From positions 42,256-106,255 of IMG/VR virus record IMGVR_UViG_3300023184_000031: 64,000 nt of DNA; one strand, written 5' to 3'. The DNA is from a virus. A program made the translations under genes and the position numbers. Numbering within the stretch: the first letter of the stretch is position 1; every line of letters starts with the position of its first letter. Of this stretch, positions 1 to 64,000 are shown piece by piece. Below the pieces are notes generated by a model. It searched no databases. It saw only the letters and a list, made by a program, of their open reading frames with translations, and was not told where the DNA came from.

Positions 1-534
1 CCAGTACAAGCAACTGAACCAGAAGATTTATTCATGGGTAGTGCTACAAATCCATTAGCAATGTACTTTGATAATGAACCAAATAATGATGGATCTGAAG
101 ATTTTAACAATGAAGAAGAACCAACAGCCGGCGATATAGAACCAAGCGAACCAATGTCAGCTGCAGGTAGTATGTCTGATGAAGATTATGATGCTTGGAT
201 GAAATGGAGTGATTTAAATGATCGTTTAAGTGCTACTAAATCTAATATATTAAAAGCTAAGCGTAATAAAGGTGGTAAAATTATGGGAGATATTGGTGAT
301 ACATCATCAAATGAAATACCTCGTTTAACTACTCTTAAACAATCATTAGAAGATAGAATGAATGCTTTGGTAGCAAAATCTAAATATCTTCAAAGTAAAA
401 TTGAAAAAGAAACAGGCAAAGCATACGAACCAATTGAAACGGATATTGAGGATGAAGAAGATACAATAGATGAAGCATTTAATAGAGAATACGAAATAAG
501 AAAATTACAACATTATGCTGGAATTATTAAATAA
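1..534 (+). CDS. C-terminal part of an unrecognised acidic/coiled-coil protein
   Basis: The frame is open from base 1, so the gene probably begins upstream; 177 residues are visible (an ATG at 34 is an alternative start). The visible N-terminal part is rich in Glu, Asp and Asn, the middle is a charged probable coiled coil, and it ends RKLQHYAGIIK. That end resembles the scaffold C-terminus (RMQKLANIIK) and the N-terminal tags of two small proteins here. It overlaps the next gene by 20 nt. I do not recognise the family. Being next to head genes, a virion or head-assembly role is possible but unproven. Confidence 0.6.
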   Translation, partial: PVQATEPEDLFMGSATNPLAMYFDNEPNNDGSEDFNNEEEPTAGDIEPSEPMSAAGSMSDEDYDAWMKWSDLNDRLSATKSNILKAKRNKGGKIMGDIGDTSSNEIPRLTTLKQSLEDRMNALVAKSKYLQSKIEKETGKAYEPIETDIEDEEDTIDEAFNREYEIRKLQHYAGIIK

Positions 535-871
535 ATATAAAAAACAGGCATTATATATTATTATTGGTTTATTAGTAATGTATTCAATGATTTGCCTATT
601 TACACCAAAACCACCAATGCCTATTGATTATAGAGCATCTATTGATTCTCTTATTCAATCAAATAATGTATTAATAGACCATCAAAATAAAATTGATAGT
701 ATAATTATTATTTATAATGCTAAAGTAGATTCGGTAGATAATAGAATTGATAGTGTTAAAGAAAAAACCATTATCATTAAAAAGTATTATCACGAAGTAA
801 GTAGTAAAGTAGATACGTTTCAAATATCACAACTAGATTCATTTTTTAACGCAAGATATCCACAACCATGA
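515..871 (+). CDS. Small membrane-anchored coiled-coil protein, possible i-spanin-like
   Basis: 118 residues. After a short basic start, one hydrophobic segment (about residues 12–30) would anchor it in the inner membrane. The rest is a heptad-like Ile/Val/Asp-rich region that should form a periplasmic coiled coil. It overlaps the following gene by 4 nt, and that gene encodes a second small membrane or exported coiled-coil protein. Two overlapping genes of this type resemble Rz/Rz1-like spanin pairs, but no lipobox or other diagnostic motif is seen, so the lysis role is inference. No endolysin or holin is recognised nearby. Confidence 0.6.
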   Translation: MLELLNKYKKQALYIIIGLLVMYSMICLFTPKPPMPIDYRASIDSLIQSNNVLIDHQNKIDSIIIIYNAKVDSVDNRIDSVKEKTIIIKKYYHEVSSKVDTFQISQLDSFFNARYPQP

Positions 872-1260
872 AATATCTATTAATTATATTAATATCATTA
901 TTACCAATAGCAGTAAAATCACAAGATACATCTATTAAGATATCTACATCAACTGCTAGAAGAGTTGCTAAAGATTTAGTGATATGCGATAGTACTAAAG
1001 CAATGCTTGAGGTAACTAAAGAACAACTTTCATTAACTGAACAAAAAGTAGTATTGAAAGATAGTATTATATCTAATCATGTTAATAAAGGATTATTGTA
1101 TGAAGCACGTATTCAAAACGAACAAGATAAGTTTAAGATACAAGGAATGTGGGTTAATGATTTGCGCAAACAGAATAAAAAACTTAAAGCTAATTTAATG
1201 TTTACTAAAATAGTGCTATCAGTAGCGCTAGGTGGACTAATATTACTTTCAGCCAAATAA
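868..1260 (+). CDS. Small exported coiled-coil protein with C-terminal membrane segment
   Basis: 130 residues. The N-terminus (MKYLLIILISLLPIAVKSQ) looks like a signal peptide. A charged coiled-coil region follows (about 45–105), then a C-terminal hydrophobic helix (about 112–128). It is translationally coupled to the upstream membrane protein (4-nt overlap). The pair may act in the envelope, for example in lysis. No sequence motif identifies the family, and the signal peptide is not a lipoprotein type. Confidence 0.6.
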   Translation: MKYLLIILISLLPIAVKSQDTSIKISTSTARRVAKDLVICDSTKAMLEVTKEQLSLTEQKVVLKDSIISNHVNKGLLYEARIQNEQDKFKIQGMWVNDLRKQNKKLKANLMFTKIVLSVALGGLILLSAK

Positions 1261-1262
1261 TC

Positions 1263-1334
1263 GTCCTGCTACCATAGGACTGCCTATCTAGACCATAGGT
1301 GCAAGAGCTTAATCCCGTAAGGTTAGGCTTTTTT
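1263..1334 (+). terminator. Two short hairpins followed by a terminator hairpin
   Basis: Three stems follow one another in the gene-free spacer: GTCCT/AGGAC (1263–1267 with 1276–1280), CCTAT/ATAGG (1283–1287 with 1295–1299), and a longer bulged stem (1306–1315 with 1321–1329) followed by a T-run. The last is a plausible intrinsic terminator; the first two are unexplained. Confidence 0.55.
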
Positions 1335-1337
1335 ATA

Positions 1338-1345
1338 TATTTATT
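1338..1345 (+). promoter_or_regulatory. TATTTATT promoter-like octamer
   Basis: TATTTATT lies directly after the terminator T-run and 24 nt before the ATG at 1370, the arrangement seen before many genes in this window. Confidence 0.5.
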
Positions 1346-1369
1346 AATATAAATAACAATAAAAAAAAA

Positions 1370-1711
1370 ATGAAACAACAAATTAACGAAATCAAAAGAA
1401 TGCAAGAGTTAGCTGGCCTATCAGTAAACAATGAAGCATTTGCTTCTTTTCAAAATACATTTAAAGATACAAATGATGAAGAGCAAAAACAATCAATGAC
1501 AAGAGTATATGGAGACGCTGATGATTATCCTAAAGAATTAAATACATTAGTATCAACTTTTATAGGAGCTTCAGATAATTATGCAATCACAAAAGATGGT
1601 AACACATTTAATGTTTATAAATACAGACGTATGCTAGATGGTGTTGGTAATCCAACTCCCTTTACTAGTATAGATGATGCTAAGAAGTTTATACAAAAGG
1701 ATAATAGGTAA
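1370..1711 (+). CDS. Small protein with N-terminal NEIKRMQELAGL tag
   Basis: 113 residues. The first 17 residues (MKQQINEIKRMQELAGL) nearly match the start of the 87-residue protein at 41292, with 20 identical bases in a row, while the bodies are unrelated. The tag contains INE, matching the (I/L)xE consensus of T4-type prohead proteases. The rest is a small soluble domain with a YxVYKYRRMLDG-like strand region. It is monocistronic between two hairpins. A packaged internal head protein is a reasonable guess, not a demonstrated function. Confidence 0.6.
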   Translation: MKQQINEIKRMQELAGLSVNNEAFASFQNTFKDTNDEEQKQSMTRVYGDADDYPKELNTLVSTFIGASDNYAITKDGNTFNVYKYRRMLDGVGNPTPFTSIDDAKKFIQKDNR

Positions 1712-1742
1712 AACCACTCTTAGGATAGAATCCCTTAGTTAA

Positions 1743-1769
1743 CCCAACTCCATAAGGTTGGGCTTTTTT
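1743..1769 (+). terminator. Intrinsic terminator
   Basis: Stem CCCAAC/GTTGGG (1743–1748 with 1757–1762), 8-nt loop, then CTTTTTT. Confidence 0.75.
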
Positions 1770-1772
1770 ATA

Positions 1773-1780
1773 TATTTATA
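1773..1780 (+). promoter_or_regulatory. TATTTATA promoter-like octamer before terminase
   Basis: TATTTATA immediately follows the terminator and lies 20 nt before the terminase ATG at 1801. Confidence 0.55.
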
Positions 1781-1800
1781 TACAATCAATAGTATATAAT

Positions 1801-3396
1801 ATGGCTGAACAAGCTAACATTAAAGATATAATAAAACAGGAATATATAAAATGCGCTATGGATCCCGTGCATTTTTTCCGCAAATATTGTTACATTACCC
1901 ACCCGGTTAAAGGTAGAGTATTATTTCATTTATACTCATTTCAGGAAAATACATTAAATGAATTTAGATCTAATCGTTTTTCTATTGTAAATAAATCACG
2001 TCAGTTAGGTATTTCTACTCTAGTAGCAGGATACTCATTATGGACAATGTTATTTAATAAGGATAAAACAGTATTGTGTATAGCAACAAAGCAAGAAACC
2101 GCTAAAGGTATGGTTGAGAAAGTACAGTTTATGTATAATAATCTACCAGCTTGGCTACGTGGTAATACAAAACCACTATCAGATAATAAACTCTCACTCA
2201 AATTAGCCAATAACTCTCAAATTGTAGCTACATCAGCCGCCTCAGATGCAGGTAGATCTTACGCTGTATCTTTGTTACTAATAGATGAGGCCGCGTTTAT
2301 TGAAGGTATTGATAAAATATACACGAGTATTAAACCAACAATTGCTACGGGTGGAGGAATTATTGCCTTATCATCACCAAATGGTATTGGTAACTGGTTC
2401 CATAAAATGTATACTGAAGCTCAAATTGGTAAGAATGACTTTAAGCCAATAGAACTAAAATGGAATTTACACCCAGATAGAGTGGCACCAATAGATCCAG
2501 GATGGGAAGAACGTGAACGTGCTAATATGTCTCCTAGAGAATTTGCTCAAGAGTATGACTGTGACTTTTTGGGATCAGGAAACTCAGTCGTAGATTCAGA
2601 CATATTAACCTTTTATGAGCAAACATACATCCAAGAACCAATCGAACGTCGCTTTTTGGGTGGGGATTATTGGATTTGGCAGTATCCAGATTATAGCAAG
2701 TCTTATGTGGTGTGCGCTGACATTGCCCGTGGTGATAGTAGTGACTATTCTACGTTCCATGTTATCGACATCGAATCCTGTGAACAAGTCGCAGAATATA
2801 AATCCCAAATAGGTACTAGAGATTTTGGTAATATGCTAGTATCTGTTGCTACAGAATACAACAACGCATTATTAGTACCAGAAAACTCAAATATAGGATG
2901 GGATGTTGTTAATACTATTATTGAAAAAGGATACCAAAATCTATATTATTCTCCTCGCGCTTATGGTGAACTAAATATTGATAAGTGGATGGCTAAAATG
3001 GGTACCGATCAAACAGTACCTGGGTTTACTATGTCAGTAAAGACAAGACCACTTGTTATCTCTAAAATGGAGGCGTATATTCGAGATAGACATTTTATTT
3101 TTCATTCTAAACGTTTGCTAGAAGAACTACGTGTGTTTATTTGGATGAATGGTAAACCACAAGCACAAAATGGATATAATGATGATTTGGTAATGGCCTT
3201 AGGTATTGGATTATTTATTAGAGATACTGGTATTAAATTTAATCAACAAGGTATGGATATAACTAGAAAATCTATTGATAATATATCTAGTACAAGATTG
3301 GGATATAGTAATATGGCATCCATGCCTGATGGTGTAGCTAACCCATACCAAATAGAAACCCCATATGGGTCAGAGGACATTACATGGCTAATATAA
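1801..3396 (+). CDS. terL: Terminase large subunit (gp17-like)
   Basis: 531 residues, somewhat shorter than T4 gp17 (610). The N-terminal ATPase has a deviant Walker A, SRQLGIST (66–73), a Walker B with catalytic Glu, LLLIDEAAF (158–166), and the coupling motif SSPNG (191–195). The C-terminal RNase H-like nuclease begins with ADIARGDSSDYS (Asp307) and has a late acidic motif NGYNDDLVMALG. It cuts concatemeric DNA and powers packaging through the portal encoded next. No small terminase subunit is recognised in the window. A minus-strand frame inside it is a shadow. Confidence 0.95.
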   Translation: MAEQANIKDIIKQEYIKCAMDPVHFFRKYCYITHPVKGRVLFHLYSFQENTLNEFRSNRFSIVNKSRQLGISTLVAGYSLWTMLFNKDKTVLCIATKQETAKGMVEKVQFMYNNLPAWLRGNTKPLSDNKLSLKLANNSQIVATSAASDAGRSYAVSLLLIDEAAFIEGIDKIYTSIKPTIATGGGIIALSSPNGIGNWFHKMYTEAQIGKNDFKPIELKWNLHPDRVAPIDPGWEERERANMSPREFAQEYDCDFLGSGNSVVDSDILTFYEQTYIQEPIERRFLGGDYWIWQYPDYSKSYVVCADIARGDSSDYSTFHVIDIESCEQVAEYKSQIGTRDFGNMLVSVATEYNNALLVPENSNIGWDVVNTIIEKGYQNLYYSPRAYGELNIDKWMAKMGTDQTVPGFTMSVKTRPLVISKMEAYIRDRHFIFHSKRLLEELRVFIWMNGKPQAQNGYNDDLVMALGIGLFIRDTGIKFNQQGMDITRKSIDNISSTRLGYSNMASMPDGVANPYQIETPYGSEDITWLI

Positions 3397-3404
3397 TTAA
3401 TAAA

Positions 3405-3412
3405 TATTTATT
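3405..3412 (+). promoter_or_regulatory. TATTTATT promoter-like octamer before portal
   Basis: TATTTATTGACATAATAAAA is an almost exact copy of the leader at 32161 (TATTTATTGACACAATAAAA). The portal ATG is 17 nt after the octamer. Confidence 0.55.
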
Positions 3413-3429
3413 GACATAATAAAACACAA

Positions 3430-5319
3430 ATGGCTGAACAAAATACAGGTTTATTTAGTAGATTAAGACGTTTATTTAGTACTGATGTGGTAATCAGAAA
3501 TGTAGGCGGAAACCAACTAAAAACAATAGATGTTGATCGTATCCAAGCATATGGTAATGTAAAAACCAATGCTCTTATAGATAGATTTACTAAGCTACAC
3601 CGCTATGGCGCTAATATGCCATACAACCCAACAATGAACTACCAAACACTTCGTATTCAGTTGTATACTGACTATGAAGCTATGGATACTGAATCAATCA
3701 TTGCCTCTGCTCTTGATATTATTGCTGATGAATCAACACTTAAGAATGAAACACAAGAAGTATTACAAATTCGATCACCAGATGAAAATGTACAACGTAT
3801 ATTATATAATTTATTCTATGATGTATTGAATATTGAATTCAATTTATGGTTATGGATTAGAAATATGTGTAAATATGGCGACTTTTATTTACATCTTGAG
3901 ATAGCTGAAAAATTTGGTGTATATAATGTAACACCATTATCAGTTTATGATATGATTCGTGAAGAGGGTATGGATCCTCAAAATCCATCATACGTTTGTT
4001 TCAAGATTGATCCAATGGTGATCGCAGCTGGTGGTATTAATTCACGTGTTAAAGATAGAGATGGTAAAATCAAATTTGAAAACTACGAAATAGCGCATTT
4101 CAGGCTATTAACTGACGCTAACTATCTCCCTTATGGACGCTCGTACATAGAGCCTGCTCGTAAAACATATAAGCAGTATGTGCTGATGAAGGATGCAATG
4201 ATGCTCCATCGTATAACACGTGCCCCGGAAAAACGTGTATTTTATGTTGATATAGGTAATATGCCACCAAACGAGGTTGATGGATACATGGAACGTTTAA
4301 AGCAAAAAATGCAAAAAACACCATATATAGATAAAAATACAGGTGAATATAATCTGAAGTATAATATGATGAACGTGATGGAGGATTTTTATATCCCTCA
4401 ACGTGGCTCTAACTCAAATACTAAGATTGATACAATTAAAGGTCTTGAATATAATGCTATTGATGATGTAAATTTCCTACGTGATGAAATGTTAGCGGCG
4501 CTTAAGGTACCTAAAGCATTCTTTGGCTTTGAAAAAGATTTGACTGGTAAAGCTACATTAGCTGCTGAAGATATTCGTTTCGCTCGTACAGTAGAGCGTA
4601 TTCAGCGTATTGTATTATCTGAACTATATAAAATTGCATTAGTACATTTATATACTCAAGGATTTGATGGTGAAGCACTATCTAATTTTGATTTAGCATT
4701 AACAGTTCCATCAATTATATATGAGCAAGAAAAAATTGCTCTATGGAAGGAAAAGATTGCATTAGCTAAAGACATGCAGGACACTAAATTAATCCCATCT
4801 GATTGGATATTCGACAATATATTCCAATTCAGCGAAGATCAATTCGATGAAATGCGCGATCTAGTAGCTGAAGATATGAAACGTACATTCCGCTTCTCAC
4901 AAATCGAGAATGAGGGTAATGATCCGGCTAAATCAGGTAAATCATATGGCACACCACATGATCTAGCATCATTGTATGGTAAAGGTAGAGCAGGTATGAA
5001 TATAGATGGACCTGTCCCTCCAGGATATGATGAAAAACGTCCTGTTGGTCGTCCTGAAGAAAAAGCATCTATTATAGGTACACAAAAAGATCCATTAGGT
5101 AAAGATAGATTAGGTAGTAAAGAAAATGCTACATTATATACTGCTAATATTCCTGATGAAGGTAGTGGCACACCAAAAAGCTATGGTGCTTTAGCACTAG
5201 CTGAAACATTGCGATATAGAGATATGTTAAAAGGTATACCAAGATCTGATAAACAAATGGTATTCGAATCGCAACAGGAATCTTCATTATTAGACGAAAA
5301 AAATATTAAGGATATATAA
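3430..5319 (+). CDS. gp20: Portal vertex protein (gp20-like)
   Basis: 629 residues (T4 gp20 is 524). The conserved T4-type portal body runs to about residue 510, including the region KVFYVDIGNMP-type strand near 275 and the GLEYNAIDDVNFLRDEML segment near 340. Portal proteins form the dodecameric ring for DNA entry, head assembly initiation and neck attachment. About 115 extra C-terminal residues are Gly/Pro/charged and look disordered; this tail is longer than in T4. It follows the terminase and precedes putative core proteins, a normal head-module position. Confidence 0.92.
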   Translation: MAEQNTGLFSRLRRLFSTDVVIRNVGGNQLKTIDVDRIQAYGNVKTNALIDRFTKLHRYGANMPYNPTMNYQTLRIQLYTDYEAMDTESIIASALDIIADESTLKNETQEVLQIRSPDENVQRILYNLFYDVLNIEFNLWLWIRNMCKYGDFYLHLEIAEKFGVYNVTPLSVYDMIREEGMDPQNPSYVCFKIDPMVIAAGGINSRVKDRDGKIKFENYEIAHFRLLTDANYLPYGRSYIEPARKTYKQYVLMKDAMMLHRITRAPEKRVFYVDIGNMPPNEVDGYMERLKQKMQKTPYIDKNTGEYNLKYNMMNVMEDFYIPQRGSNSNTKIDTIKGLEYNAIDDVNFLRDEMLAALKVPKAFFGFEKDLTGKATLAAEDIRFARTVERIQRIVLSELYKIALVHLYTQGFDGEALSNFDLALTVPSIIYEQEKIALWKEKIALAKDMQDTKLIPSDWIFDNIFQFSEDQFDEMRDLVAEDMKRTFRFSQIENEGNDPAKSGKSYGTPHDLASLYGKGRAGMNIDGPVPPGYDEKRPVGRPEEKASIIGTQKDPLGKDRLGSKENATLYTANIPDEGSGTPKSYGALALAETLRYRDMLKGIPRSDKQMVFESQQESSLLDEKNIKDI

Positions 5320-5327
5320 TAATTATA

Positions 5328-5335
5328 TATTTATT
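5328..5335 (+). promoter_or_regulatory. TATTTATT promoter-like octamer
   Basis: TATTTATT 21 nt before the ATG at 5357, in the 37-nt spacer after the portal gene. Confidence 0.45.
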
Positions 5336-5356
5336 GGTAGTGCACACTAAACTTAT

Positions 5357-6211
5357 ATGAAAATAAAACATAGTAAATTTAAAAATACTGGTATATTATT
5401 TGAATTACTAGTACGCCAAGTAGCATCAGATACAGTATCTGGTAAAGACTCAGCTGCTATTAATTTGATTAAGAAATATTTTTCCAAGTCAGAATTGGCT
5501 AAAGAATATAAACTATACCAGGCTTTAGTTAACTCAAAAGCATTAACAGAAGGTAAAGCCGAGTCATTAATTAATGCTACGCTTGAAATATCTTCACGTT
5601 TAAATCGCTCTGCACTACGTAAAGAAAAATATAACATTATTAAGGATATTCGTGAACATTATGATTTAGAAGATTTTTTTAAATCAAAGATTAACAACTA
5701 CTCCCAATATGCTGCTGCATTTAATTTAATAGAGGCTCACAACTCACTAGAGTTTGTTGAGCCATCTCAAGTTATTGAAAATAAGGTAACACTACTTGAA
5801 CACATCATACGTAAAGAAGTAAATAAAGATGAAGTAAAAGATCGTGTAATGGAAGAATATCTTTCAATGGATAAAGGTACGCGCATTTTAGTATACAAAA
5901 CATTATTAGAAAGATTTAATAATAAATATAATGATATGTCTAACACACAGAAATCTGTGTTGAAAGAATACATTAATAATATATCTAATACTGTTAAATT
6001 ACGTGAATTTGTTAATAATCATTTCGCTGCTATTAGAGCAGAATTGAATAGATTAAATCAAACAGTAACAGACAAAACAGTACAAATTAAAATACACGAA
6101 GTGGTTAATATTCTTAAACCACTTGAGAAAAATCAAAATGTAAAAGACGACAATATTATTGCTTTACTACAATTCCACCAATTAATATCAGAATTAAAGA
6201 CAGTAAAATAA
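5357..6211 (+). CDS. Helical head-module protein, unknown function
   Basis: 284 residues, predicted almost wholly helical, with a basic N-terminus (MKIKHSKFKNTGILFELLVR) and no recognised enzymatic motif. Its stop overlaps the next start (TAATG). It sits between portal and prohead protease, where T4 carries the small core genes 67 and 68, so an assembly or core role is likely by position. I do not recognise the family beyond that. Confidence 0.65.
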   Translation: MKIKHSKFKNTGILFELLVRQVASDTVSGKDSAAINLIKKYFSKSELAKEYKLYQALVNSKALTEGKAESLINATLEISSRLNRSALRKEKYNIIKDIREHYDLEDFFKSKINNYSQYAAAFNLIEAHNSLEFVEPSQVIENKVTLLEHIIRKEVNKDEVKDRVMEEYLSMDKGTRILVYKTLLERFNNKYNDMSNTQKSVLKEYINNISNTVKLREFVNNHFAAIRAELNRLNQTVTDKTVQIKIHEVVNILKPLEKNQNVKDDNIIALLQFHQLISELKTVK

Positions 6212-6879
6212 TGGATTTAAAAGAATATATCAAACAGCTTGCCCGTGAAATATTGGATGAAGAAACGGGTACAGGTGCTATTGGTGTTGGTGCTGGTCCT
6301 ATTATGACACCAAATTGGGTTGCTCCTAAAGGACAAAAAGAAAACGCTGCAACTAAAACAGCTAAAAAGCAAGGGTTTACTGTTACTAAAGGTGAAACTG
6401 AAATGCCTGGTGATTCTAAAGTAAAAGATTACGTATCATTAACAGGTAAGAAGAAAAAGAAAGTTAAAATATACCAGGAAAGCGGCTACGATGATCCATC
6501 TAAATATGGAGCAAAATCCGAATATGGAGCATCATCACCATATAGTGCTGCATCTAAATATGGCGCTGCAAGTGAGTATACAAAAAACGAATCACTGACA
6601 AATATTGTTAAAGAAGAGTTACTGAACGAAGTAACATACCATAAATTCAAAAACGAAGTTAAATTCCGCACTAAAAACGAACAACTACACAAAGCAATAC
6701 GTGAAGTAAAACGTAAATTACAAGAAATTGATCGTATTGTTGAATATACATCTCGTATGAAGCAAGAATTGAGTGAAGGTGAAGAAGGATTAAAGTACTG
6801 GAAAAAAACAGAAAGCAATATAGCAACTATATCAGAAATGATAAATCAATTAAACAACAAAATTAAAAACTTATATTAG
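6211..6879 (+). CDS. Putative prohead core/internal protein with YGA repeats
   Basis: 222 residues. The N-terminus MDLKEYIKQLAREILDE ends in LDE, a match to the (I/L)xE prohead-protease site. Residues about 90–125 hold a short repeat of the type YGAxSxYGAASxY. The C-terminal half is a Lys/Glu-rich coiled coil ending near the stop. It lies between portal and protease with a 1-nt overlap upstream. A core or internal head role is inferred from position, charge and the candidate cleavage site. Confidence 0.6.
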   Translation: MDLKEYIKQLAREILDEETGTGAIGVGAGPIMTPNWVAPKGQKENAATKTAKKQGFTVTKGETEMPGDSKVKDYVSLTGKKKKKVKIYQESGYDDPSKYGAKSEYGASSPYSAASKYGAASEYTKNESLTNIVKEELLNEVTYHKFKNEVKFRTKNEQLHKAIREVKRKLQEIDRIVEYTSRMKQELSEGEEGLKYWKKTESNIATISEMINQLNNKIKNLY

Positions 6880-6881
6880 TA

Positions 6882-7010
6882 ATGGCTAAAGCAAAAGGAT
6901 CTAGTGATGCTAGAAAAGTTACATTTGGAGCTCGTAAAAAAGGAACAGCAAAAAAATCATTCAATAAACACACACCACGACCTAAGAAATACGTAGGTCA
7001 AGGACGATAA
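6882..7010 (+). CDS. 42-residue very basic protein
   Basis: ATG at 6882, stop at 7008–7010; 42 residues starting MAKAKGSSDARK and ending KYVGQGR. About a third of the residues are Lys or Arg and there is no acidic cluster, so it should bind nucleic acid or an acidic partner such as the scaffold. It begins 2 nt after the previous stop inside the head cluster, which supports a real gene. T4 also has small core proteins here, but sequence homology is not visible. Confidence 0.65.
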   Translation: MAKAKGSSDARKVTFGARKKGTAKKSFNKHTPRPKKYVGQGR

Positions 7011-7020
7011 AAGACATACA

Positions 7021-8718
7021 ATGAAAAGTATTAAACAACAGTACATCGATCTACGTGAAGGTAATATGTCACAAGCAAATTTCATGCGTAACTTACGTAT
7101 GACCTTACCTCAATACGTTACTAATTTATCTTCATTTGAAGACTCAGTTCGTATCCTTAAAAATAAAGGTATATTGACTGAAGCTGATCTTTCTATATCA
7201 AAAGATACAGTAGATAAGATGAAAAGTGTCCTTCAAGGATTAACAGCTAATAATGATGAATATCATAGAGACGGATATACTATGGGTTTCTTTGAAGGTG
7301 AGGGTCAAGATGAAAAAGGTAAAGAAATATCTGAAACCGATACTAATTCAGGTCCAAATGCTCAGTGGTTAGGAAGCATTAAAGATATTATAGAAGATAA
7401 ATGGCAAAATGGTGAAATCAAAACATCGGCTGAATATGGTAGTGTAATGACTAAATTAAGTACTCAACCAGAAGGTATAATAGCTCAATATGGTGAAACT
7501 AGTGCTGAAGATGCTGCTAATAAATTACTTAATAGTGTATCTCATTTAGGTAGTGAATATGAGCCAGAATCAGGAGAAGATGAAGATTTTGAAAGAGATT
7601 ATGATATGGATTATAAAGACCCAAATGATCCTTTTGATATGGCTGAATCATTAAATGAAACAGTATCAGATGATGAGATCATGAAAAAATATAATGAAAT
7701 GTTTGGTAAAAATCCACAAACTAAATTTGCGGATGTAGCTAAAGCATTAAATATTCCTGAAGATCAAGTTAGTGCTGCTTTACAACCGGGAAATATACCT
7801 AAATTTGGTTTAAGAGAAGCCAAAGACGAAAAAGGTAAATGGACTAATACATCTGGTAAATCAATGTATGATCAATTTAAAGAAATTGACAATTTAAATG
7901 GTCAAGAAGTATTGATTGGTATTGATTTTGAAATGGAAAAAAACCATGATTTAACTAAACAAGAGGCTGCTAAAATTGTAATTAGGAATTTAAAGAAAAT
8001 TCCAAACTATTATACTAATTTTAAATTGTCAGGTAAAGAAGGATACGAACCAGGTTATATTGGCGGGAAATCAGCTCAACCAGAAGCACATCAGATGCAG
8101 TATCTTGATAAAAACAGGGGTAATGTAGTTGATAAGAAAAGAGGAATGCAACCAGTAAAAGGTGTTGAAAAACCTAAAAAAGATTCTGATAAAGGCGGTG
8201 AAACAAATAAAGCAGAAAAGAATATTAAATTAATGTCTCTTATCGCTAAAACAGTACGTGGCATGAAGAAAATGGATGCGACTGGTGAGAAAATGAAGAA
8301 AATTGTAATGAAAGAAGCACAATTAAATGACTTCCCAGGTGAAACACCAGGTAAAATAGCTCAACAAATACAAAATTATATTGATAGCAACCCAACATTA
8401 CAAAAATATTCAGACGAAATTACATTACAATCAAATCCTGATGGATTTTTAAGATTTGGATATTGGGAAACATTACCATCTGATGCTGCTAAAGCATTAT
8501 CATTGCAATTCAATATTGAACCAGATTATATTGATGCTGATGAAGATACTTCAGGGGGAACTTTTTACAGATTAACACCAAAACATACAGCTGGTAAAGT
8601 TAATTTAAATAAAGCTGATTTAATGAGAATGATTCGTGAAGAATTAGCTGAAATAACAGGCGTTTATAGCGGTGATGCAATGGATGCTGAAGACGGAAGT
8701 TCATACACAAACGATTAA
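7021..8718 (+). CDS. Large acidic head-module protein, unknown
   Basis: 565 residues. The N-terminal 50 residues (KQQYIDLREGNMSQANFMRN and the following segment to about 50) look like a compact helical domain. LRE at residues 11–13 could be a prohead-protease site. The middle is acidic and repetitive (Glu/Asp near 185–215), a Lys-rich linker lies near 370–400, and the C-terminus carries a helix NKADLMRMIREELAEITG. It lies directly before the protease. An internal or core head protein is the best guess from position and composition. Confidence 0.6.
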   Translation: MKSIKQQYIDLREGNMSQANFMRNLRMTLPQYVTNLSSFEDSVRILKNKGILTEADLSISKDTVDKMKSVLQGLTANNDEYHRDGYTMGFFEGEGQDEKGKEISETDTNSGPNAQWLGSIKDIIEDKWQNGEIKTSAEYGSVMTKLSTQPEGIIAQYGETSAEDAANKLLNSVSHLGSEYEPESGEDEDFERDYDMDYKDPNDPFDMAESLNETVSDDEIMKKYNEMFGKNPQTKFADVAKALNIPEDQVSAALQPGNIPKFGLREAKDEKGKWTNTSGKSMYDQFKEIDNLNGQEVLIGIDFEMEKNHDLTKQEAAKIVIRNLKKIPNYYTNFKLSGKEGYEPGYIGGKSAQPEAHQMQYLDKNRGNVVDKKRGMQPVKGVEKPKKDSDKGGETNKAEKNIKLMSLIAKTVRGMKKMDATGEKMKKIVMKEAQLNDFPGETPGKIAQQIQNYIDSNPTLQKYSDEITLQSNPDGFLRFGYWETLPSDAAKALSLQFNIEPDYIDADEDTSGGTFYRLTPKHTAGKVNLNKADLMRMIREELAEITGVYSGDAMDAEDGSSYTND

Positions 8719-8724
8719 TATAAT

Positions 8725-9348
8725 ATGAAACAACTACTCATAGACCATACACCCTTTAAAATAGCTAAGCTAACGCTTACCGAAGGTAAATCTACCAACG
8801 GTAGAATGTTACTTGAAGGTAAACTACAAGAAGCTGAAGTGAAGAATGGTAACGGCCGCAGATACCCACGCGAAGTATTAGAACGTGAAGTCAACAAATA
8901 CATACAAGGACCAGTAAAAAATAACAATGCTATGGGAGAATTAGATCACCCAGAATCATCTGTTATTAATTTATCAAATGTATCACACAATATTAAAAAA
9001 GTGTGGTGGGATGGTAATGATTTGATGGGACAACTCGAATTACTTAACACACCATCAGGCAAAATTGCAATGGAACTTGTTAGTGCTGGAATACCATTAG
9101 GTATATCATCACGCGGTATGGGTTCTGTTAAGCAAATTGGCGAGACTGTAGAGGTACAAGACGATTTCGAATTATTATGTTGGGATTTAGTATCAGTACC
9201 ATCAACACCAGAAGCATATATGCATCCAGTTGGTAAACTTTCAACAATGAATGAAGGTAAAAAATATATTGTTAGAGATTATAGCAGAATCAATTCATTA
9301 ATAACTGAAATAATTTGTTCACAAACAGGTGTTTGTCCGCTCTGTTAA
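8725..9348 (+). CDS. gp21: Prohead core protease (gp21-like)
   Basis: 207 residues, near T4 gp21 (212). The serine protease signature is visible: His75 in GELDHPE, Ser128/Ser129 in GISSRG, and Asp154 in CWDLVSVPSTPEAY. These proteases mature inside the prohead and cleave scaffold, capsid and internal proteins after (I/L)xE-type sites. It lies between core candidates and the scaffold gene. The C-terminus has three cysteines (CSQTGVCPLC), unusual here and possibly metal-binding; I do not know its role. Confidence 0.93.
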   Translation: MKQLLIDHTPFKIAKLTLTEGKSTNGRMLLEGKLQEAEVKNGNGRRYPREVLEREVNKYIQGPVKNNNAMGELDHPESSVINLSNVSHNIKKVWWDGNDLMGQLELLNTPSGKIAMELVSAGIPLGISSRGMGSVKQIGETVEVQDDFELLCWDLVSVPSTPEAYMHPVGKLSTMNEGKKYIVRDYSRINSLITEIICSQTGVCPLC

Positions 9349-9375
9349 ATATTTGCGGTTTTCAATATCTACATA

Positions 9376-9383
9376 TATTTATG
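9376..9383 (+). promoter_or_regulatory. TATTTATG promoter-like element before scaffold
   Basis: TATTTATG abuts the terminator stem that begins at 9383. If transcription starts just downstream, the hairpin would lie in the 5' leader of the scaffold message rather than end the previous one. Confidence 0.35.
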
Positions 9384-9413
9384 GGTAGCCTACAATAAGC
9401 TACCCTATTTTTA
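9383..9413 (+). terminator. Hairpin between protease and scaffold genes
   Basis: Seven-base stem GGGTAGC/GCTACCC (9383–9389 with 9399–9405) followed by TATTTTTA. The 152-nt spacer 9349–9500 also holds a second hairpin and a ribosome binding site. Confidence 0.65.
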
Positions 9414-9448
9414 TCCTCATGTAGCTTTGGTATTATAAATCCACACAT

Positions 9449-9492
9449 TAAGATTCCCAATAATCTTATTTCCGTAATTAAATTTAAGGAGA
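9449..9492 (+). promoter_or_regulatory. Leader hairpin and strong Shine-Dalgarno of the scaffold gene
   Basis: Hairpin TAAGATT/AATCTTA (9449–9455 with 9462–9468), then AAGGAGA at 9486–9492, 8 nt before the ATG at 9501. Almost all other genes here lack a recognisable Shine-Dalgarno, so this one stands out. Confidence 0.6.
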
Positions 9493-9500
9493 AAATTTTT

Positions 9501-10607
9501 ATGTCAAACAAAAACCTATTTAAAGAGGCTATCGCAGATGCAAAAGCAGTTCGCGAAGCAGCGTTAGCAAACGCAAAAGCCGCTCTTGAAGAAGCTCTGA
9601 CTCCGAAACTTCAATCTATGTTAGCTGCAAAGTTAAACGAGATGGATTATGAAGGAGAAGTTGAAGATCTTGAAGAAGACGCAGAAATGGAAGAAGGATT
9701 TGCTACATCTCACGGAGATGATAGCGATGAAAATCTTGATTTCAATTTAGAAGAAAATGATGAATTGGAAGAAGATTTCGATTTATCTGAAATTTTAGCT
9801 GAACTTGATGAAGAAGAATTCAGTGAACCTTACACAGACGAAAAACCTTTTAAAGACATCAAAGGTACTGAAAGAGGCTACGTTAAAGAAGCTAAAGAAG
9901 AAGATGAAGAAGAAGAATCTGAAGAAGGTGAAGAAATGCCTGAAGAAGGTGAAGAAATGCCTGAAGATATTGATTCTTTAAAATCATTAATTCAAAGCCT
10001 TATTGCTCAGGAAATGGGTAACGAAGGTGGAGAAATGCACGATGAACCAGATGCAGATAACGCTGGTGGTCCAAGTGATCACGATGCAGATAATGCAGAT
10101 GATGAAATCAATTTAGATGAATTATTAGCTGAATTAGATGCTTTAGGCGAAAGCGATGAACTCGAAGAGCGTAAAAAATCTAAGCACGAAAAAGGTGAAA
10201 CTAAAGCTCAAGAAAAAGCAGAACATGCTTCAGGAAAAGAGAAAGCAGAGAAATCTGAAATGAAAGAAGCTATCGCTACTATCAACACTCTTCGTCATGA
10301 ATTAAATGAAGTTAACTTATTAAACGCTAAGTTACTTTATGTTAATAAGATCTTTAAAGCAAAGAACTTATCAGAATCACAAAAGTTACAAGTAATTGCG
10401 TCTTTTGACAAAGCAACTACAGCTAAAGAAGCTAAAGTTGTTTTTGAATCATTGAACGCAACATTGACCCCATCAACTGCTAAAAAGCAAATTAAAGAAT
10501 CTATGGGATTCGCTTCAAGAGCAGCTGGTGTTGCACCTAATAAAGCAATCGTTGAATCAAACGATGTTATTACTAGAATGCAAAAACTCGCAAACATTAT
10601 TAAATAA
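9501..10607 (+). CDS. gp22: Prohead scaffold protein (gp22-like)
   Basis: 368 residues, strongly acidic (long Glu/Asp runs about 50–80 and 125–150), helical, without cysteines. The N-terminal Ala-rich helix and the C-terminal helix ending RMQKLANIIK frame a disordered acidic centre, as expected for a T4-type scaffold core. It would fill the prohead and be degraded by the upstream protease; LNE and similar (I/L)xE sites occur. The position between protease and major capsid genes supports the call. Length exceeds T4 gp22 (269), mostly through acidic expansion. Confidence 0.85.
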   Translation: MSNKNLFKEAIADAKAVREAALANAKAALEEALTPKLQSMLAAKLNEMDYEGEVEDLEEDAEMEEGFATSHGDDSDENLDFNLEENDELEEDFDLSEILAELDEEEFSEPYTDEKPFKDIKGTERGYVKEAKEEDEEEESEEGEEMPEEGEEMPEDIDSLKSLIQSLIAQEMGNEGGEMHDEPDADNAGGPSDHDADNADDEINLDELLAELDALGESDELEERKKSKHEKGETKAQEKAEHASGKEKAEKSEMKEAIATINTLRHELNEVNLLNAKLLYVNKIFKAKNLSESQKLQVIASFDKATTAKEAKVVFESLNATLTPSTAKKQIKESMGFASRAAGVAPNKAIVESNDVITRMQKLANIIK

Positions 10608-10628
10608 AACAAAACAAATTTTAAACAA

Positions 10629-12278
10629 ATGAACATTCAACAACTTTTAGAATCGTCTAATCAGTACAAAGTAATTGCTGATGACGCAAAAAAACTTTCC
10701 CACAAGTGGGGTAAGTCTGGCCTTTTAGAAGGCATTAAAAGCGAAACTGATCGCAACACAATGGCTATGCTATTGGAAAATCAGGCAAAACAATTAGTTA
10801 CAGAAGCTTCTTCAACTGGTACTCAAACTCCAGGTGCTGGTGCTTATTCTGGTGAATCTTGGAACGGCGTTGCTCTTCCATTGGTACGTAGAGTATTTGG
10901 TGAAATCGCTGCTAAAGAATTCGTTAGTGTACAACCAATGAACTTACCTTCAGGTCTTGTATTCTATCTTGATTTCAAATATGGCACTAATATTAATCCA
11001 TTCACTAGTGGCGGTTCTTTGTATGGCGCTAATACTTCTACAAACGTAACTGATATTACTTCAGCTTCATTATATGGTGCTGGTAAATTTGGTTATTCAA
11101 TCAATCAGTATACTCAGTCAAGTATTACTGTAGTAAGTGGTTCTGCTACATGGGCTGATTTTAACTTTGATTCAGATTATTCATCTTCTGCTGCTGCTGG
11201 TCAATATGCTAAAATTCAAGTTCCATTACCTAATGGCTTTGATAAGAATGGTGTAAGAGCCTTTACAATTGTATCAGGTTCTACTATTGCTGCTACAGAT
11301 GTTTTACAAAACTTTACAACTCTTAATGTTGCTCAAACTACAGCTTCATTTTTTGTTACTGGTAGTAAAATTTCTCAAGCTGGTACTGGTTCTTTCGTTT
11401 TGTATTATGATTTTGCTCCTCAAGATTCTGGTAGTGGTCAATTCCGCGGTGATTTTGAAGATGGTGTTACTAAACAACCAGGTAATGCTGCTCCTTCAAC
11501 AATCAATATCCCAGAAATTAACGTTCAGTTAAAATCTGAAGCAATCGTTGCTAAAACTCGTAAGTTAAAAGCACAATGGACACCGGAATTCGCTCAAGAT
11601 CTTAACGCTTACCATAGCGTAGATGCTGAAGCTGAATTAACTGGTATCTTATCTCAATATATTTCAATGGAAATTGATTTAGAATTGTTAGATATGTTGA
11701 TTCAAAACGCATACACTACGGATGCATGGTCTGCAATTAATAACACAACTATTGCTGTTAGTGGTACTGGTACTAGTACAGTTTTATCTAACCCAACAAC
11801 TAATACAGCTGGTTATTACAATACACAAGGTGGTTGGTTCCAAACTTTAGGTACTAAATTACAAAAAGTTTCTAACAAAATCCATCAGTTGACTTTAAGA
11901 GGTGGCGCAAACTTCATGGTTTGTTCTCCTACAGTTGCTACAATTATTGAGTCAATCCCAGGATTTGCTGCTGATGGTACAGGTGAAAAATTAGAGTACA
12001 ACTTCGGTATCCAGAAAGTAGGTAGCTTGAACAGTCGCTACAAGGTTTACAAAAATCCGTATATGACTGAGAACGTTATCTTGATGGGTTACAAAGGATC
12101 TCAATTCTTGGAATGTGGTGCTGTATTTGCTCCATATGTTCCATTAATCATGACTCCATTGTTATACGATCCAAGTACATTCACACCAAGAAAAGGTTTG
12201 ATGACTAGATACGCTAAGAAAATGATCCGTCCTGATTACTATGGTAAGATCTATGTTAGTGGTTTGAATACTATCTAA
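10629..12278 (+). CDS. gp23: Major capsid protein (gp23-like)
   Basis: 549 residues, close to T4 gp23 (521). The N-terminal 59 residues form a charged helical arm ending QLVTE|A, a likely maturation cleavage after Glu59. The mature part begins with a Gly/Ser linker, then GVALPLVRRVFGEIAAKEFVS, typical of T4-type capsid proteins, and ends with the Tyr/Arg-rich YAKKMIRPDYYGKIYVSGL. A Ser/Thr/Gly-rich insertion (about 120–270) carries extra strands compared with a minimal HK97 fold. It is followed by the strongest terminator in the window. Confidence 0.95.
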   Translation: MNIQQLLESSNQYKVIADDAKKLSHKWGKSGLLEGIKSETDRNTMAMLLENQAKQLVTEASSTGTQTPGAGAYSGESWNGVALPLVRRVFGEIAAKEFVSVQPMNLPSGLVFYLDFKYGTNINPFTSGGSLYGANTSTNVTDITSASLYGAGKFGYSINQYTQSSITVVSGSATWADFNFDSDYSSSAAAGQYAKIQVPLPNGFDKNGVRAFTIVSGSTIAATDVLQNFTTLNVAQTTASFFVTGSKISQAGTGSFVLYYDFAPQDSGSGQFRGDFEDGVTKQPGNAAPSTINIPEINVQLKSEAIVAKTRKLKAQWTPEFAQDLNAYHSVDAEAELTGILSQYISMEIDLELLDMLIQNAYTTDAWSAINNTTIAVSGTGTSTVLSNPTTNTAGYYNTQGGWFQTLGTKLQKVSNKIHQLTLRGGANFMVCSPTVATIIESIPGFAADGTGEKLEYNFGIQKVGSLNSRYKVYKNPYMTENVILMGYKGSQFLECGAVFAPYVPLIMTPLLYDPSTFTPRKGLMTRYAKKMIRPDYYGKIYVSGLNTI

Positions 12279-12308
12279 TATTCGTTATAATCTCAGTATT
12301 GTAACTTT

Positions 12309-12339
12309 GAACCCAGGCCCGTAAGCCTGGGTTCTTTTA
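12309..12339 (+). terminator. Strong intrinsic terminator after the capsid gene
   Basis: Perfect 10-bp stem GAACCCAGGC/GCCTGGGTTC (12309–12318 with 12325–12334) followed by TTTT. Confidence 0.9.
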
Positions 12340-12343
12340 TTTA

Positions 12344-12351
12344 TATTTATA
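12344..12351 (+). promoter_or_regulatory. TATTTATA promoter-like octamer before phoH
   Basis: TATTTATA lies just after the terminator and 16 nt before the ATG at 12368. Confidence 0.55.
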
Positions 12352-12367
12352 TGAAACTAATTTATAT

Positions 12368-13048
12368 ATGTCAAATCAAGAAAAAGAAAGTAAACAACAA
12401 CAGAAGAAAGTTTTTAAAAATGAAATAAAATACCAAATACAATTAAATGATGAACAAAAAGAAGCAAAACGATTAATAATAGATAACCAAATAGTTATAG
12501 TAACTGGTCGAGCAGGATGCGGAAAATCGCTAGTATCAGCTCAAACAGCGCTTGACTTTGTGTTTAAAAAGGAATATGACAATATATTTGTTACGCGAGC
12601 CGCCGTTGAAGTAGGCCACTCATTAGGTTTTTTACCGGGTTCATTAAATGAAAAATTTGACCCCTATTTAGAAGCATTTCAAGAAAATTTAATAAAATGT
12701 TATGATAAAGTTAAAATCGAACAGCTCATCAATGATGAAAAAATTAAAGCGCTACCTGTACAATTTATACGTGGCAAAACTGTGGACGACGTACTTGTGG
12801 TGGAGGAAGCCCAAAATCTCACTAAGGCTGAGATGCTTGCTATTATTACAAGGCTTGGGAAGAATGGTAGGATTATAATTAATGGTGATCTTGAACAGAC
12901 AGATATTAGAAATGCTGGAGATAATGGACTTAGATATATAATAGAACTTAGTAAAAAAATATCAGAAATAAAATATATTAAACTTAAACATAACCATAGA
13001 AGTGATCTTGTAGGTAAAATACTAGAGTACGAATATAGTGGCAAATAA
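12368..13048 (+). CDS. phoH: PhoH-like ATPase
   Basis: 226 residues: a basic Lys/Gln-rich start, then a P-loop GRAGCGKS (47–54), a Walker B region VDDVLVVEEAQNL (about 138–150) and the sensor-like NGDLEQTDIR. These match the PhoH family, common in aquatic phages, whose cellular members are cytoplasmic ATPases linked to RNA metabolism or phosphate stress. The phage role is not established. It is flanked by its own terminator and promoter-like elements inside the structural cluster. Confidence 0.88.
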   Translation: MSNQEKESKQQQKKVFKNEIKYQIQLNDEQKEAKRLIIDNQIVIVTGRAGCGKSLVSAQTALDFVFKKEYDNIFVTRAAVEVGHSLGFLPGSLNEKFDPYLEAFQENLIKCYDKVKIEQLINDEKIKALPVQFIRGKTVDDVLVVEEAQNLTKAEMLAIITRLGKNGRIIINGDLEQTDIRNAGDNGLRYIIELSKKISEIKYIKLKHNHRSDLVGKILEYEYSGK

Positions 13049-13062
13049 TAGTAATTCCAGTA

Positions 13063-13070
13063 TATTTATA
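13063..13070 (+). promoter_or_regulatory. TATTTATA promoter-like octamer before neck gene
   Basis: TATTTATA 19 nt before the ATG at 13090. Confidence 0.5.
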
Positions 13071-13089
13071 CATGTTAAATACTATTTAA

Positions 13090-14259
13090 ATGGCTAATAT
13101 ACCAATTTGGAACAATAATCCTGGACCGGTATGGGGTAACACTCCATTTGGTTTCTATGATAATGACTTAGAATTCCAACAAGAAGCGCCATTATTTGCT
13201 ACATGGTGTTCTAGACGTTTAGGTTATCCTGTTGTAGAAATTGAATTACAAGATATAAATTTTTATGCTTGTTTTGAAGAAGCTATTACCACTTATGGTA
13301 ATGAAGTTTATCAATATAAGATTCGTGAAGGATACCTTGCAATGGAAGGTAATATTGTAAATAATGCAATAACCTTTAATAATAAATTAATAACACCCAA
13401 TCTTGGTTCAATTATTCGTATTGCTGAAAATTATGCATCAGAAGCTGGAGTTGGTGGTTATACAACATATTATACAGGATCAATAGAAATGACAGCTAGT
13501 GTTCAAGATTATGATTTAAAAAAATGGGCATTAGATAATGGAATATCAGGCAGTGGTATTGAAATTAAAAAAATATTTTTTGAAGCACCACCAGCAATTG
13601 TTCGTTATTTTGATCCATATGCTGGTACTGGTACTGGCATTCAATCATTATTAGAAACATTTGGATTTGGTCAGATGTCACCTGGTATTAACTTCTTGTT
13701 GATGCCTATCTATTTTGACGTTCAAAAATTACAAGCAATTGAATTGAATGATCAAATTAGAAAATCAGCATTTTCATTTGATTTAGTAAACAATAACTTA
13801 AGAATATTTCCTATACCAGGACGTAATGAACATTTATTTTTTCATTACATCAAACGGGATGAAAGAAATGATGTAACATCAGCAACACCAAATTATGATT
13901 CAGGTTCAAGTATACTAGTAACAAATGTTAGTAATGTACCATATGCTAATCCTATTTTTGGTGAAATTAATTCAGTAGGTAAACAATGGGTTAGACAATA
14001 TGCTTTAGCAGAAGTAAAAGAAACATTAGCATATGTTCGTAAAAAATATGCCACTATTCCTATCCCTGGTGCTGAGGTAACATTAAACGGAGATGATTTA
14101 TTAACAGATGCTAGAGCAGAAAAAGCAGCATTATTAGAACAATTAAGAGCAATGTTAGATATAGCATCACGCAAAACACAACTTGAAAATCAAGCTGCTG
14201 AAGCTGAATCAATGCAAAAAACATTAACTAACGTAGCACTACCAATTTATATATTTTAA
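13090..14259 (+). CDS. gp13: Neck protein gp13-like
   Basis: 389 residues (T4 gp13 309). The N-terminal WNNNPGPVWGNTPFGFYDND and the following helical segment (GYPVVEIELQDINFYACFEEAITTYG) fit the T4-type gp13 head-completion family. The C-terminal half has the helix-rich region with KETLAYVRKKYATIPIPGAEVTLNG. It would dock beneath the portal and connect head to tail together with gp14. Its stop overlaps the next start by 1 nt, and the next two intact structural genes (gp14-like, gp15-like) keep the T4 order. Confidence 0.82.
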   Translation: MANIPIWNNNPGPVWGNTPFGFYDNDLEFQQEAPLFATWCSRRLGYPVVEIELQDINFYACFEEAITTYGNEVYQYKIREGYLAMEGNIVNNAITFNNKLITPNLGSIIRIAENYASEAGVGGYTTYYTGSIEMTASVQDYDLKKWALDNGISGSGIEIKKIFFEAPPAIVRYFDPYAGTGTGIQSLLETFGFGQMSPGINFLLMPIYFDVQKLQAIELNDQIRKSAFSFDLVNNNLRIFPIPGRNEHLFFHYIKRDERNDVTSATPNYDSGSSILVTNVSNVPYANPIFGEINSVGKQWVRQYALAEVKETLAYVRKKYATIPIPGAEVTLNGDDLLTDARAEKAALLEQLRAMLDIASRKTQLENQAAEAESMQKTLTNVALPIYIF

Positions 14260-14597
14260 TGATTAAATTACAAGACATATTATTAGAAGCTGTTAGTTTA
14301 GATAAAATAGATGTATTAATTAAAACATCTACTGATATAAACAAAGTAGATATATATAATCAAATTAGAGCACTTGCTGGTGTGGTTGTTGTAACTGTAG
14401 AGCAAAGCGAATTTTTAGATAGTAAAGCAACAGATAAATTTGAATATTCATTGTTACATATGAAATATATTGTAACAGCAGATTCTAAAACAGATATTAA
14501 TAAAATTAAAATAAATGCTCTAGTAACAACACGTATACCAGGACTATTACAATTTATTCCAAGATATAAAACAGCACAAAACGTAGGTAAATACTAA
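14259..14597 (+). CDS. Small protein with MIKLQDILLE tag, alpha/beta fold
   Basis: 112 residues. MIKLQDILLE|A is one of three near-identical N-terminal tags in the window and ends in LLE, an (I/L)xE-type cleavage motif. The body (KIDVLIKTSTDINKVDIYNQ onwards) has alternating strands and helices like a ferredoxin-type or small adaptor fold, and ends in a basic patch RYKTAQNVGKY. It sits between neck genes with a 1-nt overlap upstream. Function unknown; it may be a virion component. Confidence 0.6.
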   Translation: MIKLQDILLEAVSLDKIDVLIKTSTDINKVDIYNQIRALAGVVVVTVEQSEFLDSKATDKFEYSLLHMKYIVTADSKTDINKIKINALVTTRIPGLLQFIPRYKTAQNVGKY

Positions 14598-14602
14598 ATA
14601 AC

Positions 14603-14707
14603 ATGGCTTATTTATATAGACATATAAGATTAGATAAAAATAAACCTTTTTATGTAGGTATAGGGGATAATGACAACAATAATTATAAAAGAGCACACTC
14701 TAAGTAA
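14603..14707 (+). pseudogene. Truncated GIY-YIG homing endonuclease remnant
   Basis: A 34-codon frame, MAYLYRHIRLDKNKPFYVGI followed by GDNDNNNYKRAHSK and a stop. It matches the start of a GIY-YIG nuclease of the class with YLYRHIR...PFYVGIG and the Lys/Arg stretch after it, but lacks all later catalytic residues. It lies in the 129-nt gap between a small tagged gene and the gp14-like gene. I read it as the leftover of a decayed homing endonuclease; a functional micro-protein is less likely. Confidence 0.6.
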
Positions 14708-14726
14708 AATATAAAATAAATTTAGT

Positions 14727-15263
14727 ATGAGTCTTTATGGAGGGAACCGTGATGTTAGTCTATTTAGACACTTAAATAGAGAATTGCTGAATAATATTAT
14801 TGAGCAAAAGGTAGGATATTATAAAATTAATTTAGATAAATCTCCATCAAACATGTATGGTGAATCTACTAAAAAAATATATAACGATCCTGTATTATTA
14901 AACTGTTTAATTGAAAGAGGGGATACAGCTCCATTAACAAATGACTTTGGTATGGATGTTACTCGTCCTATGAAATTTCGTTTTTTAAGAGATGATCTAG
15001 CAGGAATAGATTTAAGTACAGATCAACTGGCAGATGGATTAGGATTTACATATAATATAGTACCAGAAGTTGGTGATATTATTTTATGGAATAATGACTA
15101 TTATGAAGCAAATAACGTAAATGAAAACCAATTAGTAGTAGGTAAAGATCCATTATATTCATATTCAACAGACACAGACGGATATGGTAGCTCTTGGTCT
15201 ATAATACTAGAATGTTTCTATATACGTCCAGAAAAAGTAGGTATAACAAAAGAAAGATTATAA
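14727..15263 (+). CDS. gp14: Neck protein gp14-like
   Basis: 178 residues (T4 gp14 256). The N-terminal SLFRHLNRELLNNIIEQKVG and ERGDTAPLTNDFGMDVTRPM region resemble short gp14 neck proteins of marine T4-like phages. GDIILWNNDYYEANNVNENQ gives a beta-rich middle. It would form the lower neck ring joining head and tail. An in-frame start is clear at ATG 14727; the spacer upstream contains the endonuclease remnant. Confidence 0.72.
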   Translation: MSLYGGNRDVSLFRHLNRELLNNIIEQKVGYYKINLDKSPSNMYGESTKKIYNDPVLLNCLIERGDTAPLTNDFGMDVTRPMKFRFLRDDLAGIDLSTDQLADGLGFTYNIVPEVGDIILWNNDYYEANNVNENQLVVGKDPLYSYSTDTDGYGSSWSIILECFYIRPEKVGITKERL

Positions 15264-15265
15264 CA

Positions 15266-15610
15266 ATGATAAAACTAACTGATTTAATTAAGGAATTAAG
15301 CAAGCCAGAAAATATATATTCTCCTGGAGTAAATCCTGATGAACCCTCTGATGATTTTTTAAAGAAAGGATTCAGAATGAAAGATACAACAACAAATCCT
15401 GAAACAGGAACAACAATATCTAATGTAGAATATTTACCTAATTTTGATAGAATTAAAATGGAAATTGGTAACTTTGCTAAAACATTTAGAACATATAAGT
15501 TTAGCGCTGACCCTGATATTGCATCAGTAGCAACTAAATTAGTTACATCTTTAAACAAAGCAGATCAATTAACTACTGTACTAAAAGAAATGATTAAGAA
15601 CAGAAGATAA
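15266..15610 (+). CDS. Small protein with MIKLTDLIKE tag
   Basis: 114 residues from the ATG at 15266, 2 nt after the gp14-like stop; a TTG 72 nt upstream would lie inside gp14 and remove the conserved start. MIKLTDLIKE is almost the same, in bases and residues, as the start of the kinase-like gene at 49091, and ends in IKE, an (I/L)xE motif. The body has a Pro/Gly-rich part then a helical C-terminus. Its stop overlaps the next start. Unknown function. Confidence 0.6.
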   Translation: MIKLTDLIKELSKPENIYSPGVNPDEPSDDFLKKGFRMKDTTTNPETGTTISNVEYLPNFDRIKMEIGNFAKTFRTYKFSADPDIASVATKLVTSLNKADQLTTVLKEMIKNRR

Positions 15611-16464
15611 TGGCTAGACCACTAAAACCAATACCGAAAAACCAATCAGAGGTAACTCATGAGCTGATTAATCCATATTTGGAAAATGTTCAAGGTAGAC
15701 TTGATAGCGAAACGGTATTTGATCATAATCGCGGTACAGATTATTCTATGAAGAATGATACTGTAAAGGATATTAGTATTGGTTTAGAGGATATTGATAG
15801 TGCTATAATGTATTATTTTACTAATGTAATTAAACCCAACGTATTTCACAACGGAAATCAACTAGAAGTTCCTGTAATATACGGCTCACCTGAAAGATGG
15901 AAATCCGTACAAGTAGACGGCTTTTACCGCGATAATAGTGGCCGTTTAATGGTACCACTTATAATGTTTAAACGTGAAACTGTTGAAAAAGATAGATCAA
16001 TAGGTAATAAATTAGATGGTAATCAAGTACATAATTATCAAGTAGTAGGATCAAAATATAATATTAGAAATGCATATGATCAATTTGATATAATTAACAA
16101 TAGAACACCCTCTGAACAATATTACATAACAACTGTACCTGATTATATAACAGTGACGTATAACTGTATTATATTTACGGATTATGTTGAACAAAACAAC
16201 AAAATAGTAGAGGCAGTTGAATTTGCCTCAGATTCATATTGGGGTGATCCGGCAAGATGGAAGTTTAGAGCAATGATTGATTCTATTGCTACAACAACAA
16301 TGTTAAACGAGAGTGAAGATAGAGCAGCAAAATCATCATTTAATATTAAAGTAAATGGATATATATTACCAAATACAGTTAATAAAGATATGGCCACAGC
16401 ACGTAGTAAATTTTATACTAAGTCACAAGTGGTATTTACAATGGAAACAACAGGAAGTATATAA
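15610..16464 (+). CDS. Putative tail completion / sheath stabiliser (gp15-like)
   Basis: 284 residues, similar to T4 gp15 (272). The centre (GLEDIDSAIMYYFTNVIKPN to ERWKSVQVDGFYRD) and the late segment FNIKVNGYILPNT resemble phage tail terminator folds. It follows the neck genes in the T4-like order 13-14-15. The protein would cap the tail tube and hold the sheath end before head joining. Assignment to gp15 rather than gp3 rests on size and position. Confidence 0.55.
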   Translation: MARPLKPIPKNQSEVTHELINPYLENVQGRLDSETVFDHNRGTDYSMKNDTVKDISIGLEDIDSAIMYYFTNVIKPNVFHNGNQLEVPVIYGSPERWKSVQVDGFYRDNSGRLMVPLIMFKRETVEKDRSIGNKLDGNQVHNYQVVGSKYNIRNAYDQFDIINNRTPSEQYYITTVPDYITVTYNCIIFTDYVEQNNKIVEAVEFASDSYWGDPARWKFRAMIDSIATTTMLNESEDRAAKSSFNIKVNGYILPNTVNKDMATARSKFYTKSQVVFTMETTGSI

Positions 16465-16474
16465 ATAAAATAAT

Positions 16475-16840
16475 ATGGCAGCAGGAAAATATTCATTATT
16501 AATAGAACAAGGCACAACATTAAATCTTAGTTTAGCATATAAAGATGCTAATAATGTTCCTATTGATTTAACAGATTATAGTGCTCAAATGCAAATTAAA
16601 AATAATTATGCCGATAGCGCTACAACAACATATTTTTCATTAAGTAGTACATTAGACCCAGATGGTACTGGTATAACACTAGGTGGAGTATCAGGTACAA
16701 TAGGAATATTTATTTCAGCTGTTTCCACATCAGCTGCTAATTTTGATACCGCATACTATGATTTAGAAATAACATCGGGTAGTATTGTAACACGTTTAAT
16801 TGAAGGAACTGTTAAATTAAGTAAAGAAGTAACTAGATAA
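16475..16840 (+). CDS. BppU-like baseplate/fibre adaptor domain protein
   Basis: 121 residues, all beta. The pattern EQGTTLNLSLAYKDANNVPI, then DLTDYSAQMQIK, YYDLEI and a final EVTR, fits the small immunoglobulin-like domain common at the N-terminus of phage receptor-binding or upper baseplate proteins. Its stop overlaps the next start, a fibre-like gene, so it may connect that fibre to the virion. Another small virion domain is possible. Confidence 0.55.
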   Translation: MAAGKYSLLIEQGTTLNLSLAYKDANNVPIDLTDYSAQMQIKNNYADSATTTYFSLSSTLDPDGTGITLGGVSGTIGIFISAVSTSAANFDTAYYDLEITSGSIVTRLIEGTVKLSKEVTR

Positions 16841-17955
16841 TGTCTAATAATCAAGTACATATATTAAATTTTAATCACAATAATGTAAATGTTGTTCCGG
16901 AGAACAATTTGATTATTATTACAGACAATAATCTAAATAAACCATATCCTTCTATTAATATACCTCAACCGGTAACTAAAATATTACAGATTAATACTCC
17001 TGGACCACAAGGCCCAGCTGGAACTGGAGGTGGTGGTAGTATAGATACTGGATCATTTGCAACAACAGGCTCAAATACATTTACGAGTAATCAAATAGTA
17101 AGTGGCTCAATAACAACTAATAATAATATAATAATAAAACACTATCCTGGAGGATTTATTCATGCAACAGAAGATTACCAGCCGGGAAGTATAGGAACAA
17201 TACTTTATACTAGTGTAGGAGCTCAAACGGGAAATACTTTTGTTGAACTTGCAGTAAGACAAGGTGGGGGAACATTATCTTCTGGAGTATTAGCATTAAA
17301 TGCAAATGGTGGTGGTTCTGTTACTATTGGAAAATCAACAGCAACACCTGATTCTGTTTTAGATATAAATGGAAATACAGTATTATCGGGTTCACTAACA
17401 ATATCAGGTTCATTAAAACAGAACGGATACGAAGTAAAGCCATACAAAGCATATACAGCTTTATTAACACAAAATGGTGGAGATACCCCTCAGGATTGGG
17501 ATAGTGGATCAGGACCATTAATATTAGGTTATACTTATCAAATAAATAGTAATGATGGAGGAACTGCTGACTTTACAAACATTGGAGCTCCTAACAATGA
17601 AGTCGGAACTTATTTTGTAGCTACAGGAACTATCCCTAATAGTTGGGGAGTTAGTAATAATGGTGGTTTATCAGGTAATGGAGGAGCTCCAGTAGCAACA
17701 GTTCTTGAGAATACTCTTGGAAATATATGGTTTACATTTAATAATGCTGATGGAGAATATCAAATAAAATCAAATGGTTTATTTATAAATAATAAAACAT
17801 GGATAATTTGTCCAGCAAGTACGGGTCAAGGAAATACAAATATACTTGGAGTTACCAATGTAAATACTATAGAGTTGGCAACAAGTAATAATTCAGATAT
17901 TTTGGTTAATACTTTATTAGACAACACATCAATAGAAATACGTGTCTACAATTAA
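16840..17955 (+). CDS. Fibre-like structural protein with collagen-like segment
   Basis: 371 residues. An N-terminal Asn-rich domain (about 1–50) may attach to the virion. A short collagen-like GPQGPAG stretch (about 55–62) and Gly-rich linker follow, then Ser/Thr/Gly-rich repeats with TGSLTISGSL-type strands, and a distinct C-terminal beta domain (about 200–371). This is the layout of a trimeric fibre or adhesin. The target is unknown. Confidence 0.65.
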   Translation: MSNNQVHILNFNHNNVNVVPENNLIIITDNNLNKPYPSINIPQPVTKILQINTPGPQGPAGTGGGGSIDTGSFATTGSNTFTSNQIVSGSITTNNNIIIKHYPGGFIHATEDYQPGSIGTILYTSVGAQTGNTFVELAVRQGGGTLSSGVLALNANGGGSVTIGKSTATPDSVLDINGNTVLSGSLTISGSLKQNGYEVKPYKAYTALLTQNGGDTPQDWDSGSGPLILGYTYQINSNDGGTADFTNIGAPNNEVGTYFVATGTIPNSWGVSNNGGLSGNGGAPVATVLENTLGNIWFTFNNADGEYQIKSNGLFINNKTWIICPASTGQGNTNILGVTNVNTIELATSNNSDILVNTLLDNTSIEIRVYN

Positions 17956-17963
17956 AATAAGTT

Positions 17964-18356
17964 ATGTTACAAGCTACACAAATAACATGGGATCAAGCCC
18001 ATAATTTATGGAATGACTATAAATTAGGTGATTTATATACAAAATATCTTCTAGATACATACGGTATAACAGTAGAAGCAGGTGGTAGAGTTATATGGGA
18101 TCATGTATTAAATGTTATTGAAGTTACTATTACTCCCGGTGGCGCTCCTCTACAGGATGGTGTTATTGGAGGAAAAACAAAAGTAGCACGGAAGAAAATC
18201 AAGCTGATATTTATAATGGGCGATGTACACACTACTCAAACAAAAGAAGTAAAAGATATTATCGCACCACAGATCATATCTGATATACAAAATAAAATAT
18301 CAGAACAGTTACAAACAAAAATATCATTAAGCGATGTACAAATTATTAAAGGATAA
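17964..18356 (+). CDS. Unrecognised 130-residue protein
   Basis: Soluble alpha/beta protein with a Trp-rich N-terminal helix (ITWDQAHNLWNDYKLGDLY) and a basic centre KTKVARKKIKLIF. The next gene starts inside its last 23 nt. It lies between fibre genes and is presumably a virion or assembly factor. No family recognised. Confidence 0.6.
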   Translation: MLQATQITWDQAHNLWNDYKLGDLYTKYLLDTYGITVEAGGRVIWDHVLNVIEVTITPGGAPLQDGVIGGKTKVARKKIKLIFIMGDVHTTQTKEVKDIIAPQIISDIQNKISEQLQTKISLSDVQIIKG

Positions 18357-18924
18357 GAATAACGAATTTCATTGTGAGATTAAATTAGAAGGAGCTAGCA
18401 TTAATAATGCTACAGCACGTTTATTTCTAGAAGCAGATGGCGCTGAATACTCATTCAAAGGTGAGATTGATGGTAATAAGTGTACAATACCAATGGGTAA
18501 ACTGAAAAAGTTTGCTAATCTATTAGAGAATGGAAAAATACGCTTAGAAGTTTTGGCTGACGATACTTTGTTCGTACCTTATGAGAGTAATTATGTATTG
18601 GAAGCAGAGAAAAGTGTTACGGTAGAGGTAAAACAACAAGCAGAAGCGCCTAAAAAACCAATGATGGAAGTTAAGGTGCAAGAGGTTGCTCCTACACCAC
18701 AACCTAAGGTTGAAGTTAAACCCCAACCTAAACCAGTAATGAAAAAATCAAAAGATCCATTAAACGAAATAATAAGCTATTTTGCTTTTAAAACAAATTT
18801 CGATGGATCTCCAAAGAGTTTTCATACATTGATAAAGAATCAACAACATAAAAACTTCTTCAATAGTATTTGTGAAGTAAATGGCTTAGATAAAGTATCG
18901 GTTATAAAGCAAATATTAAAGTAA
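18334..18924 (+). CDS. Unrecognised protein with Pro-rich linker
   Basis: 196 residues: a beta-rich N-terminal domain (about 1–85), a Lys/Pro/Val-rich linker (about 90–140, PQPKVEVKPQPKP) and a C-terminal helical domain ending NGLDKVSVIKQILK. It overlaps the upstream gene by 23 nt and lies 13 nt before the large fibre gene. The two-domain layout would suit a chaperone or connector for the fibre, but that is a guess. Confidence 0.6.
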   Translation: MYKLLKDKNNEFHCEIKLEGASINNATARLFLEADGAEYSFKGEIDGNKCTIPMGKLKKFANLLENGKIRLEVLADDTLFVPYESNYVLEAEKSVTVEVKQQAEAPKKPMMEVKVQEVAPTPQPKVEVKPQPKPVMKKSKDPLNEIISYFAFKTNFDGSPKSFHTLIKNQQHKNFFNSICEVNGLDKVSVIKQILK

Positions 18925-18937
18925 GTTATGAATTATT

Positions 18938-21900
18938 ATGGCAATACCATCACTATTAGGATCCTATATTGATCAAACATACCAGCGAATTGTACAAACT
19001 ACAGGTAGTGGTACTGAATTTGCTGATGGTTTAGGTAATCCAATTACATTCGGCACAACTAATACAGGTAGCTTATTAACAACAGCATCTGTAGTGCTAA
19101 ATACAATCACCTTTAAAAAAGGGGATGGAACTACTTTCCCTATCACAGTAAATACAGGATCGGGAGGTGGAGTAGCTTTTCCATACACAGGTAGCGCCAC
19201 AATAACAGGTAGCTTAGTAATAACAGGTAGTACAGCATCATCATTAGGATTTACTGGTTCATTATTAGGAACAGCATCATATGTTTCTGGTTCTGTATTT
19301 ACTAGTACTAATCCTGCATTGAGTGCCTCGTTTGCATTAAGTGCATCACGAGCAGTAAGTGCATCATATGCTACTACAGCATCATACGCTTTAAATGCTA
19401 GAGCAGGGGGGGCTAACACTCAGTTACAATATAATAGCGGTAGTATATTAGCCGGTACAAACGGACTAACATGGGAAGCTGAACTGCCAGGTACATCTTC
19501 AAATTATCTTGTTAATACAGGATATTATATACTAGATTTTCCACTTAATGGTGGTGGTGGATTACTAGGTAGAGGTAGTAATTATAACCTATTCCAAATG
19601 GGCTTTAACGCTCAAGCTCAATATGGGGGAACATTAGGAACTATATCAGGTAACCAATTCTTTATATATAATTTTCAAAGAGACCCAACAGGTGGAGTAA
19701 CAAATTATTTGTGGGGATTCAATAACAATGGTGACAATTTCTGGGGTTGGGATTCTACATATTATACTGTAAAAATACAACAACCACTAGAGGGTGGTAC
19801 CCCCGACTATGGCAATATAGTACCATTAGAAATAAAACTAGATAATACTGATTATACTAACACATCAGGAGCTAATAGTCATCTTGTACTAAATAATCCA
19901 AATGATGGAGTTGCCCAAACCTCTATAACATCCATTATAAATGGAAATACTGTAGCAAAATGGAGAACGGATTATGCTGGTAATATTTATTGGACTGCTG
20001 GATCAAGCGGTAGTCATGCCTTTTACACTAATGGTGATTTTGGCGTAGGACAATCTAGAATGGATATTTTTAATAATGGAAATATATTAATTAAAAATAG
20101 TGCTGTAGGTGTAGTCAATATAGATAGTGGTTATAAGTTAGATGTATCAGGCTCAGGAGTATCAGGTTCAGTTCGTTTTCAGAATGGGTTAAAAGTAACA
20201 GGATCCATTTCAGAGGGATTAACTAGCTATACTATTGGTGATTATTCACATGCTGAAGGTTATAAAACAACAACCGGCCTATATGCATACCAATCAGTAA
20301 GTATAAGTGGAGGTAACATTGTTTTAAATGCTTCTTATGGTAATGTATTAGATCAATTTACATTACCTTTGTCTATAGTACTTGATGATAGTGCTGTAGA
20401 TAATATTTACGGAAGACAAATATTTTCAGTAAATGCTGTATCATGGAATGGAGCAGAGGTAAAAATTACCTTAGTTGATACATCAGTAACAACTACTCAA
20501 GCAAATATAGGTGTTATAGGAATAATAAATCCAACCAATGCTGATCAAACCATAGGTGGAACTTATGCACATACTGAAGGTATAGAAACAATAGCATTAG
20601 CTAATAATCAACACGTACAAGGACAATACAACATACCTACTTTAGGTGGATCTGCTTTTATTATAGGTAATGGTGTTGATAATGTTAATAGAAGTAATTT
20701 ATTATATGCTAGTGGTTCTGGAGTACAAATAACAGGTTCATTAAAAATAAAGGGCCCTGATTCTTCATTTCTACCTATAGTCGAATTTTCAAATGATACT
20801 GCAGGTACTAATTATCCAATTCAAATATTAATATCAGATGAATTTCTTTCTGTTGGTTATCCTGCACCTCAAGGTTCTATTGGAAGTAGTACTGGTACTT
20901 TACAATTAAAATATGGAGCAGGTGATACTGAATGGGGACTTATAGTATATGAAAATGCCTCAGGAATAATGTCATCTCCAACAGCATCATATGCCCTAAC
21001 AGCATCATATGCTATGAACTCCGGCGGTAGTCCGGTTGAAGTAAAAAACCAAGGTACAACTATTACAACCGGAGTAACCTCCATTAATTTTACAGGAACA
21101 GGTGTTACAGCAACAAATGCTGGAGATGCGGTAACTGTAACTATACCAGGTGGTACAGGAGCACCAGGCGGCTCAAACACACAAGTACAATTTAATGCAA
21201 ATGGTGCCTTTAGTGGCTCTAGCGCTTTAACATTTAATAGTGGATCCAATACATTAACATTAACGGGTAGTTTATCAATCAGTGGTAGTGGAATAACAGT
21301 AACTGGATCTTTAAAAATATCAGGTTCAATAACCGGTTCGTTGTTAGGAACAGCATCATATGCCACAACTGCCTCTTATGTATTATTTACTACAAGTGCA
21401 TCATATGCTTCTGGTAGTACGTCTGCTTCTTATGCAAGTTCATCTACAAGCGCATCGTACGCATCAGGCAGTACAAGTGCATCATATGCCTCTAGTAGCA
21501 CAAGCGCATCTTATGCTAGCAGTAGCACATCTGCTTCTTATGCCTCTGCTTCTACAAGTGCATCATATGCTAGCAGCAGTACATCTGCTAGTTATGCTAG
21601 CAGTAGTACTAGTGCTAGTTATTCATTAACAGCATCATATGCAATGAATGGAGGAGGAAGTGGAACACCAGGCGGCTCAAACACACAAGTACAATTTAAT
21701 GCTAATAATGCATTTAGCGGTTCGCCTAATTTTACATTTAATAGTGGATCCAATACATTAACATTAACAGGTTCACTTAATATAACTGGTTCTACAACAC
21801 AGATAGGTAATCAAACAATAACAGGATCTATAACATCAACATTAGGATTTACAGGCTCATTACAAGGTACAGCAAGCTACGCTAGTCAGTCTTTAAGTGC

Positions 21901-23044
21901 TTCATATGCATCAAATGGTGGTGTAACACAAATACTACAAGGCTCAAATATTACAGTAAGTGGAAATGGTACAGGCCAAGTAACAATATCATCAACAGGA
22001 GGCGGAAGTAGTTATAACACGGCAACTGGATCATATGGTTCATTTTATAGTACAGTTACACAAACTAATGTAGCTAGCACTGCTATGTCAATGTCACTTA
22101 ATGTGACAGATATTTCAAATGGGGTATCAATCTCAGGCTCAATAGATCCATATAACACATATATTAAAACAGCAAATGCTGGGGTGTATAACATACAGTT
22201 TTCTGCACAAATAGATAAAACAGACTCAGGAACAGATAATATATATGTTTGGGTTAGAAAAAATGGATCAGATCTTAGTGACACAGCTACATCCGTTACC
22301 TTAGTAGGTAATAGTGCACAATATGTAGCGGCTTGGAACTTTTTTGTAAACTCATCAGCAAATGATTATTACCAACTAATGTGGTATTCACCCGATGCTA
22401 ACGTACGATTACACGCAGAAGCTGGTTTCGGAGTTGTACCAGGTATTCCTTCATTAATCGTCACTGTAAATAGAGTAGATCAATTTTTATCAAATACAGG
22501 GTCATTTAGTGGATCATTTACAGGAGCATTTACTGGTTCATTACAAGGTACTGCTAGTTGGGCTACAAACTTTGTATCAGCTTCTAATTATGTTTTAAAT
22601 AGTGCTACAAGCTCATTTGTACAAAACAGTCAAACAAGTTCAATGACTGTTGCTACTGCGTCATACGTAACAGGGTCTGTATTTACTAGTACTAATCCTG
22701 CTTTAAGTGCATCTTATGCTGTAACAGCTTCATACGCTTTAGTATCAGCAGGAGGTAGTGGTGGAACATCTAGAATAGTATCCTCCTCGATAACAACTAA
22801 TATTACAGCAGCAGCTGCAGCAAGTACAGACTATGTTTATTTAGTATCAGGATCAGCCACTGTTACATTACCAACAGCAGTGGGCAATACTAACCTATAT
22901 ACAATAAAAAGAACAAGTACAAATATAGTAACTGTGGCAGCATCTGGATCACAAACAATAGACGGTAGCTCAACAATATCATTAAATGTACAGTACCAAG
23001 CAGTAGGTCTTATAAGCGATAACGCTAACTGGAATATAATATAA
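18938..23044 (+). CDS. Large tail fibre/adhesin protein with Ser/Ala/Tyr repeats
   Basis: 1368 residues. The N-terminal region is followed by GSL/TGS-type strands, and a unique domain lies at about 180–600. Then come two copies of a fibre module 504 bp apart and a run of eight nine-residue SASYASSST-type repeats (about 819–896). A beta domain (about 1030–1170) and a C-terminal domain (about 1275–1368) with TLPTAVGNTNLYTIKRTSTN and a final NWNII complete it; such ends occur on trimeric phage and bacterial surface proteins. The module TASYV-GSV-TSTNPALSAS appears near both ends and again in the fibre at the window edge. It probably binds the host surface. Confidence 0.8.
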   Translation: MAIPSLLGSYIDQTYQRIVQTTGSGTEFADGLGNPITFGTTNTGSLLTTASVVLNTITFKKGDGTTFPITVNTGSGGGVAFPYTGSATITGSLVITGSTASSLGFTGSLLGTASYVSGSVFTSTNPALSASFALSASRAVSASYATTASYALNARAGGANTQLQYNSGSILAGTNGLTWEAELPGTSSNYLVNTGYYILDFPLNGGGGLLGRGSNYNLFQMGFNAQAQYGGTLGTISGNQFFIYNFQRDPTGGVTNYLWGFNNNGDNFWGWDSTYYTVKIQQPLEGGTPDYGNIVPLEIKLDNTDYTNTSGANSHLVLNNPNDGVAQTSITSIINGNTVAKWRTDYAGNIYWTAGSSGSHAFYTNGDFGVGQSRMDIFNNGNILIKNSAVGVVNIDSGYKLDVSGSGVSGSVRFQNGLKVTGSISEGLTSYTIGDYSHAEGYKTTTGLYAYQSVSISGGNIVLNASYGNVLDQFTLPLSIVLDDSAVDNIYGRQIFSVNAVSWNGAEVKITLVDTSVTTTQANIGVIGIINPTNADQTIGGTYAHTEGIETIALANNQHVQGQYNIPTLGGSAFIIGNGVDNVNRSNLLYASGSGVQITGSLKIKGPDSSFLPIVEFSNDTAGTNYPIQILISDEFLSVGYPAPQGSIGSSTGTLQLKYGAGDTEWGLIVYENASGIMSSPTASYALTASYAMNSGGSPVEVKNQGTTITTGVTSINFTGTGVTATNAGDAVTVTIPGGTGAPGGSNTQVQFNANGAFSGSSALTFNSGSNTLTLTGSLSISGSGITVTGSLKISGSITGSLLGTASYATTASYVLFTTSASYASGSTSASYASSSTSASYASGSTSASYASSSTSASYASSSTSASYASASTSASYASSSTSASYASSSTSASYSLTASYAMNGGGSGTPGGSNTQVQFNANNAFSGSPNFTFNSGSNTLTLTGSLNITGSTTQIGNQTITGSITSTLGFTGSLQGTASYASQSLSASYASNGGVTQILQGSNITVSGNGTGQVTISSTGGGSSYNTATGSYGSFYSTVTQTNVASTAMSMSLNVTDISNGVSISGSIDPYNTYIKTANAGVYNIQFSAQIDKTDSGTDNIYVWVRKNGSDLSDTATSVTLVGNSAQYVAAWNFFVNSSANDYYQLMWYSPDANVRLHAEAGFGVVPGIPSLIVTVNRVDQFLSNTGSFSGSFTGAFTGSLQGTASWATNFVSASNYVLNSATSSFVQNSQTSSMTVATASYVTGSVFTSTNPALSASYAVTASYALVSAGGSGGTSRIVSSSITTNITAAAAASTDYVYLVSGSATVTLPTAVGNTNLYTIKRTSTNIVTVAASGSQTIDGSSTISLNVQYQAVGLISDNANWNII
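21162..21768 (+). repeat. Direct repeats 504 bp apart in the fibre gene
   Basis: Exact 37-nt copies begin at 21162 and 21666, and exact 35-nt copies begin at 21230 and 21734. They bound a 168-codon duplicated module holding the nonapeptide run. Confidence 0.85.
21395..21625 (+). repeat. 27-bp coding repeats with scrambled synonymous codons
   Basis: Eight tandem nine-residue units of the type SASYASSST. Peptides are almost identical, but serine codons switch freely between TCN and AGY and other codons vary, so nucleotide identity is much lower than protein identity. Confidence 0.8.
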
Positions 23045-23051
23045 TAAAACT

Positions 23052-23498
23052 ATGGCATACAATCCACAAAATGCAAACGGACAAACTACAATGGCTAACT
23101 CAGCCCCGGTAACTATTGCATCAAATCAATCAACATTAAACGTTACTACTCTAGCAACTGGATCTGGAGGATACAGTGTAACAGGTAGCACATTAACAAA
23201 TACAGTAGTAAACATTGGAACACCAAATACACCTGGAGTAGTAGCAGGATGGTATATATACAATTCAAATAATGTTGTAACATATGTGCAATTTTTTAAT
23301 ACAGGATCGGCAGCTGTAACATTAGGAACAACAGCTCCTGCCTATTCAATAGGTATTCCAGCTTTATCAGCAGCTAACTTAATGTCACCTACAGGTATAG
23401 CACACACTACTGCTATTAGTATAGCAGCAACAACAGCAAGATCAGGAAGTACCGCTCCTGGAACAGCTATTGATATGAATATCTTTTACAAACAATAA
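23052..23498 (+). CDS. Small beta-rich tail/adhesin protein
   Basis: 148 residues: an N-terminal AYNPQNANGQTTMANSAPVT segment and a beta-sandwich-like body with a YYxYNSNNVVTYVQFF core, typical of small phage surface proteins. It ends MNIFYKQ, stop, one Ser codon, then the ATG of the Hint-domain gene in the same frame. The two genes could once have been, or could still occasionally be, read as one protein. Confidence 0.65.
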   Translation: MAYNPQNANGQTTMANSAPVTIASNQSTLNVTTLATGSGGYSVTGSTLTNTVVNIGTPNTPGVVAGWYIYNSNNVVTYVQFFNTGSAAVTLGTTAPAYSIGIPALSAANLMSPTGIAHTTAISIAATTARSGSTAPGTAIDMNIFYKQ

Positions 23499-23501
23499 TC
23501 A

Positions 23502-24734
23502 ATGAATATATTAACACCATCAGGATATAAAAATATAATGAGCTGTAGCATCGGAGACGAAGTTATAGCTTACGATATGAATGATGGGCATATTATATAT
23601 AATACAATTGAAGCGATAGAAGAATGGAATAGCAATAATGATAGTGAATTTAGTTCATCTTTCTACCTCGTTAATGACACCTATACCATGTATAAATGGC
23701 AAAGTGTATGGGCAAATGGAAATGTAACTCATGTTAATCAACTAAAAGTAGGTGATATAATATACGATGATGAAAATCAAGATATTATTATCACAAGTAT
23801 TACACCTACACCCCCTCAAACAGTATGGTATAGGTTAGAAATATCAGGAGACCACTCTTACATAGCCGATGGAATAACACTCCATAATGCATCAAGATTT
23901 TGGGTAGGAGGAACAGGTACTTGGGATGCTTCAAGCACAACTAACTGGTCTGCTACAACAGGCGGAGGTAGTGGTGCGTCTGTGCCTGGAGCTGCTGATA
24001 CAGTGACATTTGATGGCTCTTCAGGTACAGGAACAGTTACATTAAATACAGATGTTACTATAGTAAATATTACTATAGCTAATACAACAAATGTTATGAC
24101 ATTTAACTTTGCTACAAATAATAATAGTTTTACTCTTACAGGAAACTTTACTTACACAGGTGGTACACCCGCAAATAGAATAATAAATTATGGAAGCAAT
24201 ACAATAACGATAGGTGGAGCTGGTACTAATTTTAGTGCAGCAGCTATTGGTGGGGGTAATGATTTAAGTAACTGCACTCTTATTTTTACAAATACGACAA
24301 CAAGCACTGTTACAGTTAATCTCGTAACAGGATCTATAGGTACAGTTACTTTTAATAGAGGGGCAAGTACAGGTATAAACCAGTTTGCTCAAGGACCTGG
24401 TACGATAACAAATCTTAATGATATAGGAACAGCAGCTCACACTTTAAGATTTCAACAAGGTAGAACTTGGACTATTGGGAATTTTAATGTTAGAGGTTCA
24501 GCAGGAAATCTTGTAACAGTAGATACAAATGGTACTGCTGCTGCTACTTTAACAAAACTACCACTTGGTGTAGTGAATACAGATTATATAACAAGCGGAT
24601 CAATAACTGGACCAGTGAATGTAACGCCTGCAACACTAACTTGGTATGCAGGAGCAAATAGTAACCCATCAGGTTCAGGATGGATTACATCAAGCATGCC
24701 TCCAAGAAAAATGGGATCAGCAGGAGTAGGATAA
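23502..24734 (+). CDS. Hint (intein-like) domain adhesin
   Basis: 410 residues. Residues 2–129 fit a Hint domain: ILTPSGYKNI...SIGDEVIAYD, NVTH near 74–77 like intein block B, LKVGDIIYD, and the C-terminal GDHSYIADGITLHN|A with His128–Asn129. The first strand and catalytic Cys1 are absent, so full splicing is not expected, but Asn-driven C-terminal cleavage at 129/130 could release the adhesin part. Residues 130–410 (SRFWVGGTGTWDAS onward) form a Gly/Thr/Asn-rich beta-repeat domain. It lies at the end of the fibre cluster. Hint-bearing virion proteins are known; activity here is unproven. Confidence 0.78.
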   Translation: MNILTPSGYKNIMSCSIGDEVIAYDMNDGHIIYNTIEAIEEWNSNNDSEFSSSFYLVNDTYTMYKWQSVWANGNVTHVNQLKVGDIIYDDENQDIIITSITPTPPQTVWYRLEISGDHSYIADGITLHNASRFWVGGTGTWDASSTTNWSATTGGGSGASVPGAADTVTFDGSSGTGTVTLNTDVTIVNITIANTTNVMTFNFATNNNSFTLTGNFTYTGGTPANRIINYGSNTITIGGAGTNFSAAAIGGGNDLSNCTLIFTNTTTSTVTVNLVTGSIGTVTFNRGASTGINQFAQGPGTITNLNDIGTAAHTLRFQQGRTWTIGNFNVRGSAGNLVTVDTNGTAAATLTKLPLGVVNTDYITSGSITGPVNVTPATLTWYAGANSNPSGSGWITSSMPPRKMGSAGVG

Positions 24735-24765
24735 ATAAATTTGGTTGGTCTCTATTTTTTGTATA

Positions 24766-24773
24766 TATTTATA
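24766..24773 (+). promoter_or_regulatory. TATTTATA promoter-like octamer
   Basis: TATTTATA 22 nt before the ATG at 24796, in the spacer after the Hint gene, which also holds a T-run (TATTTTTT). Confidence 0.5.
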
Positions 24774-24795
24774 TCAAACAAAAACAAATTAAATT

Positions 24796-25062
24796 ATGTT
24801 ATTTACAATTATCGTTATCGTAGTAGTAGCAGCTCTAGTAGTTTATGTTACTAAAAAAACCAAATCAACTTCTCCAACAGCATTACATGCAGAAGATGCT
24901 ATTGTTACTCCTTCAATTCATGAAGAAATTACTAAAACAGTAAAAGAAGCTAAAGCACAAGCTCCTATTGCTAATGAAGTTTCTAAAACTTCTAAAGTTA
25001 AATCTGCTCCTAAAATGAGCACCAAATCAGCTAAAAAATCAGCAACTAAAAATAAACAATAA
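24796..25062 (+). CDS. Small membrane protein with Lys-rich tail
   Basis: 88 residues: one N-terminal transmembrane helix (about 2–19) followed by a Lys/Ser/Ala-rich, probably disordered cytoplasmic tail with several KSAxK motifs near the C-terminus. Its stop overlaps the next start. No family recognised; it could tether something to the inner membrane. Confidence 0.65.
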   Translation: MLFTIIVIVVVAALVVYVTKKTKSTSPTALHAEDAIVTPSIHEEITKTVKEAKAQAPIANEVSKTSKVKSAPKMSTKSAKKSATKNKQ

Positions 25063-25295
25063 TGCTTAAATTAGTAGAAATTGCTAAGGCTTGGATAGCC
25101 GCAGCTAACCCTACTCCTGAGCAGCAACAAATAGCAAATATTAGAATATCTATTTGTGATAGTTGTCCTAATAAAAAACCGCTACCACAGTTTAATATAT
25201 ATTCTTGTGGATTATGTGGTTGCCCCTTAGATAAAAAAATATTTTCACCCTTACCTGGCGAACAGGCATGCCCTGATAAGCGCTGGACAAAATAA
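25062..25295 (+). CDS. Small zinc-ribbon protein
   Basis: 77 residues with two pairs of Cys plus a late Cys: CDSCPNKK near 32–35, CGLCGCPL near 49–54 and CPDKRW near 70. This pattern should bind one or two zinc ions. An N-terminal helix (AKAWIAAANPTPEQQQIANI) precedes it. Such small ribbons occur in Bacteroidetes and their phages; the role is unknown. Confidence 0.65.
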   Translation: MLKLVEIAKAWIAAANPTPEQQQIANIRISICDSCPNKKPLPQFNIYSCGLCGCPLDKKIFSPLPGEQACPDKRWTK

Positions 25296-25301
25296 AAATT
25301 T

Positions 25302-25574
25302 ATGTCAGAAACAAAAAAACTAACAGCAGAAGAATTACAACAAATTAGCGAACTTCAAACACAATACAATAAGTTTGTATTTGAATTAGGTAGTGTTGAA
25401 GCACAACTCCAGTCTTTATTACATCAAAAATCACTATTAGAAACCGAAAAAAATGGTATTCTTAGTGATATTAAAACATTAAGTGTAAATGAAAAAGAAA
25501 TAGTATCATCACTACAAGAAAAATACGGTACTGGAAACATCAACCCACAAACCGGTGAAATAACTCCGTTCTAA
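25302..25574 (+). CDS. Small coiled-coil protein
   Basis: 90 residues dominated by two antiparallel-like heptad helices, resembling a prefoldin hairpin in outline, with a short GNINPQTGEITPF tail. It lies just upstream of the sheath gene, 89 nt away. An assembly or chaperone-like role is possible; no specific family recognised. Confidence 0.6.
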   Translation: MSETKKLTAEELQQISELQTQYNKFVFELGSVEAQLQSLLHQKSLLETEKNGILSDIKTLSVNEKEIVSSLQEKYGTGNINPQTGEITPF

Positions 25575-25610
25575 TTCGAATTACTTCTGCGTTTTATATG
25601 GCTTTGTAGA

Positions 25611-25618
25611 TATTTATT
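25611..25618 (+). promoter_or_regulatory. TATTTATT promoter-like octamer before sheath
   Basis: TATTTATT 44 nt before the sheath ATG, farther than usual. No clear terminator precedes it. Confidence 0.4.
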
Positions 25619-25662
25619 ATTAGGTAACTCTAAATAATCTAAATCTAAACAAATATCATAAA

Positions 25663-27822
25663 ATGTCAGAAGTTATTCTTTCCCCTGGTGTATTCCAGAT
25701 CGAATCAGACCAAAGCTTATATACGCAGGCTCCACCAGCTCTTGGTGCTGCTATTGTAGGCCCTACAGTAGGTGGTCGCCCAATGGTACCTACTTACGTT
25801 ACTACTTATAGTCAATACTTATCAATTTTTGGTGATGTATTCAAAAGTAGTAGCTACTATTATGAATATCTTACATCAATGGCTGCTAGAGAATATTTTC
25901 AAAATGGCGGTCAATCATTATTAGTAACTAGAATCATTAGTGGTAGCAACAATATTAGTACATACGCTCAAGCAACTGTACCTAATACAGCAGCAACAGT
26001 TGCAGGAACTTCCGCTTCTGCTTCATTTGCAGCCGCTGCAGGAGATACAGGATCATGGATCCAAACAGTAATTAATGCTAGCACAGCTTATGGTACTGTA
26101 ACTTATAATATTATTAATAATCCATGGCTTATACCTCCTAATAATTATTCTGGTGGTGCTAATACTATATATCTTGGTATTGGAAATGGTGCTGGTGTTC
26201 CTAATGTATCATTAACAGAATGGGCAGGTTATATGGCAACTGCTATTAATAGTGCTACTAGCCTAGGTTCAACTGGTATAGGTAGTGCTCTTACAGCGTC
26301 CGCTATTGGTGGTACTTTAACTATTACCTCTAAATTAACTGGAACTGCCGCAAACGCATTTAGCGTTACTCATAGCTACAATTATGGTGTTTCAAATCCT
26401 CCAGCACAACAATTTGTAGGAGGTGTTGATTCTATTACCGGTACTTCATTTACTCTTGAAACATTAGATTGGGGTGATACTCAAAATAATACTTCAAGTT
26501 TATCAAGTGGTTCATTAGCAAGCGGATCAGCGTATAATGTACGTTGGGAAGTAACTAACGCAAATACTGGCTCAAACGGTGGTACATTTACAATTGTAGT
26601 TCGTAGAGGTGATGATAATAATACTCAAAAGAATATCTTAGAAACATGGGCTAACGTAAGTTTAGACCCACAACTTCCTAACTATATATCTCGTGTTATT
26701 GGTGATCTAAAACCAGTATACAATGTATCAACAGGACAAATTGACTATCAAGGTACATATGCTAATCAATCACAATATGTTCGTGTAGCATCAGTTGCTA
26801 TTCCAAACGTAGATTCATTAGATAATCTTGGTAATTTTAAATCAGGATCATATGGTACTACATTACCTGCAGTAGGTAGTGGTTCATACGGTGGTTCATT
26901 TAGTGGCGGTGCTACTGATACAACTCAACCAAAATTAATGAATGAAGCTATTACAACAACTAACATTCAAGGATTTGCACCTTCTGATTATAACACAGCA
27001 TTCACATTATTAACAAATAAAGATGAATACAGCTACAATATCTTATTAGCACCAGGTATTGGATTAGATTGTTCAGCTGCATCTAATATGATTGCAACTG
27101 TTGAAAGTAGAGGAGATGCAATTGCTATTACAGGAGCTGGTGTTTATGGAACAACAATAAATCAAGCAACTACAAACGCTGCTGGTCAATCAAGTAATTA
27201 CGCTGCAACCTATTATCCTTGGGTTCAATTATACTCAAGTGGTTTAGGTAAAACTGTATGGTGTCCTCCATCAACTGTAATAGGTGGTGTATTAGCATTC
27301 AACGACCAAGTAGGCGCTGAATGGTTCGCACCAGCTGGTTTGAACAGAGGTGGTATTCCATCAGTAGTAAGAGCAGAACGCAGATTATCTCAAACAGATC
27401 GTGATACACTATACACTCAAAATGTTAATCCATTAGCAACATTCCCAGGAACTGGGGTTGTAGTATGGGGTCAAAAAACACTACAACGTAAACCAACATC
27501 TCTTGATCGTGTAAATGTTCGTAGATTGTTGATTGCATTAAAAGATTACATTGGTGGTGTTTCTCGTAATTTAGTATTCGAACAAAATACAACAGTAACT
27601 CGTAATAGATTCTTATCACAAGTTAATCCATACTTATCATCAGTAGTACAACGTCAAGGATTATATGCTTATAAAGTAATAATGGACGATTCAAACAATA
27701 CTCCTGATGTAGTAGATCGTAACCAATTAGTAGGTCAGATTTATATCCAACCAACTAAAACAGCAGAATTTATTATCTTGAACTTCAATATTCTTCCTAC
27801 TGGCGCTACATTCCCTGCATAA
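25663..27822 (+). CDS. gp18: Tail sheath protein (gp18-like)
   Basis: 719 residues (T4 gp18 659). The N-terminus SPGVFQIESDQS and the conserved C-terminal domain (WFAPAGLNRGGI near 550–565, then the RRLLIALKDYIGG and LVFEQNTTVTRNRF region) are hallmarks of contractile sheath subunits. The variable middle is Ser/Gly/Thr-rich, as in protruding sheath domains. It assembles around the tube encoded next and contracts during infection. Confidence 0.95.
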   Translation: MSEVILSPGVFQIESDQSLYTQAPPALGAAIVGPTVGGRPMVPTYVTTYSQYLSIFGDVFKSSSYYYEYLTSMAAREYFQNGGQSLLVTRIISGSNNISTYAQATVPNTAATVAGTSASASFAAAAGDTGSWIQTVINASTAYGTVTYNIINNPWLIPPNNYSGGANTIYLGIGNGAGVPNVSLTEWAGYMATAINSATSLGSTGIGSALTASAIGGTLTITSKLTGTAANAFSVTHSYNYGVSNPPAQQFVGGVDSITGTSFTLETLDWGDTQNNTSSLSSGSLASGSAYNVRWEVTNANTGSNGGTFTIVVRRGDDNNTQKNILETWANVSLDPQLPNYISRVIGDLKPVYNVSTGQIDYQGTYANQSQYVRVASVAIPNVDSLDNLGNFKSGSYGTTLPAVGSGSYGGSFSGGATDTTQPKLMNEAITTTNIQGFAPSDYNTAFTLLTNKDEYSYNILLAPGIGLDCSAASNMIATVESRGDAIAITGAGVYGTTINQATTNAAGQSSNYAATYYPWVQLYSSGLGKTVWCPPSTVIGGVLAFNDQVGAEWFAPAGLNRGGIPSVVRAERRLSQTDRDTLYTQNVNPLATFPGTGVVVWGQKTLQRKPTSLDRVNVRRLLIALKDYIGGVSRNLVFEQNTTVTRNRFLSQVNPYLSSVVQRQGLYAYKVIMDDSNNTPDVVDRNQLVGQIYIQPTKTAEFIILNFNILPTGATFPA

Positions 27823-27839
27823 GGGGATGTAGTTCCTAA

Positions 27840-27847
27840 TATTTATT
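27840..27847 (+). promoter_or_regulatory. TATTTATT promoter-like octamer before tube
   Basis: TATTTATT in the 50-nt spacer between sheath and tube genes, 25 nt before the ATG. Confidence 0.45.
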
Positions 27848-27872
27848 AATAGCAATAAAATAACAATATAAA

Positions 27873-28361
27873 ATGGCAGTACTTAATCCGAACGAAATAA
27901 TGTTCACAGCGTATGAACCGAAGGTTGCAAATCGCTTTATAATGTACATAGACGGTATTCCGGCATATTTAATTAAAAAGATATCAGCTCCTGGATTTGA
28001 CGCTGGTGAAATCATATTAGAACATATTAACGTTTACCGTAAAGTAAAAGGTAAAGTTAGATGGAATGATATGACAATGGAATTATACGATCCGATCACT
28101 CCAAGTGGTGCTCAAGCTGTAATGGAATGGGCTCGTTTGGCACATGAATCAGTAACAGGTAGAGATGGTTATAGTGATTTCTATAAAAGAGATATCACAT
28201 TGAATATCCTAGGACCAGTTGGTGATATCGTTGGTGAATGGATTGTTAAAGGTGCTTATGTTAAAACAGCAACTTTTGGCGATTACGATTGGGCTACAGG
28301 AGATGCAGCAATTACACTTAGTGTAACAATGGCTATGGATTATTGTGTATTGAACTTCTAA
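27873..28361 (+). CDS. gp19: Tail tube protein (gp19-like)
   Basis: 162 residues, practically the length of T4 gp19 (163). The FMYIDGIPAYLIKKISAPGF opening, the INVYRKVKGKVRWNDMTMEL middle and the WIVKGAYVKTATFGDYDW end match phage tube subunits, which stack as hexameric rings. It lies directly after the sheath gene as in T4 and ends at a strong terminator. Confidence 0.94.
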   Translation: MAVLNPNEIMFTAYEPKVANRFIMYIDGIPAYLIKKISAPGFDAGEIILEHINVYRKVKGKVRWNDMTMELYDPITPSGAQAVMEWARLAHESVTGRDGYSDFYKRDITLNILGPVGDIVGEWIVKGAYVKTATFGDYDWATGDAAITLSVTMAMDYCVLNF

Positions 28362-28387
28362 TCACTTCTCATATTTCTTTTCTTTGG

Positions 28388-28415
28388 AGCGTCTGCCGTT
28401 TGGTAGACGCTTTTG
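28388..28415 (+). terminator. Intrinsic terminator after tube gene
   Basis: Stem AGCGTCTGCC (28388–28397) with GGTAGACGCT (28402–28411), GTTT loop, then TTT. Confidence 0.85.
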
Positions 28416-28424
28416 TTTTACTTA

Positions 28425-28432
28425 TATTTATA
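28425..28432 (+). promoter_or_regulatory. TATTTATA promoter-like octamer
   Basis: TATTTATA just after the tube terminator, 14 nt before the ATG at 28447. Confidence 0.5.
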
Positions 28433-28446
28433 CGAAATAAAGTAAT

Positions 28447-28773
28447 ATGCCTCGTACACCCATTCATCCAATAGATGACCCATCACCAATTTCAAACCAA
28501 CCAGTAACACCACAACCACCCACTTATGTAATTCAACCTAATCCGGGACTGGTAGGATCATTTGATAAAACAAATTTGGATATAGAAAATCCAAAACCAA
28601 ATGGGGGTATTCCATATAAGCAAGATAAAGACCCTACAACATATCCCCCTACAGTACACCATACCATTCCTGAACGTGGATATTTTGCTACTCCAGGAGA
28701 AGCAGCATCTAAATTTGAGCAAAAATATAGTCCAAAGAAAACATATTTAGATTCTATGAAAGATTATATTTAA
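28447..28773 (+). CDS. Pro-rich small virion-cluster protein
   Basis: 108 residues, Pro-rich and probably extended in the N-terminal 80 residues (TPIHPIDDPSPISNQPVTPQ), with a short helical C-terminus containing FEQKYSPKKTYLDSMKDYI. It is monocistronic, with promoter-like octamers before it and after it. Its place between tube and tail-chaperone genes suggests a tail role, but no family is recognised. Confidence 0.6.
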   Translation: MPRTPIHPIDDPSPISNQPVTPQPPTYVIQPNPGLVGSFDKTNLDIENPKPNGGIPYKQDKDPTTYPPTVHHTIPERGYFATPGEAASKFEQKYSPKKTYLDSMKDYI

Positions 28774-28788
28774 AATTTATCTTTTATA

Positions 28789-28796
28789 TATTTATA
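28789..28796 (+). promoter_or_regulatory. TATTTATA promoter-like octamer
   Basis: TATTTATA 26 nt before the ATG of the gp26-like gene at 28823. Confidence 0.5.
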
Positions 28797-28822
28797 TACG
28801 AACAAAAAAATAAATAACGTTT

Positions 28823-29581
28823 ATGGCAGAATTAAAGTTACCGACAGAAATGGTTTCATTACCATCAAAAGGTTTATTGTATCCTAAAGACTCACCACTT
28901 GCTAAAGGTGAAATTGAAATGAAATATATGACAGCTAAGGAAGAAGATATTCTTACCAATACTAATTATATTCGCCAAGGTACAGTGGTTGATAAATTAT
29001 TACAATCTCTAATTATTACTCCTATCACATATGATGACCTATTAATTGGTGATAAAAATGCAATATTAATTGCAGCACGTATCTTAGGATATGGTTCTGA
29101 ATATGCATTCAAATACACTAATGAACGTGGACAAGAGATAGATGCTAAAGTTGATTTATCAACATTAGAAGAAAAAGTATTAGATGAATCATTATTTAAA
29201 ACTGGTGTAAATGAATTTACATTTAATTTACCAAAATCAGGCAATGTAGTAACATTCAAATTGTTAACACATGGTGATGAGAAGAAAATTGAAGGTGAAA
29301 TTAAAGGATTACAAAAAATCAATCCAAACTCTACAACAGACGTTACAACAAGAATGAAATATGTTATCACCTCCATTAATGGTGATCGTGATCAAAAAGC
29401 AATACGTGAGTTTGTAGATAATTATCTATTAGCCCCAGATGCAAGAGCATTACGTGAATATTATGCTAAAATCCAGCCAGATATTGAAATGAAATATATA
29501 CCTGAAGATGATAGTTATACAGGGGAGGGTATAACTATTCCGATTTCTCTTAACTTTTTTTGGCCTGACGCCGGAATATAG
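28823..29581 (+). CDS. Tail assembly chaperone / gp26-like baseplate hub protein, short product
   Basis: 252 residues in the zero frame. LPSKGLLYPKDSPLAKGEIE, YMTAKEEDILTN and KLLQSLI are typical of the T4 gp26 family present in many contractile phages. It lies between the tube and tape-measure genes, the standard site of tail assembly chaperones. Seven T residues at 29555–29561 end the conserved part, and the zero frame stops 20 nt later. The +1 frame continues for 89 codons without a convincing start of its own, so a longer 335-residue product through frameshifting is likely. Confidence 0.85.
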   Translation: MAELKLPTEMVSLPSKGLLYPKDSPLAKGEIEMKYMTAKEEDILTNTNYIRQGTVVDKLLQSLIITPITYDDLLIGDKNAILIAARILGYGSEYAFKYTNERGQEIDAKVDLSTLEEKVLDESLFKTGVNEFTFNLPKSGNVVTFKLLTHGDEKKIEGEIKGLQKINPNSTTDVTTRMKYVITSINGDRDQKAIREFVDNYLLAPDARALREYYAKIQPDIEMKYIPEDDSYTGEGITIPISLNFFWPDAGI

Positions 29582-29831
29582 ACCTATATTCTTTAAACAA
29601 ATACATGAAATAGTATTTCATGGAAAAGGTGGATATGATTGGGAAACTGTTTATAATATGCCATTATGGTTGCGTAGAACTACGTTTAACATGATGAAGG
29701 AACATTACGATAAGGAGGCAGAAGAAGCAGAAAAACAACAAAACATGCTAAAAAACAACAGCAAAAGTGAAATAGCACGACCAAACATAACTCCAACACC
29801 TAATTATACTACAAAGGCGCCTAAAAAATAG
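29535..29831 (+). CDS. C-terminal extension reached by +1 frameshift
   Basis: This +1 frame is open from 29535 to the stop at 29829–29831. After the T7 run it reads GLTPEYRPIFFKQIHEIVFH, then GYDWETVYNMPLWLRRTTFN and a charged helix, a well-formed domain. Its first ATG lies at about 29659, inside that domain. Expected product: zero-frame residues 1–246 joined to 89 residues here. In lambda, P2 and Mu-like phages the equivalent chaperone pair is also made by frameshifting, with the long form contacting the tape measure. A separate gene with a non-ATG start is the alternative. Confidence 0.65.
   Translation, partial: LFRFLLTFFGLTPEYRPIFFKQIHEIVFHGKGGYDWETVYNMPLWLRRTTFNMMKEHYDKEAEEAEKQQNMLKNNSKSEIARPNITPTPNYTTKAPKK
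29555..29561 (+). promoter_or_regulatory. Candidate slippery heptamer for +1 frameshift
   Basis: Frame AAC-TTT-TTT-TGG: tRNA-Phe on TTT can move one base forward and re-pair with TTT, entering the GGC-CTG-ACG frame. Polymerase slippage on T7 (gain of two or loss of one) would give the same product. Confidence 0.6.
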
Positions 29832-29838
29832 GCGCTTT
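29814..29838 (+). terminator. Terminator hairpin overlapping the frameshift-product stop
   Basis: AAGGCGCC and GGCGCTTTT form a stem of GCGCC/GGCGC plus a G-U and A-T pairs; the loop holds the TAG at 29829–29831. A short T-run follows. Confidence 0.65.
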
Positions 29839-29841
29839 TAA

Positions 29842-29849
29842 TATTTATA
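29842..29849 (+). promoter_or_regulatory. TATTTATA promoter-like octamer before tape measure
   Basis: TATTTATA directly after the hairpin, 17 nt before the ATG at 29867. Confidence 0.5.
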
Positions 29850-29866
29850 TGCATAATACTGTATAA

Positions 29867-32152
29867 ATGGCATCAGCACCAACACCACAAGAATTACAAG
29901 AATTAATAAATTTATATCAACAGGTTGATAATTTAACTGCTCAACAAGCCCAATTAATGGCCAATGTTGCCACAAATGCAGGAAATGTTAATAAAGAAAT
30001 ATCAAGACTAAAAAATGAATTAACTTCTGTTAATAATACTTTTGGTAGTATAGCTCAGTCTTTAAAAGATTCTATTCAAGAATTTTCAAGACTTAATACA
30101 ACAGCATCTAGCACCAAAAAATCCTTCATCTCATTACAAAGTATAGCATCTAAGCTACTACATGACCAATCAGGATATGCTCAATTATCTGAAAAAGAAT
30201 TAAATAGATTAAAAGAAAAAACAACATTAGAATTTCAAAATTTACGCATAAACATAGCATCTGGGAAATTATCAACAGATCAACGACAAGAAGCACTTGA
30301 TGTTGGTATAAGAACGGTTAGACTTATCAGATTATTACGTGAAAGATTAGAATTAGAAAAAAACATCACTAAAAATTTAGGTTTAACAGGTAAAGCATAT
30401 AAAGGAATTCAATCCACTCTACAAAAACTAGGAGTAGATAGTCAAGTTCTAGATAATATGAATGAAAAATTAAGAGAGGCTGCGGAAAAGGGAAAAGTTG
30501 GATTTAAAAAATTATTTGAAGTTACTAAAGAAGGTTTTAAAGAAGCAATGGAAGATCCTGCTTTTCGTTTTGCTGTTGGAATGAAATTATTAACATCTGC
30601 TTTTAATGATATTAAAAAAGCATTTGAAATATGGAAAGAATTTAATGCTATTTTAGTAGAAACCTCTCGCAACTTAGGCCAATCAGTAGAACAAGTCACT
30701 AAAATGGCTCAAGGTGCTAAGGAGGTTCAAGGTAGATTTGATGGTAATGTTTATACACTCAAACAAACAGCACAAGCTATATCTAATATCAATGATGAAT
30801 TAAACTTATCTGTTCAAATTAGTGGCGAAACATTAAATGAATTTACAGCAATGACAAACCAAATGGGTTTGACAGCGGCTGAAGCAAGTAAAATTCAAAA
30901 GCTAGGTTTATTAAATAATTTATCTTTAAAAGATACTAATAAAACTATAGCAGCAGGGATAATAGCTACTCAAAAATCAACTGGTGTTCAAATTAGTGCT
31001 AAGCAAGTATTTCAAGAGATAGGTAAACTTAGTGCTGGTATAACAGCTAAGTTCCAACAGAATCCTAGATTAATAGCAGAAGCAGTAGCTCAAGCTAAAG
31101 CATTAGGTACTAATTTAGAAACAATAGATAAAATTGGAGAATCATTATTAAATTGGGAATCATCAATTGAAAATGAATTAGAAGCTGAATTAATAACTGG
31201 CAGAAAGATCAATGTTGAAAAAGCACGTTATGCTGCTTTAACAGGTGATCAATTATCTTTAACTAAGGAAATAGCAGATCAAGTAGGTAACCTAGCCGAC
31301 TTCCAAAACATGAATGTTATTGCTCAAACTTCATTAGCTAAAGCATTTGGATTAAGTAAAGATGAATTGGCTCAGATGCTTCAACAACAAGAAGTATTTA
31401 ATAAATTAGGAGATGTATCTGGAAAATCAGCAGCTGAGCAATTAAAAATAGCTAGAGAAAGAGGATTAACTGAAACTGATTCATTAGTGGTAAATTTACA
31501 ACAACAAGCAGCAACTGAAAAATTAGCAGCTACCTGGGATAGTATAAAATTAGCATTAGCTGATATACTTAATGGTCCTTTTAGTGGTCTTGTAAGTATG
31601 ATGGGATTTTTTGCAAAAAATTCCTGGGCTGCATATACTGCTTTAAGTTTAATGGGAGCAATATCAATTGCAAAATTAATAACAGGTTTAATAACAATGG
31701 CAACAACATTAGGAATATCTGCCATAGAAGCCTTAACATTACTAAGTGCTCTTACATTAGGAGTAGGAATTGCAGTAGCTATAGCTGGTATGATAGCTGG
31801 TAAATCAGCAATGGAATCTCAATCAGCCGATCTTGCAAATAATGCTCCTAAATTTGCTAAGGGAGGTATTGTAACTGGAGAAATAAGAAATGCAACAATA
31901 GGTGAAGCTGGTGCTGAAGCTATTATTCCTCTAAATTCACCAAAAGCAGATAATATATTAGGTGGTGGCAATAACAATAATGCTATGGCTCAAACTATAG
32001 GTGATAAACTAGATAAACATTTTCAAGCAATTGCTGGTTTTGTACAAAGACCTGCTGTTATACATGGTGAAAATGCATTTGTAAATAATCTAGGACGAAA
32101 TTCAAATTTAGGTACCGCTCAAAATATAAATACTAAGTATCAATTAGCATAA
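29867..32152 (+). CDS. Tail tape measure protein
   Basis: 761 residues. The N-terminal 170 residues are coiled coil, the centre is helical, and about 565–650 holds several hydrophobic helices (AAYTALSLMGAISIAKLITG onward). The C-terminus has FAKGGIVTGEIRNATIGEAG followed by AEAIIPL (about 663–690), a signature found near the end of many tape measure proteins. It would set tail length inside the tube and may insert in the host membrane during DNA entry. Its place after the frameshifted chaperone is classical. Confidence 0.88.
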   Translation: MASAPTPQELQELINLYQQVDNLTAQQAQLMANVATNAGNVNKEISRLKNELTSVNNTFGSIAQSLKDSIQEFSRLNTTASSTKKSFISLQSIASKLLHDQSGYAQLSEKELNRLKEKTTLEFQNLRINIASGKLSTDQRQEALDVGIRTVRLIRLLRERLELEKNITKNLGLTGKAYKGIQSTLQKLGVDSQVLDNMNEKLREAAEKGKVGFKKLFEVTKEGFKEAMEDPAFRFAVGMKLLTSAFNDIKKAFEIWKEFNAILVETSRNLGQSVEQVTKMAQGAKEVQGRFDGNVYTLKQTAQAISNINDELNLSVQISGETLNEFTAMTNQMGLTAAEASKIQKLGLLNNLSLKDTNKTIAAGIIATQKSTGVQISAKQVFQEIGKLSAGITAKFQQNPRLIAEAVAQAKALGTNLETIDKIGESLLNWESSIENELEAELITGRKINVEKARYAALTGDQLSLTKEIADQVGNLADFQNMNVIAQTSLAKAFGLSKDELAQMLQQQEVFNKLGDVSGKSAAEQLKIARERGLTETDSLVVNLQQQAATEKLAATWDSIKLALADILNGPFSGLVSMMGFFAKNSWAAYTALSLMGAISIAKLITGLITMATTLGISAIEALTLLSALTLGVGIAVAIAGMIAGKSAMESQSADLANNAPKFAKGGIVTGEIRNATIGEAGAEAIIPLNSPKADNILGGGNNNNAMAQTIGDKLDKHFQAIAGFVQRPAVIHGENAFVNNLGRNSNLGTAQNINTKYQLA

Positions 32153-32160
32153 ACTATCAA

Positions 32161-32168
32161 TATTTATT
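32161..32168 (+). promoter_or_regulatory. TATTTATT promoter-like octamer
   Basis: TATTTATTGACACAATAAAA, nearly the same 20 bases as before the portal gene; 22 nt before the ATG at 32191. Confidence 0.55.
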
Positions 32169-32190
32169 GACACAATAAAACAATAAAAAC

Positions 32191-32553
32191 ATGGCATCAG
32201 TACTTGACCAATTACCAACCAGTAACTTTAGCTTACCAGGTAATAACCTTAGAGCAAATCCTTCGCAACCAGCATGGGGGTATAAAGATAGCACAGGTAA
32301 TTTAGATCCTGCACAAAGTAAACTACAATATACTTACTCAGTAGATGGTAATCCTAATGAACGTATTGTAGATTTTAATAGAGCAGCATTAGGCGGTGTT
32401 ACATCAGTAAAACCACCAGCTACATTAGATGAATTAGATCGTAACGCACCAAATAATACTCAAGCGGGTATGGGCGGTGTTGTATCTCAAATATACAAAT
32501 CACCAAGCGGCCGTCGATATAAAGATTTAGGACCTCAACCAGGAAGATACTAA
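32191..32553 (+). CDS. Small tail/baseplate cluster protein
   Basis: 120 residues, Gly/Pro/Asn-rich with few predicted helices; ends SPSGRRYKDLGPQPGRY. It sits 11 nt before the next baseplate gene and looks like a minor virion or baseplate component. No family recognised. Confidence 0.6.
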   Translation: MASVLDQLPTSNFSLPGNNLRANPSQPAWGYKDSTGNLDPAQSKLQYTYSVDGNPNERIVDFNRAALGGVTSVKPPATLDELDRNAPNNTQAGMGGVVSQIYKSPSGRRYKDLGPQPGRY

Positions 32554-32564
32554 TAGTTATATAA

Positions 32565-34532
32565 ATGCCTTTAATAAACCTACGAACAAACTTAAAGTCC
32601 CTTAAGTATGGACATGATCGTCCTGATGGGGGAAGTAGTGCTCAGCCTTATATCCAAACAGATATTAATAAGGCGAACAGTGGAATCCCGTTTGATGAAG
32701 GACTTATTAGAGGTGGTGCTATAGGTGCTGCAAAATCATCAATAACTGATACACTTCGTATTAGTAAATTCTTTACTGATTTACCTAAAGGTCCATTGTT
32801 TATAGCTAAACAAATTGGACTACAGTTATCTAATCCACGATTAGAGGTACCTAAAAATCCAATAAACATAGCAGCAGGTGGATTAAATAATGCATTAGCT
32901 GCATCTACAGGTGGATTGTTATCCCCAACACGTATATATAATTTAGGTATTAATACAATAGCACAAATACCAGTTACGGCATTTGGTCTTCATTTTAACA
33001 GACATGGTTTATTACCTATCCAAGATAAAGATAGTAAATATGAAGCTGTAGTAAAGGCTAATAATAATTTAAGCGATCAAGCAAATATAGCAAACACTGC
33101 TATTCAGTCCGTATTTGGATTTAATCCTAAATTTACTCAATTAACAGCTAATAGATTAGTACTATTAAAAAGTAAATTTAAATTAGGAGATAGAGTTCCT
33201 AATGATCCATTAAATGGAAACCAATTAATAATAGATCAATATATTGCCGGTCCTGGTTCTGTTTATGGTGTAGGTAATACAATCATCCATAGAGCAGAAG
33301 GTAGTAACACAGAAAATGGAGCCGCAATATCGGGATCATTAGATAATAGTAGACATTTTGCTGGTTATACTAGAAATGATAAAGGAGATCAACAAAATGT
33401 AAATTATACTAGTGGATTAGGTAAAGGTAGTAATGCTATATCAACTGCAATTCCCCCAGCATTTAGTGATAAAACTGAAATAAATAAAGGAATATCTAAT
33501 AATGTTATTCAATATAATCTAAATTCATCTATAGGAAAATACACTCAGTTACAATCTCAAATTCAGAAACAACAACAACTTAAAATATATAAAAATAGTA
33601 TTAGTGGAAGTGGAGGTATAGATAATTCTAAAGGAGCATATTCTACTGATCCTATTGAAGTAAAATATAAAAATACATATGGTGATGTAATTACAACTAC
33701 AGGTTTTGATAATTGGTCAAAAATATCTCGTGAAAATAGAGTTGGTGATTTCGGACCAACTGCTCAATATAAAAATGGTAGAAAAGATTCTATCAATTTA
33801 ACACCATTATTTACAGAAGGATCATATTTTGGAAATGATGTTACTCCCGATGGATTACATAATACACGCGATTTAGTAAAATTTAGAATCCAAGCTGTAA
33901 ATACACACAACCCCTCTTCAGGAGTATGGATGATATTCAGAGCATTATTAACAAATTTTACAGACAATGTTGATGCTAAATGGACTGATATAAATTATGT
34001 TGGTAGAGGTAATCCATTTCATATATATAATGGATTTAGTCGTAAAATACAAATTGGATTTAAAGTAGCAGCATTATCCGCTGAAGAAATGCAACCAATG
34101 TATTCTAAATTAAATTATTTAATGTCTAATTTAATGCCTGACTATACTGATTCTAGTGGTAACCCTAGCATCTTAATGAAGGGTCCATTAGTTAGAATGA
34201 CAGTAGGTAATTATTTAGATTCTCAACTTGGAAAATTAGATTCTATTTCATATACTGTACAAAACGAATCACCTTGGGAAATAGCATTAGATGAACCAGA
34301 AGGTGGAACAAAACAACTGATACTACCCCATATTATAGAGGTATCGTTAGGATTTACACCAATTGGCGCTGAAACCAGACAACGTAATAAAATTGAAGCT
34401 AAGAGTAGTACTACTTCATACTTGGCTCAAAATAATACAGGGGCCGATTTTAAAACAATACAATACGTTGATAAAGCAGAAAATTCTGTTACTCCTGGAC
34501 AAACTAGTGGTCTTAATCTTACAGGATTTTAA
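32565..34532 (+). CDS. Large baseplate-cluster protein, unknown
   Basis: 655 residues. A mixed N-terminal region (RTNLKSLKYGHDRPDGG...) is followed by Asn/Ser-rich parts and a C-terminal domain (about 440–620) with VWMIFRALLTNFTDNVDAKW and an IQIGFKVAALSAEEMQPMYS segment typical of baseplate or hub connector domains. It lies between tape measure and the gp53-like gene. I read it as a baseplate structural protein; the T4 counterpart is unclear. Confidence 0.65.
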   Translation: MPLINLRTNLKSLKYGHDRPDGGSSAQPYIQTDINKANSGIPFDEGLIRGGAIGAAKSSITDTLRISKFFTDLPKGPLFIAKQIGLQLSNPRLEVPKNPINIAAGGLNNALAASTGGLLSPTRIYNLGINTIAQIPVTAFGLHFNRHGLLPIQDKDSKYEAVVKANNNLSDQANIANTAIQSVFGFNPKFTQLTANRLVLLKSKFKLGDRVPNDPLNGNQLIIDQYIAGPGSVYGVGNTIIHRAEGSNTENGAAISGSLDNSRHFAGYTRNDKGDQQNVNYTSGLGKGSNAISTAIPPAFSDKTEINKGISNNVIQYNLNSSIGKYTQLQSQIQKQQQLKIYKNSISGSGGIDNSKGAYSTDPIEVKYKNTYGDVITTTGFDNWSKISRENRVGDFGPTAQYKNGRKDSINLTPLFTEGSYFGNDVTPDGLHNTRDLVKFRIQAVNTHNPSSGVWMIFRALLTNFTDNVDAKWTDINYVGRGNPFHIYNGFSRKIQIGFKVAALSAEEMQPMYSKLNYLMSNLMPDYTDSSGNPSILMKGPLVRMTVGNYLDSQLGKLDSISYTVQNESPWEIALDEPEGGTKQLILPHIIEVSLGFTPIGAETRQRNKIEAKSSTTSYLAQNNTGADFKTIQYVDKAENSVTPGQTSGLNLTGF

Positions 34533-34542
34533 TAAATAATAA

Positions 34543-34851
34543 ATGGCAACAAGATACGATAATCCAACTATACTAATCACTTCACAAGGTGTACCGTATG
34601 AAAAGGGTAAATTTTATCCTAATATACCTCCATCTGATACAGATGTTTATGTTATCACAACAGTAGGAGATAGATTGGATTACTTAGCTTATACTTATTA
34701 TAATGACTCTGAAATGTGGTGGGTAATAGCAGCTGCAAATAATAATGTAACTAATGGATTATTATTTCCTATACCAGGCACACAATTAAGAATACCAACT
34801 GATTTAAGTAGTGTTTTACGTTTAACTAATCAATTTAATAAAGCCAGATAA
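34543..34851 (+). CDS. Baseplate wedge gp53-like LysM-type protein
   Basis: 102 residues. The C-terminal half, VGDRLDYLAYTYYNDSEMWW followed by VIAAANN and a final PGTQLRIP, matches the LysM-like fold of T4 gp53 and related baseplate proteins. It would help hold wedges around the hub. It is much shorter than T4 gp53 (196), having only the LysM-like part and a short leader. It precedes an intervening HNH gene. Confidence 0.7.
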   Translation: MATRYDNPTILITSQGVPYEKGKFYPNIPPSDTDVYVITTVGDRLDYLAYTYYNDSEMWWVIAAANNNVTNGLLFPIPGTQLRIPTDLSSVLRLTNQFNKAR

Positions 34852-34861
34852 ATGTTATGTT

Positions 34862-35401
34862 ATGACTAAGGAAGAAAGAAAAGAATATAATAAGCTTTAT
34901 TATATTAATAATAAAGAAACTATTATAAAACAAACCCAACAGTATTATACTGATAATAAAGAAACTATTAATGAACGTAATAGAAAATATTCTAAAAATC
35001 ATTATAAAAAAAACTCAGAACGTTATAAATTATGTATGATTAATCGTTACAAAAACGATCCTCAAACTAAATTATCTTTATTATTAAGAGTTAGATTAAA
35101 TAATGCTTTAAAAAAATCAAAAAAATCCTATAGTTCTTTTAAATTATTAGGATGTTCTATTTATGATTATAAGCAATATTTAGAAAATCAATTTAAATTA
35201 GGTATGACATGGGATAATCATGGTGATATATGGGAGATAGATCATATTAAACCATGTAATAGTTTTGATTTAACAAATATAGAACAACAAAAACAATGCT
35301 TTCATTATACTAATTTACAACCATTATTTAAAACCACAGAAATAGCTAAATCTCTAGGGCATATTAATGAAATGGGTAATAGAAATAAATCTGATAATTA
35401 A
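34862..35401 (+). mobile_element. HNH homing endonuclease gene
   Basis: 179 residues. A Lys/Tyr/Asn-rich N-terminus precedes the nuclease motif WEIDHIKPCNSFDL (Asp127–His128) with the partner HYTNLQPLF (His148, Asn151). This is the free-standing phage HNH type. It lies between two baseplate genes with gaps of 10 nt and 2 nt, a typical insertion that leaves both neighbours intact. It probably cleaves the matching site in related phages lacking it. Confidence 0.88.
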
Positions 35402-35403
35402 AA

Positions 35404-38400
35404 ATGTCGATATTCAAAAGTTCATTTTCTCAAGCAGTACAAGATCAATTAAAAGTACGCCAGGGCGCAATGCGGACCCGTACTGTTAATAACCTTCAGT
35501 ACCTAAACTCCCGTAACGCTTGGATTAGAATGACATCTAGTGTTAACGTTAATGGTACAAATGACTTAGCTAAAAAATATATCTTACAGGGTGGTACATT
35601 AAATCTAGATTCAAAATCTAAAGATCTAAAAGGATTAAATAAAAAATCCGGAATAGGAGATTTTAATAGTGCTTATAGCACAGGCATTGACCCAAAAAAT
35701 CCATATCAACGAGGAATAAGACCAATGCCTGGTATAGTATCAGCAGACATTAAATCCAAAACAGCATATGGTTCATTAAGAGAAGTAGTAATGAATTTTC
35801 AATGCTGGGATATACAGCAATTAGAAGATTTAGAAGTACTATATATGCGCCCTGGCTATACAGTATTAGTAGAATGGGGATGGACACCATATTTAAATAA
35901 TAAAGGCGAATATAAATCAGATTTTACTGATTATTATGATATAATAAATTCACCATCTCAAGATAGAACAGCACTATTTAAAGCACTATTTGATAAATCA
36001 GTATTATATGGTGGTAACTATGATGCTATGTTTGGCTATGTAAAAAATTATCAATGGTCAGCTAGAATGGATGGTGGATATGATTGTCAAACAACAATCA
36101 TTACTACAGGTGAGATTATTGAATCTCTTAAAGTAAATTATATATTACCACTGGATATAAAATCAATAACACAGCAACAACAAACTGTTACAAATTATAT
36201 CCAAAATGGAGGAACAACACCACAACAATCAGTTATACCCTTTGCTCCTGCTCCTCCACCACCCGCACCAACATTATCCGCTCTATTACCATCAGGAGTA
36301 CAACAAGTAGCTACTAATGCTGGTAATACAGGGGGATTATTAACAGATGAATTTACTGGGCCCGGAACATCAATAAGTTCTTGGTCACCAGCATATCAAC
36401 AAAACGTATTAGCAGGTGTATGGGCTGAAACATTTTGGAAAATTAAAAAAGATGTTCTTGAAAAAACAATAGAATTTAGTACTAATGCTAATAGTGCTTT
36501 TGTAATGAATGGTGGTGCTGGTGCTTGTACAAGTTTTATTCCTATCATAGAAACAATTAATAATCCAAATAGCTTAGCACAAGGAAGTGGCCCTAATCAG
36601 GTTTATATCTCAATAGGGGCTATGTGTGAGATTCTTAATAAATATATTATAGCAAAAGGATCAGATGGTCAACCATTAATAAGATTATCTGTAAAGGCAA
36701 ACGAATACGATCAAACATCACCAACAGGAAGTTATTTATATTGCACTGCTCATCCACTACAGGTATCTGTAGATCCTAGTGTGTGCTTAATAAAAAATCC
36801 ATTATGGATAGGAGGTGATGTTATTAATACAGTATCTGCTAGTATTGCTCCTATTACTTATACAACAGAAGCAGAAGCAGTATTTAGCTTATTAGTAAAA
36901 GGATTTAAAGATAAGGGTACTAATCCTACAAAGTTAAAAGAAGGATTTGCTTTATTAGCTAGCTATGGAAAGGATAAAGGACTACAGGTATATTATATAG
37001 TAGAACAATTTATGGCTGATAAAAAATCTAGTAATACTAGTTTTACTGAGAATTATGGTAGTATACAAGAAATGCTTAATAAAGAATTAGGAATTGGAAA
37101 CGGTAATGACATGCAAAAAATATATGAATCCTTACAAGTTATAGGAGTAAACGCAACTTGGGTAGATAATGGTTTTTTTGGATCTAATTTTTCAAGCCCA
37201 GGAGTATCTAATATTGTTATTACTGCACCTCCAAGCACAGCAAATACAGCAGCACTAACTACTATAGCAACAAAATCACCACAAGCTCTTTCTAATTTAG
37301 AATTTCTAAAAGATTTACCATTAGATTATTTTTATGAAAATAAGCCTGAATCTGAAATAGGAGTTATTAAAAATATCTTTGTAAATGTAGATTATCTTTA
37401 TCAAAGAGCACTAGACACAGGTCTCCAATCAGGTGATCAAAATCAAAGAAATGAAATCAGTTTATATACTTATCTAAAAAAAGTAATATCTGATATACAA
37501 GCCGCTATAGGTAATGTTAGTAGTTTTGAAATACATGTTGATCCTGTAGACAATAACGTAGCAAGAATAATTGATATTAATTATACTGAACCTAACAAAG
37601 CAACATACGATAAACTATTTGAATTACAGGTACATAACCTAGATTCAGTCGTTAGATCATATTCATTGCAATCCCAAATATTTCCAAATCAAAGTGCTTT
37701 AATAGCTATTGGCTCACAAGCTAAAGGAGGTCAATTAGGTATGCAGACTAATACTATGATTGATTTCAATAGAAGTTTAACCGATAGAATAATTACTGAA
37801 AAAGTAGATGGTATAGGAAGTAGAATTGGTGTTAATAGTAATAAACAACCAACAATAACAAACGGGTTAGCTAATATAATTTCATTATTTTCATCTCTTA
37901 ATCAATCAAAATCATCAACTGAATCAACAACAGACCAAAAAACAGATTATAGTGTTTTAGCATCAGGAGCTAAAAATTCATTACGTGATTTAATAGTTTA
38001 TTTTCAATCAATTGTAAAATCACCAGGTAGTAATAGAAATCTTATACCAACAAAATTTTCATGTGAAATGGATGGTATAGGAGGATTAGTAATAGGTCAT
38101 ATGTTTAGATTACCAGATAATATAATGCCTAGAGGATATAGAGGTGAAGGTATTGGTTCTAAATTAGGAAATGCTATTACCTCTATTGGACATACTATAT
38201 CTAATGGAGACTGGTCAACAAAAATAGATACATTAAATATTGTGTTAGATGATTCTAAATCACAATTCGCTATATTGGATTTAAGTCAAATAAAATCATT
38301 ACTTTTTGAAAGTATTAATAAGGAAACAGGAGGAAAAGCAACTATAAATCCTAATACAGCAGCCAATTTTGGACAAGTAGATTCTAGTATACCATCTTGG

Positions 38401-38976
38401 GGAAAAGCTATTCTAGATACAATAGCATACACAGAAGGAACAGCACGCTCCGGTCAAAATGGATATGATATTTTAGTTAATTATAATAAAATTCCAAATT
38501 GGACAGCAGATACTACCATTGGTCATCCAAATATACCTATAGATTGGGGAGGTGGCACAAGTACAGCAGCAGGAAGATATCAATTTTTATATAAGTCATG
38601 GCTTGGAATTAATGGAAATAAAAATGTTGCTATTAATAAAGCAAACCAAGATAATGCAGGATGGAAACTAGTAAAACAAAGAATATCAGGCGGAGAAAAT
38701 ACAGCTAAATCAGCATATAATATTGCTGCTGGTGGAGAAAAAGATGTTACTAAAAATGAATCTTTCCTTATTATGCTAGGGGTACAAAAAAGTGGATTAG
38801 CAGGAACATGGGCTTCTATTTGTGATAGATACGGCTCCTATCCATACACAAACCAAGGCTCAGGACTAACAACTCAAGAAATATACAATATTTATTTAGA
38901 AGCAATAAGTAAAAATGGTGGAAGTATTACAACATCTACTACTACTTCAACATTTTCATTAGCTCCTCGTATTTAA
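35404..38976 (+). CDS. Baseplate hub protein with GH104 (lambda-type) lysin domain
   Basis: 1190 residues. The first 900 or so form hub/structural domains (NFQCWDIQQLEDLEVLYMRP and VLVEWGWTPYLNN near 130–165). A C-terminal domain at about 1000–1165 contains AYTEGTARSGQNGYDILVNY, GHPNIP and STAAGRYQFLYKSW. This matches lambda R-type lytic transglycosylases (GH104), with the likely catalytic Glu in YTEGT. It would open peptidoglycan during injection. T4 instead uses a GH24-type lysozyme in gp5. A Ser/Thr tail ends it. Confidence 0.85.
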   Translation: MSIFKSSFSQAVQDQLKVRQGAMRTRTVNNLQYLNSRNAWIRMTSSVNVNGTNDLAKKYILQGGTLNLDSKSKDLKGLNKKSGIGDFNSAYSTGIDPKNPYQRGIRPMPGIVSADIKSKTAYGSLREVVMNFQCWDIQQLEDLEVLYMRPGYTVLVEWGWTPYLNNKGEYKSDFTDYYDIINSPSQDRTALFKALFDKSVLYGGNYDAMFGYVKNYQWSARMDGGYDCQTTIITTGEIIESLKVNYILPLDIKSITQQQQTVTNYIQNGGTTPQQSVIPFAPAPPPPAPTLSALLPSGVQQVATNAGNTGGLLTDEFTGPGTSISSWSPAYQQNVLAGVWAETFWKIKKDVLEKTIEFSTNANSAFVMNGGAGACTSFIPIIETINNPNSLAQGSGPNQVYISIGAMCEILNKYIIAKGSDGQPLIRLSVKANEYDQTSPTGSYLYCTAHPLQVSVDPSVCLIKNPLWIGGDVINTVSASIAPITYTTEAEAVFSLLVKGFKDKGTNPTKLKEGFALLASYGKDKGLQVYYIVEQFMADKKSSNTSFTENYGSIQEMLNKELGIGNGNDMQKIYESLQVIGVNATWVDNGFFGSNFSSPGVSNIVITAPPSTANTAALTTIATKSPQALSNLEFLKDLPLDYFYENKPESEIGVIKNIFVNVDYLYQRALDTGLQSGDQNQRNEISLYTYLKKVISDIQAAIGNVSSFEIHVDPVDNNVARIIDINYTEPNKATYDKLFELQVHNLDSVVRSYSLQSQIFPNQSALIAIGSQAKGGQLGMQTNTMIDFNRSLTDRIITEKVDGIGSRIGVNSNKQPTITNGLANIISLFSSLNQSKSSTESTTDQKTDYSVLASGAKNSLRDLIVYFQSIVKSPGSNRNLIPTKFSCEMDGIGGLVIGHMFRLPDNIMPRGYRGEGIGSKLGNAITSIGHTISNGDWSTKIDTLNIVLDDSKSQFAILDLSQIKSLLFESINKETGGKATINPNTAANFGQVDSSIPSWGKAILDTIAYTEGTARSGQNGYDILVNYNKIPNWTADTTIGHPNIPIDWGGGTSTAAGRYQFLYKSWLGINGNKNVAINKANQDNAGWKLVKQRISGGENTAKSAYNIAAGGEKDVTKNESFLIMLGVQKSGLAGTWASICDRYGSYPYTNQGSGLTTQEIYNIYLEAISKNGGSITTSTTTSTFSLAPRI

Positions 38977-38989
38977 TAAAAATTAATAT

Positions 38990-39517
38990 ATGGCATTAAG
39001 AATACCTAAAAATAAAATACAAGAAGGTAAGTATACCGCTGGTGGAGAGTATATAGTAGAATCAACAAATACTATATATCAAGGATATTATTATGAAGTA
39101 AATAGCGTATTTTATGCTGGTAAATCTTTTGATGTTAATGCTCTTAAATTAATACCAATAAAGGATAGGAATACTTTACTGAATAGAGGATTATCATTAG
39201 CTTTATTTTCTACAATATCTAAAATCACATCACAAACATTACAACAACCAAAAATAACTAGTATTCCTAATGGTCCTACTACTAATAGAAATATAACATC
39301 TAATACTGATAGATTTTATTGTAGTAAAATAAATCAACAACCTATTATAATAAAAGAAATTGATGAAACTACCTATACTTCTCTCAAATCAAATTCTTTA
39401 TATAAAGTTACATCAGTAAAATTTGTACCATCACCTGGATATGCTCAAGGAATACCTCAGAATCTAGATCAAGCAGAAAAAGAGCTTCCTGGTATAAGAA
39501 TTTTCTTGCTAGGCTAA
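38990..39517 (+). CDS. Baseplate-cluster protein, unknown
   Basis: 175 residues. A repeated Tyr/Gly-rich beta segment opens it (KYTAGGEYIVESTNTIYQGY), then an Asn/Thr-rich linker and a second beta segment near the C-terminus. It is the last gene before the replication module and follows the hub-lysin by 13 nt. Probably a minor virion protein; no family recognised. Confidence 0.6.
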   Translation: MALRIPKNKIQEGKYTAGGEYIVESTNTIYQGYYYEVNSVFYAGKSFDVNALKLIPIKDRNTLLNRGLSLALFSTISKITSQTLQQPKITSIPNGPTTNRNITSNTDRFYCSKINQQPIIIKEIDETTYTSLKSNSLYKVTSVKFVPSPGYAQGIPQNLDQAEKELPGIRIFLLG

Positions 39518-39554
39518 ACTTCCTTTCGTATCTTCAATTCAAAGGTTATGAAAT

Positions 39555-40847
39555 ATGTTTTACATTATAGAAAGACAAGAGCAATTAGATAAATTAGGTC
39601 CGTTTAATGATTGCTTCGTACAATTCATTCAACAAAACGATAATTACCATCCCAAATTAAGCCCACTAAGTTTAATTTATGTTCGTGATATAACACAACA
39701 TAAAGGGTATATGTTATGCTTAGATCACAATGAATCATTTGCATTAGATAAACAAACAACATTAAATTGGTTATTAGGTAATACTGATAGAATGTTTGTA
39801 CTAAATAAAAAAGAATCACTGTATCATTTTAGCTACCCAGACAAACTATTCGACATCAACTTTATTGAATTTCCAGACCTAACAGGCGTATTCACACCAT
39901 GTCATACATTCTATTACAAACAACACACAGCAAGTCCAATAACAAATAAACTAATTCCAATTAGTAAACATTATGAAGAATGCGAGAAAATGTTTGATGT
40001 AGTACTTCCAATAATACAAAAGTTCCGATCAGATAACGTTGTTTATGTGTTTAATAATGGCCCTTTAACGCGTGTGTTTCACACTATAGAGTCAAATGGT
40101 ATTAAGGTAGATAAACAATGCTTTATTGATGCTTATGGCGCTAACTTATCATACCCACAATTAAATCTTAGCAAAGGTAGAATATACAGTCAATACAACT
40201 TATACACATTAACAGGCAGACCATCAAACACATACAACAGCATTAATTTTGCTGCATTAGATAAAAATAGTGGTGAGCGTTTATGCTACAGACCCACAAA
40301 TGATACATTCTATGAATTTGATATTCAGGGGTATCATCCACGCATATTAGGTGATATGGTTGATTTTAACTTCGGTGATAGAAACACATATGAGCTACTA
40401 AGTGAATTATTAGGTGTATCAGCACAAGAAGCTAAGGAATTAACATTCAAACAATTTTATGGTGGTGTGTGGGCTGAATATAGAGATCAACCATTTTTTA
40501 GAGACATAGTAACACTAACAGACGGCATATGGGATGAATATAATTATAACAGAGCATATCCCACTAGGAACCGGATATTTATACATGACCCTGACATGAC
40601 TCAATCAAAGTTATTGAATTACATAATCCAAAGTTATGAGACTTCAACCAATGTTGCGATGTTAGATAACATATTGAATTACCTAAGCGATAAGAAAACT
40701 AAATTAGTGTTATACACGTATGATGCATTCTTATTTGACTACAGTAAGGAAGATGGCAAAGACCTATTAACAACATTAAAAAGTATGATACACTATCCCA
40801 TTAACATTAAACATGGTAAATCATACCACGGTTTAGAAAAACTATAA
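39555..40847 (+). CDS. Compact family A-like DNA polymerase
   Basis: 430 residues, much shorter than DNA polymerase I or T7 gp5. Catalytic-core motifs are visible: LTGRPSN (219–225) with NFAALDK; motif A EFDIQGYHPRI (Asp256); a reduced motif B region AKELTFKQFYGG (293–304); and motif C YTYDAFLFD (387–395, Asp390). The N-terminal 170 residues are in the place of a 3'-5' exonuclease but no DxE motif is seen, so proofreading is probably absent. It begins the replication module. T4 uses an unrelated family B enzyme. Confidence 0.75.
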   Translation: MFYIIERQEQLDKLGPFNDCFVQFIQQNDNYHPKLSPLSLIYVRDITQHKGYMLCLDHNESFALDKQTTLNWLLGNTDRMFVLNKKESLYHFSYPDKLFDINFIEFPDLTGVFTPCHTFYYKQHTASPITNKLIPISKHYEECEKMFDVVLPIIQKFRSDNVVYVFNNGPLTRVFHTIESNGIKVDKQCFIDAYGANLSYPQLNLSKGRIYSQYNLYTLTGRPSNTYNSINFAALDKNSGERLCYRPTNDTFYEFDIQGYHPRILGDMVDFNFGDRNTYELLSELLGVSAQEAKELTFKQFYGGVWAEYRDQPFFRDIVTLTDGIWDEYNYNRAYPTRNRIFIHDPDMTQSKLLNYIIQSYETSTNVAMLDNILNYLSDKKTKLVLYTYDAFLFDYSKEDGKDLLTTLKSMIHYPINIKHGKSYHGLEKL

Positions 40848-40853
40848 ATATTT

Positions 40854-41288
40854 ATGGCGGAACAACTAAATGGATTCTTTGATTTGAACAAACTATTCTG
40901 TACATTTACCTCTCCTGCTGACCTGGAGGAAACTGTATCCACAATCAACAAGCGTTATTCAATATTATTCAGCAAGATCTTCATACTAGAATCACCACAA
41001 AGTGATGAACTAATATGTACTTATAATATTGATACAGGAAATATGGCACAACAGCCAATGGCTCACACTATCCTATTGCATCGCAAAAAGGAAAGTAATA
41101 CACTGTATACTATCAATGCATTAAACACGTTGATTAGGTCGTTGAATGGTGGACGTTTAAATAAGAATTTCATTATTGAATGGAGCGGCTACAAAAATTG
41201 CATATTATTAACTAATGGTCCCGATATTCGTCGTTTAGATACAGCTATTCATAAAATTATTGATTTTAGTAGACAACAATATTTATAG
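40854..41288 (+). CDS. Unknown protein after the polymerase
   Basis: 144 residues, mixed alpha/beta, with KNFIIEWSGYKNCILLTNGP near 105–125. It is 6 nt downstream of the polymerase gene and ends just before a small tagged gene, so it is probably in the replication transcript. In T4 the comparable neighbours are RegA and clamp-loader genes, but I see no homology. Function unknown. Confidence 0.6.
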   Translation: MAEQLNGFFDLNKLFCTFTSPADLEETVSTINKRYSILFSKIFILESPQSDELICTYNIDTGNMAQQPMAHTILLHRKKESNTLYTINALNTLIRSLNGGRLNKNFIIEWSGYKNCILLTNGPDIRRLDTAIHKIIDFSRQQYL

Positions 41289-41291
41289 TAT

Positions 41292-41555
41292 ATGAAACAA
41301 CCTATCAACGAAATCAAAAGAATGCAGCAATTAGCTGGATTGATTAAAGAAAATAAATCATTTGATTACCAGGAAGATAAAATTGTAATGGATGATGATA
41401 CTAAAGATGCTATTTTAGATGATGAAGAATTACAACAATTTATCACTCCTAAATCATTTGTTAGAAATAAAATGGGTCAAATAGTTTTATGGGTTGATTG
41501 GATGGAACCTGAACAATTTGATAAGTTGGCAAAGTTCTTAGGAATAGAGTATTAA
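41292..41555 (+). CDS. Small acidic protein with NEIKRMQQLAGL tag
   Basis: 87 residues. The first 17 (MKQPINEIKRMQQLAGL) match the start of the 113-residue protein at 1370, including 20 identical bases; the rest is acidic and different (EDKIVMDDDTKDAILDDEE). INE in the tag is a candidate protease site. A TATTTATA lies at 41280–41287, 4 nt before the ATG. Its tag suggests targeting to the head despite the replication-gene neighbours. Confidence 0.6.
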   Translation: MKQPINEIKRMQQLAGLIKENKSFDYQEDKIVMDDDTKDAILDDEELQQFITPKSFVRNKMGQIVLWVDWMEPEQFDKLAKFLGIEY

Positions 41556-41568
41556 CATAAATAATAAA

Positions 41569-41588
41569 GAGCCTTCGCAAGAAGGCTC
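41569..41588 (+). terminator. Hairpin with GCAA tetraloop
   Basis: Perfect 8-bp stem GAGCCTTC/GAAGGCTC closed by GCAA. The A/T stretch after it is weak for termination. Confidence 0.65.
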
Positions 41589-41597
41589 AAAATTTGA

Positions 41598-41605
41598 TAT
41601 TTATT
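41598..41605 (+). promoter_or_regulatory. TATTTATT promoter-like octamer before GIY-YIG gene
   Basis: TATTTATT 22 nt before the ATG at 41628; the leader between has two TATCGA copies (41605–41610, 41623–41628). Confidence 0.5.
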
Positions 41606-41627
41606 ATCGACTAAAATACAAATATCG

Positions 41628-42284
41628 ATGATAAATACAACGAAAATCTACCTCGTTACGAATATCAATAACGACCCTAATAAAGTTTACATAGGTAAAA
41701 CTAAGGACAGTAGAGAAAACAAGCACAAAAAATCCTTTGGCTCTCAAATTACTTATACTTATATTGATGAAGTAAATTCCCTTAATAAGGAAGATTGGGA
41801 ACCATTAGAAACAAAATGGATACAACATTATATTAATTTAGGGTATGATGTTGTTAATATTCGTAGGAAAGGAGGAAGTGGACCTGAATATCTAAGTGAA
41901 GAAACTAGACAGAAGAAGAGTAAGGCTATGATTGGTAAAAAACATAGTGAAGAAACACTTCAAAAAATGCGCAAACCTAAGTCTAATACAGACAAAATGC
42001 GTAAACCAAAATCTACTTCTGAAAAACTACGTAAACCTAAAAGTAAACAGCATATACAAAATATGCGTAAACCTAAACCTAAAGAATTTGGGTTAAAAAT
42101 ATCAAAACCTGTACTGCAATATAATATAGATGGTACTTTTATTAAAGAATGGTCTTCAATTAAAGAAGCTAATATCTATACAAAAGTAAACAGAAGCAAC
42201 ATATCAGCATGCTGTAAACATAGATATAAAACAGCAGGTAACTTTATATGGAAATATAAAGATGTTTTGGAAAAGCAAAGTTAG
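41628..42284 (+). mobile_element. GIY-YIG homing endonuclease with NUMOD repeats
   Basis: 218 residues. The nuclease core begins KIYLVTNINNDPNKVYIGKT, with KIY and YIG as the GIY-YIG pair. A linker of repeated KMRKPKS/MRKPK units (about 115–155) is NUMOD3-like, and the C-terminal VLQYNIDGTFIKEWSSIKEA is a NUMOD1 DNA-binding module. It sits between a tagged gene and gp32 with its own hairpin and promoter-like octamer. It is probably a self-mobile gene. Confidence 0.9.
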
Positions 42285-42322
42285 AATCATAGATTCAATT
42301 ATTATTCGTGATCATAGATCAC
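42284..42322 (+). promoter_or_regulatory. Two small ATA-loop hairpins in the gp32 leader
   Basis: GAATC-ATA-GATTC (42284–42296) and GTGATC-ATA-GATCAC (42308–42322) are similar perfect stems just upstream of the ssDNA-binding gene. T4 gp32 is autoregulated at a structured leader, so these could be an operator; this is speculative. Confidence 0.4.
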
Positions 42323-42343
42323 TTCATTTAAAACACATATACT

Positions 42344-43168
42344 ATGGACTTAAGTCTCATCAAACAGAAGTTGTCCGCTTCTCAAAACAAAGGACAAAAA
42401 CGTGAAAAGATTGATTATGGAAAGATATTCTGGAAACCTAAACCAGGCAAATATCAGATCCGAATTCTCCCCTCAAAATTTGACAAATCAAATCCGTTTC
42501 GTGAAGTTTACTTCCACTATGGTTTCTCCAAAGGACCAATTTTAGCCCTTACAAACTGGAATGAAAAAGATCCTATTGCTGAATTTGCAAAGAATCTTAG
42601 AAAGTCTGCCGATAAGGAGGACTGGATGCTCGCCAAGAAGATTGAACCAAAACTCCGCTATTTCGTTCCAGTAGTAGTACGTGGTGAAGAAGCACAAGGC
42701 CCTCGCCTATGGGAATTTGGTAAATTGATCTATGAGCAATTGTTAGGTATTGCAGCAGACGAAGATTATGGTGATTTCACAGACATTACTGATGGACGTG
42801 ACTTTACAATCGATGCGGTTGAAGACACAGTTGCTGGTAGAAAAGGTATCAAATGTAACATTCGTGTTAAACCTAAAACATCAGCTATCTCTGAAGATGC
42901 TGCTGTGGTAGAGAAAGCATTGGATGAACAACCAGATATCTTTAGCATCAACAAACACTATTCATTTGATGAATTGAAAGATTTATTGGATAAGTGGTTA
43001 AATCCAGATAGCGAAGAAGATACTGACGCTCCAATCGCATCTAAGGATGAAGAAGAGGAAGATGATTTCCTAGCTGAAATGAATAAGCCAGTAGAACAAA
43101 CCTACAAGCTAGACACTACAGCAGCAAAGACGTCTAACGCAGACAAATTCGACGATTTATTCAGTTAA
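42344..43168 (+). CDS. gp32: Single-stranded DNA-binding protein (gp32-like)
   Basis: 274 residues (T4 gp32 301). A basic N-terminal cooperativity region (KQKLSASQNKGQKREKIDYG) leads to an OB-fold core with FWKPKPGKYQIRILPSKFDK and EVYFHYGF, and the C-terminus is acidic (SKDEEEEDDFL near 230–240), ending DKFDDLFS. The acid tail recruits replication and recombination partners such as UvsX, encoded next. The T4 zinc-binding Cys set is not visible. Expressed with uvsX and the exonuclease at 14-nt or shorter spacing. Confidence 0.88.
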   Translation: MDLSLIKQKLSASQNKGQKREKIDYGKIFWKPKPGKYQIRILPSKFDKSNPFREVYFHYGFSKGPILALTNWNEKDPIAEFAKNLRKSADKEDWMLAKKIEPKLRYFVPVVVRGEEAQGPRLWEFGKLIYEQLLGIAADEDYGDFTDITDGRDFTIDAVEDTVAGRKGIKCNIRVKPKTSAISEDAAVVEKALDEQPDIFSINKHYSFDELKDLLDKWLNPDSEEDTDAPIASKDEEEEDDFLAEMNKPVEQTYKLDTTAAKTSNADKFDDLFS

Positions 43169-43182
43169 TTTAAACAACATTT

Positions 43183-44265
43183 ATGGCAAAAAGTAAGAGC
43201 TCACTGAGTGAGGTGGTAAGCAATTCGCTTAACAAGACATTTGATCTGTCTTCATTCAAAAAGAGCAAGTTTTTAGATCAATCAGTTAAATTCAAACCAC
43301 AAAAATGGATTCAGCTGTCTAAAGCCTTCCAAGATGTCATTTCATTGCCTGGTATTCCGATGGGCCACATCACACTCTTGCGTGGCCACTCGGATACGGG
43401 TAAAACAACAGCAATGCTAGAAGCAGCTGTAGCAGCACAGAAGATGGGTGTATTACCTGTTCTTATTGTAACTGAGATGAAATGGAATTGGGAGCACGCA
43501 CAACAAATGGGTTTTGAAATGGAACCAGTTGTTGATGAAACAACAGGTGAAATTGTAGATTACAAAGGATTCTTCCTATATGTAGATAGAGGTTCACTAA
43601 ACACAATCGAAGATGTAGCTGCATTCATAGCTGATCTATTGAGTGAACAAGCACAAGGCAAATTACCATTTAATTTATGTTTCTTCTGGGATTCAGTAGG
43701 ATCTATACCATGTAGATTATCTGTTGAATCGAATAAGAATAACAACGAATGGAATGCAGGTGCTATGTCTCAGCAGTTTGGTAACTTTATCAACCAAAAG
43801 ATCATATTGTCCCGTAAGGAAAACCAACCATACACTAATACACTGGTAGCAGTTAATAAGGTATGGGTTGCTAAACCAAATTCACCAATGGAACAACCTA
43901 AGATGAAAAATAAGGGCGGTGATACAATGTTCTTTGATTCGTCTTTAGTAGTAACATTTGGTAACATATCAAATAGCGGTACTAGTAAGATTAAAGCAAC
44001 TAAGGATGGTAAGGATGTAGAATTTGCTAAACGTACTAAAATATCAGTTGATAAAAACCACGTTACAGGTGTACAGACAAAAGGTACTGTAACAATGACA
44101 GTACACGGGTTTATTGATGATGATAAGAAAGCAATTGATGTATATAAGAAAGAACATTCTAAAGATTGGTTATCAATATTAGGTACTGATTCATTCGATA
44201 TTGTTGAGGAAGATGAAATGAAAGAAAATTTTGGCGAAATAAATCTAGTAGATATTGAAGAATAA
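43183..44265 (+). CDS. uvsX: UvsX/RecA-like recombinase
   Basis: 360 residues (T4 UvsX 391). The RecA fold shows Walker A GHSDTGKT (68–75) followed by TAMLEAA, a Walker B-like CFFWDSVGS near 165–172, and NQPYTNTLVAVNKVW in the position of loop/strand motifs. It forms filaments on gp32-covered ssDNA for recombination-dependent replication. The next gene starts inside its last 11 nt. Confidence 0.9.
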   Translation: MAKSKSSLSEVVSNSLNKTFDLSSFKKSKFLDQSVKFKPQKWIQLSKAFQDVISLPGIPMGHITLLRGHSDTGKTTAMLEAAVAAQKMGVLPVLIVTEMKWNWEHAQQMGFEMEPVVDETTGEIVDYKGFFLYVDRGSLNTIEDVAAFIADLLSEQAQGKLPFNLCFFWDSVGSIPCRLSVESNKNNNEWNAGAMSQQFGNFINQKIILSRKENQPYTNTLVAVNKVWVAKPNSPMEQPKMKNKGGDTMFFDSSLVVTFGNISNSGTSKIKATKDGKDVEFAKRTKISVDKNHVTGVQTKGTVTMTVHGFIDDDKKAIDVYKKEHSKDWLSILGTDSFDIVEEDEMKENFGEINLVDIEE

Positions 44266-45280
44266 ATATAAAGACATATTGTTCCAAGTCAATAATGATC
44301 AGCGTGGAGTCTCAGACTCCATTCTGATTGTTGATGGACTGAATACATTCCTAAGATCATTCACTATGATAAACCACATAAACCCCGATGGTCATCATAT
44401 TGGTGGCTTGACGGGGTTTTTGAAATCAATTGGTTATGCTATCAAAATGATAGAACCAACCAAAGTGGTTATTGTGTTTGATGGTGTGGGTGGTTCAAAC
44501 GCAAAACGAAACTTATATCCTGAATACAAAGCAAACAGGAATAAGAATCGTATGACTAACTATTCTATATTTAGCTCTAAAGATGAAGAGAACGAATCGA
44601 TCAATAATCAGATGGCAAGATTAATTCAGTATCTTCAATGCCTACCAATATCAATGATTTGTATAGATGGTATTGAGGCGGATGATACAATTGGTTATTT
44701 GGTGGGTAAATTTCAAAAACACACATCAACAAACGAGGTAACTATAATGTCTGCTGATGGCGACTTCCTACAGCTAGTATCTGATAAGGTTAAAGTATAT
44801 TCTCCAACCAAAAAGAAAATATACAAACCAGCAGATGTATTAGAAGAGTATAATGTGAGCTGCTATAATTTCGTTAATTATAAGATACTTATGGGCGATA
44901 CAAGTGATAATCTTCCTGGAGTGAATGGGCTTGGGCCAAAGAAATTACTTAAATTATTTCCAGCATTAGCAAGCGACACACCATTACAACTAGCAGATAT
45001 TGTGATTGAAGCAGAATATAAAGTAAATGAACATGCTTTATATGGTAAGATAGTTGAGCGTAAACATCAATTAATAATTAATGAACGGCTAATGAATTTG
45101 CAGACCATACCTATTTCAGACGCTAATGTGGAACAAATACAAGCTAGTTTTAAAGCGCCATATGAATTGAATTCACATATGTTTATGCAAATGTATACTG
45201 CAGACAAGTTAGGCGAATCAATACCTAATACACCATCTTGGTTAAATCAAGTGTTTGGACCTTTAAATTCTTTTAAGTAA
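44255..45280 (+). CDS. 5'-3' exonuclease / flap endonuclease (RNase H, T5 D15-like)
   Basis: 341 residues. The FEN/PIN signatures are clear: SILIVDGLNTFLRS, VVIVFDGVGGSNAKR, GIEADDTIGYL, MSADGDFLQLV and the helix-3-turn-helix MGDTSDNLPGVNGLGPKKLL. It should remove RNA primers and flaps on the lagging strand. No ATG precedes the first motif in frame; the start is probably the TTG at 44255 inside the uvsX end (or TTG 44279). The TTG start may limit expression. Confidence 0.88.
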   Translation: MKNKYKDILFQVNNDQRGVSDSILIVDGLNTFLRSFTMINHINPDGHHIGGLTGFLKSIGYAIKMIEPTKVVIVFDGVGGSNAKRNLYPEYKANRNKNRMTNYSIFSSKDEENESINNQMARLIQYLQCLPISMICIDGIEADDTIGYLVGKFQKHTSTNEVTIMSADGDFLQLVSDKVKVYSPTKKKIYKPADVLEEYNVSCYNFVNYKILMGDTSDNLPGVNGLGPKKLLKLFPALASDTPLQLADIVIEAEYKVNEHALYGKIVERKHQLIINERLMNLQTIPISDANVEQIQASFKAPYELNSHMFMQMYTADKLGESIPNTPSWLNQVFGPLNSFK

Positions 45281-45286
45281 ATTTAT

Positions 45287-45511
45287 ATGACAGCAAAAGA
45301 AAAAGCAAAAGATCTACTTCATAAGTTCTACTTCTCATTACCAAACAATGGTGGCTTTACAGGACTTTGTAATATCAATCAGAGATGGGAGGAAGGTAAG
45401 ATATGTGCTTTAATAGCACTAAGAGAAACAATTTGGGGGTATCTAGACCAGTACCCTATTGAGATTCAAAACTATTGGCAAGAAGTAAAACAAGAAATAG
45501 AAAAATTATGA
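45287..45511 (+). CDS. Unknown small protein coupled to helicase
   Basis: 74 residues, helical, with Trp-rich positions (NQRWEEGKICALIALRETIW). It follows the exonuclease by 6 nt and its stop overlaps the helicase start (ATGA), so it is translated in the replication operon. No family recognised. Confidence 0.6.
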   Translation: MTAKEKAKDLLHKFYFSLPNNGGFTGLCNINQRWEEGKICALIALRETIWGYLDQYPIEIQNYWQEVKQEIEKL

Positions 45512-46890
45512 CAACATTAAGTAAGTTAAATCAGTACGGCAACGCGTTTCAGGTAAAGGTACTAGGCGCACTACTAACACAACGAGATTTCCTATTAAAC
45601 ATTGCTGATTCATTAGATAGTGAATACTTTGAATCGCAAGCACATAAGTGGACGATCGAATATATAATAAAATATTTCAACCAGTACCACACATACCCAA
45701 CTATAGAAACATTATCAATTGAAATTAAAAAACTAGATAATGAAGTATTAAGAATATCACTTACAGATTCACTACGTGAAGCATATAAAATGTCTGATGT
45801 AGCTGATTTGGAATGGGTTGAAAAAGAATTTAGTGATTTCTGTAAGAACCAACAGATGAAGAAAGCCATTATGACATCAGTAGATCTACTCAATATGGGT
45901 GATTATGATGGTATTAGAGGTTTGATTAATGATGCAATGAAAGCGGGTGAAGAAAAGAATGTAGGTTTAGATTACAATATAGATATTGAAACAAGATATC
46001 GTGATGATGATCGTCGTGTAATACCATTCCCATGGCAAACATTTAATGATCTTACACAAGGTGGATATGGTAAAGGCGATCTAGTATTATTATTCGGTAA
46101 TCCAGGTGGTGGTAAATCATGGGGCGTAATGGCAATGGGTGCTTACGCAGCAGCATTAGGATATAATGTAGTACACTACACACTAGAATTATCTGAAGGT
46201 TATGTTGGTAAACGTTACGATGCTATATTCTCAGGTATCGATGTTGATAAATTAAAAGATCATCGTGCTGAGGTAGAAGTAGCAATTGGTAAGGTGAAAG
46301 GTAAGATTATGGTTAAGGAATATGCTCCTAAACGAGCATCATTAGATACAATCGAATCACATATACAACAATTAAAACACCAGAACGAATTTGAACCAGA
46401 TATGATTATCATCGATTATCTAGATTTACTACGCACTAAAGGTAGAAAAGAACGTAAAGATGAGATTGATGATGTTTATACTGATGCAAAAGGATTAGCT
46501 AAAGAATTAGGCATACCAGTCATATCACCATCACAAGCAAATAGAACGGGTGCTGAAGAAGGTATTTTACAGGCGAAAAATGCGGCTGGATCTTATGACA
46601 AAATAATGATCGGAGATATTATTATCTCATTAGCTCGCGGCCGTAAAGACAAAGTAAACGGTAGTGGTAATTGGCACTTTATAAAAAATAGATATGGTGC
46701 AGATGGGTTGACTTTTGGTTCAAAAATTAACACAGCAAACGGCTATATTGATATATACACTCAGCCATTAGATGATGAAGCGTTTGAATCAAAAGGCAAT
46801 AATAAGTCATCAAACTCATTCTCAGAAGTAGGAGTAGAAGATAAGTACGTTCTTCGAAGTAAGTTTGCTAAATTTGAAGAAGAAGCGTAG
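45508..46890 (+). CDS. gp41: Replicative DNA helicase (gp41/DnaB-like)
   Basis: 460 residues from the ATG at 45508, which overlaps the previous stop; a TTG 33 nt upstream is less likely. The N-terminal DnaB-type helical domain is followed by the RecA-like motor with Walker A FGNPGGGKSW (196–205), MIIIDYLDLLRTKGR as Walker B, and SQANRTG. T4 gp41 is 475 residues. It would unwind the fork as a hexamer. No primase is recognised in the window. Confidence 0.93.
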   Translation: MTTLSKLNQYGNAFQVKVLGALLTQRDFLLNIADSLDSEYFESQAHKWTIEYIIKYFNQYHTYPTIETLSIEIKKLDNEVLRISLTDSLREAYKMSDVADLEWVEKEFSDFCKNQQMKKAIMTSVDLLNMGDYDGIRGLINDAMKAGEEKNVGLDYNIDIETRYRDDDRRVIPFPWQTFNDLTQGGYGKGDLVLLFGNPGGGKSWGVMAMGAYAAALGYNVVHYTLELSEGYVGKRYDAIFSGIDVDKLKDHRAEVEVAIGKVKGKIMVKEYAPKRASLDTIESHIQQLKHQNEFEPDMIIIDYLDLLRTKGRKERKDEIDDVYTDAKGLAKELGIPVISPSQANRTGAEEGILQAKNAAGSYDKIMIGDIIISLARGRKDKVNGSGNWHFIKNRYGADGLTFGSKINTANGYIDIYTQPLDDEAFESKGNNKSSNSFSEVGVEDKYVLRSKFAKFEEEA

Positions 46891-46899
46891 ATTGTATTA

Positions 46900-46907
46900 T
46901 ATTTATA
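46900..46907 (+). promoter_or_regulatory. TATTTATA promoter-like octamer before thioredoxin
   Basis: TATTTATA 19 nt before the ATG at 46927, in the 36-nt spacer after the helicase. Confidence 0.5.
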
Positions 46908-46926
46908 ATTACAAAATCAATAATTT

Positions 46927-47199
46927 ATGTTAGTAGTAAAACGTTATACTGCCGCTTGGTGTCAACCTTGCAAGCAGCTCGCCCCCGTATTTGATCAATT
47001 ACAAAGTGAAATGACAAACGAACCAGACCAGGTTATATTTCAAACAATTGATGTTGATATGAGTAGAGATGAAGCACTAGAAAAAGGCATTTCATCTGTT
47101 CCAACAGTAATATTAGAAAAAAATGGACAACAAGTATATCGTTTTAGTGGTGTTTTACCAAAAACCACAATAGCAGGACTTATCAGACAACATTTATAA
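46927..47199 (+). CDS. Thioredoxin-like protein
   Basis: 90 residues, a compact thioredoxin fold. The active site is WCQPC (11–15), a variant of WCGPC, and the cis-Pro loop is SVPTV (about 57–61). It lies 23 nt upstream of the ribonucleotide reductase and is probably its electron donor, reducing the C-terminal cysteine pair of that enzyme. It is shorter at the N-terminus than E. coli thioredoxin. Confidence 0.9.
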   Translation: MLVVKRYTAAWCQPCKQLAPVFDQLQSEMTNEPDQVIFQTIDVDMSRDEALEKGISSVPTVILEKNGQQVYRFSGVLPKTTIAGLIRQHL

Positions 47200-47222
47200 A
47201 CAATTTTAAAGAACAATTAAAA

Positions 47223-49079
47223 ATGAACGTAGAACAAAGTATTCTTAGTGACATCACCGTCTACATGAAGTATGCCAAATACAACTCAGGTCAGAAGCGT
47301 AGAGAAACATGGGAAGAATTAGTAACAAGAAACAAACAAATGCACCAGGAAAAATTTCCACAGTTGCATGATGAAATTGAAAAAGTATATCAGTTAGTGT
47401 ATGAAAAGAAAGTATTGCCTTCAATGCGTTCTCTCCAATTTGCTGGAAGACCCATTGAGCTTAATAATACTCGTATATTTAATTGCTCTTTTCTCCCTAT
47501 TGATGACTGGAGAGCATTTAGTGAAATAATGTTCCTATTATTATCAGGAACAGGAGTGGGTTATAGTGTACAAACACATCACATTGATAACTTACCAGAA
47601 ATAACATTACCAATTAAACACAAGCGCTACTTGGTAGGCGACAGTATTGAAGGGTGGGCGGATGCAGTCAGAATGTTATGTAAAGCGTATTTTACAGGCG
47701 GGGCGCTACCATTATTTGATTTTAGAGATATTCGACCAAAAGGAGCTCAATTAATCACGGTAGGAGGTAAAGCGCCTGGTCCTGAACCATTGAAGGAATG
47801 TCTATTCCAATTGCAGAAAATATTCGATCGTAAAAAAAGCGGAGAAAAACTCACATCAGTAGAAGTACATGATATGGCTTGCCATATAGCAGATGCAGTA
47901 TTATCAGGTGGCATTCGTAGAGCAGCATTAATCGCTCTATTCAACCTAGATGATGAAGGAATGTTAACATGTAAATTCGGTAACTGGTGGGAAGAAAATC
48001 CTCAACGCGGCAGAGCTAATAACTCAGCTGTAGTAATGCGTCATAAAATTGATGAAGAGGAATTTTTCAAACTATGGAAAAAAATCGAACTAAGCGGTTC
48101 AGGCGAGCCAGGTATTTACTTTTCCAATGATAAAGACTGGGGAACAAACCCATGTTGCGAGATTGCACTCCGCCCCTTTCAATTCTGTAACTTGTGTGAA
48201 GTAAATGTTTCGAATGTTGTAGATCAAGCCGATTTGAATGCTAGAGTAGAGGCAGCAGCGTTCATAGGAACACTACAAGCGGCTTATACTGATTTTCATT
48301 ATTTAAGAGATATATGGCGTAAAACAACTGAGAAAGACGCTTTATTAGGTGTTGGAATGACAGGTATTGGATCAGGTGCTGTATTAGATTTAGATTTGAA
48401 GCAAGCAGCTAAAATAGCTGTAGATACAAATGAAATAGTAGCAGCACAAATTGGTGTTAATAAAGCAGCTCGTGTCACTACAGTTAAACCATCAGGTACA
48501 TCATCATTAGTATTAGGAACATCAAGTGGCATTCACGCTTGGCATAACGACTACTATATCAGACGTATTAGAGTAGGTAAGAACGAAGCTATTTATACTC
48601 ACCTAGCTATTCATCATCCTGAATTAGTTGAAGATGATTTCTTCAAACCAACAATACAAGCAGTAATTTCAGTACCACAACGTGCACCAGAAGGATCAAT
48701 CCTAAGAACTGAAAACGTTATTGACATGTTAGAGCGTGTTAAACTATTTAACACAAAGTGGGTTAAGAAAGGACATCGCAAAGGAGCAAATACAAATAAC
48801 GTATCAGCTACTGTATCTGTTAAAACAGATGAATGGGAAAAAGTAGGTAAATGGATGTGGGAAAATAAAGAAACATTTAATGGCTTATCAGTATTACCAT
48901 ATTTCTCATCCGACACAACTTATCCACAATTACCATTTGAAGACATTACTGAAGAGAAATTTAATGAATTAGTACAACACCTACATGGTCTTAATTTAAG
49001 TCAAGTAGTTGAGTTTGATGATAACACAGCATTAGGTGATAACATTGCCTGTGGAGCAGGAGGCTGCGAAATAGTGTAA
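47223..49079 (+). CDS. nrdJ: Adenosylcobalamin-dependent (class II) ribonucleotide reductase
   Basis: 618 residues, like monomeric class II reductases of the Lactobacillus type. Visible: FNCSF with Cys88; the active-site NPCCE (309–313, the Cys at 311 as candidate thiyl residue and Glu313); and a C-terminal swinging pair CGAGGC. Vitamin B12 replaces the NrdB radical subunit, so the enzyme works with or without oxygen if the host supplies cobalamin. T4 encodes a class Ia pair instead. It provides dNTPs for replication together with the thioredoxin upstream. Confidence 0.92.
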   Translation: MNVEQSILSDITVYMKYAKYNSGQKRRETWEELVTRNKQMHQEKFPQLHDEIEKVYQLVYEKKVLPSMRSLQFAGRPIELNNTRIFNCSFLPIDDWRAFSEIMFLLLSGTGVGYSVQTHHIDNLPEITLPIKHKRYLVGDSIEGWADAVRMLCKAYFTGGALPLFDFRDIRPKGAQLITVGGKAPGPEPLKECLFQLQKIFDRKKSGEKLTSVEVHDMACHIADAVLSGGIRRAALIALFNLDDEGMLTCKFGNWWEENPQRGRANNSAVVMRHKIDEEEFFKLWKKIELSGSGEPGIYFSNDKDWGTNPCCEIALRPFQFCNLCEVNVSNVVDQADLNARVEAAAFIGTLQAAYTDFHYLRDIWRKTTEKDALLGVGMTGIGSGAVLDLDLKQAAKIAVDTNEIVAAQIGVNKAARVTTVKPSGTSSLVLGTSSGIHAWHNDYYIRRIRVGKNEAIYTHLAIHHPELVEDDFFKPTIQAVISVPQRAPEGSILRTENVIDMLERVKLFNTKWVKKGHRKGANTNNVSATVSVKTDEWEKVGKWMWENKETFNGLSVLPYFSSDTTYPQLPFEDITEEKFNELVQHLHGLNLSQVVEFDDNTALGDNIACGAGGCEIV

Positions 49080-49087
49080 TATTTATT
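49080..49087 (+). promoter_or_regulatory. TATTTATT element abutting a start codon
   Basis: TATTTATT 3 nt before the ATG at 49091. As a -10-type element it would give an almost leaderless message; it may also be chance or an AT-rich start context. Confidence 0.3.
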
Positions 49088-49090
49088 TAT

Positions 49091-49681
49091 ATGATAAAAC
49101 TAACAGATATATTAAAAGAAATATATGATAAAAATTTAATAGGAGCACAGCGTGGAGAAGGAGGACAACATGTTGTTTATCAATACGATAAAGATAAAAT
49201 AATTAAATTTGGTCATTATGGTAAAGTAGAGGATAATGTGAAAATATTTGATAAATATCCTGATGTTTTTCCAAAAGTATACGACATAGGAGATGATTAT
49301 ATTATTTTAGAAGAATTAGATGATAATAAAGCAGCTTCGGAAATAAGAAAAATCAAATCGTATTTATTTTCACAATCATCTGAAATTTCACCCAAAAACC
49401 AACATATCGCTAAATTAGTTCAAAGATCTCGAAAAAATGGACCTGATTGGTATAATAATAATTTAACTCAATTAATGTATAATAATTTAGACGATGATGA
49501 ATTGAAATCTCAACTTCAAAAAGAATTACCAAATGATTTATATAATTCTTTAATTAAAAATTATTACCCTTTACTCCAGAAAATAAAAAACATACCATGG
49601 GATTCAAAAATTGAAAAAGACATAAATGATGAAAATTTTGGATATACTTTAGAAGGAAATTTAAAGTTACTAGATGTATAA
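49091..49681 (+). CDS. Kinase-like protein with MIKLTDILKE tag
   Basis: 196 residues. The tag MIKLTDILKE ends in LKE, an (I/L)xE site, and is almost the same as at 15266. The body resembles a small protein-kinase or phosphotransferase fold. GAQRGEGGQHVVYQYDKDKI fits a Gly-rich loop with IIKF (Lys39), then YIILEEL a hinge, and the C-terminus DINDENFGYTLEGNLKLLD suggests a catalytic Asp/Asn pair and a DFG-like Asp. The kinase call is inference. If packaged, it could act on the host at infection, as T4 Alt does by a different reaction. It overlaps the next gene by 8 nt. Confidence 0.55.
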   Translation: MIKLTDILKEIYDKNLIGAQRGEGGQHVVYQYDKDKIIKFGHYGKVEDNVKIFDKYPDVFPKVYDIGDDYIILEELDDNKAASEIRKIKSYLFSQSSEISPKNQHIAKLVQRSRKNGPDWYNNNLTQLMYNNLDDDELKSQLQKELPNDLYNSLIKNYYPLLQKIKNIPWDSKIEKDINDENFGYTLEGNLKLLDV

Positions 49682-49841
49682 ACTAACAGAAGGCGTTCAC
49701 TACATAATAAATGAGGATGGTAGGGTCGTATTTACGGCCCTATACCTCATTCAACAAGGTAAATGTTGTGGTAATGGTTGTAAAAATTGTCCTTATGATC
49801 CTAAACACACTAAAGGAAATTTGGTTTTGGCAAAACAATAA
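49674..49841 (+). CDS. 55-residue Cys-rich protein (DUF5522-like)
   Basis: ATG at 49674 overlaps the kinase-like stop; stop at 49839–49841. The core KCCGNGCKNCPYDP (about 30–43) matches the CCGxGCxxCPY pattern of the small DUF5522 family, probably metal-binding. The N-terminus is beta-like (TEGVHYIINEDGRVVFTALY). Function unknown. Confidence 0.7.
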   Translation: MYKLTEGVHYIINEDGRVVFTALYLIQQGKCCGNGCKNCPYDPKHTKGNLVLAKQ

Positions 49842-49855
49842 ATTAAATTAACGTT

Positions 49856-50035
49856 ATGAATTTAGAACAATTAGAAAACGAAGCAAACGAGTTAAAGTCA
49901 TTAAACTTAACTAATCTTCCCCCTGAACAATTATCTCAATTAGTAGAGAAATTATCAGCAATGTTAGAGAAAAGCGAAACATTATTATCAACAATTAAAC
50001 TAGAAGATATTAACGATGAAACAGATAATTCATGA
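49856..50035 (+). CDS. 59-residue acidic helical protein
   Basis: ATG at 49856, stop at 50033–50035. Helical, Leu/Glu-rich with heptad-like spacing (NLEQLENEANELKSLNL). The next gene begins 20 nt before its stop. Likely translated with its neighbours; no family recognised. Confidence 0.6.
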   Translation: MNLEQLENEANELKSLNLTNLPPEQLSQLVEKLSAMLEKSETLLSTIKLEDINDETDNS

Positions 50036-50219
50036 TATTCTCCTCGTAATAGGAATAGTAATGTTAGCAATGATATTACTTGGTGGTCCATTAATGCTAT
50101 TATGGAACTGGACAATACCCACAATATTTGGTTTACCTGAAATTGGATTTTGGCAAGCATGTGGCTTGCAGTTATTAGCAACAATATTATTTAAAGCAAA
50201 TATAAACGTAAAAAAATAA
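50016..50219 (+). CDS. Small two-helix membrane protein
   Basis: 67 residues with two hydrophobic segments (about 7–28 and 42–60) around a Trp/Pro-rich turn, and a short basic C-terminus. It lies 5 nt before queD and overlaps the gene before it. Such proteins are common in phage early regions; the function is unknown, a holin-like role being only a possibility. Confidence 0.6.
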   Translation: MKQIIHDILLVIGIVMLAMILLGGPLMLLWNWTIPTIFGLPEIGFWQACGLQLLATILFKANINVKK

Positions 50220-50224
50220 GTTAT

Positions 50225-50683
50225 ATGTTTCAATCAACAAAGTTGTTTGACGGCTACAGTACTGTATTTCGTCAATGGAAAGCTGAAGGCACGCACTGTC
50301 GCTTCCTACATGGTTATGGAGTGTCATTTAGAGTATGGTTCGAAGGCGAATTAGACGAGAAAAACTGGGTATTTGATTTTGGAGGCATGAAACGTGCTAA
50401 AGGAACTATTGATGGTATGAATCCTAAAGTATGGATGGATTATATGTTCGATCATACTACAATAGTAGCGGAAGATGATCCCGGTATTGGTGGATTTAAA
50501 ACAATGGACCAATTAGGAATTATTCAGTTACGTATTCTACCAGCTACTGGAGCAGAGCAATTTGCAAAATACATTTTTGAAAAATTAAATACATTTGTTC
50601 AAGAAGAAACGAGTGGTAGGGTTAAAGTAAGACGAGTTGAGTTTATGGAACACGCTAAAAACACTGCAATATATGAAGGTTAG
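50225..50683 (+). CDS. queD: QueD-like 6-carboxytetrahydropterin synthase
   Basis: 152 residues, normal for the 6-pyruvoyltetrahydropterin synthase/QueD fold. THCRFLHGYG holds the likely catalytic Cys25, but the usual HGH zinc pair reads HGY and the earlier FxAAH is YSTVFRQW, so the metal site is altered. NWVFDFGGMKRAKG, DHTTIVAEDDP and a late Glu (RVEFMEH) are conserved. It should convert dihydroneopterin triphosphate to 6-carboxytetrahydropterin. The DpdA-like gene starts inside its last 11 nt. Confidence 0.82.
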   Translation: MFQSTKLFDGYSTVFRQWKAEGTHCRFLHGYGVSFRVWFEGELDEKNWVFDFGGMKRAKGTIDGMNPKVWMDYMFDHTTIVAEDDPGIGGFKTMDQLGIIQLRILPATGAEQFAKYIFEKLNTFVQEETSGRVKVRRVEFMEHAKNTAIYEG

Positions 50684-51458
50684 TCACGAACTACCATTAT
50701 CGCTAATGCATAATGGTTATGAATGGAATGATTATGATTATTGTCTACCACATCTAATAGACAAATATCTCCAATACAGAATATATTTTCAAAAATCCAG
50801 TCTAGATGGTCGTTTTATTATTATGGATAATGGATTATTTGAAGGAGTAGAACACACAACAGAAGATTTAATTGAAAAAATTAATCTAATAATCCCTGAT
50901 GTGTTTATTGTCCCTGATGCTTGGAATGACTCAGCAATAACACTGCGTAACGCTAAAGAATGGATGAATAACCATATCCATAAATTACCCGAAGGTGTTA
51001 ACTTAATGGCTGTATGTCAAGGAGAATCATTAGGTGAACTAATATCAACATACCAAACACTATTAGATTTAGGTTATACACACATAGCATTCAATCATTC
51101 AAGTGCTGCTTATCAAACTATGTATCCTAATCTAGATCCATTAAAAGCTCAAATGTATGGTAGAATGGAGTTTATTAGAAGACTAGTAGCAGAAAATATA
51201 ATAAATAGAAGAGTATATCATCATTTATTAGGGTGTTCATTACCGCAGGAATTCATGTCATATAAAGATTGGCCATTCATTCAATCATGTGACACATCAA
51301 ATCCAATTTTAGTTGGAGCTGAAGGTATAAGATACACTGATAGTGGTTTAACATGGAAACCAAAAGAAAAATTAGAGTTTTATCTTGAAAAAGATTTGAG
51401 TGGCAAAACAAAAGATATTATATTCAATGTACAAAAATTTAAAGATTATGTTAAATAA
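50673..51458 (+). CDS. dpdA: DpdA-like DNA 7-deazaguanine transglycosylase
   Basis: 261 residues from ATG 50673. The TGT-superfamily pattern is recognisable: RFIIMDNGLFEG (candidate nucleophile Asp52), MAVCQGESLGEL (113–122), YTHIAFNHSS, YHHLLGCSLPQEF and FIQSCDTSNP (Asp207). tRNA-guanine transglycosylases exchange guanine for a 7-deazaguanine in tRNA; the short phage type found beside que genes, DpdA, does so in DNA. Lacking an RNA-binding PUA domain and lying between queD and queC, it is best read as DpdA. A tRNA-directed enzyme is the alternative. Confidence 0.8.
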   Translation: MKVSHELPLSLMHNGYEWNDYDYCLPHLIDKYLQYRIYFQKSSLDGRFIIMDNGLFEGVEHTTEDLIEKINLIIPDVFIVPDAWNDSAITLRNAKEWMNNHIHKLPEGVNLMAVCQGESLGELISTYQTLLDLGYTHIAFNHSSAAYQTMYPNLDPLKAQMYGRMEFIRRLVAENIINRRVYHHLLGCSLPQEFMSYKDWPFIQSCDTSNPILVGAEGIRYTDSGLTWKPKEKLEFYLEKDLSGKTKDIIFNVQKFKDYVK

Positions 51459-51732
51459 ACAACAACAACCAATAGATATGTTCTCATTGTATGACTATCT
51501 AGGCCACGCAGCCGGAAATAAATTAGGTAAACAAGTAGCATCTTATGCTAAGCTTAGAAAAGCAAAACACGCTACTAAGCATGTTAGCAATCCCTCTTAT
51601 ACAGGTGAAGTAATGATGTATACTAAAGCGTTCTTAGATGAATGTTTTAATGCTAAAAAAGTATTTGAACCTAAACATGAAGATCTAACAGAATTAAACA
51701 CACAATTAGCAAACGACAATTTACCATTTTAA
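51448..51732 (+). CDS. Unknown small protein in the que cluster
   Basis: 94 residues from ATG 51448, which overlaps the previous stop; a GTG farther upstream would extend into dpdA and is less likely. Lys/His-rich N-terminal half (KLRKAKHATKHVS) and an acidic C-terminus ending NTQLANDNLPF. It lies 1 nt before queC and is probably co-translated with the modification genes. No family recognised. Confidence 0.65.
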   Translation: MLNKQQQPIDMFSLYDYLGHAAGNKLGKQVASYAKLRKAKHATKHVSNPSYTGEVMMYTKAFLDECFNAKKVFEPKHEDLTELNTQLANDNLPF

Positions 51733-51733
51733 T

Positions 51734-52552
51734 ATGAAACAAGCAGTATTATCTCTCTCAGGCGGTATGGATAGTAGTACATTATTATTGCATCTATTAT
51801 CTACTGGATATCAAGTAACAGCATTATCATTTGATTACGGACAAAAACACCGTGTTGAATTAGAGCGTGCACAACAACTAATTACATACGTTAATGAGAA
51901 TTTATTTAAACAAAATAAACCATTAGTACGTTACCAAACAATTCGATTAGATGGACTATCAGATCTACTCAGTTCAGCACTAGTAACAGGTGGATCAGAT
52001 GTACCAGAAGGACACTACGCTCATGAAAATATGAAGGATACTGTAGTACCAAATCGCAATAAAATATTTAGTTCTATTATTCAAGCAGTAGCGTTATCAA
52101 TTGCTACTAAGAATGGAAAACAAGATGTAGCTATTGCGATGGGAATACATGCTGGTGATTTCAGTGTTTATCCTGACTGCAGACAAGAATTTAGAGATGC
52201 TGATATGGAAGCTTTTAAATTAGGTAACTGGGATAGCGAATATGTTGGATTCTACACACCTTATTTAGAAGTAACAAAACATGAAATACTAGAAGATGGA
52301 ATATGGGCCTGTAATAAATTAGGTCTTGATTTTGATGAAGTATACAAGCGTACTAATACATCATATAAACCAATTTTAATAGACGGTATCTGGTACTCTG
52401 ATTATAAGTCAGCAGCCTCTGTAGAGCGCATTGAGGCTTTTCTAAAACTAGATCGTCCTGATCCTGTAAGTTATGCTGATGAAGATGGAGTTGCTAATTG
52501 GGAAAAAGCATCCGCTCATGTTAAAGAAGTACTAGCAGTTTATGGAAAATAA
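51734..52552 (+). CDS. queC: QueC-like enzyme lacking the zinc cysteines
   Basis: 272 residues. The ATP pyrophosphatase motif SGGMDSS (9–15), VPNRN (106–110), YPDCRQEF (146–153) and TPYLEVTKHEIL (175–186) are QueC hallmarks. The C-terminal zinc site, normally SCY...CGxCxxC, reads TSY (209–211) and D223-x2-S226-x2-S229, with no cysteine left, while the following Arg and helix are kept. QueC makes preQ0 from 7-carboxy-7-deazaguanine through an amide (ADG). This form may stop at the amide or have another way to stabilise the fold. Confidence 0.85.
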   Translation: MKQAVLSLSGGMDSSTLLLHLLSTGYQVTALSFDYGQKHRVELERAQQLITYVNENLFKQNKPLVRYQTIRLDGLSDLLSSALVTGGSDVPEGHYAHENMKDTVVPNRNKIFSSIIQAVALSIATKNGKQDVAIAMGIHAGDFSVYPDCRQEFRDADMEAFKLGNWDSEYVGFYTPYLEVTKHEILEDGIWACNKLGLDFDEVYKRTNTSYKPILIDGIWYSDYKSAASVERIEAFLKLDRPDPVSYADEDGVANWEKASAHVKEVLAVYGK

Positions 52553-52590
52553 ATATTTGGAGATCAGTCGCGTTTTTTAGATGGTCACCA

Positions 52591-52598
52591 TATTTATT
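52591..52598 (+). promoter_or_regulatory. TATTTATT promoter-like octamer before HNH gene
   Basis: TATTTATT 13 nt before the ATG at 52612; a small ATGGTCACCAT palindrome precedes it. Confidence 0.4.
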
Positions 52599-52611
52599 GG
52601 AAACAACAATT

Positions 52612-53052
52612 ATGGAAAAACAAATATGCTCTAAGTGTAAAAATGAATATCCATTTACATTAGATTACTTCGGTAAACATAAAGTAAGAGGTTTAGACAC
52701 ATATTGCAAAACATGTAGAAAAGCAACCACTAAATCTAATTATTATGCTAATAAAGAAAAATGGAATGCCACTACAAGACGGAATAAAAAATTACAACGT
52801 GAACGAATAAATGAATTAAAAGATTCATTATTATGTTTAAAATGCGGAGAAAATAGAAATCATTTACTTGATTTTCATCATATTGATCCTAATCAAAAAG
52901 ACTTTCAAATAAGTCAAGGCGAACAATATGGATGGGAAAAAATAAAACAAGAAATAGATAAATGTATAGTATTATGCTCTAATTGCCATAGAGATTTTCA
53001 TTATCAAGAAAAACAAAGTGGGATAGGTATAAAAGAATATCTGGCAAAATAA
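52612..53052 (+). mobile_element. HNH endonuclease with zinc fingers
   Basis: 146 residues from ATG 52612 (a TTG 15 nt upstream is less likely). An N-terminal zinc finger, CSKC (6–9) with CKTC (32–35), is followed by a Lys-rich linker, CLKC (75–78), the nuclease motif DFHHIDP (87–93) and LCSNCHRDFH (121–130). It is a typical free-standing phage HNH gene, inserted right after queC and ahead of an HTH gene. Confidence 0.88.
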
Positions 53053-53091
53053 AAATCTTATATTTAAGTAAACAAAAACCCAAGTATAGTT

Positions 53092-53328
53092 ATGAGTTAT
53101 CAAACAAACGTTCGTGCGAACTATTTAAACCGCACAGCAAAATTAGCTTTCTTTAAAGCTCGTCAACGCCAAGGAGATGTAAATCGTATTTCTGAAGAAA
53201 CAGGTTACAGTCCTCGTATGGTGTATTACACACTAACTGGTGAGCGTAAAGTAAACAATACTATTGCTGATGCAATGTATACAATTTCTTGCAGACGTCA
53301 AAAGAACAACGAATACGCAAACGCGTAA
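53092..53328 (+). CDS. Small helix-turn-helix DNA-binding protein
   Basis: 78 residues, basic. VNRISEETGYSPRMVYYTLT (about 30–50) has the spacing of a helix-turn-helix with GYSPRMV as the turn and recognition start. It could be a small transcriptional regulator of the phage. It is followed by a strong terminator. A leader TATATTTAAG at about 53060 resembles the promoter octamer imperfectly. Confidence 0.6.
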   Translation: MSYQTNVRANYLNRTAKLAFFKARQRQGDVNRISEETGYSPRMVYYTLTGERKVNNTIADAMYTISCRRQKNNEYANA

Positions 53329-53345
53329 TTTGTAAAACAAACCCT

Positions 53346-53378
53346 AATATCCCTGTTGAAAGGCAGGGATATTTTTTT
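53346..53378 (+). terminator. Strong intrinsic terminator
   Basis: Ten-bp stem with core ATATCCCTG/CAGGGATAT (53347–53355 with 53364–53372), 8-nt loop, T-run to 53378. Confidence 0.88.
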
Positions 53379-53389
53379 AACTTTCAACT

Positions 53390-53611
53390 ATGACAGTAAA
53401 AGAATTAATAGAACATCTACAAACACTAGATCCCGATCTACGTGTATTCATTAAAGGATATGAAGGTGGTGTTGATGATAAAACTTCAATATCAGAACCA
53501 GTTGACATTACACTAAATGTTCACACAGAGTGGTATTATGGCGAGCATGACTACACTGATATAGGATATGAACCAGCAAATAAACAAATAGTAAAAGGTA
53601 TAGTATTATGA
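53390..53611 (+). CDS. Small conserved hypothetical protein
   Basis: 73 residues starting MTVKELIEHLQTLDPDLRVF, then KGYEGGVDD. This start belongs to a small widespread hypothetical family in bacteria and phages that I recognise only as such. It overlaps the queE start by 4 nt. Function unknown. Confidence 0.6.
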   Translation: MTVKELIEHLQTLDPDLRVFIKGYEGGVDDKTSISEPVDITLNVHTEWYYGEHDYTDIGYEPANKQIVKGIVL

Positions 53612-54450
53612 GTAAAATAGATCCAAATAAGCTGTTAATCAGCTCAGACTTCTACTCCGTTCAAGGAGAAGGTATATCAACAGGAATACCATCATATTTC
53701 GTTCGCTTAGGATTATGTAACCTAACTTGCGGTATGAGTAGAAAATTCACTAACGCTTTATTAAAAGAAGCAGCACTAGCCGATGGTGAAATATTCAAAG
53801 GCGATTTAGAGTTAGAAGGTAAAGCAACATGGACTTGTGATAGTGTATCTCAATGGCTATGGAGAGGTGAAGATAAAGAGTTTCAATATCTAATTGATAG
53901 ATGGAAGGAACAAGGCATCTATGATGATATTAAGAACGGTACTATCCATATCATTTGGACTGGTGGTGAACCTACAATTAAAGGACATCAGGAAGCAATT
54001 GCTAACTTTACTAGCTATTGGTTTGCTAACACAGGAGGATATTTAGGAGATTTTAAACCATACTACGAAATAGAAACAAACGGTACAGTAGTAATTGACG
54101 ATAGACTATGGGGTTCATTAGATCAAATCAACTGCTCACCAAAGCTATCTAACTCAGGTATGACTGAGAAACAACGTATTAACCCAGACGCAATCAAGCG
54201 TATAATGGAACATTCCAATTACCAATTCAAGTTTGTAATCAGCCATGAAGAAGACATTAAAGAATTATTCCGTGACTTTGTCGTACCATTTAGCATACCT
54301 CTTGCCAACGTGGTTTGTATGCCAGGACTAGATAGTCAAACTGATTTCCATGAGCGTACTCAATTCGTATTAGAGATGGCTAAGAAGTATAAATTTAGAG
54401 GCTTAACAAGATTACATATCTCAGCTTGGGATAAAACATTAAACGTATAA
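53608..54450 (+). CDS. queE: QueE-like 7-carboxy-7-deazaguanine synthase (radical SAM)
   Basis: 280 residues. YSVQGEGISTGIPSYFVRLG is the QueE entry segment, followed by CNLTC (Cys37, Cys41). The third cluster cysteine appears only at Cys77 in TWTCDS, about 35 residues later, so an insertion lies within the cluster loop. IIWTGGEPT (SAM site) and the central EIETNGT are conserved. It should convert 6-carboxytetrahydropterin to 7-carboxy-7-deazaguanine. It overlaps genes at both ends. Confidence 0.85.
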   Translation: MSKIDPNKLLISSDFYSVQGEGISTGIPSYFVRLGLCNLTCGMSRKFTNALLKEAALADGEIFKGDLELEGKATWTCDSVSQWLWRGEDKEFQYLIDRWKEQGIYDDIKNGTIHIIWTGGEPTIKGHQEAIANFTSYWFANTGGYLGDFKPYYEIETNGTVVIDDRLWGSLDQINCSPKLSNSGMTEKQRINPDAIKRIMEHSNYQFKFVISHEEDIKELFRDFVVPFSIPLANVVCMPGLDSQTDFHERTQFVLEMAKKYKFRGLTRLHISAWDKTLNV

Positions 54451-54647
54451 TGACAGTCGATGAAATCGAAATAGCTCAAAAGGTGATTTGGGAATTGATA
54501 GAGAACCATAAAAGTGAAAAGCAAGCTCTTATGAAACAGCTTGGAGCGCTTACTGATACAAATCCATTTCCAATCGCTAAAAGATCAGAGCTTTTTAAAC
54601 TGTACGACTGCTATGATCTACTAGAGCAAGAAAAAACAAAACATTAA
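54450..54647 (+). CDS. Small helical protein, unknown
   Basis: 65 residues, helical and charged (EIEIAQKVIWELIENHKSEK). One-nt overlap with queE and 18 nt before folE, so it is in the que transcript. No family recognised. Confidence 0.6.
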   Translation: MTVDEIEIAQKVIWELIENHKSEKQALMKQLGALTDTNPFPIAKRSELFKLYDCYDLLEQEKTKH

Positions 54648-54665
54648 ACGTATAAAATATAAACA

Positions 54666-55391
54666 ATGGAAAATACACGCAGAAAAATTACTAATGTAGA
54701 GACATTAGAAACAGCACAATCCGGATTTGCAAACGGTATTTCAACCCAATTAGCAGGTGTACTTAGTAGAGGCGATCATCGCTCACTCAACGCCCAAGAA
54801 AAACAAATCATTATCGAAAATGCTGAAAAAGCATACGGCGATTTCCTAACAGCACTAGGTGTTGATTGGAAAAGCGATCCAAACAGTATGGAAACACCTC
54901 GTCGTGTAGCTAAAGCATATGTAATGGATTTGTGGAAAGGTAGATATGAATTACCAACAGATATAACAGCATTCCCAAGTGATGGATATGATGGTATTGT
55001 ATTAGAAAGAGATATTCCAATCGTTAGTATGTGCTCACATCACCACCAAGCAATCCTAGGTAAAGCACACATCGCTTATATTCCAGGAGCAGAGGGTAAA
55101 GTAGTAGGTTTATCTAAATTGAATCGCATTGTAGAGCATTTCGCTCGTAGAGGTGCTATTCAGGAACAACTTACAGTAGCTATCCACAATGCTATTCAAG
55201 CAGTAGCTGAAACTGAAAACGTAATGATAATAGTACACAGCACACACAATTGTGTCTCATGTAGGGGCGTTAAACATTGGGGTGCTAGTATGGTTACAAG
55301 CGAAGTAAGTGGCGTATTTGCTGATCACAATAGAACAGCTAAGCAAGAAGTAATGAGTATGCTTACACTTCATCTTCAAACATATTGTTAA
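54666..55391 (+). CDS. folE: GTP cyclohydrolase I (FolE)
   Basis: 241 residues. TPRRVAKAYVMDLW (78–91), SMCSHHHQAI with Cys123 and His126, and HNCVSCRGVKHWGA with Cys196 give the zinc site and active-site pattern. It opens GTP to dihydroneopterin triphosphate, the substrate of QueD. In context it starts 7-deazaguanine synthesis rather than folate synthesis. It is followed by a hairpin. Confidence 0.94.
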   Translation: MENTRRKITNVETLETAQSGFANGISTQLAGVLSRGDHRSLNAQEKQIIIENAEKAYGDFLTALGVDWKSDPNSMETPRRVAKAYVMDLWKGRYELPTDITAFPSDGYDGIVLERDIPIVSMCSHHHQAILGKAHIAYIPGAEGKVVGLSKLNRIVEHFARRGAIQEQLTVAIHNAIQAVAETENVMIIVHSTHNCVSCRGVKHWGASMVTSEVSGVFADHNRTAKQEVMSMLTLHLQTYC

Positions 55392-55396
55392 TAGAT

Positions 55397-55419
55397 TACG
55401 TTCCTCTACAAGGAACGTA
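55397..55419 (+). terminator. Hairpin after folE
   Basis: Nine-bp stem TACGTTCCT/AGGAACGTA (55397–55405 with 55411–55419), loop CTACA. No T-run; it touches the TATTTATT at 55420. Confidence 0.6.
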
Positions 55420-55427
55420 TATTTATT
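55420..55427 (+). promoter_or_regulatory. TATTTATT element with collapsed leader
   Basis: TATTTATT is followed at once by TATCGATG, leaving 4 nt before the ATG at 55432. The gene at 41628 has 18 extra bases here, bounded by TATCGA repeats. Confidence 0.4.
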
Positions 55428-55431
55428 ATCG

Positions 55432-56082
55432 ATGATAGGAATATATAAAATAACAAGTCCAACTAATAGAATATATATTGGTCAATCTAGAAATATTGAA
55501 CGTAGATGGAGATATTATTATTCTAATATAATAACAATAAAACAACATATTAAACTACACCGTAGTATATTAAAACATGGAGTTGAAAATCATAAGTTTG
55601 AAGTTATTGAAGAGTGTAATATTGAACAGTTAGATGAACGTGAAATATATTGGATAAATTATTATGATAGTATTAAACAAGGATTGAATGTTGGTTTAGG
55701 AGGTAGTGGAGGAAATGGATTACTAAATAAAGGTAAAAAACATGCCTCCACTACTATTAATAAAATGAAACAATGGTGGAATATGAATAAAAAATCAAGA
55801 CCACAAGAAGTAATAGATAAAATAAAACAAACTAAACGAAATAATCCTCGTATTACTACTAATGAAATGATTTTAAAGTATAGAGAAAATGCTCCTAATA
55901 AAAAAATAGTTGAACAATATTCATTAGACGGAACTAAATTAGCTGAATTTAATAGTATAAATGAAGCCGCTAGGCAAACTAATAGTAGTAAAGATGGTAT
56001 TTCATTTTGCTGTAATGGTAGACAAAATACATCAAATGGATTTATTTGGAAATTTAAATTAAATATGGAAGGCTACAGATAA
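55432..56082 (+). mobile_element. GIY-YIG homing endonuclease
   Basis: 216 residues. GIY at residues 3–5 and IYIGQS at about 14–19 form the catalytic pair; RRWRYYY and the later EREIYWINYYDS follow. The C-terminus has a NUMOD1-like module (YSLDGTKLAEFNSINEAARQ), then SFCCNGRQNTSNGFIWKF. It lies between folE and a small membrane gene, and its stop overlaps the next start. A free-standing mobile gene. Confidence 0.9.
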
Positions 56083-56270
56083 TGGAATATAAAGTTAAAT
56101 ATAAAAATATGCAACCAAAAGAAAGCAAATCAAATAAACATTTTTGGATCAGTATGATTAAATCAGGATTAAGATTATTTGGATGTTGGTATCTATCAAT
56201 GGGAGATCTTGTAGCAACAGCAGTAGTATTTGCAATAGCTGAAATACTTGGAATTATAGAAGAACTTTAG
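56082..56270 (+). CDS. Small membrane protein
   Basis: 62 residues: a basic N-terminus, then a hydrophobic helix or helical hairpin (about 22–60). It overlaps the endonuclease stop by 1 nt. No family recognised. Confidence 0.55.
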   Translation: MEYKVKYKNMQPKESKSNKHFWISMIKSGLRLFGCWYLSMGDLVATAVVFAIAEILGIIEEL

Positions 56271-56288
56271 TATATTTAAAATAAAAAC

Positions 56289-56819
56289 ATGTTAAACGCA
56301 CAACAAATATTAGACGAAGGTCTATTAAAATTAGAACACGCACAAGGTAAACCAGCACAAGTTGGATACGATCTAACACTTAAGCAAGTCAACATTATTG
56401 GGAATATGCAGCGCTTGCACCAAGAAGGTATAAACGGGAAGATAGGTAAAGTACTAAAAGATAAAACACATTTGACTGACTACAGACCGTACGAGTTAAT
56501 GAACTTAGATGGCATTACAGGTTGGCTGCTTTACAAAGGTACTTACGACATTACATTTAACGAAGGATGTAAGTTACCAGAAAATAGAGTAGCATTTATC
56601 AAACAACGCTCATCATTATATCGCAACGGCACTACTATTAATAGTCCAGTGTTTGATCCTGGATTTGAAACTGAATTTATGGGTACATTAATGTATGTTC
56701 ATGAAACAATATTCATTGAAGAAAATGCTCGAGTAGCACAAATATATTTCCACGAATGTGAACCTGCAGAGCTCTACGCTGGCCAATGGCAAGGTGATAA
56801 GCAAAGAAATCAACAATAA
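56289..56819 (+). CDS. dcd: dCTP deaminase / dUTPase-family enzyme
   Basis: 176 residues. QRSSLYRNGTTI (106–117), VFDPGFETEFMGTL (121–134) and ARVAQIYFHE (147–156) fit the trimeric dUTPase/dCTP deaminase superfamily. It would provide dUMP/dUTP for dTMP synthesis or remove dUTP. The N-terminal half is longer than a dUTPase and closer to dCTP deaminase. Which activity it has cannot be settled by eye. Confidence 0.78.
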   Translation: MLNAQQILDEGLLKLEHAQGKPAQVGYDLTLKQVNIIGNMQRLHQEGINGKIGKVLKDKTHLTDYRPYELMNLDGITGWLLYKGTYDITFNEGCKLPENRVAFIKQRSSLYRNGTTINSPVFDPGFETEFMGTLMYVHETIFIEENARVAQIYFHECEPAELYAGQWQGDKQRNQQ

Positions 56820-56846
56820 ACCATACTCCTTCCCACCAAAACTTAT

Positions 56847-56870
56847 AGCCCCTCATTTGAGGGGTTATTT
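56847..56870 (+). terminator. Intrinsic terminator
   Basis: Stem CCCCTC/GAGGGG (56849–56854 with 56859–56864), ATTT loop, extended by G-U and A-T pairs; short T-rich end. Confidence 0.65.
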
Positions 56871-56878
56871 GCTTTGCA

Positions 56879-56886
56879 TATTTATA
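56879..56886 (+). promoter_or_regulatory. TATTTATA promoter-like octamer before large fibre
   Basis: TATTTATA after the terminator, 19 nt before the ATG at 56906. Confidence 0.55.
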
Positions 56887-56905
56887 TGTAAACGCACTAT
56901 ATAAA

Positions 56906-59900
56906 ATGGGCTTAATATTACGTCAAACACTTACCCCCAACTCAGGAAACGGATTATCAATTAAAGGATTCGCATTATCTTATGCAGAAGGTGATGGTAA
57001 CTTTATGTACCTCCTGACTAATATGTCAGGTAGTAATATATCAATCACAGGTTCTACAGGGATAATAGGTAATTTTCAATCCGTAGGTACAGTTAATTTT
57101 CCTAGTTTAACTAATTCTACCCAAACAAATATTTTAACATATAATTCTGCTTCTGGACAATTATATTATTTAGGAACAGGATCATTAACAGTAGGTACAG
57201 CATCATGGGTAAGTTCATCTAACGTATATGGACCTTATGGATTTGATTCTATAAAAAGTGCTTCATATGCTTCTAGTTCATTTTCATCAGTAAGTGCTTC
57301 ATATGCAAGTACAGCATCATTTGTTTTAAGTGCATCATATGCACTAAGTTCTTCTCGTGCCACAACAGCTTCTTATGTTTTAAGTGCATCATATGCTTCA
57401 ACAGCATCATATGCTTTAAGTTCATCATATTCATTAAGTAGCTCATTTGCATCAACCGCATCTTATGTTTTAAGTGCATCATATGCTTTAACATCGTCGG
57501 TAGCAATAAGTGCATCATATGCTTCAACAGCATCATTTGTACTTAGCAGCTCATATGCTTTAACAGCATCACAAGCTACAAGTGCATCATATGCTTTAAG
57601 TTCATCATATACTTTAAGTAGTTCATTTGCATCAACAGCATCATTTGTATTAAGTAGCTCATATGCAACCAGTGCCTCACAGGCTAATAGTGCATCAACA
57701 ATACTTACTACAGTAGCAGGTGTAAATCAAAGTTATTATCCAACATTTGTTGATTCAACAAGTAATGGAAATCATGCTTTATATGATAATGGTAACTTAA
57801 CATACAACCCAGTAACTCAGTTATTAACAGCAACGGCTTCTTGGGCTCAATCGGCATCCTTCACTGTTAGTGCATCCTATGCTACTAGTGCTTCTCAAGC
57901 AGTAACAGCATCATATACGGTAAGTAGCTCATATGCCTCTACAGCATCAATAGCAACAAGTGCTTCATATGCTTTAACATCATCATATACATTAAGCAGT
58001 TCATATGCTACATCAGCATCAATAGCTAGTACAGCATCATATACAGTAAGTAGCTCATATGCTACTTCAGCATCTCAAGCAGCAACTGCTTCCTACACAG
58101 TAAGTAGTTCATTTGCTTCAACCGCATCCTTCACTGTTAGTGCATCCTATGCTACTAGTGCTTCTCGCGCTGTAACAGCATCATATACTGTAAGTAGCTC
58201 ATATGCAACAACAGCATCCTATACACTTAGTAGTTCATATGCAACAACATCATCATATACTTTAAGTAGTTCATTCGCTACTACAGCATCATATACATTA
58301 AGCAGCTCATTTGCTAGTACAGCATCATATACATTAAGCAGCTCATTCGCTAGTACAGCATCATATACACTTAGTAGCTCATATGCAACAAGTGCTTCTA
58401 TAGCTAATGTAACTCCAAATGTGTATGTAACAGCAGTAGCTCTAAATCAAAATTACTACCCATTATTTGTTGATGGTACAAATTCCTCAATACACGCAGT
58501 AGATGTAAATGGACAATTAACATATAATCCATCAACTCAGTTATTAACAGCAACTGCTTCTTGGGCTCAATCATCATCATACACAGTAAGTTCATCATTT
58601 GCTAGTACAGCAAGTTATGTTGTAAGTAGCTCATATGCTACTTCAGCATCTCAAGCAGCAACAGCATCATATACACTTAGTAGTTCATATGCTTCAACAG
58701 CATCATTTGTACTTAGCAGCTCATACGCAACTAGTGCATCACAAGCTACTAGTGCATCATATGCCTCTACAGCATCGTTTGTGCTTAGCAGCTCATATGC
58801 CTCAACAGCATCGTATGTTTTAAGTTCATCATTTGCTTCTACAGCATCATATGTTTTAAGTGCATCATATGCTGCTAGTGCTTCACGAGCAGTAAGTAGC
58901 TCTTATGCTGCTACGGCATCTTATGTTATTAGTGCATCATATGCTACTAGTGCATCACAAGCCACAAGCGCATCATATACATTAAGTTCATCATATGCCT
59001 CAACAGCATCTTATGTTATAAGTAGTTCATATGCAACTACAGCATCGTATGTTGCTAGTGCATCATATGCTACTAGTGCATCACAAGCAACAAGTGCTTC
59101 ATATACGCTTAGTAGCTCATATGCCTCTACAGCATCATTTGTTAATAGTGCATCTTTTGCAACAACTTCATCATATACAGTAAGTAGCTCATTTGCTGAT
59201 ACAGCAAATGTAACTCCAAATGTATATGTAACAGTAGCAGCTCAAAATCAAAGCTACTACCCATTATTTGTTGATGGTACAAATTCCACAATACACGCAG
59301 TAGATGTAAATGGTAATTTAACTTACAATCCAGTAACTCAGCTATTAACAGCAACATCATCGTGGGCTCAATCGGCATCCTTTACTGTTAGTGCATCCTA
59401 TGCTACTAGTGCTTCTCGCGCTGTAACAGCATCATATACCCTTAGCAGCTCATATGCCTCAACAGCATCGTATGTACTTAGCTCATCATATGCCTCTACA
59501 GCATCCTATGTTTTAAGTGCCTCATACGCAACTAGTGCATCACAAGCATTAAGTTCATCATATTCATTAAGTAGCTCATATGCAACTAGTGCATCACAAG
59601 CTACAAGTGCATCATATGCCTCAACAGCATCGTTTGTGCTTAGCAGCTCATATGCCTCAACAGCATCATTTGTATTGAGTTCATCATATGCCTCTACAGC
59701 ATCAATAGCAACCAGTGCATCATATGCTTCAACAGCATCGTTTGTGCTTAGTAGTTCATATGCTTTATCTTCATCACAAGCAACAAGCGCATCACATGCC
59801 GCTACAGCATCATATGTTTTAAGTAGCTCATATGCAACTAGTGCTTCATATGCCTCTACAGCATCGTTTGTGCTTAGCAGCTCATATGCTTCAACAGCAT

Positions 59901-62900
59901 CGTTTGTGCTTAGCAGTTCATATGCAACAAGTGCATCACAAGCTACAAGTGCATCATACGCGTCTACAGCATCGTTTGTGCTTAGCAGCTCATATGCCTC
60001 TACAGCATCATTTGTACTTAGCAGCTCATATGCAACAAGTGCATCATATGCTACTAGTGCATCATACGCCTTTAATAGTACAACAGCATCATATGTTAAT
60101 CTAACAGCAGGACCAGGTATTACAATTAATGCAACAACGATTACAGCATCTGTTAGAGCAGTAAACGGGATAGGACCAGATAATATTACAGGTAACATAG
60201 CAACATCATTAACAGCTGTAAAAACAGGTTTATCATCATCCGGTACTAATAATCTTGTAGTATCTTCATCAGGAGCATTAACAGGTTCCATACCTCAAGG
60301 ATTAATTTGGGTTGTTTCAGGAGAAACAGGACCTAAATCAGGAAGTAATGGTGAAGCTTGGATATTTGTCCCATCTGGATCATCTCCAGGAGTAACAACA
60401 GGTTCATGGTACCTATTATCAGGAATTAATTCAGCAGCAATAGGTGCTTCTTATCTACCATTAGCTGGTGGTACAATGACTGGTAATATTACTATGGGTT
60501 CTGGTATTAGTTTACTTGGTACTGCTAGTTGGGCTGCAAGTGCATCAAATGCAGTAAGTTCTCAAACGGCATCTTATCTACCAGTAGCAACATATCAAAT
60601 AACATCAAGTTGGGCAGTAAGCTCATCTCAAGCTGTATCATCATCATATGCAACAACATCATCATATACATTAAGCAGCTCATTCGCTAGTACAGCATCA
60701 TATACACTTAGTAGTTCATATGCAACAACAGCATCCTATACACTTAGTAGTTCATATGCAACAACATCATCATATACGCTTAGTAGCTCATTCGCTAATA
60801 CAGCATCATATACTTTAAGTAGTTCATTCGCTACTACAGCATCATATGTCTTAAGTGCATCATATGCCGCTACAGCATCATATACGCTTAGTAGCTCATA
60901 TGCTGGAACTTCTTCACTTGTTAATATCCTATCATCAAGTGCAAATCAATCATATAGTGTACTTTTCACTCCAGAAACTTCAGGATCACAAGCATTATAT
61001 GTTGATAGTAGTACTGGTTCTTTAACTTATAATCCAAGTACTAATATATTAACCGCTACAGCATCATATGCTCTTGTAGCATCACAATCACAATATCCAT
61101 TTTCAACAACAGGATCTACAATATATTCAACATATCCTGCAGCAGGTCCTTTTTCTATAACCCCAATATATAGTATTATTATAGGTCAAAGTGCTGGTCA
61201 AAATGCTATTGGGGCTAATACTTCAATTTTTATAGGTTCAGGATCAGGTCAACTTGCTATTAATGCTGATAACTCAGTATTTCTAGGAAACAAAGCAGGA
61301 TACAATTCCAGTGCTGCAAATAATTCAACATTTATAGGTCAAAATGCAGGAGGCAATGCAGGTAATGCAAATAATTCAACATTTATAGGTCAAAGTGCTG
61401 GTAATGGTGCAACAAAGGCTATTAATTCTATATTCATTGGCACTTCTACTGGTCAATATCAATCAGCAACTTCATATTCTATAGCATTAGGAAATGGAGC
61501 TGGACAAAATTTTACAGGTGTTGCTGCTGGTAATATGGGATCTAATAATATTATAATAGGTACAAGAATAACAGTAGCTGTAGGACAATCAAATAGTATT
61601 AATATTGGTGGTTTAATATTTGGAACAGGATCAAATTTTGCAACCTCCGGTGCTCCATCATCTGGATCAGCAGGCGGTAAAATAGGTATTAATGTCCCTG
61701 CTCCATCATATAATTTCCAAGTATCAGGTACTGTAGCATTTAGTAATTTAGATGATAATGCACTATTACCGCTAGTACGTGTTGTAATGGCTGATAGCAA
61801 TGGCCAATTATTCTACACAGCATCATCAGCAATAGGAGGTGGTGGAGGAGGCGGTGGAACACCACAAGGCAATAACACAGAGATACAATATAATAATAAC
61901 GGTGTGTTTGGTGGATTAAGCGTTTTAACATACGACGCTACACCAGGTGCCGGATTAGTAGGAACAGGTTCATTTACCGGTTCATTCAGCGGATCATTAT
62001 TCGGATCAGCTAGTTATGCTACTTCAGCTTCCTTTGCAACAACAGCATCGTATGCCCTTAGCGCATCATATGCTTTAAGTAGTAGTTATGCTACTACGGC
62101 ATCATATGCAACAACCGCAGTAACATCCTCATATCCATTATCAACAATAGGTACAGCATTATATCCAACCTACGTTACAACTAGTGATTTTGCAACTCTT
62201 CACTCTGTATTCCTAGGCCAAAATGCTGGTACTTATACATCAGGGGGAACTGGAGCTACTCTTACTGCTTATACTACAATGATAGGTCAAGATGCAGGTA
62301 GTGGTTCACAATATGCTAGACACTCTAATTTTATAGGATATAGAGCAGGTAATGTAGGTGGTTTAAGCTCAGTAACGAATGAATCTAACTTTATAGGTAA
62401 ACAATCAGGGGAATATGCTTACTTTGCTAACGCCTCAAATTTCTTTGGAGGATTAGCTGGTGGTTCAGCTACAAGCGCTTCAAACTCTAATTTCTTTGGC
62501 TCTCAAGCAGGTCAAAACTCATCAAATGCTTCAAACTCTAATTTCTTTGGTCAACAAGCAGGTAGACAAGCAATAAGTGCTAGTTATTCAACGTTTATTG
62601 GTTATAAAGTAGGACTTGCTCCTACTACTGCTAATAGTGTTGGTTCTAATAACATTATAATAGGTACAAATATTACATTACCTATAACGGCGTCTAATGC
62701 TATTAATATAGGTGGTGTATTATTTGGATCTGGATCATATGCAACAACAACCGGCAATCCATCATCTGGATCAGCAGGCGGTAAAATAGGTATTAATGTT
62801 CCTCTCCCATCATATAGTCTCCATGTATCAGGTACTGTTGGATTTACAAATTTAGTAACATCATCTGCTGCTGTTACAAACGTAGTAGTAGCTGATGGTA

Positions 62901-63190
62901 ATGGCCAATTATGGGTTACAGCATCATCAGCAGTAGGACCTACAACTCCTGCCGGTGTAAAAGCAGGATCAGGCTCAGTAGCTTCATTTACAGGTAACCC
63001 ATCATCATCTGCAGTAACATTCGGAACATCATTTGGTAATAATTTATATGCTGTAGCAGTAACAGGGGAAGATGAAAGATCATGGACTATAGTAAGCAAA
63101 TCAGCAACCGGATTTACAATAAATTCAAATTCAATTGTACCATTAACAGGACCTGTTTATTGGATAGCAACACCATTTAGTAACGCATAA
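56906..63190 (+). CDS. Giant tail fibre protein with hexapeptide repeats
   Basis: 2094 residues. An N-terminal virion-attachment domain (about 1–115) is followed by long runs of six-residue repeats of the type S(Y/F)Axx(S/A) in several blocks up to about residue 1060. They are interrupted by about 45-residue modules with YYPLFVDGTN and LTYNPxTQLLTATASWAQ. Later come a unique domain (about 1070–1200), more hexads, and two copies of a (N)xTFIGQxAG repeat domain resembling YadA-type heads, each followed by KIGINVP and VSGTV. It is a trimeric shaft-and-head adhesin, probably host-binding. Confidence 0.85.
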   Translation: MGLILRQTLTPNSGNGLSIKGFALSYAEGDGNFMYLLTNMSGSNISITGSTGIIGNFQSVGTVNFPSLTNSTQTNILTYNSASGQLYYLGTGSLTVGTASWVSSSNVYGPYGFDSIKSASYASSSFSSVSASYASTASFVLSASYALSSSRATTASYVLSASYASTASYALSSSYSLSSSFASTASYVLSASYALTSSVAISASYASTASFVLSSSYALTASQATSASYALSSSYTLSSSFASTASFVLSSSYATSASQANSASTILTTVAGVNQSYYPTFVDSTSNGNHALYDNGNLTYNPVTQLLTATASWAQSASFTVSASYATSASQAVTASYTVSSSYASTASIATSASYALTSSYTLSSSYATSASIASTASYTVSSSYATSASQAATASYTVSSSFASTASFTVSASYATSASRAVTASYTVSSSYATTASYTLSSSYATTSSYTLSSSFATTASYTLSSSFASTASYTLSSSFASTASYTLSSSYATSASIANVTPNVYVTAVALNQNYYPLFVDGTNSSIHAVDVNGQLTYNPSTQLLTATASWAQSSSYTVSSSFASTASYVVSSSYATSASQAATASYTLSSSYASTASFVLSSSYATSASQATSASYASTASFVLSSSYASTASYVLSSSFASTASYVLSASYAASASRAVSSSYAATASYVISASYATSASQATSASYTLSSSYASTASYVISSSYATTASYVASASYATSASQATSASYTLSSSYASTASFVNSASFATTSSYTVSSSFADTANVTPNVYVTVAAQNQSYYPLFVDGTNSTIHAVDVNGNLTYNPVTQLLTATSSWAQSASFTVSASYATSASRAVTASYTLSSSYASTASYVLSSSYASTASYVLSASYATSASQALSSSYSLSSSYATSASQATSASYASTASFVLSSSYASTASFVLSSSYASTASIATSASYASTASFVLSSSYALSSSQATSASHAATASYVLSSSYATSASYASTASFVLSSSYASTASFVLSSSYATSASQATSASYASTASFVLSSSYASTASFVLSSSYATSASYATSASYAFNSTTASYVNLTAGPGITINATTITASVRAVNGIGPDNITGNIATSLTAVKTGLSSSGTNNLVVSSSGALTGSIPQGLIWVVSGETGPKSGSNGEAWIFVPSGSSPGVTTGSWYLLSGINSAAIGASYLPLAGGTMTGNITMGSGISLLGTASWAASASNAVSSQTASYLPVATYQITSSWAVSSSQAVSSSYATTSSYTLSSSFASTASYTLSSSYATTASYTLSSSYATTSSYTLSSSFANTASYTLSSSFATTASYVLSASYAATASYTLSSSYAGTSSLVNILSSSANQSYSVLFTPETSGSQALYVDSSTGSLTYNPSTNILTATASYALVASQSQYPFSTTGSTIYSTYPAAGPFSITPIYSIIIGQSAGQNAIGANTSIFIGSGSGQLAINADNSVFLGNKAGYNSSAANNSTFIGQNAGGNAGNANNSTFIGQSAGNGATKAINSIFIGTSTGQYQSATSYSIALGNGAGQNFTGVAAGNMGSNNIIIGTRITVAVGQSNSINIGGLIFGTGSNFATSGAPSSGSAGGKIGINVPAPSYNFQVSGTVAFSNLDDNALLPLVRVVMADSNGQLFYTASSAIGGGGGGGGTPQGNNTEIQYNNNGVFGGLSVLTYDATPGAGLVGTGSFTGSFSGSLFGSASYATSASFATTASYALSASYALSSSYATTASYATTAVTSSYPLSTIGTALYPTYVTTSDFATLHSVFLGQNAGTYTSGGTGATLTAYTTMIGQDAGSGSQYARHSNFIGYRAGNVGGLSSVTNESNFIGKQSGEYAYFANASNFFGGLAGGSATSASNSNFFGSQAGQNSSNASNSNFFGQQAGRQAISASYSTFIGYKVGLAPTTANSVGSNNIIIGTNITLPITASNAINIGGVLFGSGSYATTTGNPSSGSAGGKIGINVPLPSYSLHVSGTVGFTNLVTSSAAVTNVVVADGNGQLWVTASSAVGPTTPAGVKAGSGSVASFTGNPSSSAVTFGTSFGNNLYAVAVTGEDERSWTIVSKSATGFTINSNSIVPLTGPVYWIATPFSNA
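57258..60090 (+). repeat. 18-bp coding repeats (hexapeptide shaft)
   Basis: Units such as TCATATGCTTTAAGTAGC encode SYALSS, SYASTA, SFVLSS and similar. Spacing between successive S-Y/F/Q/R positions is six residues through whole blocks. CATATG recurs many times. Blocks are separated by the YYPLFVDG modules. Confidence 0.85.
61150..62840 (+). repeat. Duplicated FIGxxAG head modules
   Basis: Two blocks (about 61150–61735 and 62200–62840) each carry several NSxFIGxxAGxxA repeats, then GSNNIIIGT, then SGSAGGKIGINVP and VSGTVxFxNL. The second is a diverged duplicate of the first. Confidence 0.75.
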
Positions 63191-63198
63191 TATTTATA
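63191..63198 (+). promoter_or_regulatory. TATTTATA promoter-like octamer
   Basis: TATTTATA directly after the fibre stop, 7 nt before the ATG at 63206. Confidence 0.4.
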
Positions 63199-63205
63199 TT
63201 AAAAC

Positions 63206-64000
63206 ATGGCCATATTCACTTCAGACTCAGGTAGCTTTTATGATTTAAGAGTATCTAGTAGTTTAGCAGTATCAGGATCAACTTATTTAACTTTAGCCAC
63301 ATCATCAACAACAGTTATTAATGTTGTAATGGTTAATACAGCATCCGGTCAACTATATTATACAGCATCAACAGCAGTTGCTAATGCTTCCGTATTCCCT
63401 TATACTGGTAGTGCAATAATAACAGGCTCACTAGTTGTAACAGGAGCAATATCTTCTATATCAGGAGGATTTACAGGATCATTATTTGGAACTGCATCAT
63501 ATGTTTCTGGATCTGTATATACTAGTTTTAATCCTGCATTAAGTGCATCATATGCTTCCGGCTCTACAAGTGCATCATATGCCTTAAGCTCATCACGTGC
63601 TGTAACATCATCATATGCATTAAGTGCATCTGTAGCAACAAGTGCATCATATGCATTAAGTGCATCTGTAGCAACAAGTGCATCATATGCATTAAGTGCA
63701 TCTGTAGCAACAAGTGCATCATATGCCCAATCAGCGGCTACTGCTTCAAATATAGTTGTTGCTGTACCTAGTGCCGCTAATACAACTTACTATATAACAT
63801 TTGTAACAGCATCTACTAGTGCACCACAACCACTAGATGTAACGGGTAATTTAACATATAATAATACTTCACAATTATTAAATGCTACAGCATCATGGGC
63901 TCAATCATCTTCTATTGCTATTAGTGCATCATATGCATTAAGTAGTAGCTATGCTCTAAGTAGCTCATATGCATTAAGTAGCTCATATGCATTAAGTGCA
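63206..64000 (+). CDS. Partial third repeat-rich fibre gene, cut by window edge
   Basis: 265 codons visible from ATG 63206, still open at 64000. It starts MAIFTSDSGSFYDLRVSSSL, repeats the TASYVSGSVYTSFNPALSAS module of the 18938 fibre, then hexad runs (SYALSASVATSA three times in nearly identical DNA), an LDVTGNLTYNNTSQLLNATA module as in the 56906 fibre, and more hexads. It is a hybrid of the two other fibres. The C-terminal end and receptor part are outside the window. Confidence 0.8.
   Translation, partial: MAIFTSDSGSFYDLRVSSSLAVSGSTYLTLATSSTTVINVVMVNTASGQLYYTASTAVANASVFPYTGSAIITGSLVVTGAISSISGGFTGSLFGTASYVSGSVYTSFNPALSASYASGSTSASYALSSSRAVTSSYALSASVATSASYALSASVATSASYALSASVATSASYAQSAATASNIVVAVPSAANTTYYITFVTASTSAPQPLDVTGNLTYNNTSQLLNATASWAQSSSIAISASYALSSSYALSSSYALSSSYALSA

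What the first reader, a model, noticed from the sequence alone, without database searches (positions are those of the whole stretch)
50225..55391. Five-gene 7-deazaguanine DNA modification cassette in a T4-like phage
QueD, a DpdA-like transglycosylase, QueC, QueE and FolE lie within 5.2 kb, interleaved with small unknown genes and two HNH/HTH genes. Together they cover GTP to a 7-deazaguanine base plus its insertion into DNA. Phages using this chemistry to block restriction are known, but here it sits in a T4-like phage whose relatives usually use other modifications. The small unknown genes (51448, 53390, 54450) could be accessory factors.
Basis: partly seen in the sequence, partly recalled or inferred. 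Interest (0 to 1): 0.78.

Follow-up and report, generated by a model that had tools for sequence, protein, structure and literature searches.

The report
Phage cassette for 7-deazaguanine DNA bases
A T4-like virus, related to phages of Bacteroidota, carries the genes to build an altered guanine and most likely swap it into its own DNA, a known anti-restriction trick, but with an unusual set of enzymes, including one that has lost the zinc site described as a hallmark of its family.

Summary
QueD, a transglycosylase, QueC, QueE and FolE lie at 50225-55391 on one strand of a T4-like phage record. The 50673 protein has no TGT Pfam hit, but its confident model (pLDDT 95) matches TGT and the solved DpdA (Z about 17.5). 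Relatives include a transglycosylase of Flavobacterium phage immuto and a protein of Campylobacter phage CP220, whose guanine is reported fully replaced.

Such cassettes are known, in T4-like phages too, so the system itself is not new. The enzymes are unusual. QueC here and in 72 of 73 relatives (one is truncated) lacks all four zinc cysteines, replaced by conserved Ser/Asp/Ser/Ser; the same zinc-free clade includes marine archaea, Planctomycetes and Fastidiosibacteraceae. QueD has HGY for HGH; QueE has 35 residues inside its iron-sulfur cysteine motif. QueF and a formyltransferase, typical of the sister immuto clade, were not found, so preQ0 or ADG is the likely base.

The HNH gene is rarely shared; the HTH gene and 51448 are conserved; 53390 and 54450 are not. 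Many relatives place a xanthine/guanine phosphoribosyltransferase beside FolE, suggesting recycling of guanine freed by DpdA; none was found in the window's record. No chemistry could be tested.

The parts
50225..50683 (+). QueD-like (CPH4 synthase), with HGY in place of the HGH zinc motif
50673..51458 (+). DpdA-like DNA guanine transglycosylase, TGT fold, no PUA, no CxCxxC motif; related to immuto DpdA and Campylobacter CP220 gp056
51448..51732 (+). small conserved gene of unknown function, overlapping the DpdA stop
   Evidence: match in 55 of 85 loci; among phage records only in the 4 immuto records
51734..52552 (+). QueC without the zinc cysteines (S210, D223, S226, S229 at the four positions)
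52597..53052 (+). HNH endonuclease, probably a mobile (homing) insertion
   Evidence: phrog_2255 E=3e-36; match in 5 of 85 loci, only 2 of them (L024, L069) inside the cassette; 2 of 80 at E<=1e-5
53092..53328 (+). small HTH-like gene conserved in this clade, possible regulator or DNA-binding partner
   Evidence: 54 of 80 window-clade loci, 0 of 80 immuto-clade loci; weak family hits only
53390..53611 (+). small gene of unknown function, rarely shared
   Evidence: 4 of 85 loci
53608..54450 (+). QueE radical SAM enzyme with a Cx3C-x35-C cluster motif
54450..54647 (+). small gene of unknown function, no match in relatives
   Evidence: 0 of 85 loci
54666..55391 (+). FolE (GTP cyclohydrolase I)

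Best explanation
The cassette makes a 7-deazaguanine base and puts it into the phage's DNA after replication. FolE, QueD and QueE convert GTP to 7-carboxy-7-deazaguanine; QueC turns this into preQ0, possibly stopping at the amide ADG; the DpdA-like enzyme exchanges guanine in DNA for that base. The purpose is most likely protection from host restriction enzymes. Because the transglycosylase is kin to the CP220 protein, replacement may be extensive. Shown here: gene identities, fold, conservation, and no match for QueF, formyltransferase or thymidylate-synthase families in the record. Inferred: action on DNA, identity of the base (dPreQ0 about 0.6, dADG about 0.25), extent and purpose.
For: Families. 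Model of 50673: pLDDT 95.2; Z 18.0 to archaeosine TGT, 17.5 to DpdA 7ui4 and 17.4-17.6 to Z. mobilis TGT. Simple motif patterns over 157 relatives of 245 or more residues from both clades: DN[GS] 155, [VI]PD 157, QG 157, H[LF]LG 157, DTSxP 157. Nearest annotated relative is immuto 'DNA guanine transglycosylase' (35%), then CP220-type proteins (34%, 98% covered). CP220 and CPt10 DNA is reported with 100% of dG replaced by dADG (passage in PMC8306585). FolE+QueD+QueE+QueC+DpdA without an amidotransferase gave dPreQ0 in CAjan and Rosebush, and CAjan with mutated dpdA lost both the modification and the restriction resistance (PMC6884629 sections). Gene order kept in 46 of 46 relatives with all five genes. 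QueC keeps SGGxDS, YxQxHxxE, VPxRN, YPDC and the essential Tyr (motifs from PMC13329287). A zinc-free QueC sits beside FolE-, QueE- and QueD-like ORFs (named by eye) in a Thalassarchaeaceae MAG, which argues that such a QueC works. No PF00303, QueF or formyltransferase match in the record.
Against: No chemistry was measured. Fold cannot tell DNA from tRNA as substrate. A profile search of the PDB reached DpdA only at E=0.21, and comparison with phiSM DpdA was not significant. QueC and QueD lack hallmark zinc ligands, so activity is inferred from conservation. Site avoidance speaks, if anything, against relaxed restriction pressure on G: 6-mer palindromes with and without G are avoided alike (median 0.84 for both), and 4-mer palindromes with G are avoided more (0.79 against 0.98). 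ArcS was not searched for. The record may be incomplete.
Confidence: 0.85

Rival explanations
1. The cassette feeds queuosine-type tRNA modification: the phage boosts preQ0 and the transglycosylase acts on tRNA to tune translation.
For: TGT and DpdA structures score alike; a tRNA role is discussed for phages with que genes (passages of PMC7198788; PMC6884629).
Against: No PF01702 match; no CxCxxC motif in 157 relatives; no QueF match in the record; sequence kinship is to immuto and CP220, the latter with DNA reported as fully dADG.
Confidence: 0.08
2. The base enters DNA as a modified dGTP, and the transglycosylase does something else.
For: Proposed earlier for Campylobacter phages, then thought to lack DpdA (PMC6884629); a thymidylate kinase gene lies beside the transglycosylase in CP220 and CC_R7, and two genes further on in immuto.
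Against: The CP220 neighbour is now seen to be a relative of a TGT-fold protein; the immuto thymidylate kinase has no match in 80 of 80 window-clade loci (flanks of up to 8 kb); no nucleoside-level enzyme was seen in the cassette.
Confidence: 0.05
3. QueC without zinc stops at an earlier product, so the DNA carries ADG or the carboxy base instead of preQ0.
For: The zinc ligands are gone in 72 of 73 relatives, the other one truncated; CP220 has dADG.
Against: CP220 QueC keeps the zinc cysteines although its DNA has dADG, so zinc status does not predict the product; catalytic residues are retained; a zinc-free QueC sits among que-like genes of a marine archaeon.
Confidence: 0.25

Closest known systems
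Flavobacterium phage vB_FspM_immuto (Immutovirus) 7-deazaguanine gene set
   Same: DpdA of the same family (35%), QueD about 70%, zinc-free QueC 61-64%, FolE 64%, capsid protein 60%
   Different: Immuto has QueF, a formyltransferase and a thymidylate kinase near DpdA, its QueC lies about 10.5 kb from QueD, and its QueE has a 7-residue spacing
Campylobacter phage CP220 (Firehammervirus), DNA reported as dADG
   Same: A relative of the transglycosylase (34% over 98%); QueC, QueE and FolE homologues; T4-like annotation
   Different: Genes scattered over the genome; QueC keeps its zinc cysteines
Phage preQ0 cassettes of Escherichia phage CAjan and Mycobacterium phage Rosebush (group 2 of Hutinet 2019, PMC6884629)
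   Same: FolE, QueD, QueE, QueC plus a DpdA, no amidotransferase seen
   Different: No phage of their kind is among the 30 records that tblastn with the window DpdA finds; QueC of Rosebushvirus MasterPo and Seuratvirus Skure (CAjan's genus, recalled) has the zinc motif
Canonical QueC (PDB 3BL5, 2PG3)
   Same: Fold (3BL5: Z 17.4, 192 residues) and catalytic motifs
   Different: All four zinc ligands replaced

Membership tests
Phage 7-deazaguanine DNA-modification cassette, preQ0 type | FolE, QueD, QueE and QueC all present | tested here: met
Phage 7-deazaguanine DNA-modification cassette, preQ0 type | DpdA-type transglycosylase | tested here: met
   TGT/DpdA fold, kin to immuto and CP220 proteins; activity not tested
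Phage 7-deazaguanine DNA-modification cassette, preQ0 type | no QueF/QueF-L, no Gat domain on QueC, no ArcS | tested here: inconclusive
   no PF14489 match in the record and no Gat domain on QueC; ArcS was not searched for and the record may be incomplete
Phage 7-deazaguanine DNA-modification cassette, preQ0 type | modified base in virion DNA | not testable with these tools
   needs LC-MS
tRNA-guanine transglycosylase (PF01702) | match to the TGT profile | tested here: not met
tRNA-guanine transglycosylase (PF01702) | CxCxxC zinc motif (recalled) | tested here: not met
   0 of 157 relatives have the pattern
DpdA3 (complete-replacement subfamily, Cui 2023, recalled; paper not held) | membership with the CP220 protein | tested here: inconclusive
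   34% identity over 98% to CP220 gp056, but the subfamily definition could not be read
QueC (canonical) | SGGxDS, YxQxHxxE, VPxRN, YPDC motifs | tested here: met
QueC (canonical) | C(x)8CxxCxxC zinc motif | tested here: not met
   absent in the window and in 72 of 73 relatives; the other (L021) is truncated there
QueD (TIGR03367) | score over the curated cut-off | tested here: not met
   29.6 against 89.25 bits; the PTPS Pfam cut-off is met
QueE radical SAM | three cluster cysteines in CxxxCxxC | tested here: not met
   three cysteines kept but spaced Cx3C-x35-C; a long spacing is also in HVTV-1 QueE, whose DNA is modified
T4-like phages | T4-type head and packaging proteins | tested here: met

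The most novel reading that the evidence does not exclude
This phage family replaces most guanine in its DNA, and in many members the guanine released by DpdA is recycled: a xanthine/guanine phosphoribosyltransferase-like gene abuts folE, returning guanine to GMP and so to the start of the same pathway. It works with a zinc-free QueC lineage shared with marine archaea and Planctomycetes. In the window's own record no such phosphoribosyltransferase was found, and it would lean on the host.
Probability: 0.3. Interest if true: 0.6.

Novelty: new variant of a known kind. Interest (0 to 1): 0.42.

Why it matters
It places a clade of uncultured T4-like phages among the likely 7-deazaguanine users and ties its transglycosylase to a protein of a phage with fully replaced guanine. 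The zinc-free QueC, conserved across phages, archaea and bacteria, makes directly testable whether zinc, described as required for QueC function, is needed at all. Two sister phage clades with one DpdA family but different tailoring genes give a clear prediction of different DNA bases.

Tried and rejected
Chance clustering: rejected by gene order in relatives. T4-type hydroxymethylcytosine: no PF00303 match in the record, though 4 of 9 long relatives (161-183 kb; 3 of the 8 of the window clade) have one, so it is not excluded for the clade. QueF in window-clade relatives: 7 of 8 long contigs gave weak matches under the cut-off; for L061 and L072, whose coordinates I compared, these lie in FolE, and I take the rest as the same T-fold cross-hit. 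Restriction-site avoidance as a genomic sign of G replacement: gave no support. Sequence search of the PDB with the transglycosylase profile: best rows were designed TIM barrels, DpdA at E=0.21, so a model was needed. PDB sequence search with QueD alone: no hit at E<=0.01. Idea that 53092 is a detached DpdA domain: only a weak match to a queuine transferase family (E=0.016), not pursued. QueE insertion as a sign of a dead enzyme: rejected, since HVTV-1 has a long spacing too. Searches for print on DpdA3, zinc-free QueC and guanine salvage with 7-deazaguanine listed nothing that I recognised as on point beyond PMC13329287, in a held open-access library only; the key 2023 paper is not held. Passages of PMC11500664 and PMC12783734 were seen and are not used.
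Full report
Observation. The window lies at 42256-106255 of a 170,255-base virus record; its GC is 33.6%. Family scans name QueD, QueC, QueE and FolE with strong PHROG or Pfam E-values. The phage is T4-like by Pfam for terminase, portal, prohead protease, major capsid, sheath and gp32. Its capsid protein is nearest to Flavobacterium phage immuto (60%), with Rhodothermus phage RM378 at 39%, so it looks like the Far-T4 group described for Bacteroidetes viruses (passages of PMC7198788).

The transglycosylase. The 50673 protein (261 aa) has no Pfam match and matches two PHROGs of unknown function, phrog_19058 (E=4e-32) and phrog_20335. tblastn in 50,697 phage records finds 30: the four immuto records (annotated DNA guanine transglycosylase), 15 Campylobacter phage records, five of Cellulophaga phiST type, five Bacillus and one Weizmannia phage. 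A 60-sequence alignment gave a model with pLDDT 95.2. VIA-align puts it at Z 18.0 to archaeosine TGT, 17.5 to the solved DpdA 7ui4 and about 17.5 to bacterial TGT; at 261 residues it has no PUA domain. Foldseek among viral models gives an uncultured phage protein (E=8e-28), Cellulophaga phiST (E=2e-16) and, further down, Vibrio phage nt-1 (E=3e-5). The residues D52-N53, D82, Q116-G117, L186-G187 and D207-T-S are the conserved core; I read these as the TGT base-binding and nucleophile positions, from memory of TGT. Fold does not separate DNA from tRNA use. The DNA reading rests on phage context and on CP220, whose dG is reported as 100% replaced by dADG (passage of PMC8306585) and whose group was earlier thought to lack DpdA (PMC6884629). 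From memory only, a 2023 paper named the CP220 type DpdA3 and linked it to complete replacement; I could not read it.

Clade and variation. A scan of IMG/VR found 172 stretches encoding relatives, of which the best 80 were kept. Over these plus 5 stretches of 4 named phages, matches were found for DpdA in 84 of 85, QueC 78, QueD 74, QueE 63, 51448 in 55, HTH 53092 in 54, FolE 53, HNH 5 (2 of them inside the cassette), 53390 in 4 and 54450 in 0; many loci are cut by contig ends, and near-copies were not removed. All five genes occur in 46 of the 80, always in the window's order; 3 of the 72 with QueD and DpdA have QueD second. A 90-residue gene between QueD and DpdA is present in 62 of 80 relatives but not at that place here. 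A second clade around immuto (80 of 98 kept) shares DpdA in 80 of 80, but has QueF in 69, a formyltransferase in 71 and a thymidylate kinase in 73 of 80, against 0, 0 and 0 of 80 in the window clade, within flanks of 5 and 8 kb. No match for QueF, phosphoribosyltransferase or formyltransferase families was found in the window's whole record, and no QueF over the cut-off in 8 long window-clade contigs, against 2 of 2 immuto-clade contigs. So the window clade should stop at preQ0 or ADG, and the immuto clade at a preQ1-type base.

QueC without zinc. C(x)8CxxCxxC is listed as a hallmark of QueC, and zinc as required (first part of the results and passages of PMC13329287). In the window QueC the four positions are S210, D223, S226 and S229, at least 97% conserved over 74 sequences; of the 73 relatives 72 plainly lack the cysteines and one is truncated there. 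Of 12 other phage QueCs that I picked from the 210 matching records, 11 keep them; Rhizobium phage RHEph04 has lost them separately. The other motifs stay, including the tyrosines and arginine whose mutation inactivates E. coli QueC. The model (pLDDT 85) is closest to B. subtilis QueC, Z 17.4 over 192 residues, with the zinc-free stretch in blocks of pLDDT 83-95. The one scan of the 84,980 species genomes returned the best 80 of 299 relatives: 71 lack the four-cysteine set, 8 have it, 1 is cut. They include marine group II archaea, Pirellulaceae and Fastidiosibacteraceae; some hits are probably phage contigs in MAGs (L268 carries a DpdA-like ORF, by eye). In a tree of 99 (the cut one left out), the 79 zinc-free rows other than RHEph04 form one group with support 96/92; several long branches sit among the other phages, and the sample is biased to relatives of the query. 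In an archaeal locus (L280) the zinc-free QueC follows FolE- and QueE-like ORFs and precedes a QueD-like one, named by eye.

QueD and QueE. QueD has HGY for HGH in 110 of 112 ORFs found in both clades; the other two are fragments without that stretch. HGY is also in phiST and phiSM, and the same type, by eye, stands beside zinc-free QueC in a Thiotrichales genome, L269. QueE spacing between the second and third cysteine is 35 in 61 window-clade ORFs, 7 in 48 and 11 in 1 immuto-clade ORFs, of 119; the other 9 are fragments. HVTV-1 also has a long spacing, and its DNA is reported with about 30% of G as dPreQ1, so the insertion need not mean loss of function.

A recycling hint. A phosphoribosyltransferase abuts FolE: downstream in 30 of 30 window-clade loci where both were found, upstream in 58 of 58 immuto-clade loci, 54 of these within 300 bases. 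Among loci with at least 1.5 kb on both sides of FolE it is found in 26 of 43 and 52 of 64. Its best matches are purine and xanthine-guanine phosphoribosyltransferases. Eight of 9 long relatives have a family match over the cut-off, though in at least one (L072's contig) it lies some 34 kb from FolE, and the window's record has none even at E<=10. DpdA exchange must release guanine, so salvage to GMP is a natural role; this is inference.

Verdict. A real and well-conserved 7-deazaguanine DNA-modification cassette of a known kind, with unusual enzyme variants. The zinc-free QueC lineage and the FolE-linked phosphoribosyltransferase are the parts worth following.

Noticed in passing
L001:5932-6324, L009:13037-13447 and others: Xanthine/guanine phosphoribosyltransferase-like gene next to FolE in two sister clades, on opposite sides of it; no match in the window's record.
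   Followed up: partly
L280, L286, L269-L277 (GTDB genomes): Zinc-free QueC in marine group II archaea, Pirellulaceae and Fastidiosibacteraceae; L269 has phage-type QueD and QueE beside it, by eye.
   Followed up: partly
L003:9494-10036, L004:6799-7341, L001:9570-10094: Thymidylate kinase gene next to the transglycosylase in CP220 and CC_R7, and with two genes between in immuto.
   Followed up: no
L168:583-1416: Rhizobium phage RHEph04 QueC has lost its zinc cysteines independently.
   Followed up: no
window 56906-63190: Very long ORF (2094 aa) made largely of ASYA(S/T)(T/S)ASY-like repeats, probably a fibre-type protein (read).
   Followed up: no
window 39555-40847: 430-aa ORF that looks like a piece of a family A DNA polymerase by eye but has no Pfam match at E<=0.01 or PHROG match at E<=0.001.
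   Followed up: no
window 41628-42284 and 55432-56082: Two GIY-YIG-like ORFs; with HNH-like ORFs at 34862 and 52597 they suggest several homing endonucleases (only 52597 was scanned).
   Followed up: no
L083:7732-8001: Conserved 90-aa gene between QueD and DpdA in 62 of 80 relatives, not at that place in the window; no clear family.
   Followed up: no
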